Both the position numbers and the translations under genes were made by a program. Below, piece by piece: positions 1-57,746 of a stretch of DNA of 57,746 nucleotides. This DNA comes from Chitinispirillales bacterium (lineage in GTDB: Bacteria > Fibrobacterota > Chitinivibrionia > Chitinivibrionales > Chitinispirillaceae): assembly GCA_031254105.1 (NCBI GenBank), contig JAIRVB010000032.1, positions 1-57,746 of the forward strand, written 5' to 3'. The number at the start of each line of letters is the position of its first letter. The stretch's first letter is position 1. The notes under the pieces were generated by a model. That model was not told where the DNA came from. It searched no databases and saw only the letters and a program-made list of their open reading frames with translations.

Positions 1-247
1 CTTATAAAAAACAGTTACTATAAACTATTCCATTTAATAAAACCGCGCCTGTGCAAATAGCGCCTCAATCTCTTTTTTGTGTGCGTAACCTTTTGGTGTC
101 AATAGTAAAATATATTTTGGCGGTGCATACATAAATACTTTTTTAAAATTATATTAGCGCGTTCGGTAACGAAAAAAGAAAAGTCTTTATGGCTTAATAA
201 CGGTGGAAGAATGAGTATCAACAAAAATGTACACGGTTTAACCATAA

Positions 248-622
248 ATAAAATATATTTTAAGAATAATCACCTTTTTAGCGCAATCTCTTGGTAAACA
301 TAATATACTGCTGTATGATGAAATAGAAAATGGGATAAATCCGGAACTAATTGAAAAGTTGGTGGATCATCTAGTAAACTCAAAAAAACAATTTTTTATC
401 ACAACTCACAGCCCCTTAGTATTAAATTACCTTGAAGATGATGTTGCAAAGAAATCAGTTCGCTTGCTGTATAAAACAAAAAACGGAGACACAAAATCGG
501 CATTATATTTTGATTATCCGGAAGCCGAAAAAAAGCTTGAGTTTTTAGGGCCTGGTGAGGTTTACACTGATACTTCCATATCAGACGCAGTTGATTACTT
601 TATTAACGAGGCAAATAAATGA
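248..622 (+). pseudogene. C-terminal remnant of an AAA_15/AAA_21-type ATPase
   Basis: Only the C-terminal part of an OLD-like or SMC-like ATPase is left. An open frame begins after the stop at 245-247. It reads a Walker B-like motif (ILLYDEIENGINP, about 305-343), then the switch-type motif FITTHSPLVLNYL, then a C-terminal tail ending in TGA at 620-622. The P-loop and the ABC-type signature expected several hundred residues earlier are absent, so the protein cannot bind ATP by itself. A TTG at 359 could start a short product, but I read this as a gene fragment. The stop overlaps the ATG of the next fragment (ATGA), showing the two once formed a translationally coupled operon. Such ATPases often serve in phage-defence pairs; that role is inference here. 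Confidence 0.6.
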
Positions 623-1003
623 TTGTTTTTGTAAGCGGAGAAGGTATAACTGATATCGGAAGAAGTAATTGCTATGGTGAATATAGTGGGTGGATTTAAA
701 TTTGGAGAATGCGGGCATGGTATTCCCATGCTGCCTAAAGCTTCATCTGAGGTTTGGCTTTTAAGTTCTATTTTAATATCTCACAAAATGAACGGAAGAC
801 ATTTGGAAGAGGTCAGGGATAGAGACTATTTGAAAGAAGAATTAAAAAAAAGGATAAGCAGTGAAAATTTAAACGACTTTAATTTTGCTTTTCCTGATAT
901 TTCAGATAATATATCCAGCTATCAACGTTTTAAACATGATTTAGATTCAGTTTTAAAGAAACTTGACTTGGATACTTCCATTCTTCATCTCAATTATTTT
1001 TAA
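619..1003 (+). pseudogene. Frameshifted remnant of the ATPase partner gene
   Basis: An ATG at 619 overlaps the ATPase stop and begins MIVFVSGEGITDIGR, the start seen in TOPRIM-like or DUF4276-like partners of AAA ATPases. This frame stops after about 26 residues. The sequence resumes in another frame from about 674 with FGECGHGIPMLPKASSEVW, resembling the conserved 'PM.PK..SE.WLL' stretch of the same kind of protein, and runs to the stop at 1003. The middle of the gene appears deleted as well as frameshifted. The family assignment is from memory of motifs only and is uncertain. With the preceding fragment it looks like a decayed two-gene defence or stress module. Confidence 0.45.
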
Positions 1004-1119
1004 AAACATAATAACTTTCACAAAAATTTGTCCATAAATAGATGGGCTGCATTTATATTTTGTAGAATATAAGTGAATTATATCAGATATCAGAAGTGAG
1101 AGATAATTATTGCAAATAC

Positions 1120-1138
1120 GGGTGAATCTTGTTCGCCC
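1120..1138 (+). promoter_or_regulatory. Hairpin in the fabF leader
   Basis: A 7-bp stem (GGGTGAA with TTCGCCC, one G-T pair) closes a 5-base loop. It ends about 10 bases before the GGGAG ribosome-binding site of fabF. It could tune translation initiation. No T-tract follows, so it is not a terminator. Confidence 0.35.
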
Positions 1139-1157
1139 CAACAACTCCGGGAGTACA

Positions 1158-2414
1158 ATGAGAGAGCTTAAGCGTGCGGTAGTGACAGGTCTTGGCGTAG
1201 TGTCGCCTTTGGGAAACAGCGTAGAGGAATTTTGGAACGCACTTAAACAGGGAAAGAGCGCGGCTGCGCCGATAACGAAGTTTGACTGTTCTCAGTTCAA
1301 AACCCGCTTTGCATGTGAGGTTAAGAATTTTGATCCTTCAATGTTTATGGATACAAAAGAGGCGCGCAGTCTCGATCTCTATTCTCAATACGCAATGGCT
1401 GCCGCTGTTCAGGCGTTTAACGATTCGGGTCTTAAAGACGCGCAAGACGATCCTTTCAGGCGCGGAGTTGTTTTTGCTTCCGGAGTCGGGGGGCTTCTCA
1501 CCCTTCAGGAGGAGATCTCTAAATACGCTCTTAGCGGCAAAAAACCGCGCTATTCCCCTTTTATGATCCCCAAGATGATTGCGAATATTGCTGCCGGCCA
1601 TATAGCGGTAAAATTTGATTTTCGAGGAGCGAACTACGGGACAGTATCCGCGTGCGCCTCCTCATCTCACGCTCTGATTGACGCGCTTAATTTGATAAGA
1701 CTTGGCGTTGTCGATGTAATAATTACCGGAGGATCGGAAGCGCCTGTAAATGATACCGGTTTGGGCGGTTTCTGCGCGCTGCGGGCTCTTTCGGAGAGAA
1801 ATGATGATCCAGCAACGGCGTCGCGTCCCTTTGATAGAGACCGCGATGGGTTCGTACTTGGCGAAGGCTCCGCCGCGCTTGTCATTGAGTCTCTTGACCA
1901 CGCGAGAAAGAGAGGCGCGCGCGTCTACGCGGAGGTAGCGGGAGGCGGAATGACTGCCGATGCTTATCACACAACTTTACCTCATCCCGATGGCCGCTCC
2001 GTCGAAAAAGCGATGGAGACCGCCCTTAATGACAGCGCAATTAATCCCGGGGAGGTTGACTATATAAATCTTCACGCCACCTCTACTCCCGCAGGCGATG
2101 GTCCGGAGCTTGGCGCGGTTCAAAGACTCTTTAAAAACTCCCTTGACAAACTGCATGTAAGCGGAACAAAGTCAATGACAGGCCATCTTCTCGGCGGGGC
2201 AGGAGCTCTTGAAGCTGCAGCCACGATTCTTTCAATATTTAATAATACTATACCGCCCACAATTAATACCGTTAATCTCGACCCTGCGCTTGACATTAAA
2301 GTAGATATTACTTTAGGCAAAGCGGTAGAAAAACAGATGAATGTAGCAATGAGCAATACATTTGGGTTCGGTGGACAGAATGCGAGTACGGTGTTTAAGA
2401 GAATTAATAGTTGA
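1158..2414 (+). CDS. fabF: 3-oxoacyl-[acyl-carrier-protein] synthase II
   Basis: Condensing enzyme of type II fatty-acid synthesis: it extends acyl-ACP with malonyl-ACP in the cytoplasm. The full-length thiolase fold is visible. The N-terminus is RAVVTGLGVVSPLG. The active-site Cys lies in SACASSSH (about residue 165), and the two catalytic His lie in NLHATSTPAGD and GTKSMTGHLLGG. The C-terminal glycine-rich motif is NTFGFGGQNAS. From the ATG at 1158 the protein is 418 residues, close to the roughly 413 of E. coli FabF. This start is preferred over the upstream in-frame codon at 1110 because GGGAG sits five bases before it and the family begins here. The gene stands alone; no acpP or other fab gene is adjacent. 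FabB or a polyketide-type KAS is less likely. Confidence 0.93.
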   Translation: MRELKRAVVTGLGVVSPLGNSVEEFWNALKQGKSAAAPITKFDCSQFKTRFACEVKNFDPSMFMDTKEARSLDLYSQYAMAAAVQAFNDSGLKDAQDDPFRRGVVFASGVGGLLTLQEEISKYALSGKKPRYSPFMIPKMIANIAAGHIAVKFDFRGANYGTVSACASSSHALIDALNLIRLGVVDVIITGGSEAPVNDTGLGGFCALRALSERNDDPATASRPFDRDRDGFVLGEGSAALVIESLDHARKRGARVYAEVAGGGMTADAYHTTLPHPDGRSVEKAMETALNDSAINPGEVDYINLHATSTPAGDGPELGAVQRLFKNSLDKLHVSGTKSMTGHLLGGAGALEAAATILSIFNNTIPPTINTVNLDPALDIKVDITLGKAVEKQMNVAMSNTFGFGGQNASTVFKRINS

Positions 2415-2488
2415 AACTGTTCTTTTAACTAACAGAGCCGGATTATCGCGTTATGAGTCTCTCTTCAATCACCCAAAAGACAAATGTG

Positions 2489-2547
2489 TAATGCAGAAAT
2501 AAAAAACATTATACAAAAAAACTATTTTGGTTTTTATTTCTGCATTA
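2489..2547. repeat. Dispersed inverted repeat, copy 1
   Basis: Two 17-bp perfect arms (TAATGCAGAAATAAAAA at 2489-2505 and its complement at 2531-2547) flank a 25-base A/T-rich spacer. It lies between the convergent fabF and XRE-regulator genes. The same arm word recurs at 16695-16827 and 49882-49970, and in degenerate form at 13294-13369. No other gene is visible in 2415-2720. Confidence 0.75.
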
Positions 2548-2720
2548 TGCGTTGATCAGCGAAATTACAGAGAATCATTTACACAAGCTGGATGGTTTTT
2601 CTGATTCACCTTTAAGCAACCCTTTTAACTAGTTATTTTTAGTAACAACTATGAGGGAGGCAAAGTTAAAACCAGCTCAGGCGAAAAGGAAGTGTAAAAT
2701 GTGTGTGTGTGAGAAAAATC

Positions 2721-3083
2721 TTACTTACGGATCTTCCGATTTTTTTGCACTGCAACAAGTGATTCTATCTGACTCAATATGAAATCCTGATACTCAGGTT
2801 CGAGTTCCTTAAAGAGATAGACAAATCTATGACCCTGCTGGGTGCCGGTCTCAGTTTCCTGAAGCATATCGCCTTTGCCGGTCCTCAGCCACTCCTCCGA
2901 AATACCATAGATTCCGCAGAGTACCTTAATCGTCTTTTCCGTAACTTTTTTCTTTCCGGTCTCAAGTCCGGTCAGATGTCCCTGTACAATACCAATCTTT
3001 TGGCCGAAGTCAATTTGTGTTAACTTGAGAGACTTCCTGAAGAACTTGATACGATCACCGATAGTAGTAGTCGTAGTTGGCAT
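2721..3083 (-). CDS. XRE-family helix-turn-helix regulator
   Basis: A 120-residue DNA-binding protein. Residues about 8-65 form a Cro/CI-type HTH: GDRIKFFRKSLKLTQIDFG, then a recognition-helix region IVQGHLTGLETGKK, then the end of the five-helix domain (ISEEWLRTGKGDML). That last segment matches the small phage-repressor-like regulators (ISEEWLxxGxG). The C-terminal half is a short charged helix probably used for dimerisation. It is transcribed away from the gene-poor stretch 3084-3407, which holds a candidate operator. Targets cannot be told from sequence. Confidence 0.8.
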   Translation of the reverse strand: MPTTTTTIGDRIKFFRKSLKLTQIDFGQKIGIVQGHLTGLETGKKKVTEKTIKVLCGIYGISEEWLRTGKGDMLQETETGTQQGHRFVYLFKELEPEYQDFILSQIESLVAVQKNRKIRK

Positions 3084-3111
3084 AAACCTTTCCCTTTTTT
3101 TGTATAGTGTT

Positions 3112-3153
3112 CAAGAGACAAGGTGTGTGAATAACGGCGAGGTGTGTCTCAAA
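3112..3153. promoter_or_regulatory. Candidate operator upstream of the XRE regulator
   Basis: About 30 bases upstream of the regulator start lie a GAGACA/TGTCTC inverted repeat and two direct copies of AGGTGTGTG (3121-3129) / GAGGTGTGT (3139-3147). Paired short repeats just upstream of an HTH gene suggest an autoregulatory operator. The rest of 3154-3407 is A/T-rich and shows no gene. Confidence 0.3.
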
Positions 3154-3407
3154 TATTATAAATATAGTAATTTTTTATACAGAACGCAAGAAAAATATCA
3201 AAAAAATATTCACTTTAATTTAACAGGGATCACCATATTATACCTTACACCCATCCCCTTAACCCTGTTTTGCGAATAATTCGCAGACCAGGAATAAACA
3301 TTAAATAATAATATAGTATAAAAAAGATACATTTTTCAACCTTTTTATTAAAAATTACAAAAAAAATATAATGGGGCTGATCAGATTAAAGATTGAATGT
3401 TGACTAT

Positions 3408-4283
3408 TCAGCTGTTAGTTTCAGCTTTTTGCCTGCCTCTCCATCTACAAACTATATAAGTCCTGAACCAGGGGAAGGTTAATAGTACAGCAAAAAACCA
3501 TAATACACCCCTGCACACCGATGTCCGGCCTTTGAGTTGAATTTCAAACTCAAGACATTCCTTCATAAACACGGGTTCCATTACAAAATCAATTCTTCGG
3601 CTGCGAAGTTCGAGTGCGCTGCGCGCGGCCGCAAAATAACCGCATAGTTTACCGAGTCTTGCCGGATTCTTAAGTCCCACCCTTACCCAAAATCTTAAAT
3701 CATCGAAAGTAATTATTTTTAAGGCGCCTGTTAAGAGCCTTTGCATCCACTTGAACGCTTTTTTTCTCCAAACCGTATCATTTATAAGCTTATAGTATTT
3801 GCTGTTTCTTATCTTCTCCCAGCGTCTTTTTAGTTTTTGAAAGAAACCGCTCTTTTTTTCAGATTCCTCTTCAAACGCAGGTTCATCAACACTTGGCGGC
3901 AACCCGTATGATTGACTTCCGGCATCTTCATCAGGATACTGCGGATGCTCCTCAAAGCCCTCATCCGCTCCCTGTTGAGTTGACATTTGCGGCAGAGTAT
4001 CCTCCGCCTCTTCTTCACCGGCCTCAAAATTTTCACCGTTCGGTTCGTCCCCTTTTTTTCGTTTCAGCTTTAAGCTAATGCAAAAAATTTTCCATGATAT
4101 GCCTTTTTTTGAGGAATAGACAAATTGGAAAACATTTTGGTGAATGTACGAAAGCCGGAATTCGGAATCAAGACGGCGTGGATTACGGCAGTTTACGTTT
4201 GCGCCAAAACGAATAGGGAGAATGATAAGTAAGATTACTAAAGAAAGCAGAGCCGAAAAGATCCAAAGAAGAATAGTCCACAT
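3408..4283 (-). CDS. DUF2953-like membrane protein
   Basis: A 291-residue protein with one strong N-terminal membrane segment (residues about 3-25, WTILLWIFSALLSLVILLII). An acidic, low-complexity linker (about 75-150) follows, then a basic C-terminal domain containing FDDLRFWVRVGLKNPARLG and a later segment with MEPVFMKECLEFEIQLKG. The layout (N-terminal helix, a domain comparing 'G..NPA..G..YG..' and a C-terminal hydrophobic stretch) resembles DUF2953 proteins of unknown function, known in Firmicutes as YtfI. The match is to pattern, not to a catalytic motif. It starts 10 bases after the stop of the 5-formyl-THF cyclo-ligase gene, so the two are probably co-transcribed. Confidence 0.55.
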   Translation of the reverse strand: MWTILLWIFSALLSLVILLIILPIRFGANVNCRNPRRLDSEFRLSYIHQNVFQFVYSSKKGISWKIFCISLKLKRKKGDEPNGENFEAGEEEAEDTLPQMSTQQGADEGFEEHPQYPDEDAGSQSYGLPPSVDEPAFEEESEKKSGFFQKLKRRWEKIRNSKYYKLINDTVWRKKAFKWMQRLLTGALKIITFDDLRFWVRVGLKNPARLGKLCGYFAAARSALELRSRRIDFVMEPVFMKECLEFEIQLKGRTSVCRGVLWFFAVLLTFPWFRTYIVCRWRGRQKAETNS

Positions 4284-4292
4284 ACGGGCCGC

Positions 4293-4952
4293 TCAATCCT
4301 GTCCTGCAAAGATGTTAATGTTTTGCGGCTGAATTGATTTCACCGTGAGTACTCCGCTTTCGGTAACCATCAGATCCATGGCCGCGTCATGGCTCTCTTT
4401 CGGTAAAGGATGATCGCTTACCTGACAATCAAAGGCGCATCCTATCAACTTCGCCCTGCCTTTTATCCCGCTCAAAAAATTATCATAAAAAGCGCGGCCT
4501 CTCCCAAGTCTGGTTCCATACATGTCAAAAGCGACTCCGGGACAGATACATACGCCTATACGTTCAACATCGATGTTGCCTTTTAATTTACTTTTTGGTT
4601 CGACAGTACCAAACGGCCCCGCTTCAATGTCTTCATTTAAATTCCAAACCTGAGCCGCGCCCATTCCTCCCGTTTCCCGGCAGTACGGAAGCGCGAGACC
4701 GCGGCCTGAGGCGAGTATCCCGCTCATCAAATCAAATGTATCCACTTCCGAACCGATGTTGCGATATGCCATGATCATATCGCAATCAGCGACAGCTGGC
4801 AGTGAAAGGATATGGGCGGTTATATCCGCGCTCTTCTTCTCGCGCATCCTTTCACCCAGGCCTTTTCTCAAGCCTGTGTAGAATGCTCTGAGCTCCCGTT
4901 TTTTTGCAATTAGTTTTGAATTTTGAATTCTGAATTCTGAATTATAAGACAT
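4293..4952 (-). CDS. 5-formyltetrahydrofolate cyclo-ligase (MTHFS)
   Basis: Converts 5-formyl-THF with ATP to 5,10-methenyl-THF in one-carbon metabolism. Family signatures are clear: KKRELRAFYTGLRKGL near the N-terminus, MAYRNIGSEVDT, the ATP/substrate motif PGVAFDMYGTRLGRGRAFYD and the C-terminal HDAAMDLMVTE. The length of 219 is normal for the family (about 180-220). The ATG at 4952 has AAGGA about 10 bases upstream and no good alternative in frame downstream. As a result the first dozen residues are encoded by an A/T-rich simple repeat (GAATTC-type words) that also litters the upstream intergenic region. This looks like repeat DNA captured as a new N-terminus. Confidence 0.88.
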   Translation of the reverse strand: MSYNSEFRIQNSKLIAKKRELRAFYTGLRKGLGERMREKKSADITAHILSLPAVADCDMIMAYRNIGSEVDTFDLMSGILASGRGLALPYCRETGGMGAAQVWNLNEDIEAGPFGTVEPKSKLKGNIDVERIGVCICPGVAFDMYGTRLGRGRAFYDNFLSGIKGRAKLIGCAFDCQVSDHPLPKESHDAAMDLMVTESGVLTVKSIQPQNINIFAGQD

Positions 4953-5182
4953 TAATTTTTGATCCTTAATTTTAAATTACAAGCCATGAAGTTTTGACCT
5001 TTGCGTCCTGAGTTCAGAATTCAAAATTTCTAATCCAAAATACGTATTATATGCTGAAAAATGCAATTTCATACTACATTTTAGAAGCATTAGTTATTTT
5101 GTTTCCACGAGTGTTTATTTCTAATTTTGATTTCCGAGTTCAGAACACAAAGAACGGAACTCATGTTTTATAATTCAAAATT
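4914..5182. repeat. GAATTC/CAAAATT word repeats between divergent genes
   Basis: Repeated short words (TTTTGAATT, CTGAATT, CAGAATTCAAAATT, ATTCAAAATT) occur at about 4914-4945, 5010-5032 and 5166-5182. They surround the start of the cyclo-ligase gene and the leader of rlmB. A related cluster is at 34337-34372. The stretch 4953-5200 holds no other gene and must carry both divergent promoters. Confidence 0.55.
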
Positions 5183-5200
5183 TACTTAAAAGAGTATAAC

Positions 5201-5968
5201 ATGAACGGTATTCAGGCAAAAGACATCCCCATTTTCGGAATCCATCCGGTAGAAGAGCTCCTCGCGCTCCGCAAACAGGATATTGAGCACGTCTATTTTG
5301 ATAAGGACAAAAAAAGTCAGGCGCTCTTTGAGCTTATACGCGCGTGCCGCAAAGAACGTCTCTCATATAATATGGTGCCGGAGATAAAGCTGAACGCTCT
5401 TACCGGAAACGCGAAACATCAGGGGGTCGCCGCGTTTTGCAGTGTGCGGCCTTATAATAATACGGATGACCTTACCAAAATTGTAGAGTTAAAACCCGCG
5501 CCGCTGTTCGTTGTGGCGGCGTCAATTGAAGACCCGGGGAATTTGGGCGCGATAATAAGGTCGTGCGTATGTCTTGGGGCTGACGCTCTTTTGCTTGAGC
5601 GTAAAAACACTGTTCCGCTTAACGCGTCGGTATCAAGAAGTTCTGCCGGAATGATCGAGCGGCTGTGTATTGTAAAGCCGCGAAATTTAGAAGGTCTTAT
5701 CGGGGAGTATGTACAAAAAGGCTTTTCAGTAGTGGGGGCTGATATGGAAAACGGTGTTGATCCAACACAAAACGATTTCACCCGTCCCACTATTCTTGTT
5801 ACCGGAGGGGAGCACCGGGGGATCCCTCCTTATTTACAAAAACTATGCGCAGGCACGATATCCATACCAATGAGTCCCAACGCTCAGTCTCTTAACGCTT
5901 CTGTGGCTGCCGCGTTGCTTTTGTATGAGTGCATGCGGCAGCGCGGCTTTCCAAACTCGTCACTTTAG
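5201..5968 (+). CDS. rlmB: TrmH-family 23S rRNA 2'-O-ribose methyltransferase
   Basis: SPOUT-class RNA methyltransferase using S-adenosylmethionine, most like RlmB, which methylates G2251 of 23S rRNA. The N-terminal substrate-binding domain starts IFGIHPVEELL and includes the KHQGVAAF motif typical of RlmB. The three SpoU motifs are all present: DPGNLGAIIRS, ILVTGGEHRGI and ISIPMSPNAQSLNASVAAAL. The length of 255 is close to the usual 245-260. Other TrmH-family members such as TsnR-like enzymes are possible, but the N-terminal domain favours RlmB. The 3' end overlaps the convergent gene at 5960 by nine bases. Confidence 0.85.
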   Translation: MNGIQAKDIPIFGIHPVEELLALRKQDIEHVYFDKDKKSQALFELIRACRKERLSYNMVPEIKLNALTGNAKHQGVAAFCSVRPYNNTDDLTKIVELKPAPLFVVAASIEDPGNLGAIIRSCVCLGADALLLERKNTVPLNASVSRSSAGMIERLCIVKPRNLEGLIGEYVQKGFSVVGADMENGVDPTQNDFTRPTILVTGGEHRGIPPYLQKLCAGTISIPMSPNAQSLNASVAAALLLYECMRQRGFPNSSL

Positions 5969-7468
5969 ATTGAAAAAATTGTCAATAGAATCCATAACAT
6001 CGTCTCCGGTGATTCCATCGTCACTCTCTATGTTTCCTGCCGCGGGCGCTGATGGCTGAGTAAACGCGGGCTGCTGAGGAGCTGCCTGAGACATAAGAGG
6101 CGCTTGGGCCGGCGGAAGCGGCGTAGGGAACGGCTGCGGCATTATGGGCGCCTGAGCCGACGGCTGGAGAGGCGGCTGCTGCATAATCGGCGGTTGTGCC
6201 TGAAACAGCGGTGGGGGAGGAGCCTGCGTCTGCGGCGGAAACTGCGGAGGCACAGGCTGCAAGTACTGTGGTCTATCCATGCAGATCGTCTCTGTGAACA
6301 CCTGGTCGTTATTTGTATCGGGCTGCACGTATTTTTGATCAACAACAAATTCTTCCTCATCAGCAATTTCCGACGCAGCGCCCGGCATCGCAGGCATATT
6401 ACTCTGAGCAGTCACCTCATTAATAGGAAAATCTCCGGTTTCCTTTTCTATCTGCTGTTCCTCAAATTGGGCGAATCCCGCTTCATATTCCTCAAAAGAC
6501 TGTTCCGCCCAGGAATCAACTTCATCAGGTTCAGACTGGGCGGCGGACTGTGCGATGGGAAGTTCAAACACCTCTTCATTATCCTGAGCCTGAGGTGCTG
6601 ATGGAGCGGAGGGTTGTGTTCCTGCCCCGGTTTCTTCAATGCGGTCAGCGGTTTTCCAGTAACCGTCAGGGTAGGGGAGCTGCTCAACAGCGGGAGTTTC
6701 AGACGCGGTTGAATAGATTGGCTGCGCTTGCGGCGCGCGAGATTCCTCAATACTCCCGAATGGTTCGTATCCGCTTGAAGCCTGTTCTGGGGAGCGTTCC
6801 TCATAATCAATAACCGGAACCTGAGGAGCGGCAGCCTGAGCCGACTGCGCTGCCGGCAAAGCTCCCAACTCTTCACGGGTTTCAAAAGATTTAAAATTTG
6901 CCTGTGGCTTTTCTTCCGCTTTTCCAAATTCAGCAGCTACGGGGGACTGCGCGGTTTCCTCAACACCGGGCCCCGGCTCCTTTTCGGGGAGGGGAACTAC
7001 TGTTTGTACCGGAGGAACATCGGGTATGACCATATTCTGAGAAACGGCTGCCCGCGCTGCCGCTGGAGCGTCCACTTCCGCTTTTTGGGCTCTGCGTTCC
7101 GGGTTTTCAAGTACTGCGATGTATTGGCTGATCTGCATATCCGCATATTTAGAGAAGAAAACATCAAGCAGATGCATGTTACTTCTGAACTGGCGGGTAA
7201 TCTCCCTGACCTTATCATTGAGGCCGCGCCTGAACATCTCCTCGCTTAAGGAGCCGCACCTGAAATTAGCGGAAATATTGTCGGCGTCGGCGATAAGCTC
7301 CCCAATAGAGAACATGATCTGCTCACGTTCATTTTTTTGCTTCTTGAGTTTCTTTTTACCGCCTAAACCGATAACAGCCCACAAAACGCAAGTTGCGATG
7401 AGCCCGGTGGCAAAACCGACTGCTAACGAGAGTATATTAACATTAAGACCCATTATGCTAATATCCAT
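5960..7468 (-). CDS. Membrane-anchored Pro/Gln/Ala-rich protein of unknown function
   Basis: I do not recognise a family. From the ATG at 7468 (preceded by AAAGGGA) the protein has 502 residues; an in-frame start at 7504 is less likely. Residues about 8-35 form one membrane helix (NILSLAVGFATGLIATCVLWAV), followed by a lysine-rich stop-transfer stretch. About 100 residues of predicted helix follow (GELIADADNISANFRCG onward). After that the protein is long, disordered and rich in Pro, Gln, Ala and Glu, with PPQ/APP runs near the C-terminus. The last segment (DDVMDSIDNFFNLK) is acidic. This looks like a scaffold or envelope-spanning tether. The gene overlaps the rlmB 3' end by nine bases on the opposite strand. 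Confidence 0.7.
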   Translation of the reverse strand: MDISIMGLNVNILSLAVGFATGLIATCVLWAVIGLGGKKKLKKQKNEREQIMFSIGELIADADNISANFRCGSLSEEMFRRGLNDKVREITRQFRSNMHLLDVFFSKYADMQISQYIAVLENPERRAQKAEVDAPAAARAAVSQNMVIPDVPPVQTVVPLPEKEPGPGVEETAQSPVAAEFGKAEEKPQANFKSFETREELGALPAAQSAQAAAPQVPVIDYEERSPEQASSGYEPFGSIEESRAPQAQPIYSTASETPAVEQLPYPDGYWKTADRIEETGAGTQPSAPSAPQAQDNEEVFELPIAQSAAQSEPDEVDSWAEQSFEEYEAGFAQFEEQQIEKETGDFPINEVTAQSNMPAMPGAASEIADEEEFVVDQKYVQPDTNNDQVFTETICMDRPQYLQPVPPQFPPQTQAPPPPLFQAQPPIMQQPPLQPSAQAPIMPQPFPTPLPPAQAPLMSQAAPQQPAFTQPSAPAAGNIESDDGITGDDVMDSIDNFFNLK

Positions 7469-7527
7469 TGCTGCGTTCCCTTTCTTAGCGCGCAAGCGGC
7501 GCAATAAATAACTGTTTTTTAGGAAAA

Positions 7528-7601
7528 GATTTTAGCAGCCAGTTTTCAGTAATGGAATTTTTGTATATCTTTCTTCCAACTGAAAACTGGCTGCTAAAAT
7601 C
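7528..7601. repeat. Perfect 23-bp inverted repeat
   Basis: Perfect 23-bp arms (7528-7550 and 7579-7601, core AGCAGCCAGTTTTCAG) enclose a 28-base spacer. The element lies about 90 bases past the end of the diguanylate cyclase gene and about 60 bases before the start of the next minus-strand gene. No T-tract follows on either strand, so a miniature mobile element or mRNA-stabilising hairpin fits better than a simple terminator. Confidence 0.7.
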
Positions 7602-7690
7602 TCCCAATAATACACATATATAAGTATAAGTATAGATTTCAGGACAAGCTGTGTCAAAGGTTTAAATATTGCGGCTTATCTCTTTGCCGG

Positions 7691-8617
7691 TTACAGTTGT
7701 TCCTGTCCCTCAGCACCGTCATATATACGTACTTTATTTTTGCCCTCTTTTTTAGCCATGTAAAGCGCTTTATCCGCTCCCGCGACAAAATCGCGGATTG
7801 CGCTTCCCTGTTTGGGTGTATGGGTATTAATTCCCATACTCAGCGTCAGATTTACAGACTTGCCGCCGCTTGGAAATTGTAAGTTTTCAATGTTTTTCCG
7901 GATACTTTCCGCGACACTTAAAGCGCCTTTCAGATCGGTGTCCGGCAAAAGCGTGATAAACTCCTCGCTGCCCCAGCGGGCGGTGGTATCAACTGTCCGC
8001 TTTAACGAATTTTCTATAGTTTTTGCGATTGTCCGCAGTGCCGCGTCACCCCACAAGTGCCCGTAATCATCGTTATACTTTTTAAAATTATCTACATCCA
8101 TTACACAAATGCTCAGCGGTTTCTTACCTCTTTTTGCGTGCTCAAACACCAGACTCAACTTGTAATCAAAATCCCGCCTGTTGGAGATGCCTGTTAATTG
8201 ATCCGTCTTGCTCAGGCGGTCTACCGTATCTGTCAGATTGATTATTTTAAACAAGTTTCGCACCCTTAATTTAACAATTACAGGATTAAAGGGCTTACTT
8301 ATATAATCTGCAGCTCCCAGGTCTAACCCCTTCATTTCATCTTCGCTGTTTGAAAGTCCGGTTACAAAAATAACAGGAATATTTCGTGTTCTCACATCAT
8401 TTTTCAGACGGAAAAGCACTTCGTATCCATCCATTTTCTCCATAATGATATCGAGCAGTATGCAGCCGGGAAGATGTTCCTTAGCGGTTTCGATGGCCTC
8501 CTCTCCATCTGTCGCCGCGTAAACCAAATATTCCGAACTAAGTATATGCGTCAGGGTTATGATGTTTCCACTCTCATCATCTACGATAAGAACGCTGTTT
8601 TTCTCATTTTTGTTCAT
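7691..8617 (-). CDS. Response regulator with GGDEF output (diguanylate cyclase)
   Basis: A PleD-like 308-residue protein that should make cyclic di-GMP when phosphorylated. Residues about 8-125 are a receiver: VLIVDDE acid pair, LLDIIMEKMDGYE phospho-acceptor Asp, VIFVTG and the SKPF lysine. Residues about 140-300 are the cyclase: DQLTGISNRRDF, VMDVDNFKKYND, then the active site ARWGSEEF. The active site is GSEEF rather than GGEEF; Ser at this position is seen in other apparently active cyclases. An RxxD inhibitory site (RTVD) lies exactly five residues before it, so product inhibition is expected. Its ATG directly abuts the stop of the hybrid kinase upstream, its likely phosphodonor. Confidence 0.92.
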   Translation of the reverse strand: MNKNEKNSVLIVDDESGNIITLTHILSSEYLVYAATDGEEAIETAKEHLPGCILLDIIMEKMDGYEVLFRLKNDVRTRNIPVIFVTGLSNSEDEMKGLDLGAADYISKPFNPVIVKLRVRNLFKIINLTDTVDRLSKTDQLTGISNRRDFDYKLSLVFEHAKRGKKPLSICVMDVDNFKKYNDDYGHLWGDAALRTIAKTIENSLKRTVDTTARWGSEEFITLLPDTDLKGALSVAESIRKNIENLQFPSGGKSVNLTLSMGINTHTPKQGSAIRDFVAGADKALYMAKKEGKNKVRIYDGAEGQEQL

Positions 8618-11600
8618 TTAGCACCCTATCCCTTCTCTGAGCCTGGAGAGCGCTGTAAGCGCCTTTTTAAATTTAAACCCCGTAAGCTGTTGAACAAGTT
8701 CCTCCGCTTGCGGCAGAACGCGAATATCATCCAGCAGGTTTATACATTCAGGATTACTGTTTTTGAGCATAAGTTCTAACTTTTCAAACAGCTTACGCGT
8801 CTCTTCCATGTCCGGAACGGGTCTTTCGTTACTTGACGCGTAAGCTTCATCAAGTAAAGGCGCCAATTTTTCAAGAACAGACTTTAGTTCCGCTTCCAAA
8901 ATATCCGACTGTGTTTGCGTAAGCAGATTTTTACCATTAAGAAGCATTCCCTCCGCAACAGCGGCTGCCGTTTGAAGGTCTTTTTCTCCGATCTGTCCGG
9001 CGCTGCTCTTAAGCGCATGAACTAACCTGTGCGCCAGTTTTATGTTATCTTTAGCTGCCGCTTTTTGAATTTCGGCAAACATATTTCGATTGTTTTTGAC
9101 AAAAAGGAGCTTAAGCCGTTTTTGCAGAATTTTATCGTCCTCAAGTTTTTGCCGTTTGTCTATAGAGTAAAAAGTTACAGGCATGAGATGATTCATGAGG
9201 CATCTCCACAGTTCTTGCGTTGTAAACGGCTTCCCGAGATGGCCGGACATTCCGCTTTTTGCATACAGCTCAATATTATTTGTTAATATATTAGCGGTCA
9301 GGGCCACAATTGGAGTTTTAACTCCCAAGGCGGTGATTTGGGATGCGGCTTCCAAACCGTCAAGCACGGGCATGTGGATATCCATGAAAATCAAATCAAA
9401 AGGTTTCTCCCCATTCCATATACGCCGTCTAATGGTATCAATTCCTTCCTGTCCATCATTGGCCACTACGGCTTGCAAGCCGACTTTTTCAAGATGCCGG
9501 CAGACCATCTGCTGGTTCATGATGTTGTCCTCACAGATTAAAACCTCACCTTTAAAAATGGGTTTTTCAATCTCTTGGAAGACGGCTTTTTCAGACAATT
9601 CGTTAACAGGCGCGTCTATAATGTCAAACTTTATTTCAAAGCGGAACTTGCTTCCAACCCCGGGCGTACTCTCCACTTCAAGTTTGCCGCCCATCATCTC
9701 TATAAAGTTCTTTGTTATCGTAAGCCCAAGCCCGGTACCGCCGTACTTACGGGCGATACTTTCATCACCTTGAGTAAAAGGATCAAATATCAAATTGATC
9801 TGTTCAGAGGTCATACCTATGCCGCTGTCTTTTATCTCAAAATGTACGATTACACTGCCGCCGCTGTTCTCTTTAGCAGATGCCAAAAGCTTAACCGTAC
9901 CAACATTTGTAAACTTTACAGCGTTAGAAAGCATGTTAAGAAGCACCTGGCGCAGTTTGACCGGATCGCCAAGCAGCTTTTTGCCCACAAAAGGTTCCGC
10001 GCAGCAGTAGAGGGCAATTCCCTTCTCCACAACTTTGGGCATAATAATAGATTGACAATGAGCGAAAACATCGTGCAGGTCAAATGGGATATGTTCCAGT
10101 TCCATTTTACCCGCTTCAATTTTAGAAACATCCAAAATATCGTTGATGATCTGGAGCAAAAGCCTTGAACTGCTTGAGATGTTGTCAAGGTATTCAGCCG
10201 CTTTTACGGAGAGGTCTTCATCCTTAGCAAGCTCCGCGAACCCGATTATGCTGTTCATCGGTGTTCTGATTTCGTGGCTCATATTGGCTAAAAAAGAGGT
10301 TTTTGCGTGGTTTGCGGCTTGCGCTTTGTTAATGGATTCCTTTAACTCGGTAATATCATCGCACTGCTCCATAAAAACCGTTGAGCCGTCCGGCCAATCG
10401 ATAAATCTGCTGACTATTCTGTAATCCCTATCTGTTATAGAGTTGTGAAATTCCCAGCAAACCGGATTGCCGGAGATAAATCCGGGATTATTTTTGGGAC
10501 AAAATCCGCACCGTTCCGTACCGCCCTTAACAAGGAGCTTCCAACATTTTTCCCCTATAATTTTATCACGGAAACCAAACTCCTTTTTCATCCTTTCATT
10601 CATGAAGAGAATATTATCAGACTCAATTTCGGTTATTATGAGCATAGTGTCCATTGACTGCAGCAGGGTTTCCATGTTTTTATTCGCTTCACGGGTTTTC
10701 TCCATCAGAGCAGGCTGTATGCGCTGCTCCTGGTACACTCTGTCCGACTTGGTTTTCGCTCTGTCAATGCGTATAAGTAAGGAGAATACCGCGCCTGTCA
10801 TAATAATGCCGAAAATACCAAGGAACGCAAGCAGTGTGTTCAAATCTTTATAATATTCACTCTTGGGAGTTACTATACCTAAATACCAGCCGTTATCTAT
10901 CCGTTTAAAATAGAAGATTGAATGCGTACCCTTATAGTTATCCCGCGCAATTTTGGAAAAATGTTTTCCCCGTTTTATCTTGTCCTTCCAGTGCGCGAAT
11001 GCGGGACTTGCCTCTTCCAAATGTTTTGTTAAAAAGTCGGTTTTGGGGTGCGCGACAATCTCATACTCCTCATTGACAAGAAATCCGTACCCGTTTTTCG
11101 TAAGACGCGTATCAACAACAAGATCTATAATATTTCGAAACGGCGCGTTCATGGCTACCACACCGAGAGGTTTGCCGTTGTCATCGAAAATACGGCACAC
11201 GAATGTTACCTGGTATTCTTTGTCGTGTACGCTCCAAAACATAGGCGAAGAAACTATTTTACCTTCCGCTTCAACAGCGGCCTTATACCACGGACGTTCT
11301 GCAGCTAAAAAATTGTCCGGCGGAGTCCAATCCCAACTGTGGACAATCACATTTCCCAACCCCTCAAAATAACCGTGAAAGCCGTTAAATATAAACCCAT
11401 ACTCCTTTTTGAGCAGTTCTTCGGAGATCTCGTCATAATATTTTTTCACGTCATTTGCAGTACCGCCCCGCATAATAATGTCGCGCACTGTTTTCACAAC
11501 AGGAATCATGACCGTTTGCGCCTCGCGGAACTCATCTGTTATCCTGAGCTGCGTCTGAGTAAGTATGTGATCCGCGTCTCTTTTTAAGTAGTTCATCAGC

Positions 11601-11719
11601 ATGTTATTGACAAACATGTAACTGGCGAAAACCATCAAAGTAAACGCCGATGCCACAAACAGAAGCTGCAGATATAACGGGCGCGACATTATTTTTTTAT
11701 GTATGCCAATATTTATCAT
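8618..11719 (-). CDS. Hybrid sensor histidine kinase (Cache-PAS-HisKA-HATPase-REC-HPt)
   Basis: A 1033-residue membrane kinase. TM1 lies at about 13-33 and TM2 at about 298-318; between them is a periplasmic Cache-type sensor containing RPWYKAAVEAEGKIV. A PAS domain (about 350-460) carries a cysteine set: CWKLL, then ERCGFCPKNNPG, then VCWEF. The HisKA H-box is ANMSHEIRTPMNSI. The ATPase has an N-box (LLNMLSNAVKFT), G1 (KDSGIGM) and G2 (GGTGLGLTI). The receiver has ICEDN and FMDIHMPVLDG. A C-terminal HPt domain has LVHALKSSAG. Phosphate should pass His-Asp-His to the cyclase regulator encoded immediately downstream. The ligand is unknown. The kinase at 37874 has the same plan. Confidence 0.92.
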   Translation of the reverse strand: MINIGIHKKIMSRPLYLQLLFVASAFTLMVFASYMFVNNMLMNYLKRDADHILTQTQLRITDEFREAQTVMIPVVKTVRDIIMRGGTANDVKKYYDEISEELLKKEYGFIFNGFHGYFEGLGNVIVHSWDWTPPDNFLAAERPWYKAAVEAEGKIVSSPMFWSVHDKEYQVTFVCRIFDDNGKPLGVVAMNAPFRNIIDLVVDTRLTKNGYGFLVNEEYEIVAHPKTDFLTKHLEEASPAFAHWKDKIKRGKHFSKIARDNYKGTHSIFYFKRIDNGWYLGIVTPKSEYYKDLNTLLAFLGIFGIIMTGAVFSLLIRIDRAKTKSDRVYQEQRIQPALMEKTREANKNMETLLQSMDTMLIITEIESDNILFMNERMKKEFGFRDKIIGEKCWKLLVKGGTERCGFCPKNNPGFISGNPVCWEFHNSITDRDYRIVSRFIDWPDGSTVFMEQCDDITELKESINKAQAANHAKTSFLANMSHEIRTPMNSIIGFAELAKDEDLSVKAAEYLDNISSSSRLLLQIINDILDVSKIEAGKMELEHIPFDLHDVFAHCQSIIMPKVVEKGIALYCCAEPFVGKKLLGDPVKLRQVLLNMLSNAVKFTNVGTVKLLASAKENSGGSVIVHFEIKDSGIGMTSEQINLIFDPFTQGDESIARKYGGTGLGLTITKNFIEMMGGKLEVESTPGVGSKFRFEIKFDIIDAPVNELSEKAVFQEIEKPIFKGEVLICEDNIMNQQMVCRHLEKVGLQAVVANDGQEGIDTIRRRIWNGEKPFDLIFMDIHMPVLDGLEAASQITALGVKTPIVALTANILTNNIELYAKSGMSGHLGKPFTTQELWRCLMNHLMPVTFYSIDKRQKLEDDKILQKRLKLLFVKNNRNMFAEIQKAAAKDNIKLAHRLVHALKSSAGQIGEKDLQTAAAVAEGMLLNGKNLLTQTQSDILEAELKSVLEKLAPLLDEAYASSNERPVPDMEETRKLFEKLELMLKNSNPECINLLDDIRVLPQAEELVQQLTGFKFKKALTALSRLREGIGC

Positions 11720-11945
11720 ATGTCCGTTTGTTTCCGCGGTGAGTCCGCACGCAACAATACCATATTATACCATAATTATACCAGCATAATCGTGTTTCGT
11801 CAAATTTTACCAGTAATCCCCATTGCCAAGATTTTCCAAACTTACATAACAGTTGGGTGCGTAGTAGTGTTCAACAGTAAAAGGGAGGTCAACCTTTTTT
11901 CGTACACTATTTTAAGATGTTTAATAATTCTTATATATTGTATCC

Positions 11946-12786
11946 CTATGCCGCCTGTTTTATACTGTTCCCCATCAGTTGTACAGCATACTCCCGTGGT
12001 GACATATAACCCAACCTGGCTTGTACTCGTCTGTTGTTGTAAAACCCCTCGATCCAAGTAAATACCGTTTGCCGAAGTTCTTCACGTGTAAGAAAATGTC
12101 TGAAGTGAATACACTCCTTTTTCAATGTCGCAAAAAAAACTCTCAGCCCAAGCATTATCACCAGGCATACCAACACGGGAAAAACTCTGCTTTAAACCGT
12201 ACAGCTTCAATATTTTTGTAAATTCAGTTGAAGTATACTGGCTGCCGCGATCTGAATGAAAGATAGTCCCTGCCTCCAAACCATGACGTGCCTGCGCATT
12301 GAGAAACGCACTAATTACAAGCTCTTTCTTCATCCTCTCATTAGTTGCCTCACCAAGTATTTCGCCTGTAACGATATCCTTGACTGCACAAAGATATAGC
12401 CACCCTTCACCACTTTTGAGATACGTAATGTCGCTGCATACGGCCTTGCACGGTTGAACGAAACACTGCCCTCTCACAAGGTCTGGATATACTTCGCCTC
12501 GCGATTTGCGGCTGTCTGTCAAACTGCGCATTTTGTGCCGGTTATGTACAGACTTCAAGCCCAATTCTGCCATATATCCACTCACTTTGCGATAAGACGC
12601 TTTACGACCGCTTTTACGCATAACACCACAAATCCTATCTGCACCGTATGTACCATCGCTCTCATCAAATATCAACTTAATAGATGCTTTTAACCTCTTT
12701 TCATGCTCATTGCACCGATCTCGGCGAGCAATAAAAGCATAATAACCGCTGCGCGATACCTGAAAAAATGCCGCCCACTTAGCCAC
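11946..12786 (-). pseudogene. IS3-family transposase OrfB, frameshifted
   Basis: DDE integrase-fold transposase. The N-terminal HTH_21-like part contains QVSRSGYYAF. Asp 1 lies in SDITYLKSGEGW, Asp 2 in FHSDRGSQYTS and Glu in DNAWAESFF. Just after the catalytic Glu the frame is lost in a run of eight T's on the coding strand (12132-12139). With seven T's the reading continues as FFATLKKECIHF, then through the usual tail (NNRRVQARLGYMSPREYA) to the stop at 11946. As it stands the product ends early with a wrong tail (stop at 12082). A sequencing or assembly indel in the homopolymer, or productive slippage, cannot be excluded. The listed GTG at 12786 is conventional; translation probably enters by frameshift from orfA. 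Confidence 0.85.
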
Positions 12787-12821
12787 TGAGTAGTCTTCTC
12801 GATCAAAAATGAAGCGATAGA

Positions 12822-13103
12822 TTACTTGTGCAGGTTTGCAAAGTAGGCTGTGGCCTTTTTTAACATATCACGCTCTATCTTCAACTCCGCGTTTTCAAGA
12901 CGAAGCGCTTTCATCTCTTCTTCAAGCGTGGCTGTGCGGCTCTTGTCGCCTTCTGCTGTGTACTTTTTACGCCAGATATATAAGCTGTTCTCGTTGACTC
13001 CCAAATCGTCTGCTACTTGCTTTATGCTCTTGGGACTGGCGTAGCTGAGTTTTACTGCGTTCTTCTTGAACTCTTCATCGTATTTACTGCGAATTACGGA
13101 CAT
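12822..13103 (-). CDS. IS3-family transposase OrfA
   Basis: A 93-residue HTH_Tnp_1 protein that binds the element ends and regulates transposition. The N-terminus SKYDEEFKKNAVKL, then QVADDLGVNENSLYIWRKK, forms the helix-turn-helix. A leucine-zipper-like coil (LEEEMKALRLENAELKIE) follows. Near its 3' end the codons TTA AAA AAG place a canonical A_AAA_AAG slippery heptamer in phase. Slipping back one base there gives an OrfAB fusion continuing into the OrfB frame. Confidence 0.9.
   Translation of the reverse strand: MSVIRSKYDEEFKKNAVKLSYASPKSIKQVADDLGVNENSLYIWRKKYTAEGDKSRTATLEEEMKALRLENAELKIERDMLKKATAYFANLHK
12855..12861 (-). promoter_or_regulatory. A6G programmed -1 frameshift site
   Basis: On the coding strand the zero-frame codons are TTA AAA AAG, so the A_AAA_AAG heptamer is correctly phased. 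A -1 shift opens a frame that passes the orfA stop and joins OrfB (VIYRFIFDREDYSVAKW). This is the standard route to the OrfAB transposase in IS3-family elements. Confidence 0.75.
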
Positions 13104-13293
13104 CGTTAAGACTCACATTTTAAATATGAGTATATCTTAACATACTGTCAGAAATTTTAACATGCTCCCCTCTCAGGACACTTTATGAAACTTTGAGACA
13201 CGCACCCCGCTTGCCGACTCTATCCGCATTTGAATAGTGTTGGCGTTTTTCCCCAATCATGATATCATTTAAGAGCGTGTAATTAGTTTTCTG

Positions 13294-13369
13294 ATAAATG
13301 CAAAAATAGAAATTAAGATCCGATAGAGTTTTGTTGTATTATTAAGTCCTTTTTATTTTTGCGTTTATT
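13294..13369. repeat. Degenerate copy of the dispersed inverted repeat
   Basis: Arms ATAAATGCAAAAATAGAAA (13294-13312) and its near-complement (about 13350-13368) match at 17 of 19 positions. They resemble the ATGCAGAAATA arms seen at 2489, 16695 and 49882. It precedes the leader of the sigma-factor operon. Confidence 0.5.
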
Positions 13370-13370
13370 T

Positions 13371-13540
13371 GATTGAAAGATAAATTTACAGGCTCTCATT
13401 TTTAACAGAGCTGATATTATGAGTTAGAACAGCACCGGTCTTGCCCGGGTAACCGTTGTTTTTGGCTTATTTTCGTAGCGTTGCGGAAAACTCTGTTTCA
13501 AAGTAACAAATTCACCCTTCTCAGGTGTTTAATAAGTATG
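13371..13540 (+). repeat. Two-part leader repeat upstream of the sigma factor
   Basis: Part A (13371-13394, GATTGAAAGATAAATTTACA and flank) recurs near 37717 and, weaker, near 18713. Part B (13498-13540, containing CTCAGGTGTTTAATAAGTA) recurs at 18800-18842 upstream of a lipoprotein gene, at about 36 of 43 positions. Part B runs directly up to the ATG at 13541, so it may be a promoter or translation leader. The rest of 13181-13480 shows no gene. Confidence 0.55.
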
Positions 13541-14065
13541 CGCGCTATGGTCACAACAGGTACCCTGAGCGAAAACGAGACAAAAAACGCAAATACCGAG
13601 GAGCTTTTCCGGAAGTATGGCCCCATGGTATTGAGGCGCTGCCGCCGCATATTGGGCGATTCCTGTGACGCTACCGATGCTGCGCAGGAGGTTTTTGTGA
13701 AGGCTCTTGAGAGTAAAAACGCGCTTTCGGCCGGGGTGTCGTCAAGTCTTTTATGGAGTATAGCGACCAACCACTGCTTAAATATCCTAAGGGATAAGGC
13801 GCGGCGCGGCGGTAACTTTGATGGAGAATTACTTTTAGAAGAAATTGTTTGCACAGAAGACATGGAGGCGCGAATCAGCTGCCGCAGCATACTGCGTAAC
13901 CTGTTCAGCCGTCATCCGCAGTCAAGCCGTACTATTGCGTATCTGCATTTGATAGATGGAATGACGCTTGAGGAAACTGCCCGTATGGTAAATATGTCTG
14001 TAAGCGGGGTGCGCAAGAGGCTTACGGCTCTTCGCGAAACACTCGGTGAAATGGAGGGGATATGA
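13541..14065 (+). CDS. ECF-type RNA polymerase sigma factor
   Basis: A sigma-70 family factor of about 174 residues. The region 2 core is ELFRKYGPMVLRRCRRIL, then DATDAAQEVFVKAL, then LLWSIATNHCLNILRD. Region 4 has YLHLIDGMTLEETARMVN and MSVSGVRKRLTALR, an HTH for the -35 element. The start is uncertain: an in-frame TTG at 13481 would put repeat DNA into the protein, so I prefer the ATG at 13541 (or 13550). The stop overlaps the next ATG (ATGA), so sigma and the DUF4384-like protein are translationally coupled, as usual for sigma/anti-sigma pairs. The third gene is a caspase-like protease. Confidence 0.88.
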   Translation, partial: RAMVTTGTLSENETKNANTEELFRKYGPMVLRRCRRILGDSCDATDAAQEVFVKALESKNALSAGVSSSLLWSIATNHCLNILRDKARRGGNFDGELLLEEIVCTEDMEARISCRSILRNLFSRHPQSSRTIAYLHLIDGMTLEETARMVNMSVSGVRKRLTALRETLGEMEGI

Positions 14066-14886
14066 ACGCTGGCAATGAAGCAGCTCCCCGCGGCCGTCCG
14101 CCCGCGAGGGACAGCGCGCGCGCGCACTCGGTTCCTGACTGGAAACTTGAGCTCTATCTGCTCGGCGAATTGTCCGATGAGGAGCTTAAGCTGGATGAAG
14201 GTACTTTGAGGGAGAGGATAGCGGCCCTGCGCGACAGCGACGCGAAAATTTTAGAGACACATCCGCCGGCCTGGATGGCAGGACGCATAGAGAGGGCGCG
14301 CGCAGGGAAGTTGGCCAGCGCCGAAAAAAAGAACAGGCGGCTGATCCGGTTATTCGCGATACCTGCGGCGGCCTGCGCTGCGCTGCTGGTTTTATTTCCG
14401 GTTGGTATGCAGTCATTCGAATTTGCCTTTAAGCATCCGGCAGCTCCGCGTTACGAAGACCGTGTGAAAGGAGCCGTTTCCGTGGAGCCCGCTATAGAGG
14501 TTTGGCGCAAGGAGGGTGATATGGCCCGCAAACTCGCGCCATTGTCGGACGCGCGGGAGGGGGATGTGGTTCAGGTACTTTACACAGTCCACAGTTTCTG
14601 TTACGGCGCGATTGTAAGTATGGACGGCCGCGGAGTTCTGACCGTTCATCTTGCGGGTGAATCCGGCAAAGCCTCCCCGCTTGCTCCGGGCGGGCCTGTC
14701 GCGCTGGACATGTCGTACCAGCTTGATGACGCTCCTCTCTACGAGATATTTTATTTAATTACGTCATCCGAAAATTTTGATTTGGACAGCGTAACCCAGC
14801 CGTTAAAAAAGGCGGATCATCCGGTTGACCGGTGGGATGAATCTTTCCGGACAAAAATCACAACGTTTACTTTAAACAAAACGTGA
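14062..14886 (+). CDS. Membrane protein with DUF4384-like domain, probable anti-sigma factor
   Basis: A 274-residue protein. The cytoplasmic N-terminus contains DWKLELYLLGELSDEEL, which resembles the start of anti-sigma domains (W.LE.YL.GEL) but lacks the HxxxCxxC zinc motif. A single membrane helix follows at about 94-116 (RLFAIPAAACAALLVLFPVG). The extracytoplasmic C-terminal domain (about 140-270) has the DUF4384-like pattern: GDVVQVLYTVHSFCYGAIVS, then a Gly/Pro turn, then LYEIFYLITS. Topology and its place directly after the ECF sigma gene (4-base overlap) make an anti-sigma role likely. This is inference; the N-terminal sequence is divergent. Confidence 0.65.
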   Translation: MNAGNEAAPRGRPPARDSARAHSVPDWKLELYLLGELSDEELKLDEGTLRERIAALRDSDAKILETHPPAWMAGRIERARAGKLASAEKKNRRLIRLFAIPAAACAALLVLFPVGMQSFEFAFKHPAAPRYEDRVKGAVSVEPAIEVWRKEGDMARKLAPLSDAREGDVVQVLYTVHSFCYGAIVSMDGRGVLTVHLAGESGKASPLAPGGPVALDMSYQLDDAPLYEIFYLITSSENFDLDSVTQPLKKADHPVDRWDESFRTKITTFTLNKT

Positions 14887-14905
14887 AAAATAATGTAGAA
14901 TAATA

Positions 14906-16690
14906 ATGCATAACGCAAAAGTATCAAAACCGGTTGTTGCGCGGAGAGGAGCGGTTCCATCTCCTTTTTATTTTATTTCCGCGCTCTGCGTTATTATTTT
15001 TGCGTTTGTTTCAACCGCCGCTCCATCTCAGGAGCCAACGGAAATCCGGCGTTATATGCTTTCCGTCGGAGCGAATAATGGCGGCCGGGAGCGCGTTCTC
15101 CTGCGTTACGCTGTAACCGACGCGCGGGCGTTTGCGTCTATACTTACGGAGATGGGGGGTGTAGACAGGCAAAACTCGGTTATCCTCGCTAATCCGGGCA
15201 GAGATGAATTTTTAAGCGCGGTAACGGAAATAGAGGTGCTCATTGCAAAAGACAGAGGGAGCGGAGTCAGAAGCGAAGCTTTTATTTACTACAGCGGTCA
15301 CGCGGACATTGACGGGTTGAAGCTGGGCGGGGAGACGCTTAGCTGGTATGACTTCCGCAGCGCGGTAAACAACCTTGGCGCCGATATCCGTGTAGCGATT
15401 GTTGACGCGTGCGGTTCAGGAGCGGTAACGCGCACAAAGGGCGGTATTCCGCGTCCCGCGTTCATGCTTGACGCGAGTAAAAATATGAAAGGATACGCGT
15501 TTCTGGCATCCTCGAACGCAAACGAAGCAAGCCAGGAGAGCGACCGGATAAAGGGCAGCTATTTTACCCACGCGCTGTTAAACGGAATGCGCGGCGCCGC
15601 GGATCTGACCGGCGACGGAACAGTCACCATCAACGAAGCGTACAGTTACGCTTTCAACGAAACTTTGAGAAGTACGCAAAACACAAGCGCGGGAACGCAG
15701 CACCCAAGCCGCGATATGAACTTAGCCGGAACCGGCGACATAGTGATGACCGATCTGCGCCGTACAAGCGCGATACTGGCGCTTGGCCCGGGCACCGAGG
15801 GACGTTTTTTCATAAGAGACGCGTCCGGCAACCTCTTCGCGGAGCTTCACAAACAAGGGGGACGCCAGATGGATTTGGGTATACCGCATGGCAGGTATTC
15901 CGTGCAGATGGAAACGCAGTCGGGTACATGGACAGCCAATAATGTCGTTACAGTTGAAGGCGGCAAAACCGCGCTTTCGATGAGCGATATGAGAAAAACA
16001 AATAAAAAGAAAACAACCGCCCGCGGAAATGGGGACGCGGGGTACGGCCCCAATACGCTCAGCGGTTTTCAAACACTCGCTTACAACAGTATCTTTGACG
16101 CCACCCTGTATGGCGATGTGTCCGGCAGCGTCGGCGCGTCGCTGCGTGTTGGGGTTCCGTGGTTCTATTGCCTTGTTGAATACAATACCATCGCGGATAT
16201 TAAATACATCGAAAAATCGAAACCCGGAACAAATGATCCCTCTAGCCATCCTAGTAATTCCTGGCCTATCAATCCCAATAATCCGAACATGGATACTGAT
16301 TACTGGGATGATAAGGGTTTAGGGGAAGTGAATGAAGCGGAGCCTTGGCGGCTGCATACCGCGCCAGGATACGCGGGTTTTGGCATAGGTACGCGTTTTG
16401 GCATGAACGGGCCGTTTTTCGTGAACCTTGACCTGATTAACCGCGCTTTGGGGCATAAAGACCGGGATCACGATTTTTACCGCGTGCGTCTCGGAGCCGC
16501 TTACAACCCATCGCCGTATTTCGCAATTACGGCAGGCGCAAGCGTAAACGGCATAATAAACCGCAAAGGCGGCCTTGTGGAATATGAGCCGTCTAAGAGA
16601 TACTCCGGAAATAACGGCGCGAGAGTGTGGCCCGATATCTACGCCGGATTGACTACAGGAAAGATTTTGGCGGGAAGGAAGTATCAGTGA
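14906..16690 (+). CDS. Exported caspase-like (C14) peptidase with C-terminal outer-membrane-like domain
   Basis: A 594-residue protein. An N-terminal signal or anchor lies at about 22-42 (FYFISALCVIIFAFVSTAAP). Residues about 50-275 form a caspase/metacaspase p20-like domain: LSVGANNGG, then DARAFASILTEMGG, the catalytic His in YYSGHAD and the catalytic Cys in IVDACGSGA, followed by FLASSNANEAS and FTHALLNGM. A short Ig-like or PEGA-like linker follows (GRYSVQMETQSG). The last 220 residues are rich in Gly and aromatic residues (GASLRVGVPWFY, GFGIGTRFGMNG, RVRLGAAYNPSPYFA), resembling beta-barrel strands. It lies 20 bases after the anti-sigma-like gene, so all three are one operon. The protease may cleave the anti-sigma or act as an envelope effector; neither is shown. 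Confidence 0.85.
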   Translation: MHNAKVSKPVVARRGAVPSPFYFISALCVIIFAFVSTAAPSQEPTEIRRYMLSVGANNGGRERVLLRYAVTDARAFASILTEMGGVDRQNSVILANPGRDEFLSAVTEIEVLIAKDRGSGVRSEAFIYYSGHADIDGLKLGGETLSWYDFRSAVNNLGADIRVAIVDACGSGAVTRTKGGIPRPAFMLDASKNMKGYAFLASSNANEASQESDRIKGSYFTHALLNGMRGAADLTGDGTVTINEAYSYAFNETLRSTQNTSAGTQHPSRDMNLAGTGDIVMTDLRRTSAILALGPGTEGRFFIRDASGNLFAELHKQGGRQMDLGIPHGRYSVQMETQSGTWTANNVVTVEGGKTALSMSDMRKTNKKKTTARGNGDAGYGPNTLSGFQTLAYNSIFDATLYGDVSGSVGASLRVGVPWFYCLVEYNTIADIKYIEKSKPGTNDPSSHPSNSWPINPNNPNMDTDYWDDKGLGEVNEAEPWRLHTAPGYAGFGIGTRFGMNGPFFVNLDLINRALGHKDRDHDFYRVRLGAAYNPSPYFAITAGASVNGIINRKGGLVEYEPSKRYSGNNGARVWPDIYAGLTTGKILAGRKYQ

Positions 16691-16694
16691 TAAT

Positions 16695-16827
16695 TCAGAA
16701 TGCAGAATGCAGAAATAAAACAACCGGAGTATGAAGTAGTTTTCTTTGTATAATAATTCAACTTCAAAATAGATGTCCGAATGCAGAAATAAAAGATCAG
16801 ATCACCTCATTTCTGCATTCTGCATTA
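16695..16827. repeat. Dispersed inverted repeat, copy 2 (compound)
   Basis: The left arm (16695-16720) has tandem GAATGCA words followed by GCAGAAATAAAA. An extra left-type arm lies at 16779-16794. The right arm ATTTCTGCATTCTGCATTA is at 16809-16827. It fills the gap between the caspase operon and the FISUMP gene. It is the same family as copies at 2489 and 49882. Confidence 0.7.
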
Positions 16828-16912
16828 ATAAAACTCCTTTTCAAGTTGAATGACTGTATTGTAAGTATATTTGGTATTTCCGCATTGTATTTGTTTAGGA
16901 GATTATTATTCC

Positions 16913-17809
16913 ATGAGCGCCAAAAAATTATTACTAATCATGACAGCCGCAATTTTGGCGGGATGTGAGACCCCGTCAGGATGGCAGGACAGCAATTCCG
17001 GCGGTACTAATACGCTTACGGTACATGTGTATCCGGCCGGCGGCGGTTTAGTTGATACCGTGGGATCTGATAATGGATCCGGTACAAGAAATATCCGGTT
17101 GACAGCTGTACCGGATTCCGGTTATGAGTTTTTGGGCTGGCTTGGCAATGTGTCGTCGGATTCGTCAGATACCACCATTGTTTGCGTGGGCGGTGAATGC
17201 GGCAGCAAAACGGTTACCGCCATTTTTGTTGATAAAAGTTTTCGCGTACTAATAACGGGTGACATATTTAATAGTATCGGGAGGCTAGGATATTTATGGG
17301 ATACCAGAGATTTTCAGATGTACGTTACAATATTAATGCCGGATGGTAAGACGTGGATGATGCAGAATCTTAATTACAATGGTACCGGTTCCTGGTGTTT
17401 TGATGAGAGTTCCGCTTACTGTGAGACATACGGCAGACTTTACAATTGGGATGCCGCGGTGAAAGCTTGTCCTTCCGGCTGGCGTTTACCCACAGATCAG
17501 GAATGGACGGAACTGGGTATTTCTGTGGGAGGTAATATTGCCGGCAGGACACTTAGATCCCAACCCCCTGACTGGAATGGTACGAATGATTTTTTGTTTA
17601 CGGCATTGCCGGCAGGCGGCCGCGATGCCGCGGGTAATTTCTTCGGCCATCGTGACGGTTACTGGTGGACCGCTACGGAGAATGGAGGGGATTACGCGTT
17701 TACTCGTGAGATGACTACTGGCGATGATGGTTATATATGCAACAGCCACCTGTGCAAGAACAGCCGCGGCAAGGAGTTTGGTTTTTCGGTACGCTGTATC
17801 AGAAACTGA
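16913..17809 (+). CDS. FISUMP-domain lipoprotein
   Basis: The start is the ATG at 16913, with TTAGGAG about 11 bases upstream. The signal peptide ends in a lipobox (ILAGC, Cys about residue 18). Residues about 30-110 form an InlB-type B-repeat-like beta domain (YPAGGGLVDT, then SGYEFLGWLG). Residues about 135-298 are the Fibrobacter succinogenes major paralogous (FISUMP) domain: GKTWMMQNLNYN, YGRLYNWDAAVKACPSGWRL, PTDQEWTEL, YWWTATENG and FGFSVRCIRN. The protein is expected to be anchored in the outer membrane and exposed. Its biochemical role is unknown. This is the best phylogenetic marker in the window. Confidence 0.9.
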   Translation: MSAKKLLLIMTAAILAGCETPSGWQDSNSGGTNTLTVHVYPAGGGLVDTVGSDNGSGTRNIRLTAVPDSGYEFLGWLGNVSSDSSDTTIVCVGGECGSKTVTAIFVDKSFRVLITGDIFNSIGRLGYLWDTRDFQMYVTILMPDGKTWMMQNLNYNGTGSWCFDESSAYCETYGRLYNWDAAVKACPSGWRLPTDQEWTELGISVGGNIAGRTLRSQPPDWNGTNDFLFTALPAGGRDAAGNFFGHRDGYWWTATENGGDYAFTREMTTGDDGYICNSHLCKNSRGKEFGFSVRCIRN

Positions 17810-17833
17810 GCGAAGAGCGCGTGTGTAGATCAT

Positions 17834-17883
17834 GCCTAACGCAAAGCCGCTTCGTTCGGCGTTTTGCACAGATAGCGTTAAAC
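17834..17883 (-). other. attC-like integron recombination site
   Basis: Read on the minus strand this 50-base imperfect palindrome has GTTTAAC (RYYYAAC) at one end and GTTAGGC (GTTRRRY) at the other. Inner arms GCAAAACGCCG and CGGCTTTGC flank a 7-base loop, with an unpaired spacer in one arm. It begins two bases after the stop of the DUF2442 gene on the same strand, where an attC belongs in a gene cassette. No integrase is in the window. Confidence 0.55.
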
Positions 17884-17885
17884 AC

Positions 17886-18128
17886 CTAAGTAAAAATTGG
17901 TTTACTCTTCTTATATAAAACTTCGGGGTCTAAATCTATCCCGTTAGGCCATTCTATTGTATCAAAAGAAACTTTTACCATTTTGAAAAAATCGAGATCT
18001 TTTAATTTGCTAAATACACCAGTATTCAAATATGGTTTTACATCGAAAACCCTGACTTCCTTATTTTCAAAGGTAAGTTCAAGTTCATAATTATCTAACG
18101 TTTTTACTTTATTTACGGATAGATACAT
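17886..18128 (-). CDS. DUF2442 protein
   Basis: An 80-residue protein with the DUF2442 pattern: TLDNYELELTFENKEVRVFD, then a LKDLDFFKMVKVSFDTIEW core and GIDLDPEVLYKK at the end. DUF2442 genes usually follow DUF4160 genes, as here, and the pair is treated as a toxin-antitoxin-like module, with DUF2442 often the antitoxin candidate. It starts 11 bases after the DUF4160 stop and ends two bases from an attC-like site. A second, unrelated-looking DUF2442 gene is at 52399. Confidence 0.8.
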   Translation of the reverse strand: MYLSVNKVKTLDNYELELTFENKEVRVFDVKPYLNTGVFSKLKDLDFFKMVKVSFDTIEWPNGIDLDPEVLYKKSKPIFT

Positions 18129-18139
18129 ATTTTATTACC

Positions 18140-18406
18140 CTATTTTAAAGGTTCAATATTGTATGGGAGTTCTCCGTTTTGTGCCAATTCCCAATTAGCC
18201 AACAGTTCTTCTTTACGCAAAATTATCCATGCGGTAACTAATCGTTCTTTGTCTTTTGGTAAGTTACCCTCAGATTTTTCACCTGTCTTTATATTAAAAA
18301 TAGCTTTCTTCTTTTGATAATAAGCATGAATATGGGGTGGATTATGTTCCTTTTTTCCCAGATACATTCTTATCAGGATTCCATAAAACATTGAAATCGT
18401 AGGCAA
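18140..18406 (-). CDS. DUF4160 protein
   Basis: An 88-residue protein with the DUF4160 hallmarks: PTISMFYGILIRMY, EHNPPHIHAYYQ (the conserved PHxH motif) and a C-terminal LANWELAQNGE. The start is a TTG at 18406 preceded by a strong AGGAGAG, and the family N-terminus PTI fits this start. It forms an operon with the DUF2442 gene. Together with the attC-like site they look like an integron gene cassette inserted against the direction of its neighbours. Confidence 0.82.
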   Translation of the reverse strand: MPTISMFYGILIRMYLGKKEHNPPHIHAYYQKKKAIFNIKTGEKSEGNLPKDKERLVTAWIILRKEELLANWELAQNGELPYNIEPLK

Positions 18407-18711
18407 TTTTCTCTCCTGATATTTGTGGGCAATTTACGTTATTGTATAAAATAATATATGCGGCATTTCTCTTTATTTTTCTTTCATTCCTCACTGACGC
18501 CTGACTCTTTAATATATGTAATACCCATTCTACACATTTTCCCAAATATAATAAAAAATCGTCATTCAGGTATAGTACGCATTTTGTGTATCATCATTGC
18601 GTGTATCCAACTAACAGTACAAAATTAGAATGTTTTTCAGAGGGGGTTTATTTATGTCTTTTAATCTCAATCGGGTCTAATTCCTCGAAGCTTGCTTCGG
18701 GGTAGTTCATT

Positions 18712-18842
18712 TGAAAGATAAATTCACGGAAAAATTTTACACGTTCCAGTGCCGCAGGCACTAAGCCGCAATTTTCTATCCTCTACTAAAAAAACTTTTA
18801 AAAGTAACAGATTCATCTCCCTCAGGTGTTTAATAAGTAGGA
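18712..18842 (+). repeat. Leader repeat copy upstream of lipoprotein gene
   Basis: Contains a weak match to part A (18713-18728) and a good match to part B (18800-18842, CTCAGGTGTTTAATAAGTA) of the leader before the sigma factor at 13541. A small hairpin, AGTGCC-GCA-GGCACT, lies at 18748-18762. Part B ends about 110 bases before the lipoprotein start. Nothing else is recognisable in 18407-18953. Confidence 0.5.
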
Positions 18843-18953
18843 GCTGGTGTGTCGTAGTAAGTAATTTGCGCTCAAGAATACCGGGTTGCCAGGTTAAAAT
18901 GTAATGTGCTTCCATAATTTACCATCTATTTCCAAAACAAAAGGAGTCGCAGT

Positions 18954-20045
18954 ATGCAGGAATATGCTAACGGCAAGCTTAATCGCTTAGTCAGAGAGTG
19001 CATTGGGTCAAAGGTTTTAAGTGTAGCAGCCGCGTTGGCTTTTTCGGCGTTTATGCTTGCCGGATGCGGAATCGGCGATAATCCGGTGGAATCGGGCGGA
19101 AATAATACTCTGAAAAAATTCGCTGATGAAGCGGTAGAGTTTGACGAAAGATTGATACCCAGTTTTATGAATATGTGGGCGCAGGTTGTGAATGATAATG
19201 TGGTTCAGGTACTTTCTTTTGATAATGAAGATGAGATCTGTTTTGGCGATGATTGTCCTGGGTTTCTTCCCCCCAGCGAATACGTGCCTGTCACTTTGGC
19301 TCAAGTGGATTTTGCTTCCTCCAGCGGAAAACCCATTTTTACCGGATCATGCTATACCGTTGGAGACAGTGTGCTTCATATTGTCAGGTCAGGTATGGCG
19401 GATATGGTGTTTAATTATACGTTGTCCGGTAACGGTCAGGTCTTAACATTGTCTGATAAGGCGGAAACGGTGACGCAATTTACACAAATGAATATCATAA
19501 CGTATATATTTCAATTTAATATTAGATTTGATATTGAAGAGGAATTGATAGGCAATGGAGCGAGTCTGGATTTTAATATCGCTTATGAACAGTACTCCGG
19601 CATCTATGGCTATTGGGGTTTGTGGTATCCAACAAATGGTAATTCCAACAGAGAGTGGGTTTTCTCATGGTCTGATTATGGGGACGTTAGGGTGCCGGTG
19701 TTATCAATATCAGACGAAGACATTTCAACCGAATGGGATTACTATTGTTTTACAAATGCTGATGTAAATGTTATTCCGGCCAACCGTAGTTCCGGGGAAT
19801 TATATCTCATAAACATGTTCAGAGGCGATACGCTTTTTGTTTACACATATGAAATATCAGATGATATTTTAACATTGACCGACAAGAACACAGATGAGGT
19901 GATAACATTGTCAAAACATAAAACATCATCAATAAGGCAGCGCGGCAGACAATTGTCAAAAAGCGCGGGAGGAACTGCTGGAGGCGTCAGAAGCGGCAAT
20001 TCGGCCATAACTTCAATGAAATCACTGCTCAATAAGAAAAAATAG
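18954..20045 (+). CDS. Exported lipoprotein of unknown function
   Basis: A 363-residue protein whose ATG is preceded by AAAGGAG. A long signal region ends in the lipobox FMLAGC (Cys about 38), so it should be lipid-anchored. The mature part appears to hold two related beta-rich modules: the first about 60-190 (containing GDSVLHIVRSGMADMVFNYT, LTLSDKAETVTQF), the second about 210-330 (LYLINMFRGDTLFVYTYEIS, LTLTDKNTDEVITLS). This suggests an internal duplication of a lipocalin-like or 'NSDGTY' type fold. No family name can be given. It opens the second part of the exported-protein cluster and shares an upstream repeat with the ECF sigma operon. Confidence 0.7.
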   Translation: MQEYANGKLNRLVRECIGSKVLSVAAALAFSAFMLAGCGIGDNPVESGGNNTLKKFADEAVEFDERLIPSFMNMWAQVVNDNVVQVLSFDNEDEICFGDDCPGFLPPSEYVPVTLAQVDFASSSGKPIFTGSCYTVGDSVLHIVRSGMADMVFNYTLSGNGQVLTLSDKAETVTQFTQMNIITYIFQFNIRFDIEEELIGNGASLDFNIAYEQYSGIYGYWGLWYPTNGNSNREWVFSWSDYGDVRVPVLSISDEDISTEWDYYCFTNADVNVIPANRSSGELYLINMFRGDTLFVYTYEISDDILTLTDKNTDEVITLSKHKTSSIRQRGRQLSKSAGGTAGGVRSGNSAITSMKSLLNKKK

Positions 20046-20052
20046 CATATCA

Positions 20053-20080
20053 GGGCGCGGTAAACCGCGCCCTTCAATTT
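20053..20080 (+). terminator. Rho-independent terminator after lipoprotein gene
   Basis: Perfect 8-bp stem GGGCGCGG-TAAA-CCGCGCCC (20053-20072) followed by TTCAATTT, starting eight bases after the stop. The remainder up to 20398 shows no gene. Confidence 0.8.
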
Positions 20081-20398
20081 AGTAATAGTCAACAAATAAA
20101 CACATAACTTTTTATCTGGTGAATCGGCCGTATACCGGTTTTTGTCTTAATATTTTTCTCAACTATACAATTATGAGATACTGTATTCATCATGAGTACA
20201 TTTTTTCGGCTTTTTGAAGGTACGGTAGAAGGTATTTCCGTTTTTTTGTTCCGTTTACTGTAGATTATACATAGTAGGATAATTAAGTTGTTTCAGATTT
20301 AATAATGAGTTTGACATGAGGGTATAGCTTATTGTCAAGAATATCGCCGGAAACAATTATCAATCAAATATTCACAATCAGCGGCAGGAGGATGGTTT

Positions 20399-22030
20399 AT
20401 GTCTGTTTTCAAAAAAATGACAGGAGACGCGAGGCGGTACAGACACAGCAGGAATTTCAACCCCTTGTCAAAAGCAGTATCGGCGGCGTTTTTCGGAACG
20501 CTTATTTTGGCTGCGGTGTTTACGGTAAACGCACGGAGCATAGATGAACCGTCCCCATGCCCGTTCGTACCGTACGACTTAAAGAGTTGTCCGCCTAAGG
20601 TGGACGAATTGTACATACCGATATCCTCGTTCGATGATCTTCGCAAGATCGGAAACCATCCGTGCTATCCGTTGAACGGATACTACCATCTGACAAACAA
20701 CATCGACGCGTCGGAGAGCCAGGAGTTATACGGTGGCAAGGGGTTTATACCCATCGGTATGACAGCGCCCGAATATATCACCAATTGCGGTATAGATATA
20801 GATCCTCCGTCCCCCAGCCCGTTTACCGGCGTATTTGACGGCAAGGGCTACGTTATAAAAAACCTCTACATCAACCGCCCAGATGAGGACGGTATGGGGC
20901 TGTTCTGGAGCGTGGGCCTTGTGTACAGCGAAAAGGGCCCCCCCAAGGAGGAGGGCCCCGTTAGGCCTATGACGACGTTAGTCGCTAATCTCGGCATTGA
21001 AGTGAGTGTGATTATCGGAAAGACGCGCGTAGGCGGGTTGGCGGGCAGTAACGGCGGGAACATCTACCGCAGTTATGTCGTGTCTACCCCTATAGCTTGC
21101 CCCAACGTCAGGGAGAGTTTTATTGAGGGACGCGTAGGAATGGCCGGCGGATTAGTCGGTTACAACACCGGCTTAGTCTCGGAGTCGTTCTCCGGGATAA
21201 GTGTTGTGGGCGGACAATCGCTATTAGATTACGTTTATCCGGATCAGCCGCCGCCGGAGCCTCACATAAACCACAGCGTCGGCGGTTTAGTAGGATACAG
21301 TGCGCAGATGACCGGCATCGCAAATTGCTACGCGACGGGAAGCGTGTTCGGATTATCTTATGTCGGCGGGCTGGTAGGTTATGCTCAAAATACATGCGTG
21401 CTGTGCGATTGGGTGTTCGTACCTATTGTCAACAGTTACGCCGTTGTAGACGCGGTATGGTTCGTAGGCGGTTGGAAGGGGATCATGCCCGGCGGCGGTG
21501 TAGTAGGCAATACAGTCAATCATTGCCAACTTGGGCATTTTTGTAATGATCCCATCAATGACCATGGCAACTACTGGAATCTCACTAGATCGCCAAACAG
21601 CGTTTCACTTATAGGTACCGGCAAAACCTCCGCCGAGATGATGTCGCGGGCGACATTCGCGGGGTGGGATTTTGATAACATATGGAAGATAGACGAGGGC
21701 CGCGGTTATCCAACGCTTCGCGGCATAAATTACGGCGGCAGCGTCAGCGTTTCCCACTCTCACTCAAGCCGCCACAGCGCAAACGCGATGATGCCGTCTA
21801 TATCGGTAAGAGGCAGGACGCTGAATATTAAGATGCCGGCATCGGTACAATTGTCATCCAATACGCCCCTGCAAGTTCGCGTGATAGACATGCGCGGCAA
21901 AACGATCCTCTCCCGCAATGTTATAGGCGGCGGCGCTGTTCCGCTGTCAAAAGTCCCTGCGGGGCGGTACGTTGTGGATGTGAGACGGTTGGGGGCAAGA
22001 GTGAGCAGTACGACAGTTACGGTTAAATAA
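20399..22030 (+). CDS. GLUG-repeat surface protein with C-terminal sorting domain
   Basis: A 543-residue exported protein; the ATG has GGAGG about nine bases upstream. An N-terminal signal peptide (hydrophobic core AAFFGTLILAAVFTV) precedes a segment typical of GLUG proteins (NGYYHLTNNIDAS, FTGVFDGKGYVIKNLYI). At least four GLUG motifs follow (GGLAGSNGGNI, GGLVGYNTG, GGLVGYSA, GGLVGYAQ). The last 70 residues (QVRVIDMRGKTILSRNV, VPAGRYVVDVRR) match the type IX secretion-type C-terminal sorting domain. The protein is probably displayed or released at the cell surface. A similar tail ends the LRR protein at 23075. Confidence 0.82.
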   Translation: MSVFKKMTGDARRYRHSRNFNPLSKAVSAAFFGTLILAAVFTVNARSIDEPSPCPFVPYDLKSCPPKVDELYIPISSFDDLRKIGNHPCYPLNGYYHLTNNIDASESQELYGGKGFIPIGMTAPEYITNCGIDIDPPSPSPFTGVFDGKGYVIKNLYINRPDEDGMGLFWSVGLVYSEKGPPKEEGPVRPMTTLVANLGIEVSVIIGKTRVGGLAGSNGGNIYRSYVVSTPIACPNVRESFIEGRVGMAGGLVGYNTGLVSESFSGISVVGGQSLLDYVYPDQPPPEPHINHSVGGLVGYSAQMTGIANCYATGSVFGLSYVGGLVGYAQNTCVLCDWVFVPIVNSYAVVDAVWFVGGWKGIMPGGGVVGNTVNHCQLGHFCNDPINDHGNYWNLTRSPNSVSLIGTGKTSAEMMSRATFAGWDFDNIWKIDEGRGYPTLRGINYGGSVSVSHSHSSRHSANAMMPSISVRGRTLNIKMPASVQLSSNTPLQVRVIDMRGKTILSRNVIGGGAVPLSKVPAGRYVVDVRRLGARVSSTTVTVK

Positions 22031-22127
22031 CAGCTGGAGTTAATAATTAATGGGGTATCATACTAATGAGTATCGCGCGTACCCAATCTTAACGAATAAC
22101 TTAAGTCTTTACGTAAGGAGAATCCGA

Positions 22128-22976
22128 ATGACCGGAAAGATTGCAATTTGCTTAGCGGTGTTTGCCGCGGGTACTGTTTTTATGGGTTGCAATGAAAGCC
22201 CCGTATCGTCTGACGGCGGTATATCCCCATCTGCCGCCCGCGAAAATACGGAGGTTTTCACCGGTGAGTGGGATGTAGAGACAGGAGGAGATGGTGCGCA
22301 GACAGTGGTACATATTTTTAATTCCGATGGAACATATACGCGGGAATCCGATGGATCAAGAAAGTATACTTACGAAATTGTTAACGATTCAATCATGGTT
22401 CTTGAATCGGTTGGCGAAACTGAATACCGGATCTCCGATGAGGGCAGGAAAATATCTGTATACCCAATCAGGTATTGTGACAGGAATCCGGCAGTAAGAG
22501 TACGTGACAGCAGCCGCTGTGATTTTGTAATGAGGAAACGTGAGCATCATAAAACTGATTGGGGGAAACACCAATTTGTCGGCGTTTGGAGAGGCGGCGG
22601 CTGGACATCAGGCAGCGGTTTTGTTTATGAGGATTATTATCTCTTTAATTCTGATGGAACATATTTGATATACAGTTACCACAAGGAAACATTTGACAGC
22701 CGCTATTCAATATTCACTGCTTATTCGCCGGACAGCCTGATTGTGGAAATGCTTATGGATGGGAGGCTTGGCAAAGGGAATGATTACTATAGAGTTAGCG
22801 ATCCAAACCAGACTTTGTCGCTTGGCTATGTTTTGCAGTGTCAAATACCGCCTTGTCCGGTAGATTATTTCAGATATAACTATCAATTATCATCCGACAG
22901 GAAAACGCTGCTTCTATCAAGATATATAGAGGGTCATAATGAGTGGGAGAGAAAGACGCTGAGAAAACTGTTATAG
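22128..22976 (+). CDS. Exported lipoprotein with two similar domains
   Basis: A 282-residue lipoprotein. The ATG at 22128 is chosen because AAGGAG lies just upstream and a classic signal peptide with lipobox VFMGC follows. Two modules repeat the pattern 'G.W....(V/Y)..(I/L)FNSDGTY': HIFNSDGTYTRES near residue 65 and YLFNSDGTYLIYS near residue 175. Each is followed by 'Y.I..DS(I/L)(M/I)(V).E'. This lipocalin-like architecture is common in Bacteroidetes- and Fibrobacter-type lipoproteins of unknown role. Confidence 0.72.
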   Translation: MTGKIAICLAVFAAGTVFMGCNESPVSSDGGISPSAARENTEVFTGEWDVETGGDGAQTVVHIFNSDGTYTRESDGSRKYTYEIVNDSIMVLESVGETEYRISDEGRKISVYPIRYCDRNPAVRVRDSSRCDFVMRKREHHKTDWGKHQFVGVWRGGGWTSGSGFVYEDYYLFNSDGTYLIYSYHKETFDSRYSIFTAYSPDSLIVEMLMDGRLGKGNDYYRVSDPNQTLSLGYVLQCQIPPCPVDYFRYNYQLSSDRKTLLLSRYIEGHNEWERKTLRKLL

Positions 22977-23002
22977 TTTACACGTGATCAGTTACTGTTG
23001 AC

Positions 23003-23030
23003 GGGCGTGGAGGACTCGCGCCCATTTTGT
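23003..23030 (+). terminator. Possible terminator
   Basis: GGGCG and CGCCC (23003-23007, 23019-23023) close an 11-base loop, followed by ATTTTGT, shortly after the lipoprotein stop. Confidence 0.4.
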
Positions 23031-23074
23031 ATGAAAAGGTTTTCAAAAAAGCAGGTTCTCTTTAAGGAGGAATG

Positions 23075-24358
23075 ATGAGAAGATTTTTTGCTGCTTTATT
23101 AATGACGGCGGCAATGACGTCTGCGGTTTGGGCGCAGGTAGCGATGCCGGCTTATCATCCAGTGGATTCTGCGGTGATATGCGCATTGATTGAAAATAAC
23201 GGGTTGACATGGAATAAAAACAATCCGGGGAATTGGCCTGTTTCCGGTACGAATGGTTTTGTCCGTTGGAACAGCTCCTACCTTAAGCGTATTACTCATT
23301 TTTCCGCTCCTCGCGGAATATTAACAGGTGATGCTTCTTTTGAGGGATTGGACGAACTGATATATCTGTCTTTATACGACAATCAACTGACTTCACTGAC
23401 TTTACCGGGCGGTACGCGGTTAGATTCTTTAGATGTCCGCGATAACCAGCTTACTTCAATTGATGTATCAAAGAATACGGGGTTGAAATGGCTGTTGTGC
23501 GGCAACAATCCGATAACTGAGCTTGATGTGTCTAATAATACGGCGTTAAGGGAACTGGGTATTGAAAACAGTCAGTTGACTGCGTTGGACGTGTCAAAGA
23601 ATACGGCGTTAACATCGCTGAATTGCTCCAACAACCAACTGGCCGCGCTTGACGTATCCAAAAACACGGCATTGGTAACACTGTATTGCAACGTCAACCG
23701 CCTGACTACGCTTGACGTATCCAAAAACACGGGGTTAAAAACACTGTCTTGCGCCAACAACTGGCTGACCTCGCTGGATTTGACAGGACTGAATTTGACT
23801 CAATTTTGGGGGCAGTCTCAATTTTTTGGCAGTACGCATGAAGAAGACGCAAAATTCACGCTCATCCTGACGAATGCAGGAGATCCGCCTATTGCGCTGA
23901 ATGTGTATACTCTCGCTATTCCACTGAATTCGCCAACGTTTACGTATGCGACTTATAATGGCGGTATTACTTATGAAAACGGTATTCTTATGACTATTGA
24001 TAATTCGATAGCGTCAGTAGAGTTTACTGTTCAAACGGGTGTTCCGGGCAGAGAATTGAGCGGTGTAATGAATTTCATTTATTCGTATGACCTTGTGTCC
24101 ATAACGTCAAAAACTAACCGCCGGATAAGTTCCAAAACTCCTTTTGTAAATGTAACAGGCCGTACGCTGAACATAAAGTCATTCTCACTGAACGCGGTTT
24201 CACAGGTTAGGGTGATAGATACAAAGGGCAGAACTTTACGAACATTCAATTTGGCGGGCAGCGCCTGTTTACCGCTTGCCGGCATACCGGCTGGCCGGTA
24301 CTTTGTGGAGGTGCGTCAAAACGGTAACCGCGTTACTTCGGGATTTGTTTTGAGGTAG
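23075..24358 (+). CDS. Leucine-rich repeat surface protein with sorting tail
   Basis: About 427 residues. The second of two adjacent ATGs (23075) is preferred: GGAGG ends only one base before the first. A signal peptide ends at AVWAQ. From about residue 90 to 230 there are five or more 21-residue repeats of the form LxxLDVSKNTxLxxLxCxNNx, encoded by near-identical 63-bp units that repeat GACGTATCCAAAAACACGG. The final 65 residues (QVRVIDTKGRTLRTFNL, IPAGRYFVEVRQNGNRV) form a C-terminal sorting domain like that of the GLUG protein. The protein is likely surface-exposed and may mediate adhesion. The DNA repeats make it prone to copy-number variation. Confidence 0.85.
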   Translation: MRRFFAALLMTAAMTSAVWAQVAMPAYHPVDSAVICALIENNGLTWNKNNPGNWPVSGTNGFVRWNSSYLKRITHFSAPRGILTGDASFEGLDELIYLSLYDNQLTSLTLPGGTRLDSLDVRDNQLTSIDVSKNTGLKWLLCGNNPITELDVSNNTALRELGIENSQLTALDVSKNTALTSLNCSNNQLAALDVSKNTALVTLYCNVNRLTTLDVSKNTGLKTLSCANNWLTSLDLTGLNLTQFWGQSQFFGSTHEEDAKFTLILTNAGDPPIALNVYTLAIPLNSPTFTYATYNGGITYENGILMTIDNSIASVEFTVQTGVPGRELSGVMNFIYSYDLVSITSKTNRRISSKTPFVNVTGRTLNIKSFSLNAVSQVRVIDTKGRTLRTFNLAGSACLPLAGIPAGRYFVEVRQNGNRVTSGFVLR

Positions 24359-24436
24359 ACGGATAATAAAATAATATTTTGATGGAAGCGTACTGAAATT
24401 TTTCAAAACTTATTTTGTTGATAAAGAGGACAATTC

Positions 24437-25105
24437 GTGTTTAAAAAAACATTATGTTTCGCAATTGCTTTTGGGGTGGTATTACCAGTGTCCGCGCTTG
24501 ATATGAGCGCGGGTATTTATGGTAAGTATGGTTTAGGTTTTACCAATATGGGTAAATATATAGTGTGTGGTATTTTACCACATGAATTACCACATGAAGT
24601 AGGGTCGAAACAATTAACTGTGGTTGGCGGATTCGGCGGATTTTTTGATATAACTTACGCTGAAGTCAATCTTGGTATAAGTTTTGACCGTACAGACAAC
24701 TTGGAGGGCGGTTGCCTGGGGTGCGGTATAGGCGGCGCTTCCGGTATATTTTTTGACATCAGCGCGTCAGGTAAATATCCTGTCAATCTTGGAGGCGTGA
24801 CCCTGTTTCCGTTGACCGGCTTCACATATTCATTGTGCATGTCAATAAAACATGATCATGACGACATCCATTATGACAACGGCGAGGATTTCGATGAGGC
24901 TGTTGGTTTTAATAGCCGTTTTTTTATCAATCTTGGCGGCGGTATGGACATTCCTCTAAATGAAAAGATGTTCATACGCCCCGCAGTTATGTACAATCTC
25001 GGTTTCCCCAGTAAGAGAACAAGAGAAGTCTTCGAATATAATGAAACAAGCGCGCCTCTAACTCATGGTTTCAGAATCAAAATTAGTCTGGGTTTCGGAA
25101 TTTGA
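24437..25105 (+). CDS. Outer-membrane beta-barrel protein
   Basis: A 222-residue protein beginning at a GTG with GAGGA upstream. A signal peptide (FKKTLCFAIAFGVVLPVSALD) precedes alternating Gly/aromatic strands (GIYGKYGLGFTNMG, GGFGGFFDITYAEVNLGISF, PLTGFTYSLCMSI, FFINLGGGMDIP). It ends in a strand terminating in aromatic-hydrophobic residues (FRIKISLGFGI), as in small OmpX/OmpW-like barrels. No specific family recognised. A truncated duplicate follows at 25172 with a similar leader, so this gene was tandemly duplicated. Confidence 0.75.
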   Translation: MFKKTLCFAIAFGVVLPVSALDMSAGIYGKYGLGFTNMGKYIVCGILPHELPHEVGSKQLTVVGGFGGFFDITYAEVNLGISFDRTDNLEGGCLGCGIGGASGIFFDISASGKYPVNLGGVTLFPLTGFTYSLCMSIKHDHDDIHYDNGEDFDEAVGFNSRFFINLGGGMDIPLNEKMFIRPAVMYNLGFPSKRTREVFEYNETSAPLTHGFRIKISLGFGI

Positions 25106-25171
25106 TTGTTTGTTACCCAAAGATTATATTGAATTTTTTATAGTTTTATTTTGTTGACAGAGGGATAAATA

Positions 25172-25437
25172 ATGTTTAAAAAAGCATTATGTTTCGCGAT
25201 TGCGTTTGGGGTGGTATCACCGGTATCCGCGCTTGATATTAGCATGGGTATTTACGGTAAACACGGTTTAGATTTCAGCCGCAGCGCTTACTATGGTTAC
25301 GATGGTGTGGATATGAGTGTGGTTTTCCCAGCAAGGAAACCAGTGACCTTTTTAAAGAATATGGTGAAGCGAGAGCGCCTCTCACTCATGGCTTCAGAAT
25401 CAAAATTGGTTTGGGTGGAAAAGGAATAGAGTTTTAA
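25172..25437 (+). pseudogene. Deleted, frameshifted duplicate of the barrel protein gene
   Basis: The first 50 codons repeat the preceding gene (FKKALCFAIAFGVVSPVSAL, GIYGKHGLDF). About 130 internal codons are then missing. The end of the parent gene reappears in another frame: FPSKETSDLFKEYGEARAPL, then THGFRIKIGLGGKG, with TAA at 25435. The in-phase reading gives only an 85-residue product with an unrelated tail (stop at 25429). About 25 bases of leader are duplicated too. Confidence 0.85.
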
Positions 25438-25625
25438 GTTTGCGGAGAGGAACAATAACCTCCGCCGGGGGGGCGCTATGGCAGACCTTTTCAGTTGGTA
25501 AACTATACATACAAATAAGACTCACCGCGTTTTTTGATACCACGCCCGCGTTTCTATTGACGCTTATGCGGCAAGAGTGTATAATTTATAAGTGTAGTGA
25601 AACTAACTTTAAAAGGAATTGCGTT

Positions 25626-25844
25626 ATGGCAGAGCAGCACCGGGGAATATCCCTTAAACCTTCCGCCAAGCCGCAGCTTATTCTCGTAAGAGCTCCGGAA
25701 ACAGGAATCCCTCAGTACATCTCATGCGCGGCCGGCTTGTACCGTAAGTTGATAGTCTTTACCATAGTTACCGCGGCCGCGGCTCTTGCCGTAACTCTCA
25801 ATATTGTGTTTGCCGCAAAAAGAAAACATCAATTAAGAACCTGA
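25626..25844 (+). CDS. Small single-pass membrane protein
   Basis: A 72-residue protein from an ATG with AAAGGAA about 10 bases upstream. The N-terminal 35 residues are polar; one membrane helix follows (LIVFTIVTAAAALAVTLNIVF), then a basic tail KRKHQLRT. No family recognised. It ends 20 bases before the methyltransferase gene, so they may be co-transcribed. A longer in-frame reading from 25440 lacks a ribosome-binding site. Confidence 0.55.
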   Translation: MAEQHRGISLKPSAKPQLILVRAPETGIPQYISCAAGLYRKLIVFTIVTAAAALAVTLNIVFAAKRKHQLRT

Positions 25845-25864
25845 TTAATCAGAGATAAACCATA

Positions 25865-26503
25865 GTGAGCGGTGGGAAGTGCAGGCTCTGCTGTTTTGGT
25901 CGGCTTGACTTAGTTTGTCAGAATAAACGCAGAGCCTTTTTTATTTGTGAGAGCTGTGGGTTAATCACCGTTCCGCAAGAATATTGGTTAAGTGTTGATG
26001 ATGAGAAGAGACGTTACAGCCTGCATAATAACAGTATCTCAAATGATGGATATGTAAAATTTCTCTCGTGTATGGTTGATGAGGTTCAAAAACTTTGCGT
26101 TCCAGGGAGCGGTGTGCTTGACTTTGGCAGCGGGGAGGAAGCTGCGCTTTGTCAGCTCCTCAGTAAAAAAGGTATAAACTGTTACGCTTATGATCCGCTC
26201 TTTTGTAAAAATTTACAGGATAACGGTTCCGGTTTTGATATTATCATCTTATGTGAGGTTATTGAGCATATCAGAGATATCAGGGCTGAGCTTGAATTGA
26301 TCAACAAACATTTATCTGAAGATGGAAAAGTAATATTGCGGACGCAAACCTGCGGCGATATTACAAAATTTGCGGGATGGTGGTATGCGCAAGATCTTAC
26401 TCACATCAATTTTTTCAATCAAAAGTCACTTAAGGCAGCTGCGGGGTTGTTGAATAAGCGGCTTTGCCGGACAGAGCATTCTGATATTTTTGTGCTGAGA
26501 TAG
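25865..26503 (+). CDS. Class I SAM-dependent methyltransferase with N-terminal zinc-ribbon
   Basis: A 212-residue protein starting at GTG. The N-terminus has two Cys pairs (CRLC at about 6-9; CESC at about 28-31), likely a zinc ribbon as in Methyltransf_23 proteins. The Rossmann core has GSGVLDFGSGEEAALCQLL (motif I), FDIIILCEVIEHI (motif IV-like) and LSEDGKVILRTQT. The late segment WWYAQDLTHINFFNQKSL is typical of methyltransferases of this group acting on sugars, lipids or quinone-like acceptors. The substrate is unknown; no biosynthetic cluster is adjacent. Confidence 0.82.
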   Translation: MSGGKCRLCCFGRLDLVCQNKRRAFFICESCGLITVPQEYWLSVDDEKRRYSLHNNSISNDGYVKFLSCMVDEVQKLCVPGSGVLDFGSGEEAALCQLLSKKGINCYAYDPLFCKNLQDNGSGFDIIILCEVIEHIRDIRAELELINKHLSEDGKVILRTQTCGDITKFAGWWYAQDLTHINFFNQKSLKAAAGLLNKRLCRTEHSDIFVLR

Positions 26504-26650
26504 CCGGTATCCCCATTGGGGCTGCCGGCTGCCGCCTGTGTCCGTGTTTCATAAGTCAATAGCATGCCGAATACTGATGTTTGTAAAAGGCGCAGCGCCC
26601 GCGGGTCGTTCCCAGCGGCGGATTTGGGACAGTCCGTATCTCATGCGTCT

Positions 26651-27619
26651 CTAATCTTCTTCTCTGAACAGATCCAGAAACCGTTTCTCATACAGATCAA
26701 ATATCTTCCATTTATCAAGCTCATGCTTTAGCTCTTTTGCCTTATCCTTATTTTTGTTCTTGGCTACTTCGCTGAAGAGGTGTTCAATTTTGTTCATAAC
26801 ATATTCAGGGATTTTTTCTTCAGCGGGTTTTGACGGAACTTCCTCTTTCGGCGTAAACTCTTCACCTTCGCTGTTAAACATCCCTTCGTTGTCTTCTGTC
26901 ATTGAGGGAAACACCTGCCGCAGCCGTTCCTCGATATCCGCGTATGTCGCTTCATATTCATCACTCGCTTTTTCAAGCTCAGCAGTGTTGATGCTGAAGC
27001 TGGCGGCTTTTGATAATGCCTGTACTATTGCGAGAGAGCCTTTAGGGTAAACAATAGCTCCCGCGTAGGATGGGATAGTCGCTAATATGCAGGCGGCTTC
27101 AATATCCCGGGACGCGGCGATGCCGAGCAGCAGCCCGTTTAGTCCGCTTATATATCCCTCCTGCATTGGTTCTATTCCGTAGCTTTCCAGATCGCTTAGA
27201 AGCCGCAGATTGTTTGCGGCCGCAAAAACTTTTGACTCCGATTTAAAGCTCATAGGGTAGGGGAACGCGGCTGCCGTAAAAATTCGCCTCGCTTTAATTT
27301 TATGAGCGACATCAAGAACAGCCTGAGCGACTGTAATCGCGTCCGATCCGACCATTTGCAGACTGCTCTCGAAAAAGACCATATTGGGATCATGCTGTTC
27401 AAGAAACAAACTCTTTGGTATTTCAGGGAAACTTACAAGTCCGCGTGAGACTATCACCTCTTCGGGCGAGTAAAAGGGGGTCATATCAAGCTCCGCAAAC
27501 AGGTGAGCTCCTACGCTTTTGCGGATATATTCCATTGCGGTCAGTCCCACATCACCCATTCCGGGCCATGCGGCGAACATTACCGGAGGCTTGTCAAAGT
27601 GCAGCATTTCATCGCCCAT
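26651..27619 (-). CDS. PAC2 family protein
   Basis: A 322-residue protein with the PAC2 (proteasome-assembly-chaperone-like) fold. The N-terminus is PPVMFAAWPGMGDVGLTAME (the 'GWPGMGNVG' motif). The middle part has ARRIFTAAAFPYPMSF and the GLNGLLLGIAA segment, and a C-terminal extension carries a charged helix. The bacterial homologues have no settled function; there is no proteasome gene here. The C-terminal 80 residues are Glu/Lys rich and probably coiled-coil. The ATG is at 27619. Region 27620-28092 between this gene and pal is gene-poor. Confidence 0.8.
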   Translation of the reverse strand: MGDEMLHFDKPPVMFAAWPGMGDVGLTAMEYIRKSVGAHLFAELDMTPFYSPEEVIVSRGLVSFPEIPKSLFLEQHDPNMVFFESSLQMVGSDAITVAQAVLDVAHKIKARRIFTAAAFPYPMSFKSESKVFAAANNLRLLSDLESYGIEPMQEGYISGLNGLLLGIAASRDIEAACILATIPSYAGAIVYPKGSLAIVQALSKAASFSINTAELEKASDEYEATYADIEERLRQVFPSMTEDNEGMFNSEGEEFTPKEEVPSKPAEEKIPEYVMNKIEHLFSEVAKNKNKDKAKELKHELDKWKIFDLYEKRFLDLFREED

Positions 27620-28005
27620 CTGGTTAGCTTCCTCTCTAAAGGATAGGGTTTGCCGTAATCAGCAAACCCTAAAAGCTTCACAAAGCAGGATAACGCAAAT
27701 CATATACCGTAATACAGGCGCCGCTCTGTCCTGCCTATTAATATGTTTTCCCTGTACGGATACCCTCGCGGCAGCATCTAGATTTTCACCTGGTATTGTA
27801 ACCCCAATTTTCCATTAGCCCGTCTCCGCGTTCCTTCAGAGCGTGGAGATGGAGAATCAACAGATTATTCTATGGGCCCATTAGAAAATAATTTGACGAG
27901 GAAGCAAGAGAAAGCTCTAATAGATAATTTGGGTTTAAAAATATGTGTGAATATTATGTATATGCGCGGATTATTGTGCGCTCACACATTTTGGGGTGCG
28001 GGATA

Positions 28006-28026
28006 GGGCAGCCGCGAGGGCTGCCC
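28006..28026. other. GC-rich hairpin in a 473-bp gene-poor gap
   Basis: GGGCAGCC-GCGAG-GGCTGCCC (stem 8 bp) lies between pal and the PAC2 gene. No T-tract follows on either strand, so terminator function is doubtful. The gap 27620-28092 also holds a 44-codon open frame from 27872 whose start reads LTRKQEKALIDNL. It may be the remains of a small gene. Confidence 0.45.
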
Positions 28027-28092
28027 GTATGGGAATATGGGAAAATTTTGCGTATTATGTGTACCGCGCGCGGATGACCGAAAGCATCGTCC

Positions 28093-28635
28093 CTACTTGC
28101 CGATAATACGCCACTCAACCCGGCGGTTTTTGCTGTGGCAGGGATCATCGCCGTCGCAATTGGGATTTGCGGGACGCTCCTTGCCGTAAGAGGTCAACTC
28201 AAGCCTTGCGCCGTTAATGCCGTAAGTAACAAGGTAATTGCGAACCGCCTGTGCTCTGGATTCCCCAAGACCTACGTTGTACTGCGACGTTCCGCGCTCA
28301 TCGGCGTGGCCCTCAGCCATAACACGCAGGTTTAAATGTTCCTTCATCGCGGCAGCGGCCTTTTCTAAAGAAGCGGTTGCTGCCGGGCTCAGCGTAAACT
28401 GGTCATATTCAAAGTAGACCGTCTCAAAGGCTTTTCTGACAACCTCATCAACATCAACCTCAAGAAAGCTGTCAGGTTCCGCGAAAGTGTGTACCGGTTC
28501 CGGCGCTGTTTCAACCGTTTCCGCCGCGGGCGGCGGCGGGGGTTCCGGCGTAACCGTAACGCCTTTTTTACCGCACCCCGACACAACCGCAAGTGTTAAG
28601 GTAAGGATAACTAACCGTTTAAGTACTTTGTTCAC
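28093..28635 (-). CDS. pal: Peptidoglycan-associated lipoprotein
   Basis: An outer-membrane lipoprotein of the Tol-Pal system that ties the outer membrane to peptidoglycan. I prefer the GTG at 28635 because GGAGG lies six bases upstream; the ATG at 28650 would contain that site. The signal peptide ends in the lipobox VVSGC. A Pro-rich linker and a TFAEPDSFLEVDVDEVVR helix precede the OmpA-like domain: TVYFEYDQFTLSP, MAEGHADERGTSQYN, LGESRAQAVRNYL and the C-terminal NRRVEWRI. The domain has the conserved Asp/Arg set for diaminopimelate binding (HADERG, R-R). tolB and tolA are not adjacent. Confidence 0.92.
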   Translation of the reverse strand: MNKVLKRLVILTLTLAVVSGCGKKGVTVTPEPPPPPAAETVETAPEPVHTFAEPDSFLEVDVDEVVRKAFETVYFEYDQFTLSPAATASLEKAAAAMKEHLNLRVMAEGHADERGTSQYNVGLGESRAQAVRNYLVTYGINGARLELTSYGKERPANPNCDGDDPCHSKNRRVEWRIIGK

Positions 28636-28867
28636 TCTATGCCTCCGCATTTAAGATTAAGAGATAATGTGATTTCAATCAGTAGCGGTGAAACTATGTT
28701 CTGATCACATTTTTACCGTTTTCTAATTAAATATATTACCAAGAAAAGATTAGAATCAACTTTTTTTGTTGTAATTATCGGTTTGCGTATATTTTTGGGA
28801 GAAGTTAAACGCGTCTTTACTCTAAAAAAGAGAGCATTGGAAGAGTATATCTATTATCTTTGAATCT

Positions 28868-29896
28868 ATGAATAATCTACATCTTCCTTCAAATGAATAC
28901 GGATTGATCCGGCGTATTCAAAAATTTCTTCCCTCCATCCCCCGTACACAGACATCATACGAGGAGATGATCGGGGATGACGCCGCCATACGGCTAAACA
29001 GCATATTAGGCGAGAGGCTTGTCATCACAGCTGATATCTCGGTTGAAAATGTTCATTTCTCTTTATCCGCAATGAGCCTTGAAGAGGTTGGGTACAGGGC
29101 AATGGTTAGCAATTTAAGCGACTGCGCCGCGATGGGAGCGCTGCCCGACAGCGCGCTTGTGCAGCTTGTTTTCCCTAAAAACTGTCCGGATGTGGGCGCT
29201 TGCGTCGAAAACGTTTATAAGGGAATCGGCGCGGCATGCGCCAGGTGGAGGTTTCCGGTTGTAGGCGGTGATCTTTCGGGAGGAAGCGAGTGGACAATCG
29301 GCATTACGCTGATAGGCTCCGCCGCTCCGGAGCAGCGGGTGGTAAAGCGTACAGGTATCTGCGCCGGAGATGTTTTGTGGGTCACGGGGATGCCCGGGGA
29401 GAGCGCTGCGGGACTCGCCGTTCTTTCACGCTTTGGCCGCGATGAAAAGTATAGGAAATTTATAAACGCTCATATCTCACCGGTTCCGAGAATACAGGAG
29501 GGCCGCAGCCTGGCGTCCTGCCCGCAGGTGCATTCGATGATGGATCTTTCCGATGGGTTATCCAAGGATATAGCCACACTGTGTTTTGACAATAATTTAG
29601 GTTTTCTTTTTGATAAAGCGGATGAGGAGTATGTGTCTTCAGATATGTCATCTTTAGCTTCTGAGCTTGGTTTGGACTGGAAAGAGTGGTTTTTCCATGG
29701 CGGGGAGGAATATGAACTTCTCTTTGCCTGCGACTCTTCATTTGATATCAGCTTACTGAAAAGATTTGATGATATTGAGCCGCTGCGGCTTGGTTTTTTT
29801 ACCGCTGAGTTTTCAGGGGTGCGCCTGAAACAGGGCGGCTCTTCGGTCGAACTGCCAAGACTTGGTTGGGATCACGCCAGAGTCGATCAGACCTGA
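28868..29896 (+). CDS. thiL: Thiamine-monophosphate kinase
   Basis: Phosphorylates thiamine monophosphate to thiamine diphosphate with ATP. The AIR-synthase/PurM-like fold is recognised by the N-terminal EYGLIRRI, the metal-binding IGDDAA, the N-terminal domain motif VSNLSDCAAMGALPD, VVGGDLSGG, WVTGMPGES, MMDLSDGLSKD and the C-terminal GGEEYELLFA. The length of 342 is normal for the family (about 320-350). It is a single gene; no other thiamine genes or TPP riboswitch are visible nearby. Confidence 0.92.
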   Translation: MNNLHLPSNEYGLIRRIQKFLPSIPRTQTSYEEMIGDDAAIRLNSILGERLVITADISVENVHFSLSAMSLEEVGYRAMVSNLSDCAAMGALPDSALVQLVFPKNCPDVGACVENVYKGIGAACARWRFPVVGGDLSGGSEWTIGITLIGSAAPEQRVVKRTGICAGDVLWVTGMPGESAAGLAVLSRFGRDEKYRKFINAHISPVPRIQEGRSLASCPQVHSMMDLSDGLSKDIATLCFDNNLGFLFDKADEEYVSSDMSSLASELGLDWKEWFFHGGEEYELLFACDSSFDISLLKRFDDIEPLRLGFFTAEFSGVRLKQGGSSVELPRLGWDHARVDQT

Positions 29897-30255
29897 GTAA
29901 TTTGTCAAAAAATAATATAGTATTTGTAAATAACATTCTAAGATATACTCAACTACTCCCGTTTGATACAGTTTGTTATATCCCATAAATCAAAATATAT
30001 CATTAAAAAGACTCTTTTTAAGTGGAATTACTATAACATGCACGCTGTCTCAAATAAAAATCTCCCGCCCGCAATTTAATTACCCAAAAACTGGCCCCCG
30101 TCTTGCTGCAACATGTATTTTTATATTTCTATTCTGAACCGTATAACTGCCGCAACGGCAACGCGTTGTTAATAAGGGAGGGTGCGGTAAAGGTGCCTGT
30201 ACCTGCGGGTATTAGAGCGGTTTTGTCTTAATCATCACAGGAGATAGATAGCGGA
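29897..30255. other. Intergenic region before the protease gene
   Basis: About 360 bases, A/T-rich at first and more mixed after 30120. A small hairpin, AGGT-GCCTGT-ACCT, lies near 30190. No gene or RNA was recognised; it should contain the promoter for the downstream protease. Confidence 0.4.
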
Positions 30256-32142
30256 ATGAAAGATTCAACAGATCAGCGGCAGTCCCGCAAAGTTTTCACC
30301 GGAATTCCCATGATGGGACTGGTAGTGCTGATAGTGGCTTTTGTGGGTCTTGTGGTAGATTCGACTAAGGCCGGCGGAGATAATTTTTTCGCTGATGTTA
30401 TGCGTATGGACAATGTCGCTGCGAGAATCCATCAGAACTATGTCAATGATGTCTCCTCCAAGGATCTGGTAGACAACGCTATAAAGGGGATGATGAATGC
30501 TCTTGACCCTCATACTACCTACTTTGAGGCGAAGGAGTATGAGGATTTGCGTGTACAGACTGAGGGGAAGTTTGGCGGCTTGGGGATTCAGATCTCCATA
30601 AGAGATAAAGTTCTCACTGTTATGACTCCGATATCGGGTACTCCCGCGCACAGGGCCGGGATACAGTCAGGCGACCAGATAATAAGAATTGACGGCGCTT
30701 CTACGCGGGGGATTACAACAGATAAAGCAGTGAGCAAGCTGCGGGGTGAGCCGGGTACAACGGTTAATATTCTTATAAGACGTAAGGGTGAGGCGCAGGA
30801 TCTGGAGTATACGATAAAAAGAGAGATCATCCATCTGAAGTCGGTTCCTTTTTACGGAATTCTTGAGAACGATATAGGATATGTGGTTCTGCAGCAGTTC
30901 TCTCAGGACGCGGGCGCTGAGATTGAAAAGGCAATAAAAGAGCTTCTCAAAAAGAATATAAAGGGACTTGTGTTTGACTTGCGCCATAATCCCGGAGGTC
31001 TCTTGCCTCAGTCAATTGAGGTTTCTGAGAAATTTTTGCCGCGCCGTTCTCTGGTGGTTTCTACTAAGGGCAGAGTGCGCAATCAGAATAAGGAGTTTCA
31101 CTCCTCCTCTAATCCGGTGCTGCCTGCGGATATGCCGCTTGTAGTGATGGTTGACCGCGCTTCAGCGAGCGCTTCAGAGATTGTTGCGGGAGCGATTCAG
31201 GATTGGGACAGGGGTATTATTGTGGGAGACACCACATTTGGAAAAGGTTCCGTGCAGAGTGTTTTGCCTCTTGACGCCGCAAACCATCTTAAGATCACGA
31301 CCGCTTTTTATTACACTCCTGCCGGAAGGTGTATAAACCGCGCGGAAAATTTTATCCGTAAGGATGCGGACGGAGAGGACGAAACGGAAGAACTTGAGGA
31401 AGAGCATGAGGGTAAATCACCAGATCCCAAAGAGAAGCAAAAAGCTGATGCCGACACTACGGTTTACCGTACAAAAGGGGGCAGGACAGTGTATGGCGGC
31501 GGCGGGATTGTTCCCGACACTATCGTAGAGCGAAAAATTCTTGATATGCCGGTGCGCGCTCTGCTTATTAAGGATATGTTTTTCCAATTTGCGAATAACG
31601 AATATGTGAAGCTCCAGAAGCGTAATGTCAAACTCACACCCGGCTTTCAGGTAGATGAAGCGATGATGAAAGACTTTTATGATTTCCTGGATTCGACTCA
31701 ATTTACATACCAGAGTCTGGCGCAGCTTCAGTTCAATGAGTTTAAGAAAAGAAGCGGGATTATAGAGGATACCGCGGCGTCAAAAGAGAAGAATCTTCAA
31801 CATCTGGAGCTTCCGAAGCTCAGCGCGGCTGAACTTAAAACCCTAAAAGCTTCAGCGGAGCAGATGGATCTTGTTCTCGCTGAGGAGAGCAAAAGGGCTC
31901 TTAAGGAAAATGACGCTGAGATCAGGCGTTTTGTACGCAACGCTCTTCTTATAAGAGAGTTCGGGCAGGATAATGAAGCGGTATACCGCGCAAAGCTCGC
32001 GCATGATGAACAACTCGCGGCAGCGATGAGTATTTTGATAAATAAAAATACGTATTCCCGTCTGTTAAAACAGCCGACGTCCGCTAAGCAGGGAACAGAA
32101 AATAAAGCCCCGGCGAAACAGGGAACAGGAAAAAAGAAATAG
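30256..32142 (+). CDS. S41 family C-terminal processing peptidase
   Basis: A periplasmic serine protease of the CtpA/Prc type, 628 residues. One N-terminal membrane anchor (MMGLVVLIVAFVGLVV) precedes a helical segment (NYVNDVSSKDLVDNAIKGMM, LDPHTTYF). A PDZ domain follows (FGGLGIQISIRD, GIQSGDQIIRIDG), then the peptidase core with LRHNPGGLL, the nucleophile Ser in ASASASEIVAGA and the general-base Lys in FGKGSVQ. The C-terminal 250 residues are charged and helical, longer than CtpA and closer to Prc. Typical roles are processing of envelope proteins and control of peptidoglycan hydrolases. It is followed by a PpiD-like foldase, both being envelope quality-control proteins. Confidence 0.92.
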   Translation: MKDSTDQRQSRKVFTGIPMMGLVVLIVAFVGLVVDSTKAGGDNFFADVMRMDNVAARIHQNYVNDVSSKDLVDNAIKGMMNALDPHTTYFEAKEYEDLRVQTEGKFGGLGIQISIRDKVLTVMTPISGTPAHRAGIQSGDQIIRIDGASTRGITTDKAVSKLRGEPGTTVNILIRRKGEAQDLEYTIKREIIHLKSVPFYGILENDIGYVVLQQFSQDAGAEIEKAIKELLKKNIKGLVFDLRHNPGGLLPQSIEVSEKFLPRRSLVVSTKGRVRNQNKEFHSSSNPVLPADMPLVVMVDRASASASEIVAGAIQDWDRGIIVGDTTFGKGSVQSVLPLDAANHLKITTAFYYTPAGRCINRAENFIRKDADGEDETEELEEEHEGKSPDPKEKQKADADTTVYRTKGGRTVYGGGGIVPDTIVERKILDMPVRALLIKDMFFQFANNEYVKLQKRNVKLTPGFQVDEAMMKDFYDFLDSTQFTYQSLAQLQFNEFKKRSGIIEDTAASKEKNLQHLELPKLSAAELKTLKASAEQMDLVLAEESKRALKENDAEIRRFVRNALLIREFGQDNEAVYRAKLAHDEQLAAAMSILINKNTYSRLLKQPTSAKQGTENKAPAKQGTGKKK

Positions 32143-32503
32143 GGATAAGAACACGGGAGATGGCTGTTCCGGCGCCTGCGCTGTCCTCTCCTGTGGATGG
32201 GAATTAAAGACTGCAAACAGTGTCTCGCTTTCAGGGAGGATGAAAAAGGGATTCTGCCGACAGCAGTGTACCTCATCTGATGCGGCATTTAATATTTTTA
32301 TTAGTCTGTAGGTTTTTTATCCTGCCTTTGACGTTTACGTTTAACGGCAGCGCTTTAAAAGTCCCTCTTTTTAAGGGGGATTGAAAGGGGTTTAATATAG
32401 CGGGACGTTGCTGGGTGTCCCCGCGGAGGGGTTGGCGGAGACTTCCCCTTATATTCTGACTTTGATTTTTATCTTTTAATCTTAATAATTTAATGGGGTT
32501 TGT
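32143..32503. other. Intergenic region with weak hairpin
   Basis: Holds a TCCCTC-loop-AGGGGGAT hairpin near 32359-32382 followed by GAAAGGGGTTTAAT, a possible weak terminator for the protease gene. No gene was seen. Confidence 0.35.
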
Positions 32504-34324
32504 ATGATTAATAAAATGCGGGAAATCGCTCCGGTTATGATGCTTGTTATCATAATCGCGTTTGTCGGCGGAACAATTTTTCTTGATTGGGGTATGAATG
32601 TTACTGGGCAGGGCAGGGCTACAAGCGCCGGGAAGATCAACGGTAAAGAAGTACCGCTTGAATATTTTGACCGTCTTGTGAGCATGGAGCGTTTACGGAT
32701 GCAGGAGTTGACGCAGAATGTTTCCGCGCATCAGTACCGCATGATTCCCCGTCAGGTATGGAATCAGGAGGTGAACAGGGTTCTTCTTGAGGATGTGATT
32801 AAGTCAATGAAGCTCGGTTCCACCGATGACGTGGTTTTTGAATACCTGAAGCGCAATCCGATTCCGGGGCTTGATACCGCGTCGATATTTCAAACAGACG
32901 GCCGTTTTGATACAACAAAATATGTTCAGTGGCTTAATACCCCTCAGACTTACTCTATGTATCCGTGGATGATGGATATCGAAAAACAGGTAAGGGAGCA
33001 GATTTTGCCGGGTATCAAACTAGAAGGGCTTTTAAAGGCCGGCGCGTTTATTTCTTCCGCGGAGCTTGCCTATGATCATGGCCTGAGAAACAATAAGGCC
33101 GCTTTTGAGTTTGTTAAGATTGATATACCAAAATTCCGTAATGCGGACGCTGAGGTAAGCGATAAAATGGTGAGAGATTACTATTCCGCCAATCAGGGCC
33201 GCTTTCAACAGGATGAACAGGCTGAACTTTATTTTGTAAAGATTGACAAAACCGCTACTCAAAAGGATGAGTTGGAAAATCTTAATGAGATTAAAAGTGT
33301 AAAAAGCAGGATTGAGTCGGGTGAGTATACGTTTGAGGATGCCGCGCAGGCTGAATCTGACGATGAGGGAAGCGCTATGAAAGGCGGTTCATTGGGGTGG
33401 TTCGGCAAAGGGGCAATGGTGCCTGAATTTGAAGCGGCCGCGTTTGCTTTGGAACCGGGAGTCATATCCGATCCTGTAAAAACGACGTATGGTTACCATA
33501 TAATAAAAGTTGACGAAAGAAGCGAAGAGAATGGTGAGATAAAGGTGAACGCCAGGCATATTCTTATGAAAAATTTTCCTTCGGACGAGACGCTTGACAG
33601 GCTGTCTGACAAAGCGGAAGACCTTGTAAAAGAGATGAAACAGAAAGGTTTCGTTGAGGCGGCCAAAGCTGACCCTTCGCTTACTTTAGACTCCACAGGG
33701 TTGTTTAAAAGAGGCGATTCTCCATCTAGGCTCGGATCTCTTTCCGGAGCCGGTTCGTTTGCGTTTAACCGCAAGCAGGGCGAGATTTCGGATGTTTTTG
33801 ATGATGAAAATACTTTCTATGTTCTTTCCGTAAAACAGCGTGTCAAAAAAGGAATCGCGCCGCTTGAGACTGTGCGCCCTCAGATTGTAGAGGCTATCAA
33901 AGATACGCTTGCAAAGCAGGAAGCTCAAAAGTTCGCGTCAGAAGTTCTCGAAAAAGTTAAAGTCGGCGTAGTTCTGGCTGAACTTGAGGCAAGCGACCCG
34001 CGTATAGTTACCGGATCAATAGAGGACGCGACAGCCGGCGGATATCTGCCTCAGCTCGGATACGCTTCAAAAGCCGCGAACGCGGCGCTAAATCTTGATG
34101 CCGGAAAAGTGTCGGGCCTTATTGAGGATCACAACAATATCTGTATTGTACGGGTTCTCAGCAAAAGTGATCCTGTAGAATTTAACCCTTCTGAACCCGC
34201 AATCGAACAGTTCGCGGAGATGACAAGAAACCAGAGGAAACAATCGGCATACAGCGAATGGTACCGCGGACTACAAAGCCAGGCAAAAATAGTCAACAAT
34301 GTTGACCAGTTTTATTTAGACTAA
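32504..34324 (+). CDS. PpiD-like peptidyl-prolyl isomerase/chaperone
   Basis: A 606-residue envelope foldase. One N-terminal membrane helix (PVMMLVIIIAFVGGTIFL) anchors it facing the periplasm. A SurA_N/PpiD_N-like helical domain follows (GKINGKEVPLEYFDRLVSME). A parvulin domain lies at about 235-345 (AELYFVKIDKTA, GEYTFEDAAQAESDD, GGSLGWFGKGAMVPEF, TTYGYHIIKVDE). A second, degenerate parvulin-like domain is at about 350-445 (NARHILMKNFPSDE, RKQGEISDVFDDENTFYVL). It should assist folding of exported proteins, which fits this exporter-rich region. SurA is the alternative name, but the N-terminal anchor favours PpiD. Confidence 0.85.
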   Translation: MINKMREIAPVMMLVIIIAFVGGTIFLDWGMNVTGQGRATSAGKINGKEVPLEYFDRLVSMERLRMQELTQNVSAHQYRMIPRQVWNQEVNRVLLEDVIKSMKLGSTDDVVFEYLKRNPIPGLDTASIFQTDGRFDTTKYVQWLNTPQTYSMYPWMMDIEKQVREQILPGIKLEGLLKAGAFISSAELAYDHGLRNNKAAFEFVKIDIPKFRNADAEVSDKMVRDYYSANQGRFQQDEQAELYFVKIDKTATQKDELENLNEIKSVKSRIESGEYTFEDAAQAESDDEGSAMKGGSLGWFGKGAMVPEFEAAAFALEPGVISDPVKTTYGYHIIKVDERSEENGEIKVNARHILMKNFPSDETLDRLSDKAEDLVKEMKQKGFVEAAKADPSLTLDSTGLFKRGDSPSRLGSLSGAGSFAFNRKQGEISDVFDDENTFYVLSVKQRVKKGIAPLETVRPQIVEAIKDTLAKQEAQKFASEVLEKVKVGVVLAELEASDPRIVTGSIEDATAGGYLPQLGYASKAANAALNLDAGKVSGLIEDHNNICIVRVLSKSDPVEFNPSEPAIEQFAEMTRNQRKQSAYSEWYRGLQSQAKIVNNVDQFYLD

Positions 34325-34417
34325 AAGATAAAGCTAAAAACTCAGAATTGAGAGTTGAGAACTCAGAATTGAACGGTGTGGGAAAGATAAATTGCCCATT
34401 GCGGTGATCATAATCAA

Positions 34418-34453
34418 AAGGTCCTGGGAGAATACCCCAGAACCTTTTTTTAT
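34418..34453 (+). terminator. Rho-independent terminator
   Basis: AAGGTCCTGGG, loop AGAATA, CCCCAGAACCTT followed by TTTTTTATC. It is the clearest intrinsic terminator in the window and lies about 95 bases after the PpiD-like gene. A word repeat (ACTCAGAATTGA type) occupies 34337-34372 just before it. Confidence 0.85.
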
Positions 34454-34527
34454 CTTAGAGAAAGAATTTCGGTACTTACGTACTTATCATTTTTTCTGAG
34501 CTATGAGTTCCAGTATGGAGATAATGC

Positions 34528-37407
34528 GTGATTGGAAAGCGGACACTTGGGATCCTTGCCCGCCTTGTAACGAATCATCCTGGCAGAGTGCTTGCGGTTT
34601 GCGCGGCTATAACAATTGTTTGCGTTTACGGAGCAACGCGTTTTGGTATAAGAACTCAGCTTGCTGAGATGATGCCGAAGGATATACCTCAGATAAGCGA
34701 ATATCTTGACATTGCGGATGACTATTCGTCTGATATCACTATTATGATCACCCTTGAAAGTCCCGAAAAAGATGTTAAGCTGATGTGCAGGGCCGCGGGA
34801 GAATTAGCCGCTAAACTTGAGAAAATCCAGCTTGTAAGACCATCAAAAAACGCTGAAGTAACGGTAAAACAGAAGTACGCTCTTTTTAAGGGAGAGTTCC
34901 CTCAGGGAGTGGAATATGATACTCTGAATTTAGTTCGCAGGGTTGATTACAAACAGGACACCGTTTTTTTATCTAAATATGGGCTGCTCATAAAGGATAG
35001 CGGAGAGTTTGACCGCGTTGCCGCGGTGCTTGGTTCCCCCCGTGTTGAAGGTATTTTATCCGGTATAAACCATGAGATTGAAAAAGAGCTGGCCGGAAAC
35101 CTGGCTGAAGCCTCAGACGATTATTATACAAAAGTCTACAATGAAACAGGCCGTATTCATAATTTCCTTGAGAGCATGGAAAGTTTTATCACACATGGCG
35201 ATTCCTCAGGAGTTATTCAGTCGGTTTCCACATTTTTAGGCGGATCTCCTTATTATTTGTCATCTGATAATACAACTCTTCTTATGATGCTGCAACCTGC
35301 GGTAAGTTTTGATAAGTTTGACGAGCTGATGTATTTGGGCTACCGGATTGATGATACGCTCAATACATTCCGCGACCGCTATCCGCAGCTTACCACAGGC
35401 CGCACCGGAACAGTAATGATTCTGGTAGACTCTATAAACGGAGCGGCAATAAATTTCGATTGGGGCACTGCATTCGAATTCGCTATAATATTTTTACTTC
35501 TTATAGGCTCTTTCCGGGAGTGGAAAAACCCGTTTCTGCTCTTTGTAGCTTTGTTGACAGGCGTAGTATGGGCTACCGGTATTTTAGGATTTTTATTTGG
35601 GGAGATAAATATTCTTTCGGCGGCTTTCTGTATTGTTCTGGTAGGACTTGGGATAGATTACGGTATCCATTTTATTTCAGGATTCAGCGACGCAAGATAT
35701 TTCCATAAGTCAACGTCTGAATCTATTAAATATATGTACGGCCGTGTAGGATCCGGGGTGATTATAGGCGCTCTTACTACGGCCGCGGTTTTTTTCTGCC
35801 TCTCCTTAACCGGATTTCAGGTTTATTTCCAAATGGGAATTGTGATCGGCATAAGCGTATTAGTTATGCTTGCGGCGCAGTTAGTAGTTTTACCAGCGCT
35901 TATTTCCTGGGACAGTAAAGGCAATTCGGTAATTGACGGTGTTCTTTATAAATGCAAGCTCGGTTTTATGGTACGGCTGTGGGAAACCAGCCGGCGTGCG
36001 TTTCAAAAAGCATTTCACCTCAGCTTTCTCATGAAGCTGATTCGTAAAGAGGAGTTTTGGTTTCTGTCTGTTATGGGAAAATATTTGGGCCGTCCATCGG
36101 TGGCTGTTGCGGTGATTGTTATCACGGCTGCTTTAGTGTGTCTTTCCGCGGTGAGGGCGCATTCCCTCGAGTGGGAGTACGATTTAATGGCGATGCAGCC
36201 TAAAGGCGCCCTAAGCAGCATTACCCAAAATACGATTCTCGAAAAATTTGGTATGTTTCCAAACTTCGTCATGGTAGAAGCCCGCAATCTTGAGGAGTGC
36301 CGTTTTCTCAGTGAGGAGTACAGGCAGTGGGGCAGGCAAATGGGGCTTATCGGCCGTGTGGACGCTATAACCGATTATCTGCCTCCGGAAGATGCTCAGA
36401 GCCGAAACTCGGCGGCTTTAGAAAGATTTCAGGAAAATATTTTGAAGGGAGCACACACAGACAGCGTCAGCGTCAGCGCCGCTAACATCGCGAATGAACT
36501 GTTTCGAATGCGGCAAAACCTGGATGATCTTGCAAGGGCGGCTGCATTGACTGATGACAACAGCGCCGTGAAAGACAGGCTGATAGTCGCAGACAGTGAT
36601 ATGGACAAACTGATTATGCGGCTTACGGCAAAAATGAGAATTGCGGATGATCAGGTGAGTGAAACATTAAGCGCTCTTCAGAAGATAATATACGGTACTG
36701 TTAAATCCGGCCTTGAAAGAATGTCAGACAGGGAGGTTTTAACCCTTGAGAATCTCCCCAACGAAATTCGCAGCCGTTATGAAAATTCCAACAACGACAA
36801 TCTGATTATAAATGTGTATCCAAGGGAATATGTATGGGATGAAAAGACTCTACGCGACTTTAACTACCAGATTGAAGAGGTCAATAACCGTACTACCGGA
36901 TTATTGACTATTTTTCAGTTGCTCATAGACCTGATAATGCTTAAGGGATGGGACGCGATAGTGATGGGAACAATCGCTACCATACTTATACTGCTTATTG
37001 AGATAAGGTCATTCAGCCGTACGCTGCTTATGGTTTTGTCCCTCGCCATAGGGATAGTATGGATGCTTGGATTAATGGAGGTTTTTGGAATAAAGTTCAG
37101 CCTGATGACCTTTATGGCTCTGCCGCTTATTGTCGGCATTGGGCTTGATCATGGCATTCATGTGGTAGACCGTTACACAATAGAGGGCCGGGGCTCCATG
37201 TCGTTTGTACTCAAATGTACAGGGCGGGCGATTCTGCTTACATCAATAGTTACAATGATGGGTTTTGGAGCGCTTGGTCTGGGCGAGCATGCAGGATTAG
37301 CTGATTTTGGCATGACTATCTTTTTGGGTATTGGAGCCTGCTTTGTTTCAAGCGCGTTTGTACTTCCGGCAATTATTACCATTTGGGAGAGAGTAAATAA
37401 ACATTAG
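34528..37407 (+). CDS. MMPL/HAE3-type RND transporter
   Basis: A 959-residue inner-membrane exporter with two SSD/MMPL halves. GTG start with GGAG upstream. TM1 (VLAVCAAITIVCVYGATRFG) leads to the first periplasmic domain, then a five-helix bundle (AFEFAIIFLLLIGSF, LVGLGIDYGIHFISG; the GLGIDYG motif in TM4 carries proton-relay acids). The second half repeats this (AVAVIVITAALVCLSAV, MALPLIVGIGLDHGIHVVDR). HAE3/MMPL proteins move hopanoids, lipids or other hydrophobic molecules from the inner membrane to the outer. No adaptor or channel gene is adjacent. The periplasmic coil region is long (about 640-760). Confidence 0.88.
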   Translation: MIGKRTLGILARLVTNHPGRVLAVCAAITIVCVYGATRFGIRTQLAEMMPKDIPQISEYLDIADDYSSDITIMITLESPEKDVKLMCRAAGELAAKLEKIQLVRPSKNAEVTVKQKYALFKGEFPQGVEYDTLNLVRRVDYKQDTVFLSKYGLLIKDSGEFDRVAAVLGSPRVEGILSGINHEIEKELAGNLAEASDDYYTKVYNETGRIHNFLESMESFITHGDSSGVIQSVSTFLGGSPYYLSSDNTTLLMMLQPAVSFDKFDELMYLGYRIDDTLNTFRDRYPQLTTGRTGTVMILVDSINGAAINFDWGTAFEFAIIFLLLIGSFREWKNPFLLFVALLTGVVWATGILGFLFGEINILSAAFCIVLVGLGIDYGIHFISGFSDARYFHKSTSESIKYMYGRVGSGVIIGALTTAAVFFCLSLTGFQVYFQMGIVIGISVLVMLAAQLVVLPALISWDSKGNSVIDGVLYKCKLGFMVRLWETSRRAFQKAFHLSFLMKLIRKEEFWFLSVMGKYLGRPSVAVAVIVITAALVCLSAVRAHSLEWEYDLMAMQPKGALSSITQNTILEKFGMFPNFVMVEARNLEECRFLSEEYRQWGRQMGLIGRVDAITDYLPPEDAQSRNSAALERFQENILKGAHTDSVSVSAANIANELFRMRQNLDDLARAAALTDDNSAVKDRLIVADSDMDKLIMRLTAKMRIADDQVSETLSALQKIIYGTVKSGLERMSDREVLTLENLPNEIRSRYENSNNDNLIINVYPREYVWDEKTLRDFNYQIEEVNNRTTGLLTIFQLLIDLIMLKGWDAIVMGTIATILILLIEIRSFSRTLLMVLSLAIGIVWMLGLMEVFGIKFSLMTFMALPLIVGIGLDHGIHVVDRYTIEGRGSMSFVLKCTGRAILLTSIVTMMGFGALGLGEHAGLADFGMTIFLGIGACFVSSAFVLPAIITIWERVNKH

Positions 37408-37873
37408 AGCTCATGGCTAAGAATTCAGAGAGAAATTAAAGGATGATAGAGCGCATCACTCCGCAGCTGTGTTTTTTATAAGGGTGGAGAGAATTGGTTG
37501 ATTTCAGATGAAAATTTCATTGTTTCTGAAATATCTGAATCCGCGGAATATCCTGATGGCAGTGTCAATATTTTTGCGTTCGTTTATTTTATAGCAGCTT
37601 AACATGACATTGACATGTTTTCTGCGTTAAATATTCGCAAGAAATGATATCTTGAGCGATTTTCGAATCTATAAACATGTCAATACATAATCACATTGCT
37701 ATATTTTTGTGTTTGAGTTGATTGAAATATAAATTTACAGGTTCCCGCTTTTTGGGTAATTTTTTACAAAGTGAGTAAACAGCGGTTGTTACATTCATGG
37801 CTTTCTCCAAATCTTATCTTTTGATAATTCGCAACACCGCGACTATCCATTATTATTCCCATTCTTATATTTT
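37408..37873. repeat. Intergenic region with a leader-repeat part A copy
   Basis: Between two convergent genes. ATTTTTGTGTTTGAG followed by TTGATTGAAATATAAATTTACAGG (about 37705-37740) closely matches 13354-13394. The downstream gene there is on the opposite strand, so this copy is not a leader. Otherwise the region is A/T-rich with no gene seen. Confidence 0.5.
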
Positions 37874-40800
37874 CTAAGTTTTGAGCTCTGAATTATTCTT
37901 CATAAACTCCTGCGCCTTGAACATCGCTTCTTCAAAATCACCATGCAGCAGAAGCTCTGAGAGAGCGTTTAACATCTCTTTTGTCTGCCGCGACCATTGT
38001 TTTGGCGTAAGCTGGGCTAGAGCGTTCTTGGCGCCCTTTTTGTCATAGTCTACACAGGCGATGTTAAAAGCGAATAATTGATCGCGCAGAAGGGTAGGGT
38101 CTTCGTCTGTATTTGCATCACTGCCCTGCTCTTCGCTGGGCGTAAATTTTTGAATGAGCGCTGACAGGTCGTGTAAAAAGGAGGGAATTTGTGTTGATAT
38201 GACTTTTTTGTCCCCGTTTTTTCCGGCTGCTTCAAGTTTGGCGGCAACTTTTGAGAGCGCTTTTTCATCAACATTTGCAAGCGCGCTTTTTAACGCGTGG
38301 ATGCTGATTGTGTAAAGCAGCATCTCTTCACTGCTGATAGTATCTATATTTTTGATAGTATTTTCCAAAACGGGTATCGTTTTTTGAAGATCTCTCAAGA
38401 AGATGGCGATTAAGTTAGAGTTCACATTTACCATAGCTTCCTGTTTGTGAGCTTTGATCTCAGATTGTTTTCGCCTCGCTTCCTTAACTACTTCCGGCGG
38501 CTGTTTGTCGCGAATCAACTTGTTAAGTACATTATTCAGTACCCTTAAGTCTATGGGTTTTGAAATAAAGTCATCAAATCCGTTTGAGAGAAACACTTCA
38601 GCCTGACCCGCAACCGCGTTTGCGGTAAGGGCTACAATAGAGTGGGTGTAACCCATACCACGAATTCGTTTTGTAGCCTCAATACCATCCATTTTGGGCA
38701 TCATGTGATCCATAAATATTATGTCGTAAGCCTTGCCGCTTTTTATTAACTCTATTGCTTCAAGACCGCTGTCCGCTGTATCAACCGACAGGCCGTAAGG
38801 AGACATAAGTCCGCTTGCGACATAGAGGTTGGATTCTACATCATCTACAACTAAAACGCGGCCGTAAGGCATATAGTCGCGCATAAATTGCGCTCTTTTG
38901 TCATTTACTGTATTGTCTGTACGGTACTTCATCAGGTTTTGCGCCAGCTCTTTGCCAAGGCGGTCGCTGCAAACTCTTTTTTGCGGCAGGCGAACCGTAA
39001 ATGTGGATCCCTTGCCCGGCTCGCTTTCAACCATTAATTTTCCCTGCATTATTTTTATCAGATTTTTGGTAATGCTCATGCCAAGACCGGTACCCTGAGC
39101 GGCATAATTAGTCTCCTGGCTGAAACGCGCATATTCATCGCCAAGTCTGTTTAACTGTTCCGCCGTCATACCCCGGCCGGTATCACTTATTTGAAAAACC
39201 AGTATCGCCTCATCTTCATTATCCTCGTTCTCAACGTAGATTGATAACTTAACTGAGCCTTCATCAGTATATTTAAAGGCGTTTGAGAGCAGATTATTTA
39301 AAATTTGCTTTATGCGTATCTCATCTCCTATCAGTCTCAGAGGCGTATTTTCATCTACGTGGAGTTCAAACTCAAGGGGCTTGCTGCTCTGCTGCATTAT
39401 GTTAAGCTGTACAGTATCGTTAATCAAGCTTGAAACTTCATATCTGACAGATGAGAGTTCCATTTTATTTGATTCAATCTTAGACAGATCAAGCAGGTCA
39501 TTGATAATTGTAAGCAGTAGATCGCCCGAATTATTAATCAGTAAAAGAGCGTCCCTGAGGCTTGGCGTAAGAGATTCATCCATGAGTTGAATTTCGGTTG
39601 TCCCAAGAATCGCGTTTATAGGCGTTCTGATCTCATGGCTCATACGGGACAAAAACAGACTCTTAAAGCGGTTGCCCTGTTCAGCCTGTTCTTTTGCGCT
39701 TATCAGTTCCGTTAAATCAATTGAATACTGAATATGCGCGGTTCTGCCGTCATGCCATTTTATATAGCGGTCAGAATTTCGGTATACGCGGTTTGTAAGC
39801 GTGCTGCGTTCTTCCCATACGACAACGCTGTCCGGATCATCGTCAAGCTTGCGGCAGGGGCAGAAATCGCATTTTTCACTAATCCCTTCCTGCAGAATTT
39901 TGTAACAGAGCTGTCCGGTACAATCCTCCTTAATATTGTATTCTTTCGACATATAATTATTCATGAAAAGAATCTCACTGGTATTTGGATCAGTTACATA
40001 TATCATCAAATCCAGCCCGTTCAGCATGCTTTTCAGCATGTCGTTCGCCTGTTTTGACTCATGTGCCTGCGCCACCGCGTTTTTAAGCTGGCGTAAATCT
40101 TGCGTATATCCCAAAACGACAAGATCGTTATTATACTCACCGCGCACGAGCACAATTTCAGTTGGTATCTGCTCACCTTTTAAATTCTGGTGCATCCACT
40201 CAAAGCGGCAGTAACCCTCTTTAAACGCCTTATTTACAAGTTCAGACGCTTTTACGCTTGACAATTGGCCGTCAGGCTGGTATTGCGGCGAAAGCTGATA
40301 AAATTTATCAAGATATTCCTGTGTGCTGGATAAATCGAAAAGTTTTAATGCCACATCATTGGTCTGGGTATTTTTCAAATCTTTGTTCCAAAAATTAGCT
40401 ACAAGAGGCATGGAGTCAAACATAAGACGCACTCTCTCTTCCGCTAAGTGGCGCGCTCTGGAAATTTTTAAGATAAGCGCGATCAGCAGCAACGCTGAGA
40501 AAATAGCGATTGCGCTGAAAATTACCGACTGCCGCATTATATTATCACTATGCTCTTTTACAGGAACCGCAACTCCCAAATGCCAGCCATTATCAAGCTG
40601 CGAGAAAAACACAACAAAATTTTCATTATGCGGGCATTTTATTTTATGCTCGAGAATACCCCCGCTTAACCCTGGGGCATAAGTTAAGCTTGCGATATTG
40701 TAGGGAAGCTCGGCAAGCCGCTTACCCCACAGCATAGAGTCAGGGTGGTAAATTACCCTTTGCTGGTTATCCAGCAGCACTGCTGATTTCCCATATTTAG

Positions 40801-41419
40801 ACGATATGCCGTTCAAATAATTCCTGATTTTATCAAATTTCAAACAAAAACCGATTATACCGATATGTTCACCTTTATCATCAAAAATGCGGCGGCTGTA
40901 TGTAACGGTGAGAACATCATGCAGAACGTGCAAATGCGGATCTGTAACTCCTACAAGTCCATTTGCCTCAACCGCCGCTTTATACCACGGACGTACGCTG
41001 TATGAAAACCCCGCCGGAGGAGTCCATCCGGTTGCTGAGATGTATTTTTCGCCGCCGGACGCTTCAAAAAGGCCGAACACATCGAGAGTGTATGAGGTGA
41101 ACATTTCGTTGCCGCTAAGACGTCCGGTTAGATCTTTTATATATTTGGAGATCATATCAAAAGACGCTCCCTGCAGAATCATAAAGCGGATATTTTCCGC
41201 AACCGCCCCCAATACTACATGCGGTTCATGCAAACTGGTTTCGGTATAGGCCCGCATATCATTAAGAATGGCTGCGGCGTCATGTTTGAGAAGGTCACGC
41301 TCTTTTCTTTTTGTGTCCGTGTAGTTCAAAAAAACCATTGCGGCAAATATCAGCATAATAACAGATATTTGCGCTTGTGAAACTATATTTTTCATCTTTA
41401 AAGTACGACTTTTCAGCAT
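37874..41419 (-). CDS. Hybrid sensor histidine kinase (Cache-PAS-PAS-HisKA-HATPase-REC-HPt)
   Basis: An 1181-residue kinase with the same plan as the one at 8618. TM1 lies near residues 14-32. The periplasmic Cache-type sensor has RPWYKAAVEANGLVG, and TM2 is near 297-318. The first PAS lies at about 325-440; the second (about 450-575) carries the cysteine set CTGQLCYKIL / EKCDFCPCRK. HisKA is SRMSHEIRTPINAI. The ATPase has LNNLLSNAFKYT, SDTGRGM and GTGLGMSI. The receiver has VVDDVESN and FMDHMMPKMDG. HPt is ISIHALKSALAN. It starts inside the end of the HD-GYP regulator gene (7-base overlap), so the two are translationally coupled and almost certainly partners. Confidence 0.92.
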   Translation of the reverse strand: MLKSRTLKMKNIVSQAQISVIMLIFAAMVFLNYTDTKRKERDLLKHDAAAILNDMRAYTETSLHEPHVVLGAVAENIRFMILQGASFDMISKYIKDLTGRLSGNEMFTSYTLDVFGLFEASGGEKYISATGWTPPAGFSYSVRPWYKAAVEANGLVGVTDPHLHVLHDVLTVTYSRRIFDDKGEHIGIIGFCLKFDKIRNYLNGISSKYGKSAVLLDNQQRVIYHPDSMLWGKRLAELPYNIASLTYAPGLSGGILEHKIKCPHNENFVVFFSQLDNGWHLGVAVPVKEHSDNIMRQSVIFSAIAIFSALLLIALILKISRARHLAEERVRLMFDSMPLVANFWNKDLKNTQTNDVALKLFDLSSTQEYLDKFYQLSPQYQPDGQLSSVKASELVNKAFKEGYCRFEWMHQNLKGEQIPTEIVLVRGEYNNDLVVLGYTQDLRQLKNAVAQAHESKQANDMLKSMLNGLDLMIYVTDPNTSEILFMNNYMSKEYNIKEDCTGQLCYKILQEGISEKCDFCPCRKLDDDPDSVVVWEERSTLTNRVYRNSDRYIKWHDGRTAHIQYSIDLTELISAKEQAEQGNRFKSLFLSRMSHEIRTPINAILGTTEIQLMDESLTPSLRDALLLINNSGDLLLTIINDLLDLSKIESNKMELSSVRYEVSSLINDTVQLNIMQQSSKPLEFELHVDENTPLRLIGDEIRIKQILNNLLSNAFKYTDEGSVKLSIYVENEDNEDEAILVFQISDTGRGMTAEQLNRLGDEYARFSQETNYAAQGTGLGMSITKNLIKIMQGKLMVESEPGKGSTFTVRLPQKRVCSDRLGKELAQNLMKYRTDNTVNDKRAQFMRDYMPYGRVLVVDDVESNLYVASGLMSPYGLSVDTADSGLEAIELIKSGKAYDIIFMDHMMPKMDGIEATKRIRGMGYTHSIVALTANAVAGQAEVFLSNGFDDFISKPIDLRVLNNVLNKLIRDKQPPEVVKEARRKQSEIKAHKQEAMVNVNSNLIAIFLRDLQKTIPVLENTIKNIDTISSEEMLLYTISIHALKSALANVDEKALSKVAAKLEAAGKNGDKKVISTQIPSFLHDLSALIQKFTPSEEQGSDANTDEDPTLLRDQLFAFNIACVDYDKKGAKNALAQLTPKQWSRQTKEMLNALSELLLHGDFEEAMFKAQEFMKNNSELKT

Positions 41420-42450
41420 GCTAATGTTTCCTTAAATTTATCCGCGACATTAAAAAACACTTCGGTAATTTGCGGATCAAAATGTTTTCCTGTTCCGGCC
41501 ATTATTTCGCTTACCGCCTGTTCGTGGCTGAGAGCCCCTTTGTATGAGCGTTCTGAGACAAGGGCATCATATACATCAACCAAAGCCAGAACGCGTCCCG
41601 GAAGAGGTATATCCAATTCCGCCAGCCCGGCCGGATAACCTGTTCCGTCCCAATGCTCATGATGGCTGCTTATAAGAATTTTCGCAGTACTCCAAAACCG
41701 CTCATCATGTGTGCCTTCCATAATTCTGGCAATTATCTGCTCGCCCGCTTTCACGTGCGTTTTCATGATATCAGATTCCTGTGCAGTTAATTTGCCGAGT
41801 TTATTCAGAATCGCGTCAGGGATAGTTATTTTCCCGAGGTCATGTAAGCGTGTGCCCCGGACGACTAAATCAATATCCAGGGCTTCTATCTCTTCAGCGT
41901 AAACACCCTGCCGCGCCATTGCGTCCATCAGAGTTTTGATCTGCGCCGCTGTCCGCTCAACGTGTCCGCCTGTCCACCGGTCACGGCTCTCCACCAAATC
42001 CGCAAGAATCAGTATCATGTTTTCGTATGATTGTTTAAGCTGCACGGTTTTCTTTTCTATTTGATCGGTTTTCCCGCGAATAAGAGTATTGATATCAAGA
42101 TGCATCTTAACGCGGTTAAGCAGTACCGTATCGGAAAAAGGCTTTGAGACAAAATCTACAGCGCCATGTTCAAAATCATGCATATCAAAAGTGTCTTCTT
42201 TTTGGCCGCTTAAAAAAATTACCGGAATATTAGCTGTCCGCTCATTGCTCTTTAATAGTTTAAGCGTTGCCAGGCCATCAATATCAGGCATGAAAACATC
42301 CAGCAGTATCAGATCCGGCAAAATCTTATCAAGCATGGCAAACATCTTTGCCGCGGAAGGCAGAGTTATAACCCGGTACTGGTTCTCCAGCGCCTCTTCC
42401 GTTACAATCAGACTTACGTCACTGTCATCTACAACAAAAATTGTTTTCAT
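41413..42450 (-). CDS. Response regulator with HD-GYP output (c-di-GMP phosphodiesterase)
   Basis: A 345-residue RpfG-like protein that should hydrolyse cyclic di-GMP when phosphorylated. The receiver (1-125) has FVVDDSD, LLDVFMPDIDG, VIFLSG and SKPF. A coil leads to the HD-GYP domain: ESRDRWTGGHVERTA, the metal-binding HDLGK in GTRLHDLGKITIPD, HHEHWDGTGYPAGL (the HHExxDGxGYP signature) and LALVDVYDAL. All metal ligands of the family are present. AGGAA precedes the ATG. Downstream is the hybrid kinase; upstream is a receiver-only paralogue that duplicates its first 120 residues. Confidence 0.93.
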   Translation of the reverse strand: MKTIFVVDDSDVSLIVTEEALENQYRVITLPSAAKMFAMLDKILPDLILLDVFMPDIDGLATLKLLKSNERTANIPVIFLSGQKEDTFDMHDFEHGAVDFVSKPFSDTVLLNRVKMHLDINTLIRGKTDQIEKKTVQLKQSYENMILILADLVESRDRWTGGHVERTAAQIKTLMDAMARQGVYAEEIEALDIDLVVRGTRLHDLGKITIPDAILNKLGKLTAQESDIMKTHVKAGEQIIARIMEGTHDERFWSTAKILISSHHEHWDGTGYPAGLAELDIPLPGRVLALVDVYDALVSERSYKGALSHEQAVSEIMAGTGKHFDPQITEVFFNVADKFKETLAC

Positions 42451-42693
42451 CTAATTCCTGTCGAAATAATGCAAAAATATTAAAAATACTTTATAACACA
42501 AAGAAAAAAGATCTCATACCTGTTGTTTTATAGTTGCCGAATTGACCTGAAAAATGTTTGCCCTCACGTCACCCCTCGAAGCTGGGGCTATTGTTCTTCT
42601 CTTTAGGACTTAAAACAGAGAACAGTACTTTCCGCCTCTGCGGTAATGACGATGCTTGAAGGTACGCTGCTGTACAGTACAATCAGATCGTTC

Positions 42694-43068
42694 TTAAGCA
42701 ACAGCATCAGTATCAAGATTCGTTTTAACCCTTTTGTTAAGTACAGCCTTAGAAAAAGGTTTTAAAATGAAGTCCACAGCCCCCAGTTCAAAACCGCGCG
42801 ATTCCGAAACCTTTTCCGTTTGACCGCTTAAAAATATTACCGGAATATTATTAGTTTTCATATTTTTCTTTAACAGCTCAAGCGCGGTAAAACCATCAAT
42901 TTCCGGCATGCAGATATCCATCAGTATAAGATCAGGCGTTATCTTGTCCAGCATCGCAAACATCTTTGCGGCGCAGGATAAGGTTATGACCCGGTATTCA
43001 CTTTCCAAAGCCTCTTCCGCCACAATCAGGCAGGTGTCGCTGTCATCTACTACAAAAATGGTTTTCAT
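42694..43068 (-). CDS. Receiver-only response regulator, paralogue of the HD-GYP regulator
   Basis: A 124-residue single-domain receiver. It opens with the same MKTIFVVDDSD and shares AAKMFAMLDKI, PDLIL, phospho-acceptor MDICMPEIDG, VIFLSGQ and KPFS with the HD-GYP protein at 41413, so it arose by partial duplication. All catalytic residues are intact, so it may compete for phosphate from the neighbouring hybrid kinase or its HPt. It ends shortly after the receiver (KTNLDTDAVA). The 243-base gap to the next gene shows no clear remains of an HD-GYP domain. Confidence 0.85.
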   Translation of the reverse strand: MKTIFVVDDSDTCLIVAEEALESEYRVITLSCAAKMFAMLDKITPDLILMDICMPEIDGFTALELLKKNMKTNNIPVIFLSGQTEKVSESRGFELGAVDFILKPFSKAVLNKRVKTNLDTDAVA

Positions 43069-43419
43069 CGGTTTTTGTTTGCTTGGGACAAAAATTTATA
43101 TGCGAAATTAAAAAGTTACATTAAAATAAATTATATCATTGTTACCTTCAATTTTGTATATTGTTATTGTAAAGATAAGCGTATGGCGGCTGGCAAAGAG
43201 ATTCGAATATACCGTAAATCTTTCAAGCAGCCCTTTAACCAGAGCGCGCTGACGCTTGAACCAATTCTAAAAAAGGTAATTTGCTGGTTAATTCTCCATG
43301 TTTGCTGGGCGGTCACGTAATCCCCGCAAAGGGGCGGGGATCCAAAAATTATGCGGCAAGAGAAATTACGCTGTGAAACCAGACTGATTACGCTGGCTCC
43401 ACTCCAGGTAAAATATTCA
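43069..43419. other. Intergenic region with GC-rich hairpin
   Basis: A TCCCCGC-AAAGG-GCGGGGA-type hairpin lies near 43320-43339. A plus-strand open frame ending at 43320 has no ribosome-binding site or recognisable content. The region is bounded by the receiver gene promoter and the 3' end of the deaminase gene. Confidence 0.35.
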
Positions 43420-45018
43420 TTACCGCCAAATGCTACTTTCGAAAGCCTCTAATTTACTATCCAGCCCGGCAGAAATTTCCTGTTTTTTATCATCCTTTAA
43501 AAAACTATACCTAATGCTGTTACGCACCATTTGTTTGATTTGATAGTAAGTCAAACCATAACGGCGGACAAGCAGTACATACTGTTCCGCCAGATTTGTG
43601 CGAAGAATACCGGCGTCATCTGTAGAAATAATTAAAGGCACTTCCGCTTTAATATAAAGAATAATCGGGTGCGCGTCATCCTTTACACCCAAAATAAACT
43701 CGTTGCTGGTGAGATTGATCTCAACCGGTATGGAATTCTCCCGCATATGTTTAAGCAGAGCAGAGCTGGATTGTTCAAAAGCTATATCTACGCCATGGCC
43801 GACGCGATCTGCTTTGGCAATATATACAGCTTGAGCGATATGACTGCTTAGTTTTTCCGGCTTAACTAATCCCATAGTCAATTCACCTGCGTGAAGGGTT
43901 GTTTTTACATTTGGATAGACGGAATTTAGTACGGAAAACATTAACATGTGGGCAGTATAATGAGCCATGGAAATCTCACTGTTCTCCGCGGAAACGATGT
44001 TGACCCCTACAACTTTGTTTGAAGAATCGCTGCTTGCCATAAAACCGATATGAAGCTGCGCAAGAACTTTCAGGGGGTCGGAGTTGCGGCTTGCGTAGGA
44101 GAGGTAGCGGGTAACAAGATTTGTGTCCTCAATACTGGCGGAGTCCAGGCTGTCAATATAGTTTCCATAAACTCTCCCCTCATCTTTCCAAGCTTTTTTC
44201 GAATTCATCTCGTTTACAATGGCGCTTATTACATTACGGATTTGGTTTGTATCTGTGGAATTAATGGCGCTCAAAAGACTGTCGTTTTTTCTTCTATAAT
44301 ACGTGGAGTCGCCCATAGCGGTATTTATCTTACCATCACTTACGCTCGGCGAAGTACCCATAATTTCCAGATATTGAACATTTTCATGTACCGCCCGTTT
44401 TTTCAACTCATCAATCAGCGCTACCATATTTTTGCCTGTTGCTGCGCCGAATAATCCAAATGTGTTAAAAAAATGTTCATCTTGAGGGATATTGTAATTG
44501 TAAGAGTGAAAATTCCGGACGGACCATTTATCTATCAATTTGACTTGCAGAGCATGATTTGAGTGTATATGATCCGGAAGCAGCCGAAAGAGAGATATTG
44601 TGTCTTTAGTGTTTTTATCGTACAGTTTGCCGCTCAAAGTATCTACCCATAAAGAATCCACGCATGCCAGTTCATAGTAAGTTTCTGCGTAAACCGAACC
44701 TGTCAAGTGATTATGAAGGTCTGCGCCTTTGGGCATTTGCGCAAAGAATTGTCTCAGTAAAACTTCCTTGTCCTGAATACTTTCAAGGTACTCAGCGGTT
44801 TTAGCGGTATTGTCGTACCGTAAGCTGTCTTCATTTGAGCCAAAATTCGTGCTGCCGTCGGATTTATCTGAGGATTTTGGAGATTTGCCGCTTGCCGGAA
44901 GCGAAGTATTGTGCATGGTTGAATTTGCGGACAATTGTGAATAACCACTGCAGGAAACGAAGAACGTGAAAATACCGATGCTTGCCAAGGTGAAGAAGTA
45001 GTGTTTAAGGATATGCAT
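43420..45018 (-). CDS. Exported adenosine deaminase-like lipoprotein
   Basis: About 532 residues from the ATG at 45018 (GAGAGG just upstream). The signal peptide ends in a lipobox (FFVSC), so the enzyme should sit outside the cytoplasm. After a Ser/Asn-rich linker the deaminase fold begins: the metal pair in GADLHNHLTGS, then TTLHAGE (third His plus catalytic Glu), RVGHGVD and the metal Asp in STDDAG. The zinc ligands and catalytic residues of the adenosine/AMP deaminase superfamily are therefore present. It is longer than cytoplasmic Add (about 330) and resembles secreted ADGF-type enzymes. The probable role is nucleoside scavenging from the medium; the substrate is not certain. Confidence 0.85.
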   Translation of the reverse strand: MHILKHYFFTLASIGIFTFFVSCSGYSQLSANSTMHNTSLPASGKSPKSSDKSDGSTNFGSNEDSLRYDNTAKTAEYLESIQDKEVLLRQFFAQMPKGADLHNHLTGSVYAETYYELACVDSLWVDTLSGKLYDKNTKDTISLFRLLPDHIHSNHALQVKLIDKWSVRNFHSYNYNIPQDEHFFNTFGLFGAATGKNMVALIDELKKRAVHENVQYLEIMGTSPSVSDGKINTAMGDSTYYRRKNDSLLSAINSTDTNQIRNVISAIVNEMNSKKAWKDEGRVYGNYIDSLDSASIEDTNLVTRYLSYASRNSDPLKVLAQLHIGFMASSDSSNKVVGVNIVSAENSEISMAHYTAHMLMFSVLNSVYPNVKTTLHAGELTMGLVKPEKLSSHIAQAVYIAKADRVGHGVDIAFEQSSSALLKHMRENSIPVEINLTSNEFILGVKDDAHPIILYIKAEVPLIISTDDAGILRTNLAEQYVLLVRRYGLTYYQIKQMVRNSIRYSFLKDDKKQEISAGLDSKLEAFESSIWR

Positions 45019-45200
45019 AACGCCTCTCTTTATTAAGTGTAAATGTAAATTTAGACAATTAGACAACAGGTCTTTAAAATACATTCTCTCAACAAAAATG
45101 CGAATATTTTATTACGCTAAAGCACGCAGGGTCATATCTCCGGCAAAATAGTATAGAAATTTTCGTAAAACGCCAAGAAACAATGCGGGATTGTTGCAAC

Positions 45201-46733
45201 TTACTGCATCGCGCTCACTCCGCGGCGCGCGAGAAGCGTTCCGTCACGGGAGTAAAGAGAGAGAAGAGCGTTAATGTAAGTTGTACGCGCTTGCGCTTCA
45301 TCAAGGTTAGCTGAAACAAGGTCGCGCTGAATTTGTAAAACAGCGTAACCTGTGGATTTTCCGGCAGCCATTTTATCCTGCTCAGCCTCAAGTTTTTGCA
45401 GTTGGAGCATGCTTACCTCTTCGGCGGTTTTAATCTGCCTGTGCGCCCTCACAACTTCCATGTGCGCGCTGCGGATCTCATATTCAAGCAGGCGTGAGAA
45501 ATTTTCTATTGACAGCTTCTGCTGCTCTGTAGAAAACACCGCGCGGCGGTGCCTTTCGCGGGCTGCGCCGTTTGTAAGAGGCCAGTTCAAAGTCAGGCCG
45601 GCAGATACAACGGAACTGGGTTGGTCAGGCGTAAGCGCGCTTGAAAAACTTTCTGCGTAAGAGGTGCCCTGAAGCGAGATAAAAAAGTCAAGTTTCGGCA
45701 AAAGCCCGTTTTTTGTTTGCGCTAAATCAAGTTCCCCTTTTTGTGCCTGCATCGACGCGAGACGTAAATCGGGCCTGAACTTACGCGCGGCTTCCAAATG
45801 TTCATCAACGGAATCCGCGCTGCCGAGTGTTTCGGAGGAGCTTTCTGTAAGAGCAAGGCTTGCGTTCCAGAGTTCAGGAGCGTTCATCAGATAGACGAGA
45901 TAGAGCATTTTTTGCTGATAAGCGGTTACAGCGTCAAAAAGCTGCCTCTCTCTCGAAGCAACCTCAGCTTTTATAGCGACAAGATCAATAGGCGCAACGT
46001 TTCCGATTTTGAGCCGCTCTTCCGATTCATACAAAAGCCGCTGAGCCAGTTCAAGCGAGTATTCGTAAATTTTCATCTGTTCGCCGCTTAAAAGAAGATC
46101 CCAGTAAGCGCGTTCCGTATCCCCAAGAAGCCTCTGCGCATAGGCGGCAAGCTCTTCCTCACGAATATTTACGTCAATACTCGCTTTACGAAGCGGAGCC
46201 AAATTCGCGGATGGACTCAGCCCCTGAAGCAGAGACTGCGTAACCGTAATCCCAAAGCTGTTTTGATGTGTAGAGCCGGCCGGAGTTGCCGCGCTAAGCC
46301 TTGATGTTTGCGAAAGCGCGGAAGCGCCGATCCCCAATTCATAATTTGTTCCTGTAGGTAAACTTCCAAAAAGCGAAAGTGACGCTTCGCCCGATTCGGA
46401 AAACGGGATACCGTTGCGTTCGTTATCGCTCATACCGTACTGAGCCCTAAGATGCGGTTCATATATGGAATATTTATTTTCGCTCAAAACCGCGGAAGCG
46501 ATATCGGTATTAATTCTCTCAACTCTTATGAGAGGATTATCCCGCATAGCCCTCTGTAAAGCATCTTTAAGTGATAGTTTCAACGTATCCTTCCCAGATC
46601 CGGCGCTGTTCCCAAACGCGCCGGACACTACACCCACGCACAAAATGATTACAACCGAAAGCTGTTTTGACTTCCTCAAAAAACTGGAAACCGGAAACTG
46701 GAAACTGGAAACTGATTTTATCTCAAGCTTCAT
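45201..46733 (-). CDS. TolC-family outer-membrane efflux protein
   Basis: A 510-residue channel subunit of a tripartite efflux pump. Two OEP repeats are visible: LKDALQRAMRDNPLIRVERI and later ARKFRPDLRLASMQAQKGEL, each with long helices and short strands (KLDFFISLQGTSY, VVSAGLTLNWPL). The N-terminal signal region is odd: the first 20 residues (SVSSFQFPVSSF) are encoded by tandem CAGTTTC-type repeats, before a normal hydrophobic core (LSVVIILCVGVVSGAFG). The ATG overlaps the RND stop (ATGA), so it is the last gene of the adaptor-RND-channel operon. Confidence 0.9.
   Translation of the reverse strand: MKLEIKSVSSFQFPVSSFLRKSKQLSVVIILCVGVVSGAFGNSAGSGKDTLKLSLKDALQRAMRDNPLIRVERINTDIASAVLSENKYSIYEPHLRAQYGMSDNERNGIPFSESGEASLSLFGSLPTGTNYELGIGASALSQTSRLSAATPAGSTHQNSFGITVTQSLLQGLSPSANLAPLRKASIDVNIREEELAAYAQRLLGDTERAYWDLLLSGEQMKIYEYSLELAQRLLYESEERLKIGNVAPIDLVAIKAEVASRERQLFDAVTAYQQKMLYLVYLMNAPELWNASLALTESSSETLGSADSVDEHLEAARKFRPDLRLASMQAQKGELDLAQTKNGLLPKLDFFISLQGTSYAESFSSALTPDQPSSVVSAGLTLNWPLTNGAARERHRRAVFSTEQQKLSIENFSRLLEYEIRSAHMEVVRAHRQIKTAEEVSMLQLQKLEAEQDKMAAGKSTGYAVLQIQRDLVSANLDEAQARTTYINALLSLYSRDGTLLARRGVSAMQ
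46691..46726. repeat. CAGTTTC tandem words inside a coding N-terminus
   Basis: On the coding strand CAGTTTC is repeated (CAGTTTCCAGTTTCCAGTTTCCGG...), forming codons 6-17 of the TolC-like gene. Related CAGTTTTCAG words make up the inverted repeat at 7528-7601. Confidence 0.6.
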
Positions 46734-49700
46734 ACAACTCCCTCTGAAATCTCTTTCTTTTTGCCGATTTTCTGTTCTATAAGCGAATACACCACAGGTA
46801 TGAGCACTAAGGTGATAATGGTTGATACGAAAAGTCCTCCGATAACCACGCGCGCCATTGGCACCTGAGCCTCGCTGCCTTCGCCCAAACCTATCGCCAT
46901 AGGAACAAGGCCAAGGCAGGTTGTAAGGGAAGTCATAAGTATGGGGCGCAGACGGCGTTCACCCGCCATCTCCAAAGCCTGGAATAGTTCTATATTCTCT
47001 TCGTGGCGCAAACGGTTTACAAGATCAACAAGAACAATAGCGTTGTTTATAACAATACCAACCAAAATTATACAACCGATAAACGCTTGAAGCGTAAACG
47101 GCGTCTTTGTGGCAAGCATAATAGCCACAACTCCAATAAGCGAAACAGGTATCGAAAAGAGAACTACAAAAGGATCTTTGAAAGATTCGAACTGACCCGC
47201 CATAACTAGGAATATCAGCACGACCGCCATTACAATGGCAAATACCATTTCGCGCTGCGATTTTTGCTGCTCCTCCCAGTCTCCCCTTATTAGCACCACG
47301 AACTCCTGAGGTATGTATATGTCCTTAATAACTTCCCGCAGATCGGCGACAATGCTTCCCATGTCGCGGCCCGCGTAGTTGAGGCGCACGTTGACGACCC
47401 TCTCCCTGTCGCGGCGTTCCACTCTGGTGGGGCCAACGCCCGACTCGACCCAGGCGGCGGCCTGCAGATTTACAGGCTGGCCGGCTCTGTTAAGCACAGA
47501 GAGGTTGTTCAGGTTGTTCAAACCGCGGCGGTCGTCTTCGGCTAACCTCACTAAAATGTTATACTCCTTGCCGTCAATCCTTATCTTTGTTGATGCGGTG
47601 CCGGCCATGGCGGTTTGCACGGTGGCGCCGATCTGCGCCGCGGTGAGGCCGAGTTCCGCCGCCTTGTTTCTGTCAATCCTCACGCGGTACTCCGGCATTC
47701 CCGCCTCGCGGCTGATCGTCACGTCGGTAACGCCCCTGACCTCCTTTACCGCATCGTTTATCTTCTGCGCGATCTCCTGTCCGGTTTGCAGACCATAGCC
47801 GCGCACCTCAATATTTATGGCTTCATCGGATGAGGTTATGCGCGTCATCATGCTCTGTCCCTCGCGCACGCGGATCGTTGCGCCGGGGATGCCGCGCAGC
47901 GCCTTGCGCAAATCTTCAGCTACCTGCGCCGACGACCGCTTGCGTTCCTTGACAGGTACGAGCGCGGCACGCACCGTGGCGTTGTTCGCTCCGGACGCGC
48001 CAAACCCGCCCGTGCCGCCCATAAACGATATAATGAACTTCGCTTCCGGCACCTCGCGCCTGACGATCTCCTCCACCTGCATGGTGATATCCCTGACCCT
48101 GTCTAACTTCGTGCCCACCTCCATCTCTATGGAAACGCGGACATCGCTCTCATCGGTGGAGGGTGAGAGTTCAACGCCGACCATAGGCAGCGCGTAGAGC
48201 GCAAGGCCGAAAAACATAGCCACAAAAACTACGACTGTGGCGCGGTTTCGCAACGACCACCGGAGTATCCTGCGGTAACGTTTTTCTATTTTAATGTAAA
48301 AATTTTCGGAAGCGCGGAACGCCCTGTCTATGGGAGAGTTTCCGCTGCGGTCCATGCTCTTTGTACTCAGATACCGCGATGAGAGCATAGGCACAAGCGT
48401 TACAGCTACTAAAAGCGAACAGGCTATTGAGAAGCCTATAACAAAAGCAAGAGACATAAACATTATGCCTGTCATACCGCGCATAAATATTACGGGAATA
48501 AACACTACAAGCGTAGTTATCGTACTGGCTAACACGGCTGAGAATACCTCGCTTACACCCTTTACCGCCGCCTCCTTGGCATCTATGCCATGTTCCCGCT
48601 TGTAATATATATTGTCAAGCACGACAATGGCGTTGTCAAGAAGCATTCCTATCCCAAGCGCCAAACCGCCAAACGTCATCATATTAAGTGTAAAGCCGGC
48701 AAAGTATACAAGCGCGAACGTAGCCACTATGGAGATAGGTATCGCGACGCTTATAATCACCGTTGTAGATATATTGCGAAGAAACATCATTAAAATAAAA
48801 ATTGCTATGGCTCCGCCTAAAAGCAGCGACTGCGTAACCGTCTTTATGGCGCGCTCAACATACTGCGCGTTGTCGATAACGACCTCCATCTCAAGCGCGG
48901 GGAAGTCCTGTTTGATGCGCCGCATCTCGCGCCTGACGGCATTTGCCACAGCCACGGTATTGCTGCCGGACTGCTTGCCTATGGCTAAACGGATGCTGGG
49001 CTGCCCGTTTACGCGCACATATACGGAAGCGTCCTCGTATCCGTCAAACACTTCGGCAATATCTGCGATGCGGATGGGTACGCCGCCGGCCACTGTGACT
49101 ACGGTGCCCTTAATATCTTCGATGGAGTTGTATTCGGCAAGCGTGCGGATCATCACATCGCGGTTGCCGGCGATAAGCGACCCCGCCGGGATATTGTTAT
49201 TCTCCCTGCGCAAAGCGCTTACCGCCATGTCGGTTGATATGCCGTAAGCCTCCATGCTCACAGCCTTCAGCGCGACCTGCACCTGCTTCCTGCGCCCGCC
49301 GCGGGCGTCAATTGAGGCCACGCCAGGTATGCGTTCGAGACGGTACTGAATCTGATCCTCAATTATCTGCTGAAGTTCCGACAGATCCTTGCCCTCACCC
49401 ATAAAGGCGATGTTGATGATAGACACTGCCGACATGTCGAATTTTCGTATCAGCGGTCTGTCAACGCCCTCAGGCAGAACAGACATAACGCGGTCTATGC
49501 GGTCGCGCATGTCGTTTACAGCCGCTTCCTGATCCGTCCCCCACGGAAACATTACGCGCACGGTGCTGCGCCCCTCCGTTGATGTAGACGTAATTTCCTC
49601 TATGCCCTGCAAAGCCGACAGCGCCGATTCTATGGGACGCGTGATGAGCTCCTCTACCTCAAGCGGCCCTGCGCCGTCATATGTTGTAACAACCGTAACC

Positions 49701-49846
49701 GCCGGCATGGTGATTTCCGGCATGTAGTCAATCGGCAGGCGTGTAAGCGAGAAGAAGCCGATCACAAGTATAACAAGAAAGGTAACAGCGGTCAGAACAG
49801 GGCGGCGTACCGGAAGCGATACTAATGAACGGTCTTTTATGTCCAT
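46730..49846 (-). CDS. RND efflux pump inner-membrane subunit (HAE1 type)
   Basis: A 1038-residue AcrB/MdtB-like proton-driven exporter. TM1 is VLTAVTFLVILVIGFFSL; the start of the porter domain is TTYDGAGPLEVEELITRPIE. The TM4 relay acids lie in GGLALGIGMLLDNAIVVLDN, and the TM10 region is FVAMFFGLALYALPMV. The second half has FIGCIILVGIVINNAIVLVD and RPILMTSLTTCLGLVPMA. The full-length two-fold repeated structure is intact. It is co-transcribed with the adaptor (124 bases upstream, the gap holding a dispersed repeat) and overlaps the TolC-like gene by four bases. The central part reads more GC-rich than its neighbours. Confidence 0.93.
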   Translation of the reverse strand: MDIKDRSLVSLPVRRPVLTAVTFLVILVIGFFSLTRLPIDYMPEITMPAVTVVTTYDGAGPLEVEELITRPIESALSALQGIEEITSTSTEGRSTVRVMFPWGTDQEAAVNDMRDRIDRVMSVLPEGVDRPLIRKFDMSAVSIINIAFMGEGKDLSELQQIIEDQIQYRLERIPGVASIDARGGRRKQVQVALKAVSMEAYGISTDMAVSALRRENNNIPAGSLIAGNRDVMIRTLAEYNSIEDIKGTVVTVAGGVPIRIADIAEVFDGYEDASVYVRVNGQPSIRLAIGKQSGSNTVAVANAVRREMRRIKQDFPALEMEVVIDNAQYVERAIKTVTQSLLLGGAIAIFILMMFLRNISTTVIISVAIPISIVATFALVYFAGFTLNMMTFGGLALGIGMLLDNAIVVLDNIYYKREHGIDAKEAAVKGVSEVFSAVLASTITTLVVFIPVIFMRGMTGIMFMSLAFVIGFSIACSLLVAVTLVPMLSSRYLSTKSMDRSGNSPIDRAFRASENFYIKIEKRYRRILRWSLRNRATVVVFVAMFFGLALYALPMVGVELSPSTDESDVRVSIEMEVGTKLDRVRDITMQVEEIVRREVPEAKFIISFMGGTGGFGASGANNATVRAALVPVKERKRSSAQVAEDLRKALRGIPGATIRVREGQSMMTRITSSDEAINIEVRGYGLQTGQEIAQKINDAVKEVRGVTDVTISREAGMPEYRVRIDRNKAAELGLTAAQIGATVQTAMAGTASTKIRIDGKEYNILVRLAEDDRRGLNNLNNLSVLNRAGQPVNLQAAAWVESGVGPTRVERRDRERVVNVRLNYAGRDMGSIVADLREVIKDIYIPQEFVVLIRGDWEEQQKSQREMVFAIVMAVVLIFLVMAGQFESFKDPFVVLFSIPVSLIGVVAIMLATKTPFTLQAFIGCIILVGIVINNAIVLVDLVNRLRHEENIELFQALEMAGERRLRPILMTSLTTCLGLVPMAIGLGEGSEAQVPMARVVIGGLFVSTIITLVLIPVVYSLIEQKIGKKKEISEGVV

Positions 49847-49881
49847 TTAAACGGGCGTCTCCAAATATTTATTTTAAATAA

Positions 49882-49970
49882 TAATGCAGAATGCAGAAAT
49901 AAAGTCAAAACATTAATCATCTTTACATTACATAATATCTGTACGTATCATCTTTCTATTTCTGCATTAA
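49882..49970. repeat. Dispersed inverted repeat, copy 3, inside the efflux operon
   Basis: The left arm TAATGCAGAATGCAGAAATA (49882-49901) pairs with the right arm TATTTCTGCATTA (49958-49970) around a 56-base spacer. It lies in the short gap between the adaptor and RND genes. A hairpin here could reduce read-through within the operon. Confidence 0.7.
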
Positions 49971-49971
49971 T

Positions 49972-51180
49972 TTATTTCGCAGCCAGCGGTTCCATTTTCT
50001 TCTCCGGCTCACCCTTCTTTCCTTCGGGGAGTATCACTTTTGAACCGTCGCGCAGGAGGTGCTGTCCTAAAGTGACCACAGTTCCCTCAAGTTCTGCGGG
50101 TGATAAAATCTGAGCGTATGCGCCGTCGTTTATTCCCACTTCAACAGGAACATGTTTTACTTTGGCGCTGTCGCCTACTATAAACACCGAATATTTTCCC
50201 TCTTTCTCAACAAGGGCCGCAGTAGGTACTGCACGCGCGGCATTGTTTTCGTTAAGCGTAATATTTATACGGGCGAACATTCCTGGCTTTAGTAAACGTG
50301 AATCATTGCGAAGCGCGATTTCAACAACAGCGGTTCTTGAAGCGGCCTGAAAAAACGGTGCTACGCGGTGTACTACAGCATTAAAGGATCTGCCCGGTAT
50401 AGCGTCTGTGGTAACTGTGGCGGTCTTACCCTGTTTTATACTTTGATAATCTTTTTCCGAAACCGCAAGCTCCACAAATACGGTGTCAATTCCTACGATT
50501 GTAACAATCGGCCCGCCGGCGGAGAGTAAAGTTCCACCGTCAACGTGGCGCTGAGCGATAAATCCACCTTCGGCTGCTCTCACCTGCGTGTATTCAAAAT
50601 TGGTATTCGCCTGAGAAAGAGCGACCTGACGCTGTTCAAGCTGCGCCTTTGCGAGTTCATGGCGCGATTTTTGAGTTTCGTACTGAGTAGTAAGAGCGTC
50701 AAGCTCAGAGCGGGAAGCGATCCCCTTTTCCACAAGTCCCCGCGCCCGCTCTAACTCCCGCTCAGTGTGGCTAAGCTGCGCCCGCGCTTCCTCAAGAGAG
50801 GCGCGGCTCACTCTTACCTGAGTTTGCGCCTCATCACGCGCGTTACGGTACTGGATGTCATCAATCCTGCCGATTATCTCATTAGCCTTAACCGCGTCTC
50901 CAATACGCTTGTTTATACTCATAAGCCTTCCGCCTACCTTAGCGGAGACAACGTAAGTGTAAGACGCCTTAACCGTTCCCGCAAATTCACGAATATCTAC
51001 CATAGGCCGTATACTCACCTGAGATGTCTCAACCGGTACCGGCGCCCCGCCCCGTCCTGCCCCGGGCCCCCCAGGAGTGATGGATTTTGAATCGGACGCA
51101 GTTAAAACCCGCGCAGCCGCAATAACAGCGACAGCTACTATCCCTATTACCGAAAGCACTGCTTTATGCTTTTTCTTCAT
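49972..51180 (-). CDS. RND periplasmic adaptor (membrane fusion protein)
   Basis: About 402 residues from the ATG at 51180; an in-frame start at 51291 adds an unlikely N-terminus. An N-terminal anchor lies at about 8-27 (AVLSVIGIVAVAVIAAARVL). The HlyD/AcrA modules appear in order: barrel-sandwich half (VSAKVGGRLMSINKRIGDAV), a coiled-coil hairpin (about 95-170, ARAQLSHTERELERARGLVE), the second half (AEGGFIAQRHVDGGTLLSAG), a beta-barrel (GKTATVTTDAIPGRSF) and a membrane-proximal domain. It is the first gene of the efflux operon, linking the RND pump to the TolC-like channel. Confidence 0.92.
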   Translation of the reverse strand: MKKKHKAVLSVIGIVAVAVIAAARVLTASDSKSITPGGPGAGRGGAPVPVETSQVSIRPMVDIREFAGTVKASYTYVVSAKVGGRLMSINKRIGDAVKANEIIGRIDDIQYRNARDEAQTQVRVSRASLEEARAQLSHTERELERARGLVEKGIASRSELDALTTQYETQKSRHELAKAQLEQRQVALSQANTNFEYTQVRAAEGGFIAQRHVDGGTLLSAGGPIVTIVGIDTVFVELAVSEKDYQSIKQGKTATVTTDAIPGRSFNAVVHRVAPFFQAASRTAVVEIALRNDSRLLKPGMFARINITLNENNAARAVPTAALVEKEGKYSVFIVGDSAKVKHVPVEVGINDGAYAQILSPAELEGTVVTLGQHLLRDGSKVILPEGKKGEPEKKMEPLAAK

Positions 51181-51351
51181 ATCGTTTTCCAGTGGTTGAT
51201 TTTTCTTTTGAAAATTTGAACCGGCTGTTTCAGACAGACCGCGGCACGGCTTGGAGAATATTAGACTACGCCGGCAAATCATTTGTGACACTTAGAAAAG
51301 AAAAATAACACTTGCGCAGATTTTTTTCCATTTTTTAGACAGAGAGCTATT

Positions 51352-52194
51352 TTATTGAAAGTCTATCATCTTAGGTTTGTTTCGCTGTCCAAGCTGTTTT
51401 GCGTTCTGAGAACTTATCACTTTTCCGCCCTGCTGTTCAATTTCTAAACGGGCATTTTTAGCGACATTAGCGCCTTTATGCGCAATAACGGCGCTTTGTT
51501 CCAAATTTTCAGGTTTATTTTTAACTGATAATTCGGTGGTTGTCGCTTCCGCTAACATATTTATAATTAACTCTAAGTTAGTCATATTATCCCGTAGGTT
51601 TTCTTTTTTGAGATTTTTATGCTTTTTATATTCGTTGATTGTCATTCCACTCCATGTCTTAGTCATCAAATCTGTTAAAAAAGCATACTCCCGTCCTTTT
51701 TTCACTCCCGACTTATCCCACTCATCAGTCAATGCCTTTCTGACTTCTATAGATTTTATACGCTGATTTATCCAATTTTCGCTGTAACCTAAACGGCGGT
51801 AATTTTGTATAGCGCGGTCGATAGACAGCTCCGGATCAACTATTTCATCAATACGCTCACGGCCGACTTGGGCAAGCCATATTTTGAACGGTTCGGCTTT
51901 TTTACTGGGTATAGACTGGATAAGGCGCAGGATTTGTTCGGTATCAGCAACGTCTGTGAGCCGCATTTTGCCGTCTGGAGCAAGCATTTTCAAACCGTGA
52001 CAATTTGTCACGGTTTGGTTACCCTCTGCTTTCAGACGCTCTTTTAGTTTGCGCCAGTATGCTGCGGGATCTGTACTTTCGGTAAGCACCGCGACAACAT
52101 CAACTACCGAAAACAACCACTTCTGCGAACCCTCATCCCACTCGGCGCGAACTTGCTTCCGCTCGAAAAGTTTGATCCCGTTTTTGGGAGCCAT
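51352..52194 (-). CDS. Bro-N domain protein (phage antirepressor-like), copy 1
   Basis: A 280-residue protein; the ATG has GAGAGG eight bases upstream. The N-terminal half is a Bro-N domain (IKLFERKQVRAEWDE, FSVVDVVAVLTES, LTDVADTEQILRLIQSI, PFKIWLAQVGRERIDE), a DNA-binding module of phage antirepressors and DinD-like proteins. The C-terminal half (RAIQNYRRLGYSENWINQ, TDLMTKTWSGMTINEYKKHK) matches the rest of the DinD-like family. A close paralogue lies 0.6 kb upstream with a near-identical central part and leader. The probable role is DNA-damage or prophage-type regulation; the target is unknown. Confidence 0.82.
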   Translation of the reverse strand: MAPKNGIKLFERKQVRAEWDEGSQKWLFSVVDVVAVLTESTDPAAYWRKLKERLKAEGNQTVTNCHGLKMLAPDGKMRLTDVADTEQILRLIQSIPSKKAEPFKIWLAQVGRERIDEIVDPELSIDRAIQNYRRLGYSENWINQRIKSIEVRKALTDEWDKSGVKKGREYAFLTDLMTKTWSGMTINEYKKHKNLKKENLRDNMTNLELIINMLAEATTTELSVKNKPENLEQSAVIAHKGANVAKNARLEIEQQGGKVISSQNAKQLGQRNKPKMIDFQ

Positions 52195-52382
52195 TGTATT
52201 ATCCTCTCAATTTTCCGCGATTGTTATGACAAACGCGGGAATAGGTTAGGGGTAGAGTGAATTGGTTTTGAGAGTTGTAAAGGGAAGTTTAGGCTTGTAC
52301 TTGCGTTCTGTTTTGTTATTATGACGTATAAAATAACATTTTGCCGTAGTAGGTGAGGATTTTTCTTAGTGGCTTAACAATG
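52195..52382. repeat. Leader duplicated with Bro-N copy 1
   Basis: About 190 bases upstream of copy 1 match 53624-53812 upstream of copy 2 with only scattered differences, including the words GGTTTTGAGAGTTGTAAAGG and CTTGTACTTGCGTTCTG. The duplicated unit therefore includes promoter, leader and gene. Confidence 0.85.
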
Positions 52383-52398
52383 GAAGTAATGTGAATAC

Positions 52399-52752
52399 TC
52401 AAAGTATCTTACCATCATACAATTGTTTAAGCGGAAAAATTAAATCCTGGCTTTTACCCCAAACGATATTACCATTCTCAATTTTGAATTTTTTGAAATT
52501 GCTTTCATCCAAATAAGAACGAATCGCAGGGTGCATGGATTTTTTTAAGAACTCGCCAAAATTGACCTTTCGTTCTACATCATCGCTGAATGTAAGACAA
52601 ACACTGTAAGCGCCGGCAAAAACAGCTTGCACTATTTTCGGCAGAACGAAAGCGCTCTCGTTAATTTCATATTCTAAGGTTATTTTCATAAACGTTAAAC
52701 GTTTATTCACTTTCACAAAAAGGATGTTTTTATGGTAAATAAAGTAATCCAT
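52399..52752 (-). CDS. DUF2442-like protein
   Basis: 117 residues, or 96 if the start is the ATG at 52689. The C-terminal 65 residues follow the DUF2442 pattern: VCLTFSDDVERKVNFGEFL, a long helix, NFKKFKIENGNIVWGK, then DLIFPLKQLYDGK. Neither start has a strong ribosome-binding site. The usual DUF4160 partner is not adjacent; it lies between the two Bro-N copies. It may be an orphan antitoxin-like gene. Confidence 0.6.
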   Translation of the reverse strand: MDYFIYHKNILFVKVNKRLTFMKITLEYEINESAFVLPKIVQAVFAGAYSVCLTFSDDVERKVNFGEFLKKSMHPAIRSYLDESNFKKFKIENGNIVWGKSQDLIFPLKQLYDGKIL

Positions 52753-52789
52753 CCATTTTTCTACTATCCCTTGTTTATTAACAATTTGT

Positions 52790-53623
52790 CTACTCAGGTA
52801 ATAGCTTCAGATTTTTTGCGTTCAATCGGCTGATGGCCGGTTTTCCAGTTTCTTTTTCGAGTTGTTCCCGCGCCACTTTCGCTGTTTCCGCACCCTTTTT
52901 GGCTGTTTTCGCGCTTTGTTTAAACCCAACCGGATTATGCGCGATTGATATTTCCGTTGCGGCAACTTCGGCGAGCATATTTAGCACCAATTCGGTATTT
53001 GTCATATTGTCTCGCAGACTCTCTTTTTTGAGCCCTTTGTATTTTTTATACTCATTAGTGGTCATACCGCTCCACGTTTTACTCATCAAATCCGTAAGCG
53101 CGCAATATTCACCGCCCGGTTTAACACCGCTTTTGTTCCATTCATCTGTTAGAGCTTTACGAACTTCAATAGACTTTATACGCTGATTTATCCAATTTTC
53201 GCTGTAACCTAAACGGCGGTAATTTTGTATAGCGCGGTCGATAGACAGCTCCGGGTCAACTATTTCATCAATACGCTCACGGCCGACTTGGGCAAGCCAC
53301 ATTTTGAACGGTTCGGCTTTTTTACTGGGTATAGACTGGATAAGACGCAGGATTTGTTCGGTGTCAGCAACATCGGTCAAATACATTTTCCCATCAGCAG
53401 CTTGCATTTTCAGTTGGTTAGTATCGCTAACCAACTGGCTGCCTTCATCTTTCAACTTATTTTTAAGCCATTTCCAATAATTTCTTACTTTTTGATAATC
53501 CTGTTGGTCGGTTAAAATACCAACGACATCTAAAATCGAAAACCACCACTTCTGCGCACTCTCGTCCCACTCGGCGCGAACTTGCTTCCGCTCGAAAAGT
53601 TTGATCCCGTTTTTTGCGGCCAT
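52790..53623 (-). CDS. Bro-N domain protein (phage antirepressor-like), copy 2
   Basis: A 277-residue paralogue of the gene at 51352. Residues about 80-160 (LTDVADTEQILRLIQS through NQRIKSIEVRKALTDEW) are almost identical in protein and DNA. Residues 30-75 differ strongly (LTDQQDYQKVRNYWKW here) and the C-terminal tail differs moderately (SIAHNPVGFKQSAKTAKKG). The start ATG follows the same GAGAGG leader. The pattern suggests either recent duplication with divergence of the ends or gene conversion of the middle. Confidence 0.82.
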   Translation of the reverse strand: MAAKNGIKLFERKQVRAEWDESAQKWWFSILDVVGILTDQQDYQKVRNYWKWLKNKLKDEGSQLVSDTNQLKMQAADGKMYLTDVADTEQILRLIQSIPSKKAEPFKMWLAQVGRERIDEIVDPELSIDRAIQNYRRLGYSENWINQRIKSIEVRKALTDEWNKSGVKPGGEYCALTDLMSKTWSGMTTNEYKKYKGLKKESLRDNMTNTELVLNMLAEVAATEISIAHNPVGFKQSAKTAKKGAETAKVAREQLEKETGKPAISRLNAKNLKLLPE

Positions 53624-53812
53624 CTTGTTATCCTCTCAATTTCCCGCAATTGTTGTAACAAACGCGGGGATAGGTTAGGGTAGAGTAAATTGGTTTTGAG
53701 AGTTGTAAAGGGAAGCTTAGGCTTGTACTTGCGTTCTGTTTTGTTATTATAATGTATAAAATAACATTCTGCCGTAGTAAGTGAGGATTTTTCTTAGTGG
53801 CTTAACAATGAA
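53624..53812. repeat. Leader duplicated with Bro-N copy 2
   Basis: Matches 52195-52382. From 53813 to 54230 the DNA is very A/T-rich with no recognisable gene. A GTTAGCC at 54095 resembles the outer core of an attC site but no partner arm was found. Confidence 0.8.
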
Positions 53813-54230
53813 AAAACTATTTATGGATGAATTTGATTATAGCCTGAATGGGGTGAAAAGCGGTTAATGTTATTGATTGGTTTAAAATTTCCATCTTTCT
53901 CCTGTGTCGTTTTTTGTGAACAGGTTTACTGTGTAACATGCGCATTTTGTATTATTGGTTTTAATATATGCAGTATAAATATGTAAAATAAGTATATGTT
54001 TAAATTAGAGCTTTTTGTGAAAATTTGGCGTTTTGGCGATTTTTTATTATATTTGGAAAAATGTATAGATATGGAGATATTGCGTATATTAAGACGTTAG
54101 CCGTAATTTTAAAAGGCAAGACAAAAACATTTATACAACTTGATATTTCAATATTTCTTCGATATTACATTGTAATTATTTATTTTATTAAACGATGAAA
54201 TAAGTTTCACCACGAAGTTCCATTCTCAAA

Positions 54231-54527
54231 TTGCGGCAGGAAACTAAATGCAATTTCAATCTGAAAGCGGAGCTGAATGAGGTTTTTGCGTATTGTGTTT
54301 TGTGTACTTTTTATTCGTTAGATGAAAGCGATAAGCATGAAGCTGAGAACATTATTCATAAAACAGATTTTAATAATGTGAGAAGTGAAAATCCGCGTGT
54401 AGCTAAAGTTCTTGAGTATTATACTAATTACAGAGATGGTATTATAACTCCGGGAACAGAGTTATATAAACTAAAGCAGGAATATAATTCATTGAATAAA
54501 AAGAAAGATAATTTAAGAGATAAATAA
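54231..54527 (+). CDS. Small protein upstream of the DUF1016 gene
   Basis: A 98-residue acidic/helical protein, no family recognised. Visible features are AYCVLCTFYSLDESDKHEAE near the middle and a Lys/Asn-rich C-terminus (KQEYNSLNKKKDN). The listed start is a TTG; a downstream start is possible. Its TAA is separated by one base from the ATG of the DUF1016 gene, so the two are translationally coupled. That coupling is the main evidence that it is real. Confidence 0.5.
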   Translation: MRQETKCNFNLKAELNEVFAYCVLCTFYSLDESDKHEAENIIHKTDFNNVRSENPRVAKVLEYYTNYRDGIITPGTELYKLKQEYNSLNKKKDNLRDK

Positions 54528-54528
54528 C

Positions 54529-55641
54529 ATGCCCAAAAAACTCCAAAAAGCAAACAAGAAAAGTAGCAAAAAATTACTGATTTTGATTGACGAAACCAAG
54601 ATGTTCTCACGTATCGTTGAGATTATCGAAAACCGCAAACGCAGAGCGATGAGCAGAGCTAACTGCGAGGTGGTGTTTATGTATTGGGAGATAGGGCGTT
54701 ATATTAACTCAGCGTTGTCTGATTCTAAAGAGGCAGCAAATGGCAAACATATTATTGCGACACTGTCGCAACAATTGGTCGCCAAATATGGAAACAGTTT
54801 TGAATACACAAAATTGACTCGTATGTTAAAATTTGCTGAACTTTTTACTGATGCTGATGAACTTGCGACACTGTCGCAAGATTTGAGTTGGTCGCATTTT
54901 ATAGAGCTATTACCCTTAAAATCCGATGAAACGCGACGATATTACGCACAAGAGGCGGCAACAAGACACTTGGGGATAAGAGAGCTTCGCCGTCAAATAG
55001 CCCGAAAAGCATACGAACGGCGTGAAATTGCAAATTCGCAGCTAACGGAAACTTCAAATGTACCGTTCAATATGTTTAAAGACCCGTATATATTAGACGC
55101 TTTGGGTTTAAAAGATAACTATCTTGAAGCTGATTTAGAAAAAGCTCTCCTTACAGAGCTTGAGGCGTTTATTATAGAAGTTGGTCACGGGTTTACTTTT
55201 GCAGAACGTCAAAAACGAATGACAATGGGAGATGACGACTATACTCTTGATCTTTTGTTCTATCACCGTATTTTAAAGCGTTTAGTTGCTGTGGAGTTAA
55301 AGGTCGGTAGATTTAAACCGGAATATATGGGGCAAATGCGTTTTTATTTGAAGTGGTTAAATCGCTACGAGCGTAAAGATGGAGAAAACGCGCCTATTGG
55401 TTTGATTCTTTGTACGGAAGCCAAGCGCAGTCAGATAGAGCTTATGGAGCTTGACAAAGATGGTATTGCTGTCGCTCAGTACTGGACGGAATTACCGCCC
55501 AAAAAAGTGTTTGAGAAAAAGATAAGTGAAATTCTGAATGAAACGCGTGAACGTCTTGAACGACGTAAGTTTCTTGGTACAGGTGTAGTTCATAAGAAAA
55601 TAGATTATTTTTATGAATCGAAAGACGATGATATTGATTAA
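54529..55641 (+). CDS. DUF1016 (YhcG-type) PDDEXK nuclease-domain protein
   Basis: A 370-residue protein. The N-terminal DUF1016_N domain (about 25-170) contains EVVFMYWEIGRYIN, LSQQLVAKYG and LSWSHFIELLPLK. The C-terminal half is a PDDEXK nuclease fold: LLTELEAFIIEVGHGFTFAE, then the catalytic strand pair DYTLDLLFYHRILKRLVAVELKV cut short in the form DLLFYH...AVELK. The Asp and the ExK are both present, followed by FKPEYMGQMRFYLKWL and PIGLILC. Members of this family are often found on mobile DNA and next to restriction genes, and their role is unsettled. An attC-like site lies 87 bases downstream, so this could be a cassette gene. Confidence 0.85.
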   Translation: MPKKLQKANKKSSKKLLILIDETKMFSRIVEIIENRKRRAMSRANCEVVFMYWEIGRYINSALSDSKEAANGKHIIATLSQQLVAKYGNSFEYTKLTRMLKFAELFTDADELATLSQDLSWSHFIELLPLKSDETRRYYAQEAATRHLGIRELRRQIARKAYERREIANSQLTETSNVPFNMFKDPYILDALGLKDNYLEADLEKALLTELEAFIIEVGHGFTFAERQKRMTMGDDDYTLDLLFYHRILKRLVAVELKVGRFKPEYMGQMRFYLKWLNRYERKDGENAPIGLILCTEAKRSQIELMELDKDGIAVAQYWTELPPKKVFEKKISEILNETRERLERRKFLGTGVVHKKIDYFYESKDDDID

Positions 55642-55727
55642 TCTTAATGATTTAGTAACACAATATTTTTTCAGTATAGATATGATAAATATTCTAATGA
55701 CAGAAGATAAAAACGGAGAAAAACTAC

Positions 55728-55845
55728 GGCTAACAGAGCAGCTTGGCGTTAGTGGCAAAATCTTTCGCTCAAACTTTAGTGCAACTTGTATATTTATCTC
55801 ACATGTAAATTGTGACCACCAACGCCAAGCTGCCAAACGTTAGGC
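55728..55845 (+). other. attC-like integron recombination site
   Basis: 118 bases. The left end is GGCTAAC (six of seven to RYYYAAC), the right end GTTAGGC (perfect GTTRRRY). Inner arms GCAGCTTGGCGTTAGTGG (55738-55755) and CCACCAACGCCAAGCTGC (55816-55833) pair at 17 of 18 positions. Spacers between inner and outer arms are unequal (about 3 and 5 bases), giving the unpaired bases expected of attC. It follows the DUF1016 gene in the orientation expected of a gene cassette. Confidence 0.65.
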
Positions 55846-55891
55846 GTCAGCGGGGCGACAGTGCAATTGGAAAAATTAAGTTTTAGAAAAT

Positions 55892-56362
55892 ATGGCAACA
55901 GAAATTAAAACATGGGAAATTATTAATGGAGAGTTGAATGAAGTAAATTCATCTCTCGCTGAAAATAATCGGAAAGAAAGAGAGGATTTAGAAAAGTGGA
56001 TTAAGACAAATTCTAAAATATTAGGAGATGATATTTTGGTTTTTGGTGAGCAAGTGTGGACAAAATCTGGACCGCTCGACTATATCGGAATTGACAACAC
56101 AGGAAATATTGTTATTGTTGAACTCAAAAGAGACAAATTAGCAAGAGATGTTTTAGCCCAAGCAGGATATTTTATTGCATTAATTTCAAATAAATTGGGA
56201 CAAGCAAAAAAAGATTTTTTACGTCAAGTTATACATTACGAATATCCGAGATTTTATTGGGAAAAAGATAATTTTAGTATAAGAACCGAATATAAAGAAT
56301 TAGTGAAGGAAATTATTGAAGAAAAGGAAGAAATGCCGAACGCCAAGCCGCTGGGACGTTAG
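55892..56362 (+). CDS. NucS/DUF91-like PDDEXK nuclease-domain protein
   Basis: A 156-residue protein. The core resembles the nuclease domain of NucS-type proteins: REDLEKWIKTNSKILGDDI, then GPLDYIGIDNTGNIVIVELK with the Asp and ExK catalytic pattern, then RDVLAQAGYFIALIS. The N-terminal DNA-binding domain of NucS is absent, so this is a stand-alone nuclease domain. The last residues (PNAKPLGR) are encoded by the right half of an attC-like site (56339-56366), so the original C-terminus has probably been lost and replaced by read-through. It lies between two attC-like sites, as a cassette would. Confidence 0.75.
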   Translation: MATEIKTWEIINGELNEVNSSLAENNRKEREDLEKWIKTNSKILGDDILVFGEQVWTKSGPLDYIGIDNTGNIVIVELKRDKLARDVLAQAGYFIALISNKLGQAKKDFLRQVIHYEYPRFYWEKDNFSIRTEYKELVKEIIEEKEEMPNAKPLGR

Positions 56363-56366
56363 CGGC
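56339..56366 (+). other. Right half of an attC-like site
   Basis: AACGCCAAGCCGC then GGGACGTTAGCGGC aligns with the right half of the site at 55821-55845 (AACGCCAAGCTGC, then AACGTTAGGC). The corresponding left half is not found upstream within the nuclease gene. AGCCGCT/AGCGGCT also forms a 7-bp local stem. Confidence 0.5.
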
Positions 56367-56438
56367 TATTCGGGACGGCGCAGTAATTAAAAGACAATGT
56401 AATGGATAAGTAGATTTTTAATAGCTTAATAGCTTAAT

Positions 56439-57491
56439 TTACCGAACCGGCTTCAACTTAAACTTAGATTCCTTTTTCTTCTTAACTACAGGCTCCTCTT
56501 CCTTCACCCCTGCGTAAAACCTCAATTTATTCCTGACAATCCTCCCCGAACGTGTCAGATCATCATGTTTCCATCCTCCGTAATAACGGGCTCCGGGAAC
56601 TAACGCCGAGGCGGTTTCCGCTTTGTCGGCTATCGACCAGTTGCACCAGCTTAATTTATGCTCATCCATAAATGTAAACCACCGTTCGGTTTCTAAACTG
56701 TCAAGAAACCCGTTTCCGGAGGCAAGGCATGTACCCCATTCCGAAACAAAAAGAGGAATTCCCTTGTCAAGAGCATACTGCGCCTTATCGCGGATATCGC
56801 CCTTGTGGCTTGCCGCGTAAAAGTGCAGTGAATAAACAAGATTATGACCATCAAGAGGATCATCGGCAGCTTCATTTACATTTTGACACCAGAAGGGGGT
56901 ACCCAAAATAATGAGATTGTCGGGGTCAACAGCGCGAATCGCGCTTACTATTTTTTCCGAATACGGCTTTACCGTCTCAGACCACGAAACCCTTTCCGGC
57001 TCGTTGAAAATTTCGTAGATTATGTTAGGATAATGTCCGTATGTACGCGCCATCTCCTCAAAAAATTTTTGCGCCGCAGCCGTATTTGAACTCTCATATG
57101 CGTGGTGATCATGCCAGTCGATTATCACATAAATGCCCTTTTTTATCGCGGCGTCAACGACTGTTTTAACTTTTTTCTTTTCTGATCCGTCAAACATGTA
57201 TCCGGTTTTAGTCTCGTTGTGCTTAACCCCCATGGCTGCGCGTACGATAGTGACTTTCCAATCATCCGCGAGCCAGTCTACAGCCCGCTTATTGTAGAAT
57301 TGTTCCATCCACTGACTCCAGAAAAAGCTCATTCCGCGAAGCTGCACAGGATCACCGTTTTTGTCAACAATTTTATTTCCCTCAACCCGCAGAGCTCCGT
57401 GTTTTTCCACAGGGGTGAGCTCGCGGGCAGCAGCGTTTGTTATTGTAATTACCGAAAAAAGCGTGATGAAATAAAGGTGTCTTAAACGCAT
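56439..57491 (-). CDS. GH5 endo-1,4-beta-glucanase (cellulase)
   Basis: A 350-residue secreted glycoside hydrolase of family 5, probably subfamily 2. The ATG has GAGGAAC upstream; a signal peptide (YFITLFSVITITNAAA) follows. The family pattern is clear: HGALRVEGNKIVDKNGDPV, LRGMSFFWSQW, VRAAMGV, VIIDWHDHHA, the acid/base Glu in YEIFNEPERV, the HFYA region and the nucleophile Glu in LFVSEWGTC. The last 20 residues are Lys/Val-rich and lack a sorting domain or dockerin. It should cleave internal beta-1,4 links in cellulose or related glucans, matching a fibre-degrading lifestyle. Confidence 0.92.
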   Translation of the reverse strand: MRLRHLYFITLFSVITITNAAARELTPVEKHGALRVEGNKIVDKNGDPVQLRGMSFFWSQWMEQFYNKRAVDWLADDWKVTIVRAAMGVKHNETKTGYMFDGSEKKKVKTVVDAAIKKGIYVIIDWHDHHAYESSNTAAAQKFFEEMARTYGHYPNIIYEIFNEPERVSWSETVKPYSEKIVSAIRAVDPDNLIILGTPFWCQNVNEAADDPLDGHNLVYSLHFYAASHKGDIRDKAQYALDKGIPLFVSEWGTCLASGNGFLDSLETERWFTFMDEHKLSWCNWSIADKAETASALVPGARYYGGWKHDDLTRSGRIVRNKLRFYAGVKEEEPVVKKKKESKFKLKPVR

Positions 57492-57671
57492 ATAATGTTC
57501 CTCAACAAAAACGGATATAAAATCAAAATTAAAAATCTAACATAGGGAACAATCTGTGACCGTTGCGCTGGTACAAAATAAAAAATGGAAATCAAAATTA
57601 TCCGCGCTATACCGGGGCGGCCTCAAGACTCCCTCCCGCGCCATAATTCACCCCCTACCTATCACAACAAT

Positions 57672-57746
57672 ACCCCCCCCCGGTCCGGGGGCGGCGGGCA
57701 ACGCCCGCGCCTAGCGACCCCGACGCCCCCCGGCCCGGGCCCCGCG
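57672..57746. other. Abnormally GC-rich contig end
   Basis: The last 75 bases are almost entirely G/C, with a C9 run and nested hairpins (CCCCCGG-T-CCGGGGG; GGCGGGC-AAC-GCCCGCGCC). This is unlike any other part of the window and is probably an assembly or library artefact at a contig end. 57492-57671 shows no gene. Confidence 0.6.

Follow-up and report, generated by a model that had tools for sequence, protein, structure and literature searches.

A caspase-family protease encoded with an ECF sigma factor and an anti-sigma-like membrane protein in a Chitinispirillales bacterium: a candidate envelope signalling module

Introduction

Bacterial relatives of caspases are often framed as cell-death proteins. 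In the DegS-RseA-RpoE and RsiW-type systems, an anti-sigma factor with one transmembrane (TM) helix combines a part in the cytoplasm with a periplasmic site close to the membrane. Intramembrane proteolysis of these anti-sigma factors is named in passages of PMC10028731, which also describe the CASP system composed of Csx29 (a TPR-CHAT caspase-like protease), Csx30 and CASP-sigma. There, the caspase-like protease, activated by target RNA on Cas7-11, cuts the inhibitor of an ECF sigma factor. Operons combining sigma-70 and metacaspase genes were listed in 2012 for Myxococcus, Anaeromyxobacter, Haliangium, Sorangium, Ralstonia and Fibrobacter; section 13 of that work gives the gene association without an anti-sigma factor, motifs, barrel or mechanism (PMC3501461).

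Here, we analyse a window of 57,746 nt (contig JAIRVB010000032.1) from a Chitinispirillales bacterium. It contains a three-gene operon (13538-16690) for an ECF sigma factor, an anti-sigma-like protein with one TM helix and an exported caspase (Table 1). As in the DegS-RseA-RpoE and RsiW systems, the one-TM protein has a juxtamembrane candidate site, and M50 protease genes are present in the genome. In contrast to them, we propose as site-1 protease a member of the caspase family that has a barrel-like anchor, is encoded in the operon and carries a candidate site of its own that matches the one in the anti-sigma. The locus shares with CASP the principle, proposed here, of a caspase-like protease cutting the inhibitor of an ECF sigma factor. 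It differs from the CASP account in PMC10028731 by an exported protease, whose sole Pfam family at E<=1 is Peptidase_C14 and not TPR-CHAT, and by a membrane protein as inhibitor. Fold, His/Cys dyad and acidic pocket residues are common to metacaspases, orthocaspases and the paracaspase MALT1, whereas the signal-peptide-like N-terminus, the barrel-like C-terminus and the steady partnership with a sigma/anti-sigma pair set the window protein apart. In the open-licence literature, the sigma-metacaspase gene association is already known (PMC3501461, as far as its section 13 goes). We found no account there of this anti-sigma, its motifs or the mechanism, nor of an exported caspase cutting an anti-sigma.

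The operon and its three products

The sigma factor matches TIGR02937 with 67.7 bits (cut-off 42.9; residues 21-170) and PF04542 with 45 bits (cut-off 24); region 4 reaches 22.8 bits with PF08281, under the cut-off of 25.7. It consists of sigma-70 regions 2 and 4 and nothing else, as is typical of ECF sigma factors. An earlier note made from the sequence had recognized this gene, but its start at 13541 is no start codon; the in-frame ATGs are 13538 and 13547. The ATGA that the note saw shared by the sigma stop and the anti-sigma start is present. The caspase gene does follow directly, but with its ATG (14906) 19 and not 20 bases past the stop.

Table 1 Features of the operon and of the second promoter-motif copy in the window
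Feature	Position	Strand	Basis or remark
Candidate ECF promoter GTAACA-N15-GGTGTTTAA	13503..13532	+	5 bases separate its end from the sigma ATG
ECF sigma factor, 175 aa	13538..14065	+	alternative ATG at 13547
Anti-sigma-like membrane protein, 274 aa	14062..14886	+	helical N-terminus, one TM helix, linker, DUF4384-like domain
Anti-sigma TM helix, about residues 97-117	14350..14412	+	hydrophobic stretch, by eye; limits approximate
Candidate caspase cut site R134-V-K136-G137	14461..14472	+	conservation; pLDDT<50 in model
DUF4384-like beta-sandwich, anti-sigma residues 140-274	14479..14883	+	profile matches in relatives, structure model
Exported caspase-family protease, 594 aa	14906..16690	+	signal peptide by eye
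Caspase domain, residues 47-282	15044..15751	+	alignment, fold matches
Caspase D72	15119-15121	+	predicted pocket acid
Caspase H132	15299-15301	+	catalytic dyad
Caspase D167	15404-15406	+	predicted pocket acid
Caspase C169	15410-15412	+	catalytic dyad
Caspase E211	15536-15538	+	pocket reading
Small beta-sandwich (residues 289-365) that follows the caspase domain	15770..16000	+	structure model
Candidate site of self-cleavage, R373-G374, where the protease part joins the C-terminal part	16022..16027	+	
Barrel-like C-terminal strands, residues 478-584	16337..16657	+	structure model
Second promoter-motif copy, upstream of lipoprotein-like gene	18804..18833	+	motif search
Predicted regulon member, 363-aa lipoprotein-like protein	18954..20045	+	follows second promoter motif

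Overlap with the sigma gene and conserved adjacency suggest that the membrane protein is an anti-sigma factor, and inhibition of the sigma factor is predicted. It has no cysteine N-terminal of the TM helix and therefore no HxxxCxxC motif in its cytoplasmic part, which separates it from class I zinc-binding anti-sigmas, as the earlier note had anticipated. Most of the TM stretch lies within a long helix (69-111) of the structure model. The window protein has no Pfam or NCBIfam match at E<=1. The periplasmic DUF4384-like domain proposed before is nevertheless borne out by relatives: 22 of 24 aligned anti-sigmas match DUF4384 (PF14326) at E<=1 (best 8.1e-5). We call the domain DUF4384-like, since the match is found in the relatives and not in the window copy, which stays below the curated cut-off of 27 bits; a paralogue scores 24.3 bits. 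A search of solved structures with the anti-sigma profile yielded no convincing match and no sigma-binding domain, and Foldseek with the model returned nothing at E<=0.001. We take the VIA matches of the model (Z 8-9) to assorted beta-sandwich domains to reflect a common arrangement.

The protease matches PF00656 with 27 bits (cut-off 21.4). His132 and Cys169, the dyad that had been reported as intact, are present in all 90 aligned rows (two of them duplicates); family match and dyad together assign the protein to Peptidase C14, the metacaspase/paracaspase group. D72 and D167 are likewise found in 90 of 90 rows, duplicates included, at the places of the MALT1/metacaspase pocket residues given in PMC4357240. 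Together with the nearby E207/E211, equated with MALT1 Glu500 by spacing alone, these acids predict cleavage after Lys or Arg. VIA aligned the caspase model with AtMC4 (Z 17.6, 197 residues, 3.0 A) and MALT1 (Z 17.3, 192 residues, 3.0 A), and procaspase-7 ties with them (Z 17.5). A single-sequence search of solved structures found none at E<=1, and a search of the caspase domain against plasmids gave no match. The barrel-like C-terminus seen in the earlier note reappears in the structure model as antiparallel strands, at moderate to low confidence; OMP_b-brl scores over its cut-off in one relative (L179) and under it in another (L132). The window caspase is devoid of the VNIA-type repeats of its longer relatives.

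Conservation of the gene order

An anti-sigma gene adjoins 86 of 88 distinct Fibrobacterota caspase genes, and at 84 of the 88 the sigma gene is present, too. Of the 33 loci not labelled Fibrobacterota, none is without the anti-sigma gene, and the sigma gene is present in 21. L117 was counted as anti-sigma-positive, because all three genes are listed and the apparent absence is an ORF-start artefact. Three anti-sigmas at or near contig ends (L212, L213, L214) were set aside for caspase adjacency. The ORFs searched were those on which the profiles had been iterated; membership was decided by similarity within this set, and position was not used for inclusion. Since the gene order recurs across and outside the phylum, as the earlier note had suggested surveying, the arrangement is more than chance. 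A lack of synteny, which that note would have taken as refutation, is not what the survey shows.

Of 100 genomes from the phylum, the present one among them, 80 contain the caspase family. All 66 genomes with an anti-sigma profile match also have a caspase match; the 20 genomes that have no caspase match have no anti-sigma match either. A DUF4384-type anti-sigma in a caspase-free genome, wanted as a control for the motif described below, was not found among the genomes searched.

A promoter motif and a predicted regulon

The motif GTAAC-N-GGTGTT occurs ahead of the operon and at four other places in the genome. In its stricter form, GTRACA-N14-16-GGTGTTNAA, it has five exact matches in the whole genome and none in the reversed control. 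The looser GTRAC-N15-18-GGTGTT precedes 34 of the 44 Fibrobacterota sigma genes surveyed and 9 of the 20 others, with a shuffled mean of 0.0. Apparently, the operon is autoregulated by its own sigma factor. The protein encoded behind the second copy in the window has no Pfam family at E<=0.01; behind the three further matches lie genes for exported or lipoprotein-like proteins.

Basic-glycine motifs in both linkers

No other of the 274 anti-sigma columns is as conserved as K136 and G137. Each is present in 86 of 87 proteins, and an alignment that spans several phyla has the pair in all of its 47 rows. Exceptions are K-S-G in L219 and K-A in L108. L073 has the only R-G among the 87 anti-sigmas; its caspase has the only R-G among the 48 loci L068-L117 (minus L097 and L098), the others having K-G. 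In the structure model, K-G ends a disordered juxtamembrane linker (112-137). The distance from the TM end to K-G varies (15-46 residues in 86 of 87, 78 in one). From G137 to G167 of the DUF4384-like domain it is nearly fixed (25-26 residues in 72 of 87), so that K-G could belong to this domain.

In the caspase, [KR]-G (in the window R373-G374) is found in the linker of 84 of 88 proteins, and the other four have a basic-Gly pair 2 to 11 residues off. Where the label is not Fibrobacterota, 31 of 33 loci have it and the remaining two are masked or cut; it is also present in 22 of 22 uncut caspases from additional genome stretches, where three repeat loci already surveyed. Caspases without an adjoining anti-sigma (L281, L282, L283, L285) still carry it; module L286 is devoid of it. 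The more distant L288, L289, L293 and L294, the last of which has no anti-sigma match, have no [KR]-G at the linker place and K-G at 49 instead. In L300, the caspase has R-G at 77 and the anti-sigma is without K-G. As a small, rough control served eight caspase loci without a sigma or anti-sigma match in the fetched stretch (L290, L291, L292, L295-L299). Only two of the eight (L295 and one of three L296 proteins) have a basic-Gly pair 78-92 residues past the profile match, L292 being too short to judge, so the motif is apparently not common to caspases at large.

A proposed mechanism and its alternatives

The conserved motifs in both proteins are a further reason to suppose that the caspase acts on the anti-sigma. 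Synteny and motifs together support the suggestion of the earlier note that a caspase takes part in an envelope sigma pathway; the candidate cut sites and the shared promoter motif had escaped that note. We propose, with a probability of about 0.58, an envelope module in which the caspase first frees itself and then makes the site-1 cut in the anti-sigma, thereby turning the sigma factor on. For localisation, sigma binding, signal, both cleavages and the direction of control we infer the following. The helical N-terminus of the anti-sigma would bind the sigma factor and so keep it at the inner membrane. The exported caspase would be anchored via its barrel-like C-terminus, probably at the outer membrane, a placement whose basis is the low-confidence model and a single above-cut-off Pfam match, in a relative. 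Upon an envelope signal, self-cleavage between R373 and G374 would release the protease part. This part is predicted from its signal-peptide-like N-terminus (by eye) and the candidate site to be the site-1 protease and would cut between K136 and G137 in the periplasmic juxtamembrane linker. An M50-family site-2 protease, of which the genome encodes two at full length, would then free the sigma factor, which would act on the GTAAC-N-GGTGTT promoters in front of the operon itself and of genes for exported proteins. In favour of the proposal are synteny and co-occurrence, the basic-Gly motifs in both proteins, the R-G in both proteins of L073, the pocket acids, the gene splits described below, the M50 genes and the promoter motif. 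Against it speak the near-fixed distance between K-G and the DUF4384-like domain, K-G in units that have no caspase beside them, the exceptions K-S-G and K-A, the linker motif in caspases that have no anti-sigma beside them, its absence from L286 and the more distant loci, L300 with R-G in the caspase only, and the myxobacterial-type loci that have no sigma gene.

Alternatively, the caspase might be an output of the sigma factor only, made for on-demand envelope remodelling, with K-G structural in DUF4384-type anti-sigmas and [KR]-G serving the caspase's own maturation. We regard this as unlikely. It would fit a caspase gene that is the last behind the apparently autoregulated promoter, and the near-fixed distance between K-G and the domain. 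Similarly, K-G is retained in seven sigma/anti-sigma units without an adjoining caspase (L250, L255, L273, L274, L276, L277, L278). They are compatible with action in trans as well as with a structural role and provide no clean control, since all seven sit in genomes with family caspases elsewhere. However, K-G is part of a disordered stretch in the model, the K-G of the paralogue precedes the DUF4384 match by 26 residues, and anti-sigma and caspase are still paired where the sigma gene is absent. In addition, the motif is missing from the paralogues L215 and L216, which share the N-terminus and have no caspase in the stretch fetched, although they have no DUF4384-like domain either.

The pairing in ten myxobacterial-type loci with anti-sigma and caspase but no sigma gene would also suit mutual inhibition, in which the basic linker residue of the anti-sigma acts as a pseudosubstrate in the pocket of the caspase and shuts the protease off until the two are pulled apart, so that sigma factor and caspase are both under restraint by the anti-sigma. 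In gingipain RgpB, a clan relative, an arginine of the prodomain works as an inhibitory loop of this kind (PMC4357240). The second basic-Gly site in the caspase itself better suits a processing enzyme, and we consider mutual inhibition improbable.

A role in defence or programmed death, with the operon arming the caspase to kill an attacked cell, appears very improbable. Caspases recur in bacterial conflict systems, among them EACC2-caspase genes that adjoin ECF sigma factor genes (PMC8195603). A resemblance of the window caspase to the EACC1-type model stays under the cut-off, with 49 against 140 bits. Against this role, the protein is apparently exported, the family is far from patchy in the phylum as a defence gene would be, and the three further promoter matches precede genes for exported or lipoprotein-like proteins. 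That another basic-specific envelope protease cuts both linkers, with the caspase among its substrates, is most improbable. The sites are indeed simple basic-Gly pairs, but at almost all loci the protease next to them is the caspase, and its predicted pocket suits them.

The proposed site-1 cleavage would make the caspase family part of a stable transcriptional circuit for which substrate, cut site and promoter are predicted in concrete terms. If true, this would be a signalling job for bacterial caspases and a new use of a caspase relative, as well as a new class of site-1 protease. It would also provide a mechanism for the sigma-metacaspase association, which section 13 of PMC3501461 gave without one. 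With somewhat less than even confidence, we extend the proposal to a widespread outside-in caspase cascade in Fibrobacterota, Latescibacterota, Gemmatimonadota, Acidobacteriota, Aminicenantes, Myxococcota and a spirochaete (phyla as given in the sequence records). It would comprise a tethered zymogen, self-release at a basic-Gly pair, a matching cut in the anti-sigma, transcription switched on, and exchangeable barrel anchors as sensors. The C-terminal part of the caspase is a separate gene in two lineages, and one of them is split almost exactly at the [K/R]-G junction. In L097 and L098, the caspase stops 5 residues past its R-G, and the next gene encodes an exported homologue of the missing part, which aligns from about the end of its signal peptide.

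Proteins of the operon and their predicted structures

The trio of ECF sigma, anti-sigma and caspase genes claimed in the earlier note is present: all three genes lie on the plus strand, and the sigma factor and the caspase pass their family models (TIGR02937 and PF00656). When named families were searched at E<=1, none matched the window copy of the anti-sigma; at the same threshold, DUF4384 is matched by 22 of 24 aligned anti-sigma members. With 47 sequences as input, AlphaFold predicts for the anti-sigma N-terminal helices, a long helix (69-111) containing most of the transmembrane (TM) stretch, disorder at 112-137 and, with confidence, a beta-sandwich spanning roughly residues 140 to 274. 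For the caspase, a caspase domain, a small beta-sandwich, disorder from residue 370 and C-terminal antiparallel strands of lower confidence are predicted. Among fold matches of the caspase domain, metacaspase 4, procaspase-7 and MALT1 are tied (VIA Z near 17.5).

Features of the operon and candidate regulon members
Feature	Position or locus	Strand	Remarks
ECF sigma gene	13538-14065	+	passes ECF model TIGR02937
Anti-sigma gene	14062-14886	+	DUF4384-like by aligned relatives and AlphaFold model
Caspase gene	14906-16690	+	passes PF00656
Promoter motif, second window copy	18804-18833		upstream of lipoprotein-like gene
Lipoprotein-like gene, 363 aa	18954-20045		without Pfam family; candidate regulon member
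Exported 331-aa protein	L308 (own genome, G000:C27)		promoter motif upstream
110-aa lipoprotein-like protein	L314 (own genome, G000:C43)		promoter motif upstream; sub-threshold Lambda_Bor match

The same genome encodes a paralogous second operon on contig C15, whose caspase comprises 801 aa with many VNIA-type repeats. These repeats, also present in longer relatives, are absent from the window caspase and from those of loci L006 and L010. A terminal Phe is found in 42 of 88 caspases; the window caspase lacks it.

Conservation of the gene order

The survey of gene order suggested in the earlier note revealed conserved synteny both within Fibrobacterota and in other phyla. A search of 100 genomes of the phylum, including the one of the window, detected a caspase in 80 (in G023, only as a C-terminal piece). 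The anti-sigma profile, with some matches spanning only the N- or the C-terminus, was matched in 66 of the 100, all among these 80. In a sample of 88 distinct caspase genes, a part of those found across the phylum, the anti-sigma is adjacent to 86 and the sigma factor too at 84; the automated count was 85 and 83, and L117 was added by hand (ORF-start artefact). Among the misses, L012 and L013 belong to one genus (in genome G077, sigma and anti-sigma lie on a different contig, L126), L083 is at a contig edge with no sigma seen, and L010 has a shortened anti-sigma and no sigma.

Scanning genome contigs yielded 283 relatives, and 79 loci were retained. The 46 Fibrobacterota loci comprise an anti-sigma in 45 and a sigma in 44 cases (L199 has neither; L186 is cut). 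The 33 others come from Latescibacterota, Gemmatimonadota, Acidobacteriota, Myxococcota, a spirochaete, Aminicenantes, a Comamonas-labelled record and two further bacteria. All 33 have an anti-sigma match and 21 a sigma match, adjacent by coordinates; at L206, the order is caspase, sigma, anti-sigma. No sigma match was obtained at 12 loci. One of them, L131, is truncated at a contig edge; at L148, no sigma was found and the anti-sigma is shortened. The other ten, of myxobacterial type (L149, L156, L161, L164, L169, L184, L185, L192, L196, L201), have no sigma-like ORF upstream. Five genomes of sigma-less loci (G100, G101, G103, G114, G115) carry a sigma/anti-sigma pair elsewhere. L161 (BNCN01000010.1) is labelled Comamonas, yet its gene neighbourhood is Myxococcus-like, so that this record is probably mislabelled or a mixed assembly. 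In the Latescibacterota loci L132, L133 and L134, a second caspase of the same family, also with an R-G linker, is located about 1.7 kb downstream.

A Lys-Gly motif in the anti-sigma

K136 and G137 are each conserved in 86 of 87 anti-sigmas, the top two of 274 columns, and both are invariant in a 47-row alignment; R134 is conserved in 74%. Exceptions are L073 (R-G), L108 (K-A) and, outside this set, L219 (K-S-G). In the 79-locus scan, which partially overlaps with the first motif set (87 anti-sigmas, 88 caspases), the motif was present in 44/46 Fibrobacterota (L186 cut, L199 without anti-sigma) and 32/33 other loci (L131 cut). Among distant copies on 31 further, mostly myxobacterial stretches, Lys-Gly follows shortly after the TM stretch in all 30 readable anti-sigmas. 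The anti-sigma of L279 is split over two frames and was unread there; L143 on the same contig reads RLK-G. Modules L284 and L287 have both the anti-sigma and the caspase motif, L286 has only the former, its caspase linker being without [KR]-G, and L300 has a caspase R-G at 77 and an anti-sigma without K-G.

The linker between TM stretch and motif is variable (15 to 46 residues in 86/87, 78 in one). The distance from motif to domain is much less variable, with 25-26 residues in 72/87. The strongest doubt about a cut site is that K-G might be a structural part of the DUF4384-like domain. Among the genomes searched, none combined a DUF4384-type anti-sigma with the absence of a caspase.

A sigma/anti-sigma paralogue at L215 (G018:C152) has no K-G motif and no caspase match in the fetched stretch; by eye, its anti-sigma N-terminus runs into a barrel-like C-terminus.

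The caspase linker and natural splits

In the caspase, [KR]-G follows the small beta-sandwich in 84/88 sequences, and R373-G374 is conserved at 90% or more in a 47-row alignment. By inspection, the remaining four also have a basic-Gly pair: L067 (FRGG, about 11 residues N-terminal to the aligned position), L097 and L098 (YRG) and L121 (DKGG), the last three shifted 2 residues on. The 79-locus scan yielded 45/46 Fibrobacterota (the exception, L129, is on L121's contig and shifted by two) and 31/33 others (L130 masked, L158 cut). On the 31 distant stretches, [KR]-G lies 80-91 residues past the end of the caspase profile in 22/22 uncut caspases; two more (L262, L265) are truncated at contig ends, and L275, L279 and L280 had already been sampled in the 79-locus scan. 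L281, L282, L283 and L285, family caspases without adjoining sigma/anti-sigma match, keep the motif. In more distant caspases (L288, L289, L293, L294), K-G lies at 49, and the region near 80 is without a pair. Among eight caspase loci without sigma or anti-sigma match, two have a basic-Gly pair at 78-92, and one is too short.

Natural splits indicate that the caspase halves can exist as separate chains. At L097 and L098, the caspase terminates 5 residues past its R-G pair. The gene after it codes for an exported protein of its own, which is homologous to the C-terminal region of sister caspases (phmmer 4.5e-29 to L087). The four best alignments of the L097 protein match its residues 20-32 to residues 4-16 of the sister caspases, numbered from their glycine. 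With a signal peptide of about 20 residues (by eye), the mature protein would start a few residues after this glycine. The anti-sigma gene of four myxobacterial loci (L273, L274, L276, L277) has no caspase gene beside it; it is followed by a separately encoded exported homologue of the myxobacterial caspase C-terminus (2.4e-52 for the best match). These sigma/anti-sigma operons end in this barrel-like protein, and elsewhere in their genomes an anti-sigma/caspase pair is retained.

Predicted specificity and proposed mechanism

D72 (first long helix), D167 (two before Cys169) and E211 are each present in 90/90 rows of the caspase family alignment. In a profile alignment, D72 and D167 pair with metacaspase counterparts, so the caspase is expected to cut after Lys or Arg. 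According to PMC4357240, the S1 residues are Asp365, Asp462 and Glu500 in MALT1 and Arg87, Gln184 and Arg233 in caspase-7; Cys92, Asp95, Ser156 and Asp211 are proposed for TbMCA2. Orthocaspases and metacaspases cleave at Arg/Lys (PMC7475262, PMC3501461).

We propose that the operon-encoded caspase would release itself at its own linker and then destroy the anti-sigma. Both cleavages, sigma binding, localisation and the signal are predictions for a module known here from in silico genetics. Related arrangements comprise metacaspase operons of Myxococcus and Fibrobacter with a sigma-70 gene alongside (PMC3501461), a CRISPR system in which an ECF-sigma inhibitor is cut by a CHAT protease (PMC10028731), EACC2-caspase genes near ECF sigma factors (PMC8195603) and ECF54 sigma factors, for which proteolytic control by neighbours including CHAT proteins, with no anti-sigma involved, was proposed (PMC8999054). 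Within the searched open-licence literature, as far as its text was accessible, no description of a sigma/anti-sigma/exported caspase arrangement was found.

Promoter motif, candidate regulon and neighbouring genes

The best exact dyad is shared by 14 of 29 sigma-gene upstream regions, many of them from closely related genes, vs at most 3 in shuffles. GTRACA-N14-16-GGTGTTNAA occurs five times in the own genome, vs 0 for the reversed control: two precede both sigma genes and three precede other genes. A looser motif precedes 34/44 Fibrobacterota and 9/20 other sigma genes of the 79-locus scan, counting those with sufficient sequence upstream (mean of shuffles 0.0, reversed 0). Of the ten Fibrobacterota genes without it, at least two (L167, L181) read AAGTGTT in place of GGTGTT. 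These matches support putative autoregulation and a small envelope regulon. Since the site is near the start codon, the operon message would be nearly leaderless or begin at the next ATG.

In two Fibrobacter-type genomes, G049 (L306) and G074 (L312), the motif lies upstream of a gene for an exported coiled-coil-like protein of 278 aa, which is separated from the caspase match by about 5-6 kb. Directly downstream of the window operon (16871-17809), a protein with Fib_succ_major and InlB-type repeat domains is encoded. Two ORFs just upstream of the operon (12082-13103, minus strand) resemble an IS3-type transposase pair. Two small adjoining ORFs at 17886-18406 (minus strand) are similar to DUF2442/DUF4160 pairs.

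Follow-up and report, generated by a model that had tools for sequence, protein, structure and literature searches.

Two nuclease genes lie in succession near one end of a 57,746-nucleotide contig from a Chitinispirillales bacterium (the whole contig is called the window below), and a preliminary description of this DNA had assigned them to cassette positions beside attC-like sites in a cluster lacking an integrase. The question raised by this locus is whether the two genes were installed by an integron and, if so, by an integron of which kind. The reading that we regard as very likely is that positions 53929-56430 are the remnant of a small integron, which was acquired horizontally from Bacteroidota by a probable Fibrobacterota cell and has lost its integrase. 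The head of the array and its first cassette comprise the following features:

53929-54096, forward strand: attI-like leader, an integration platform without its integrase, delimited by alignment with its counterparts on C23, C54 and C5, three other contigs of this genome
53939-53992, forward strand: inverted-repeat element in the leader, TGCGCATTTTGTA ... TATGTAAAATAAG, with a degenerate right arm
54048-54055, forward strand: candidate cassette promoter box, TATATTTG, conserved in the C23 and C54 leaders
54077-54098, forward strand: attI core, ATATTGCGTATATTAAGACGTT, with the crossover between G54096 and T54097
54097-55839, forward strand: cassette 1, defined by complementarity of its start to its end
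54529-55641, forward strand: cassette 1 gene, a YhcG/DUF1016 PDDEXK nuclease (PF06250, 2.5e-45; PF17761, 1.1e-36)
55728-55845, forward strand: attC of cassette 1 (R'' 55728-55734, L'' 55738-55755, L' 55816-55833, R' 55839-55845)

The leader, approximately 170 nucleotides in length, is common to the window and contigs C23, C54 and C5 (alignment scores of 149-157 against shuffle maxima of 65-74). The same elements accompany intact integrases in Bacteroidota, and a search for the leader in 100 relatives yielded only chance-level matches outside this genome. The inverted repeat, which is better conserved in C23, C54, C5 and many Bacteroidota integrase loci, is a possible binding site for an integrase or a repressor. 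The consensus of the Bacteroidota -7 promoter box is TAnnTTTG, which we take TATATTTG to resemble, and this box is a candidate promoter of the cassette genes. A pattern search of the genome located the attI core at four leaders, with no matches in the genome to the reversed control pattern; the shared leader ends in TTATTGCGTATATTAAGGAGTT, and the cassettes begin directly after its GTT. The core reads GACGTT, not GAGTT, which was counted against an integron reading. As previously described, no integrase gene is present in the window, but the presence of the leader means that the locus is not the bare attC cluster that had been supposed. A BRO-N domain gene occupies positions 52790-53623 on the opposite strand, just upstream of the leader, at the place where the integrase would be expected.

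The first ten bases of cassette 1, GTTAGCCGTA (54096-54105), are the exact reverse complement (10/10) of TACGGCTAAC (55725-55734), which consists of R'' of the cassette and the three bases preceding it. This complementarity, which delimits the cassette to 54097-55839, is what insertion from a circle at G^TT must leave behind and thus marks capture of a circular cassette at attI. The gene carried by the cassette belongs to the PADLOC defence-candidate family PDC-S02 (1.6e-115) and is followed by the 118-nucleotide site reported earlier. The outer cores of this site are R'' GGCTAAC and R' GTTAGGC, and recomputation of the 18-nucleotide inner arms (55738-55755 and 55816-55833) again gave 17 complementary positions and one mismatch. 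Folded as single-stranded DNA, its bottom strand reaches -25 kcal/mol (z -4.52), a value equalled by none of 200 dinucleotide shuffles. A covariance model (R2), which was trained on 33 Bacteroidota sites, none of them from this genome, matched exactly 55728-55845 (45.3 bits, E 7e-8 in 128 kb) and gave no second match in the 57.7-kb window. A simple attC pattern scan of the window likewise returned this interval as the only convincing candidate, and an Rfam scan of the array region returned no match. Neither a lack of secondary structure nor membership of the arms in another repeat family, the two findings named beforehand as contrary to an attC identity, was encountered. A CGACACTGTCG repeat within the DUF1016 gene (54742-54893) was tried as an attC and rejected as chance or another repeat. 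The window contains only one complete attC site, which weighs against the integron reading; beyond it, the array continues as follows:

55840-56358, forward strand: cassette 2, bounded by the crossovers in R' of the first attC and in R' of the half-site
55892-56362, forward strand: cassette 2 gene, a NucS_C-like nuclease (NucS PRK04247, 1.5e-9; PDC-S11, 6e-19)
56335-56364, forward strand: half attC, a deletion derivative in which R''-like GCCGAAC is fused to L' GCCAAGCCGC and R' GTTAGCG
56359-56430, forward strand: leftover start of a third cassette, gene-less, recognized by its resemblance to the beginnings of other cassettes (GGGACGGCGCAGTAATT vs GGGGCGACAGTGCAATT)

The sequence AACGCCAAGCCGCTGGGACGTTAG at 56339-56362 has its counterpart in the right-hand, L'-R' portion of complete sites found on other contigs of this genome, which upholds the earlier claim that the second gene ends in a homologous half-site; given this match, a deletion between short ACG repeats would be the simplest origin. 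The R''-like element agrees at six of seven positions with the GCCTAAC expected for cassette 2, the left arm is missing and the strand does not fold (z -0.92). The final codons of the cassette 2 reading frame run through the half-site, within which the stop codon lies, and the PDC-S11 match covers only positions 1-87 of the 358-position profile; the nuclease gene is therefore probably truncated. Host sequence returns at 56439 with a GH5 cellulase gene on the opposite strand. The placement of both nuclease genes in cassette positions is borne out by these boundaries, and the G+C content of the array, 35.0% vs 45.1% in the rest of the window, suggests a foreign composition. At the contig end (57690-57746) there is an extremely G+C-rich stretch, reaching 74% over the last 147 bases, which is possibly an assembly artefact.

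The window (contig C29) is not the only locus of this kind in the genome, which comprises 3.68 Mb in 56 contigs, and nuclease or restriction genes are found at all of C29, C54, C23, C15 and C5. A match between a cassette end and its own start is also seen on C54 (GTTGTATGC / GCATACAAC) and on C23 (GTTGCAGGCA / TGCCTGCAAC), a cytosine methylase/HNH restriction pair belongs to the array on C5, and two attC sites with no leader fall within a type I restriction gene, hsdM, on C15. On C15 (L019 8300-11830), hsdM is split by a PLD-type nuclease gene and a Sel1-repeat gene together with the two attC sites. The cassette genes at these loci include members of PDC-S02 and PDC-S11, a type IIG enzyme, and PLD and PDDEXK nucleases; this family membership, including the PADLOC candidate sets, suggests a role in defence. 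The search for an integrase elsewhere in the genome, which had been proposed as a check, recovered fragments only, all of one family: an N-terminal fragment of 202 amino acids on C23 (residues 79-243, with the catalytic end missing), a frameshifted remnant on C22 (residues 78-202) and a C-terminal scrap on C5 (residues 323-344). No fragment was found beside the window leader or on C54, and the genome contains neither an intact integrase of this family nor a canonical IntI. Because the integrase is absent from the window and survives in the genome only as broken fragments, the array is an integron remnant and not an integron. The start of C22 (L047 1-127) and the end of C23 (L018 12064-12190) share the same sequence of ~127 bp, which adjoins both broken integrases and is a repeat that broke the assembly.

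It is conceivable, and in our estimate unlikely, that the array is dormant rather than dead, its leaders and cassettes still being open to mobilization in trans by an integrase supplied from another cell or from a plasmid since lost. The leaders on C29, C54 and C5 each precede a cassette in the absence of an intact integrase, and cassette 1 retains a complete attC and a perfect match to its own start, as this explanation would predict; set against this are the deletion of the second attC in the window, the frameshift in the cassette gene on C23 and the lack of an intact integrase in the genome.

The provenance of the remnant is indicated by the relatives of its broken integrases. In a scan of 84,980 species, the closest relatives, mostly at 55-72% identity, were almost all Bacteroidota, with few exceptions (Treponema, Limnohabitans); judging by their isolate names, the first-ranked relatives appear to be MAGs resembling termite-gut sets. 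In these Bacteroidota the integrase is intact, a tyrosine recombinase of ~355-370 amino acids, and is accompanied by attI and cassette arrays. Of 80 relative loci, 58 carry the attI motif, which turned up a single time when the same loci were shuffled, and R2 gave 104 matches at E <= 0.01 in roughly 43 of the loci, a few of these matches being the reverse strand of a true site. In consecutive cassettes, R'' of the cassette matches the complement of the start of the same cassette at all four variable positions in 44 of 52 cases (mean 3.62 of 4; shuffled 1.56, maximum 2.12 in 2000), as compared with a mean of 1.58 of 4 between R'' and R' of the same integrated site; the sites were taken from the covariance model, in which AAC is favoured, and hence only four variable positions were scored. 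The attC stem shows compensatory changes at 16 of 21 pairs, with a covariation score of 0.577 vs 0.156 for shuffled alignments that collapses upon a one-base slide, and 93% of its cells are paired, although pairing is overstated for the inner ~14 pairs, since sites had been chosen for complementary arms; columns 24-29, which lie largely outside the selection criterion, show the same signal. Both arms have the same length in 31 of the 33 sites, even with a finder that tolerated one extrahelical base, and thus these attC sites have no extrahelical base. A mismatch, A.C on the top and T.G on the bottom strand, is near-invariant (33 of 35 sites) and also occurs in the 55728-55845 site; the bottom strand is the more stable one in 25 of 35 sites. 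A longer attC subtype of about 187-200 nucleotides is present in many Bacteroidota arrays (L096, L097, L071, L083, L087), and another genome of the host phylum (G069, contig C43; L147/L153/L156) carries an array of the same attC type scoring up to 89 bits.

The integrase of these arrays differs from IntI in a defined respect. The spacing between the catalytic Lys and HxxR is 65-66 residues in 24 of 24 Bacteroidota-type integrases, in contrast to 107 in all nine measurable canonical IntI proteins, and it is 65-72 in Xer-like enzymes. Alignment to IntI1 leaves ~42 residues of the I2 region missing, and the structure of VchIntIA/IntI4 (PDB 2a3v) aligns in two pieces that are split at the same gap; the family, in all 24 members tested, thus lacks the IntI-specific I2 domain around patch III. 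In addition, the Bacteroidota-type and canonical IntI enzymes form separate clades with 100/100 support. Likeness to IntI is nevertheless retained: an AlphaFold model of the integrase (pLDDT 83, pTM 0.50) has 2a3v as its best structural match (E 1.2e-15), the C-terminal VxSPLDxL tail is common to both, and the score against TIGR02249 is about 190 bits, below the cut-off of 265. The Bacteroidota-type enzymes further differ from IntI in an extra N-terminal domain resembling DUF5710 (E 2e-4 in one member), for which a role in the handling of single-stranded DNA is possible. This domain (L051 9770-10000, residues 1-78) is present in most intact integrases of the family, and the fragments in this genome start after it. 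With Xer recombinases (XerC/D, XerA) they share the absence of the I2 insertion and a similar catalytic domain, and NF040815, the NCBI model for XerA/'integron integrase', is their top or second match; unlike Xer, they are tied to attI and cassette arrays, not to dif, and form a clade of their own.

In canonical integrons, the I2 domain accommodates the extrahelical bases of attC (PMC4792948), which steer the choice of strand (PMC8946536), and in the Bacteroidota-type lineage the domain and the bases are missing together. An insertion that is not fully conserved has already been noted for an 'integron-like' recombinase subgroup (PMC8138268). A literature search, with subscription papers and bioRxiv outside its scope, found no description of such enzymes with attI and cassette arrays, and priority is uncertain. 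The arrays resemble those of sedentary chromosomal integrons and CALINs in their R''/L''/L'/R' boxes, unidirectional cassettes, attI at the head, crossover at G^TT, often divergent intI and frequent lack of an integrase (IntegronFinder 2.0, PMC9024848), and differ in an integrase without the IntI-specific domain and in bulge-free attC sites of a near-constant 128-134 nucleotides. The description of the window sites as attC-like therefore holds for their anatomy and not for their type, which is that of the Bacteroidota lineage rather than of canonical IntI.

The same comparison bears on the possibility that the window harbours a canonical CALIN, i.e. ordinary IntI attC sites whose cognate, I2-bearing integrase resides elsewhere in the genome or in relatives. 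Canonical IntI proteins above the curated cut-off are indeed encoded by 11 of the 101 genomes examined from the phylum (L167-L176, L179, L180, L036), and both integron types thus coexist there. However, no canonical IntI is encoded in this genome, its leader and broken integrases are those of the Bacteroidota lineage, and the attC model of that lineage gave no match at eight canonical IntI loci of the phylum or at an IntI1 plasmid locus; we consider this explanation very improbable. Still less credible is a family of dispersed hairpins, either REP-like repeats or Xer/CTX-like attachment sites, flanking accessory genes by chance: the bulge-free arms are indeed duplex-like, as reported for the CTX phage site (PMC4792948), but the complementarity of cassettes to their own starts, the fixed polarity, the arrays beside one integrase family and the attI at the head would all be unexpected.

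Import from Bacteroidota followed by decay is therefore put forward as the best reading of the array, and some of the array loci may have moved by other means. The host of the window does not belong to Bacteroidota: the best match of the integrase in 40 relatives reaches 39%, and TIGR02147, a Fibrobacter-type family, was detected in 51 of 61 relatives but not in any of the 14 controls, which suggests Fibrobacterota. In the intact ancestor, the integrase gene would have been divergent from the attI site, and circular cassettes would have been captured when the bottom strand of attC folded into a hairpin and was exchanged with attI at G^TT. After capture of the two nuclease cassettes, loss of the integrase and the deletion in the second attC would have frozen the array. 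Expression of its nuclease genes presumably starts at the leader promoter, and their products presumably act as stand-alone defence nucleases. The anatomy of the sites, the limits of the cassettes, the homology of the leaders, the integrase fragments elsewhere in the genome and the intact relatives are observed; for the window array, recombination between a bottom-strand attC hairpin and attI, the promoter and defence functions and the direction of transfer are what we infer. The array does not qualify as a canonical IntI integron, since the domain that defines that integrase was tested for and is absent from the family; by its anatomy, it would work, or have worked, like an integron.

A plasmid search with the integrase extended the family to a known resistance context. 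In published accounts, a xerD gene constantly neighbours tet(X) and is left unexplained (PMC7473080, PMC8635130). The truncated 'xerD' beside tet(X3) in Acinetobacter was recovered at 47.8% identity and is a truncated member of the Bacteroidota-type integrase family. In that setting, tet(X3) is preceded by GTTATGTGCC, which corresponds to a cassette start, and followed by the left half of a Bacteroidota-type attC (score 40, shuffle maximum 17). In an Empedobacter brevis plasmid, tet(X) is enclosed by a pair of complete attC sites (81.4 bits, E 4e-17 and 54.2 bits, E 7e-11). The two loci are as follows:

Acinetobacter indicus plasmid NZ_CP094260 (L165), 4034-6090: tet(X3) with a cassette start, half a downstream attC and the adjoining truncated 'xerD'
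Empedobacter brevis plasmid NZ_CP043635 (L166), 512-704 and 1901-2033: complete attC sites flanking tet(X)

As an exception, R'' of the tet(X) cassette fits its own start poorly (GGCTACTAAC vs GGCACATAAC); the next cassette after tet(X) shows the own-start match. The xerD-tet(X3)-res-ISCR2 arrangement of Acinetobacter plasmids (PMC8635130, PMC7473080) thus shares with the arrays described here the integrase family and the attC family bounding tet(X), and differs in that it is now moved by ISCR2/IS26 and that its attC is truncated. A possible answer to the question of why 'xerD' adjoins tet(X) (PMC7473080) is that 'xerD' is the integrase and tet(X) its cassette.

Taken beyond this locus, the data make it likely that there is a second, widespread integron lineage centred on Bacteroidota, which operates with I2-less tyrosine recombinases and attC hairpins without extrahelical bases and which was the platform that mobilized tet(X), the adjoining 'xerD' being its integrase. 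This lineage may represent an ancestral or an independent solution to hairpin recombination, in which strand choice is possibly provided by the DUF5710-like domain or the T.G wobble. Co-evolution of the I2 domain with the extrahelical attC bases poses a chicken-and-egg problem, according to Escudero et al. (PMC4792948), as to how either could be selected alone; a lineage that lacks both, yet follows the cassette rule in its arrays, may be the intermediate that has been missing, and the question becomes testable. Since standard integron detection requires the IntI-specific domain (PMC9024848, PMC9668308), I2-less integrons would be under-reported in Bacteroidota, which, according to a domain-based search, hold almost no complete integrons, with one in Salinibacter (PMC9024848). 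For the organism itself, the window would mean that a Fibrobacterota-type genome received nuclease and restriction genes in the form of cassettes.
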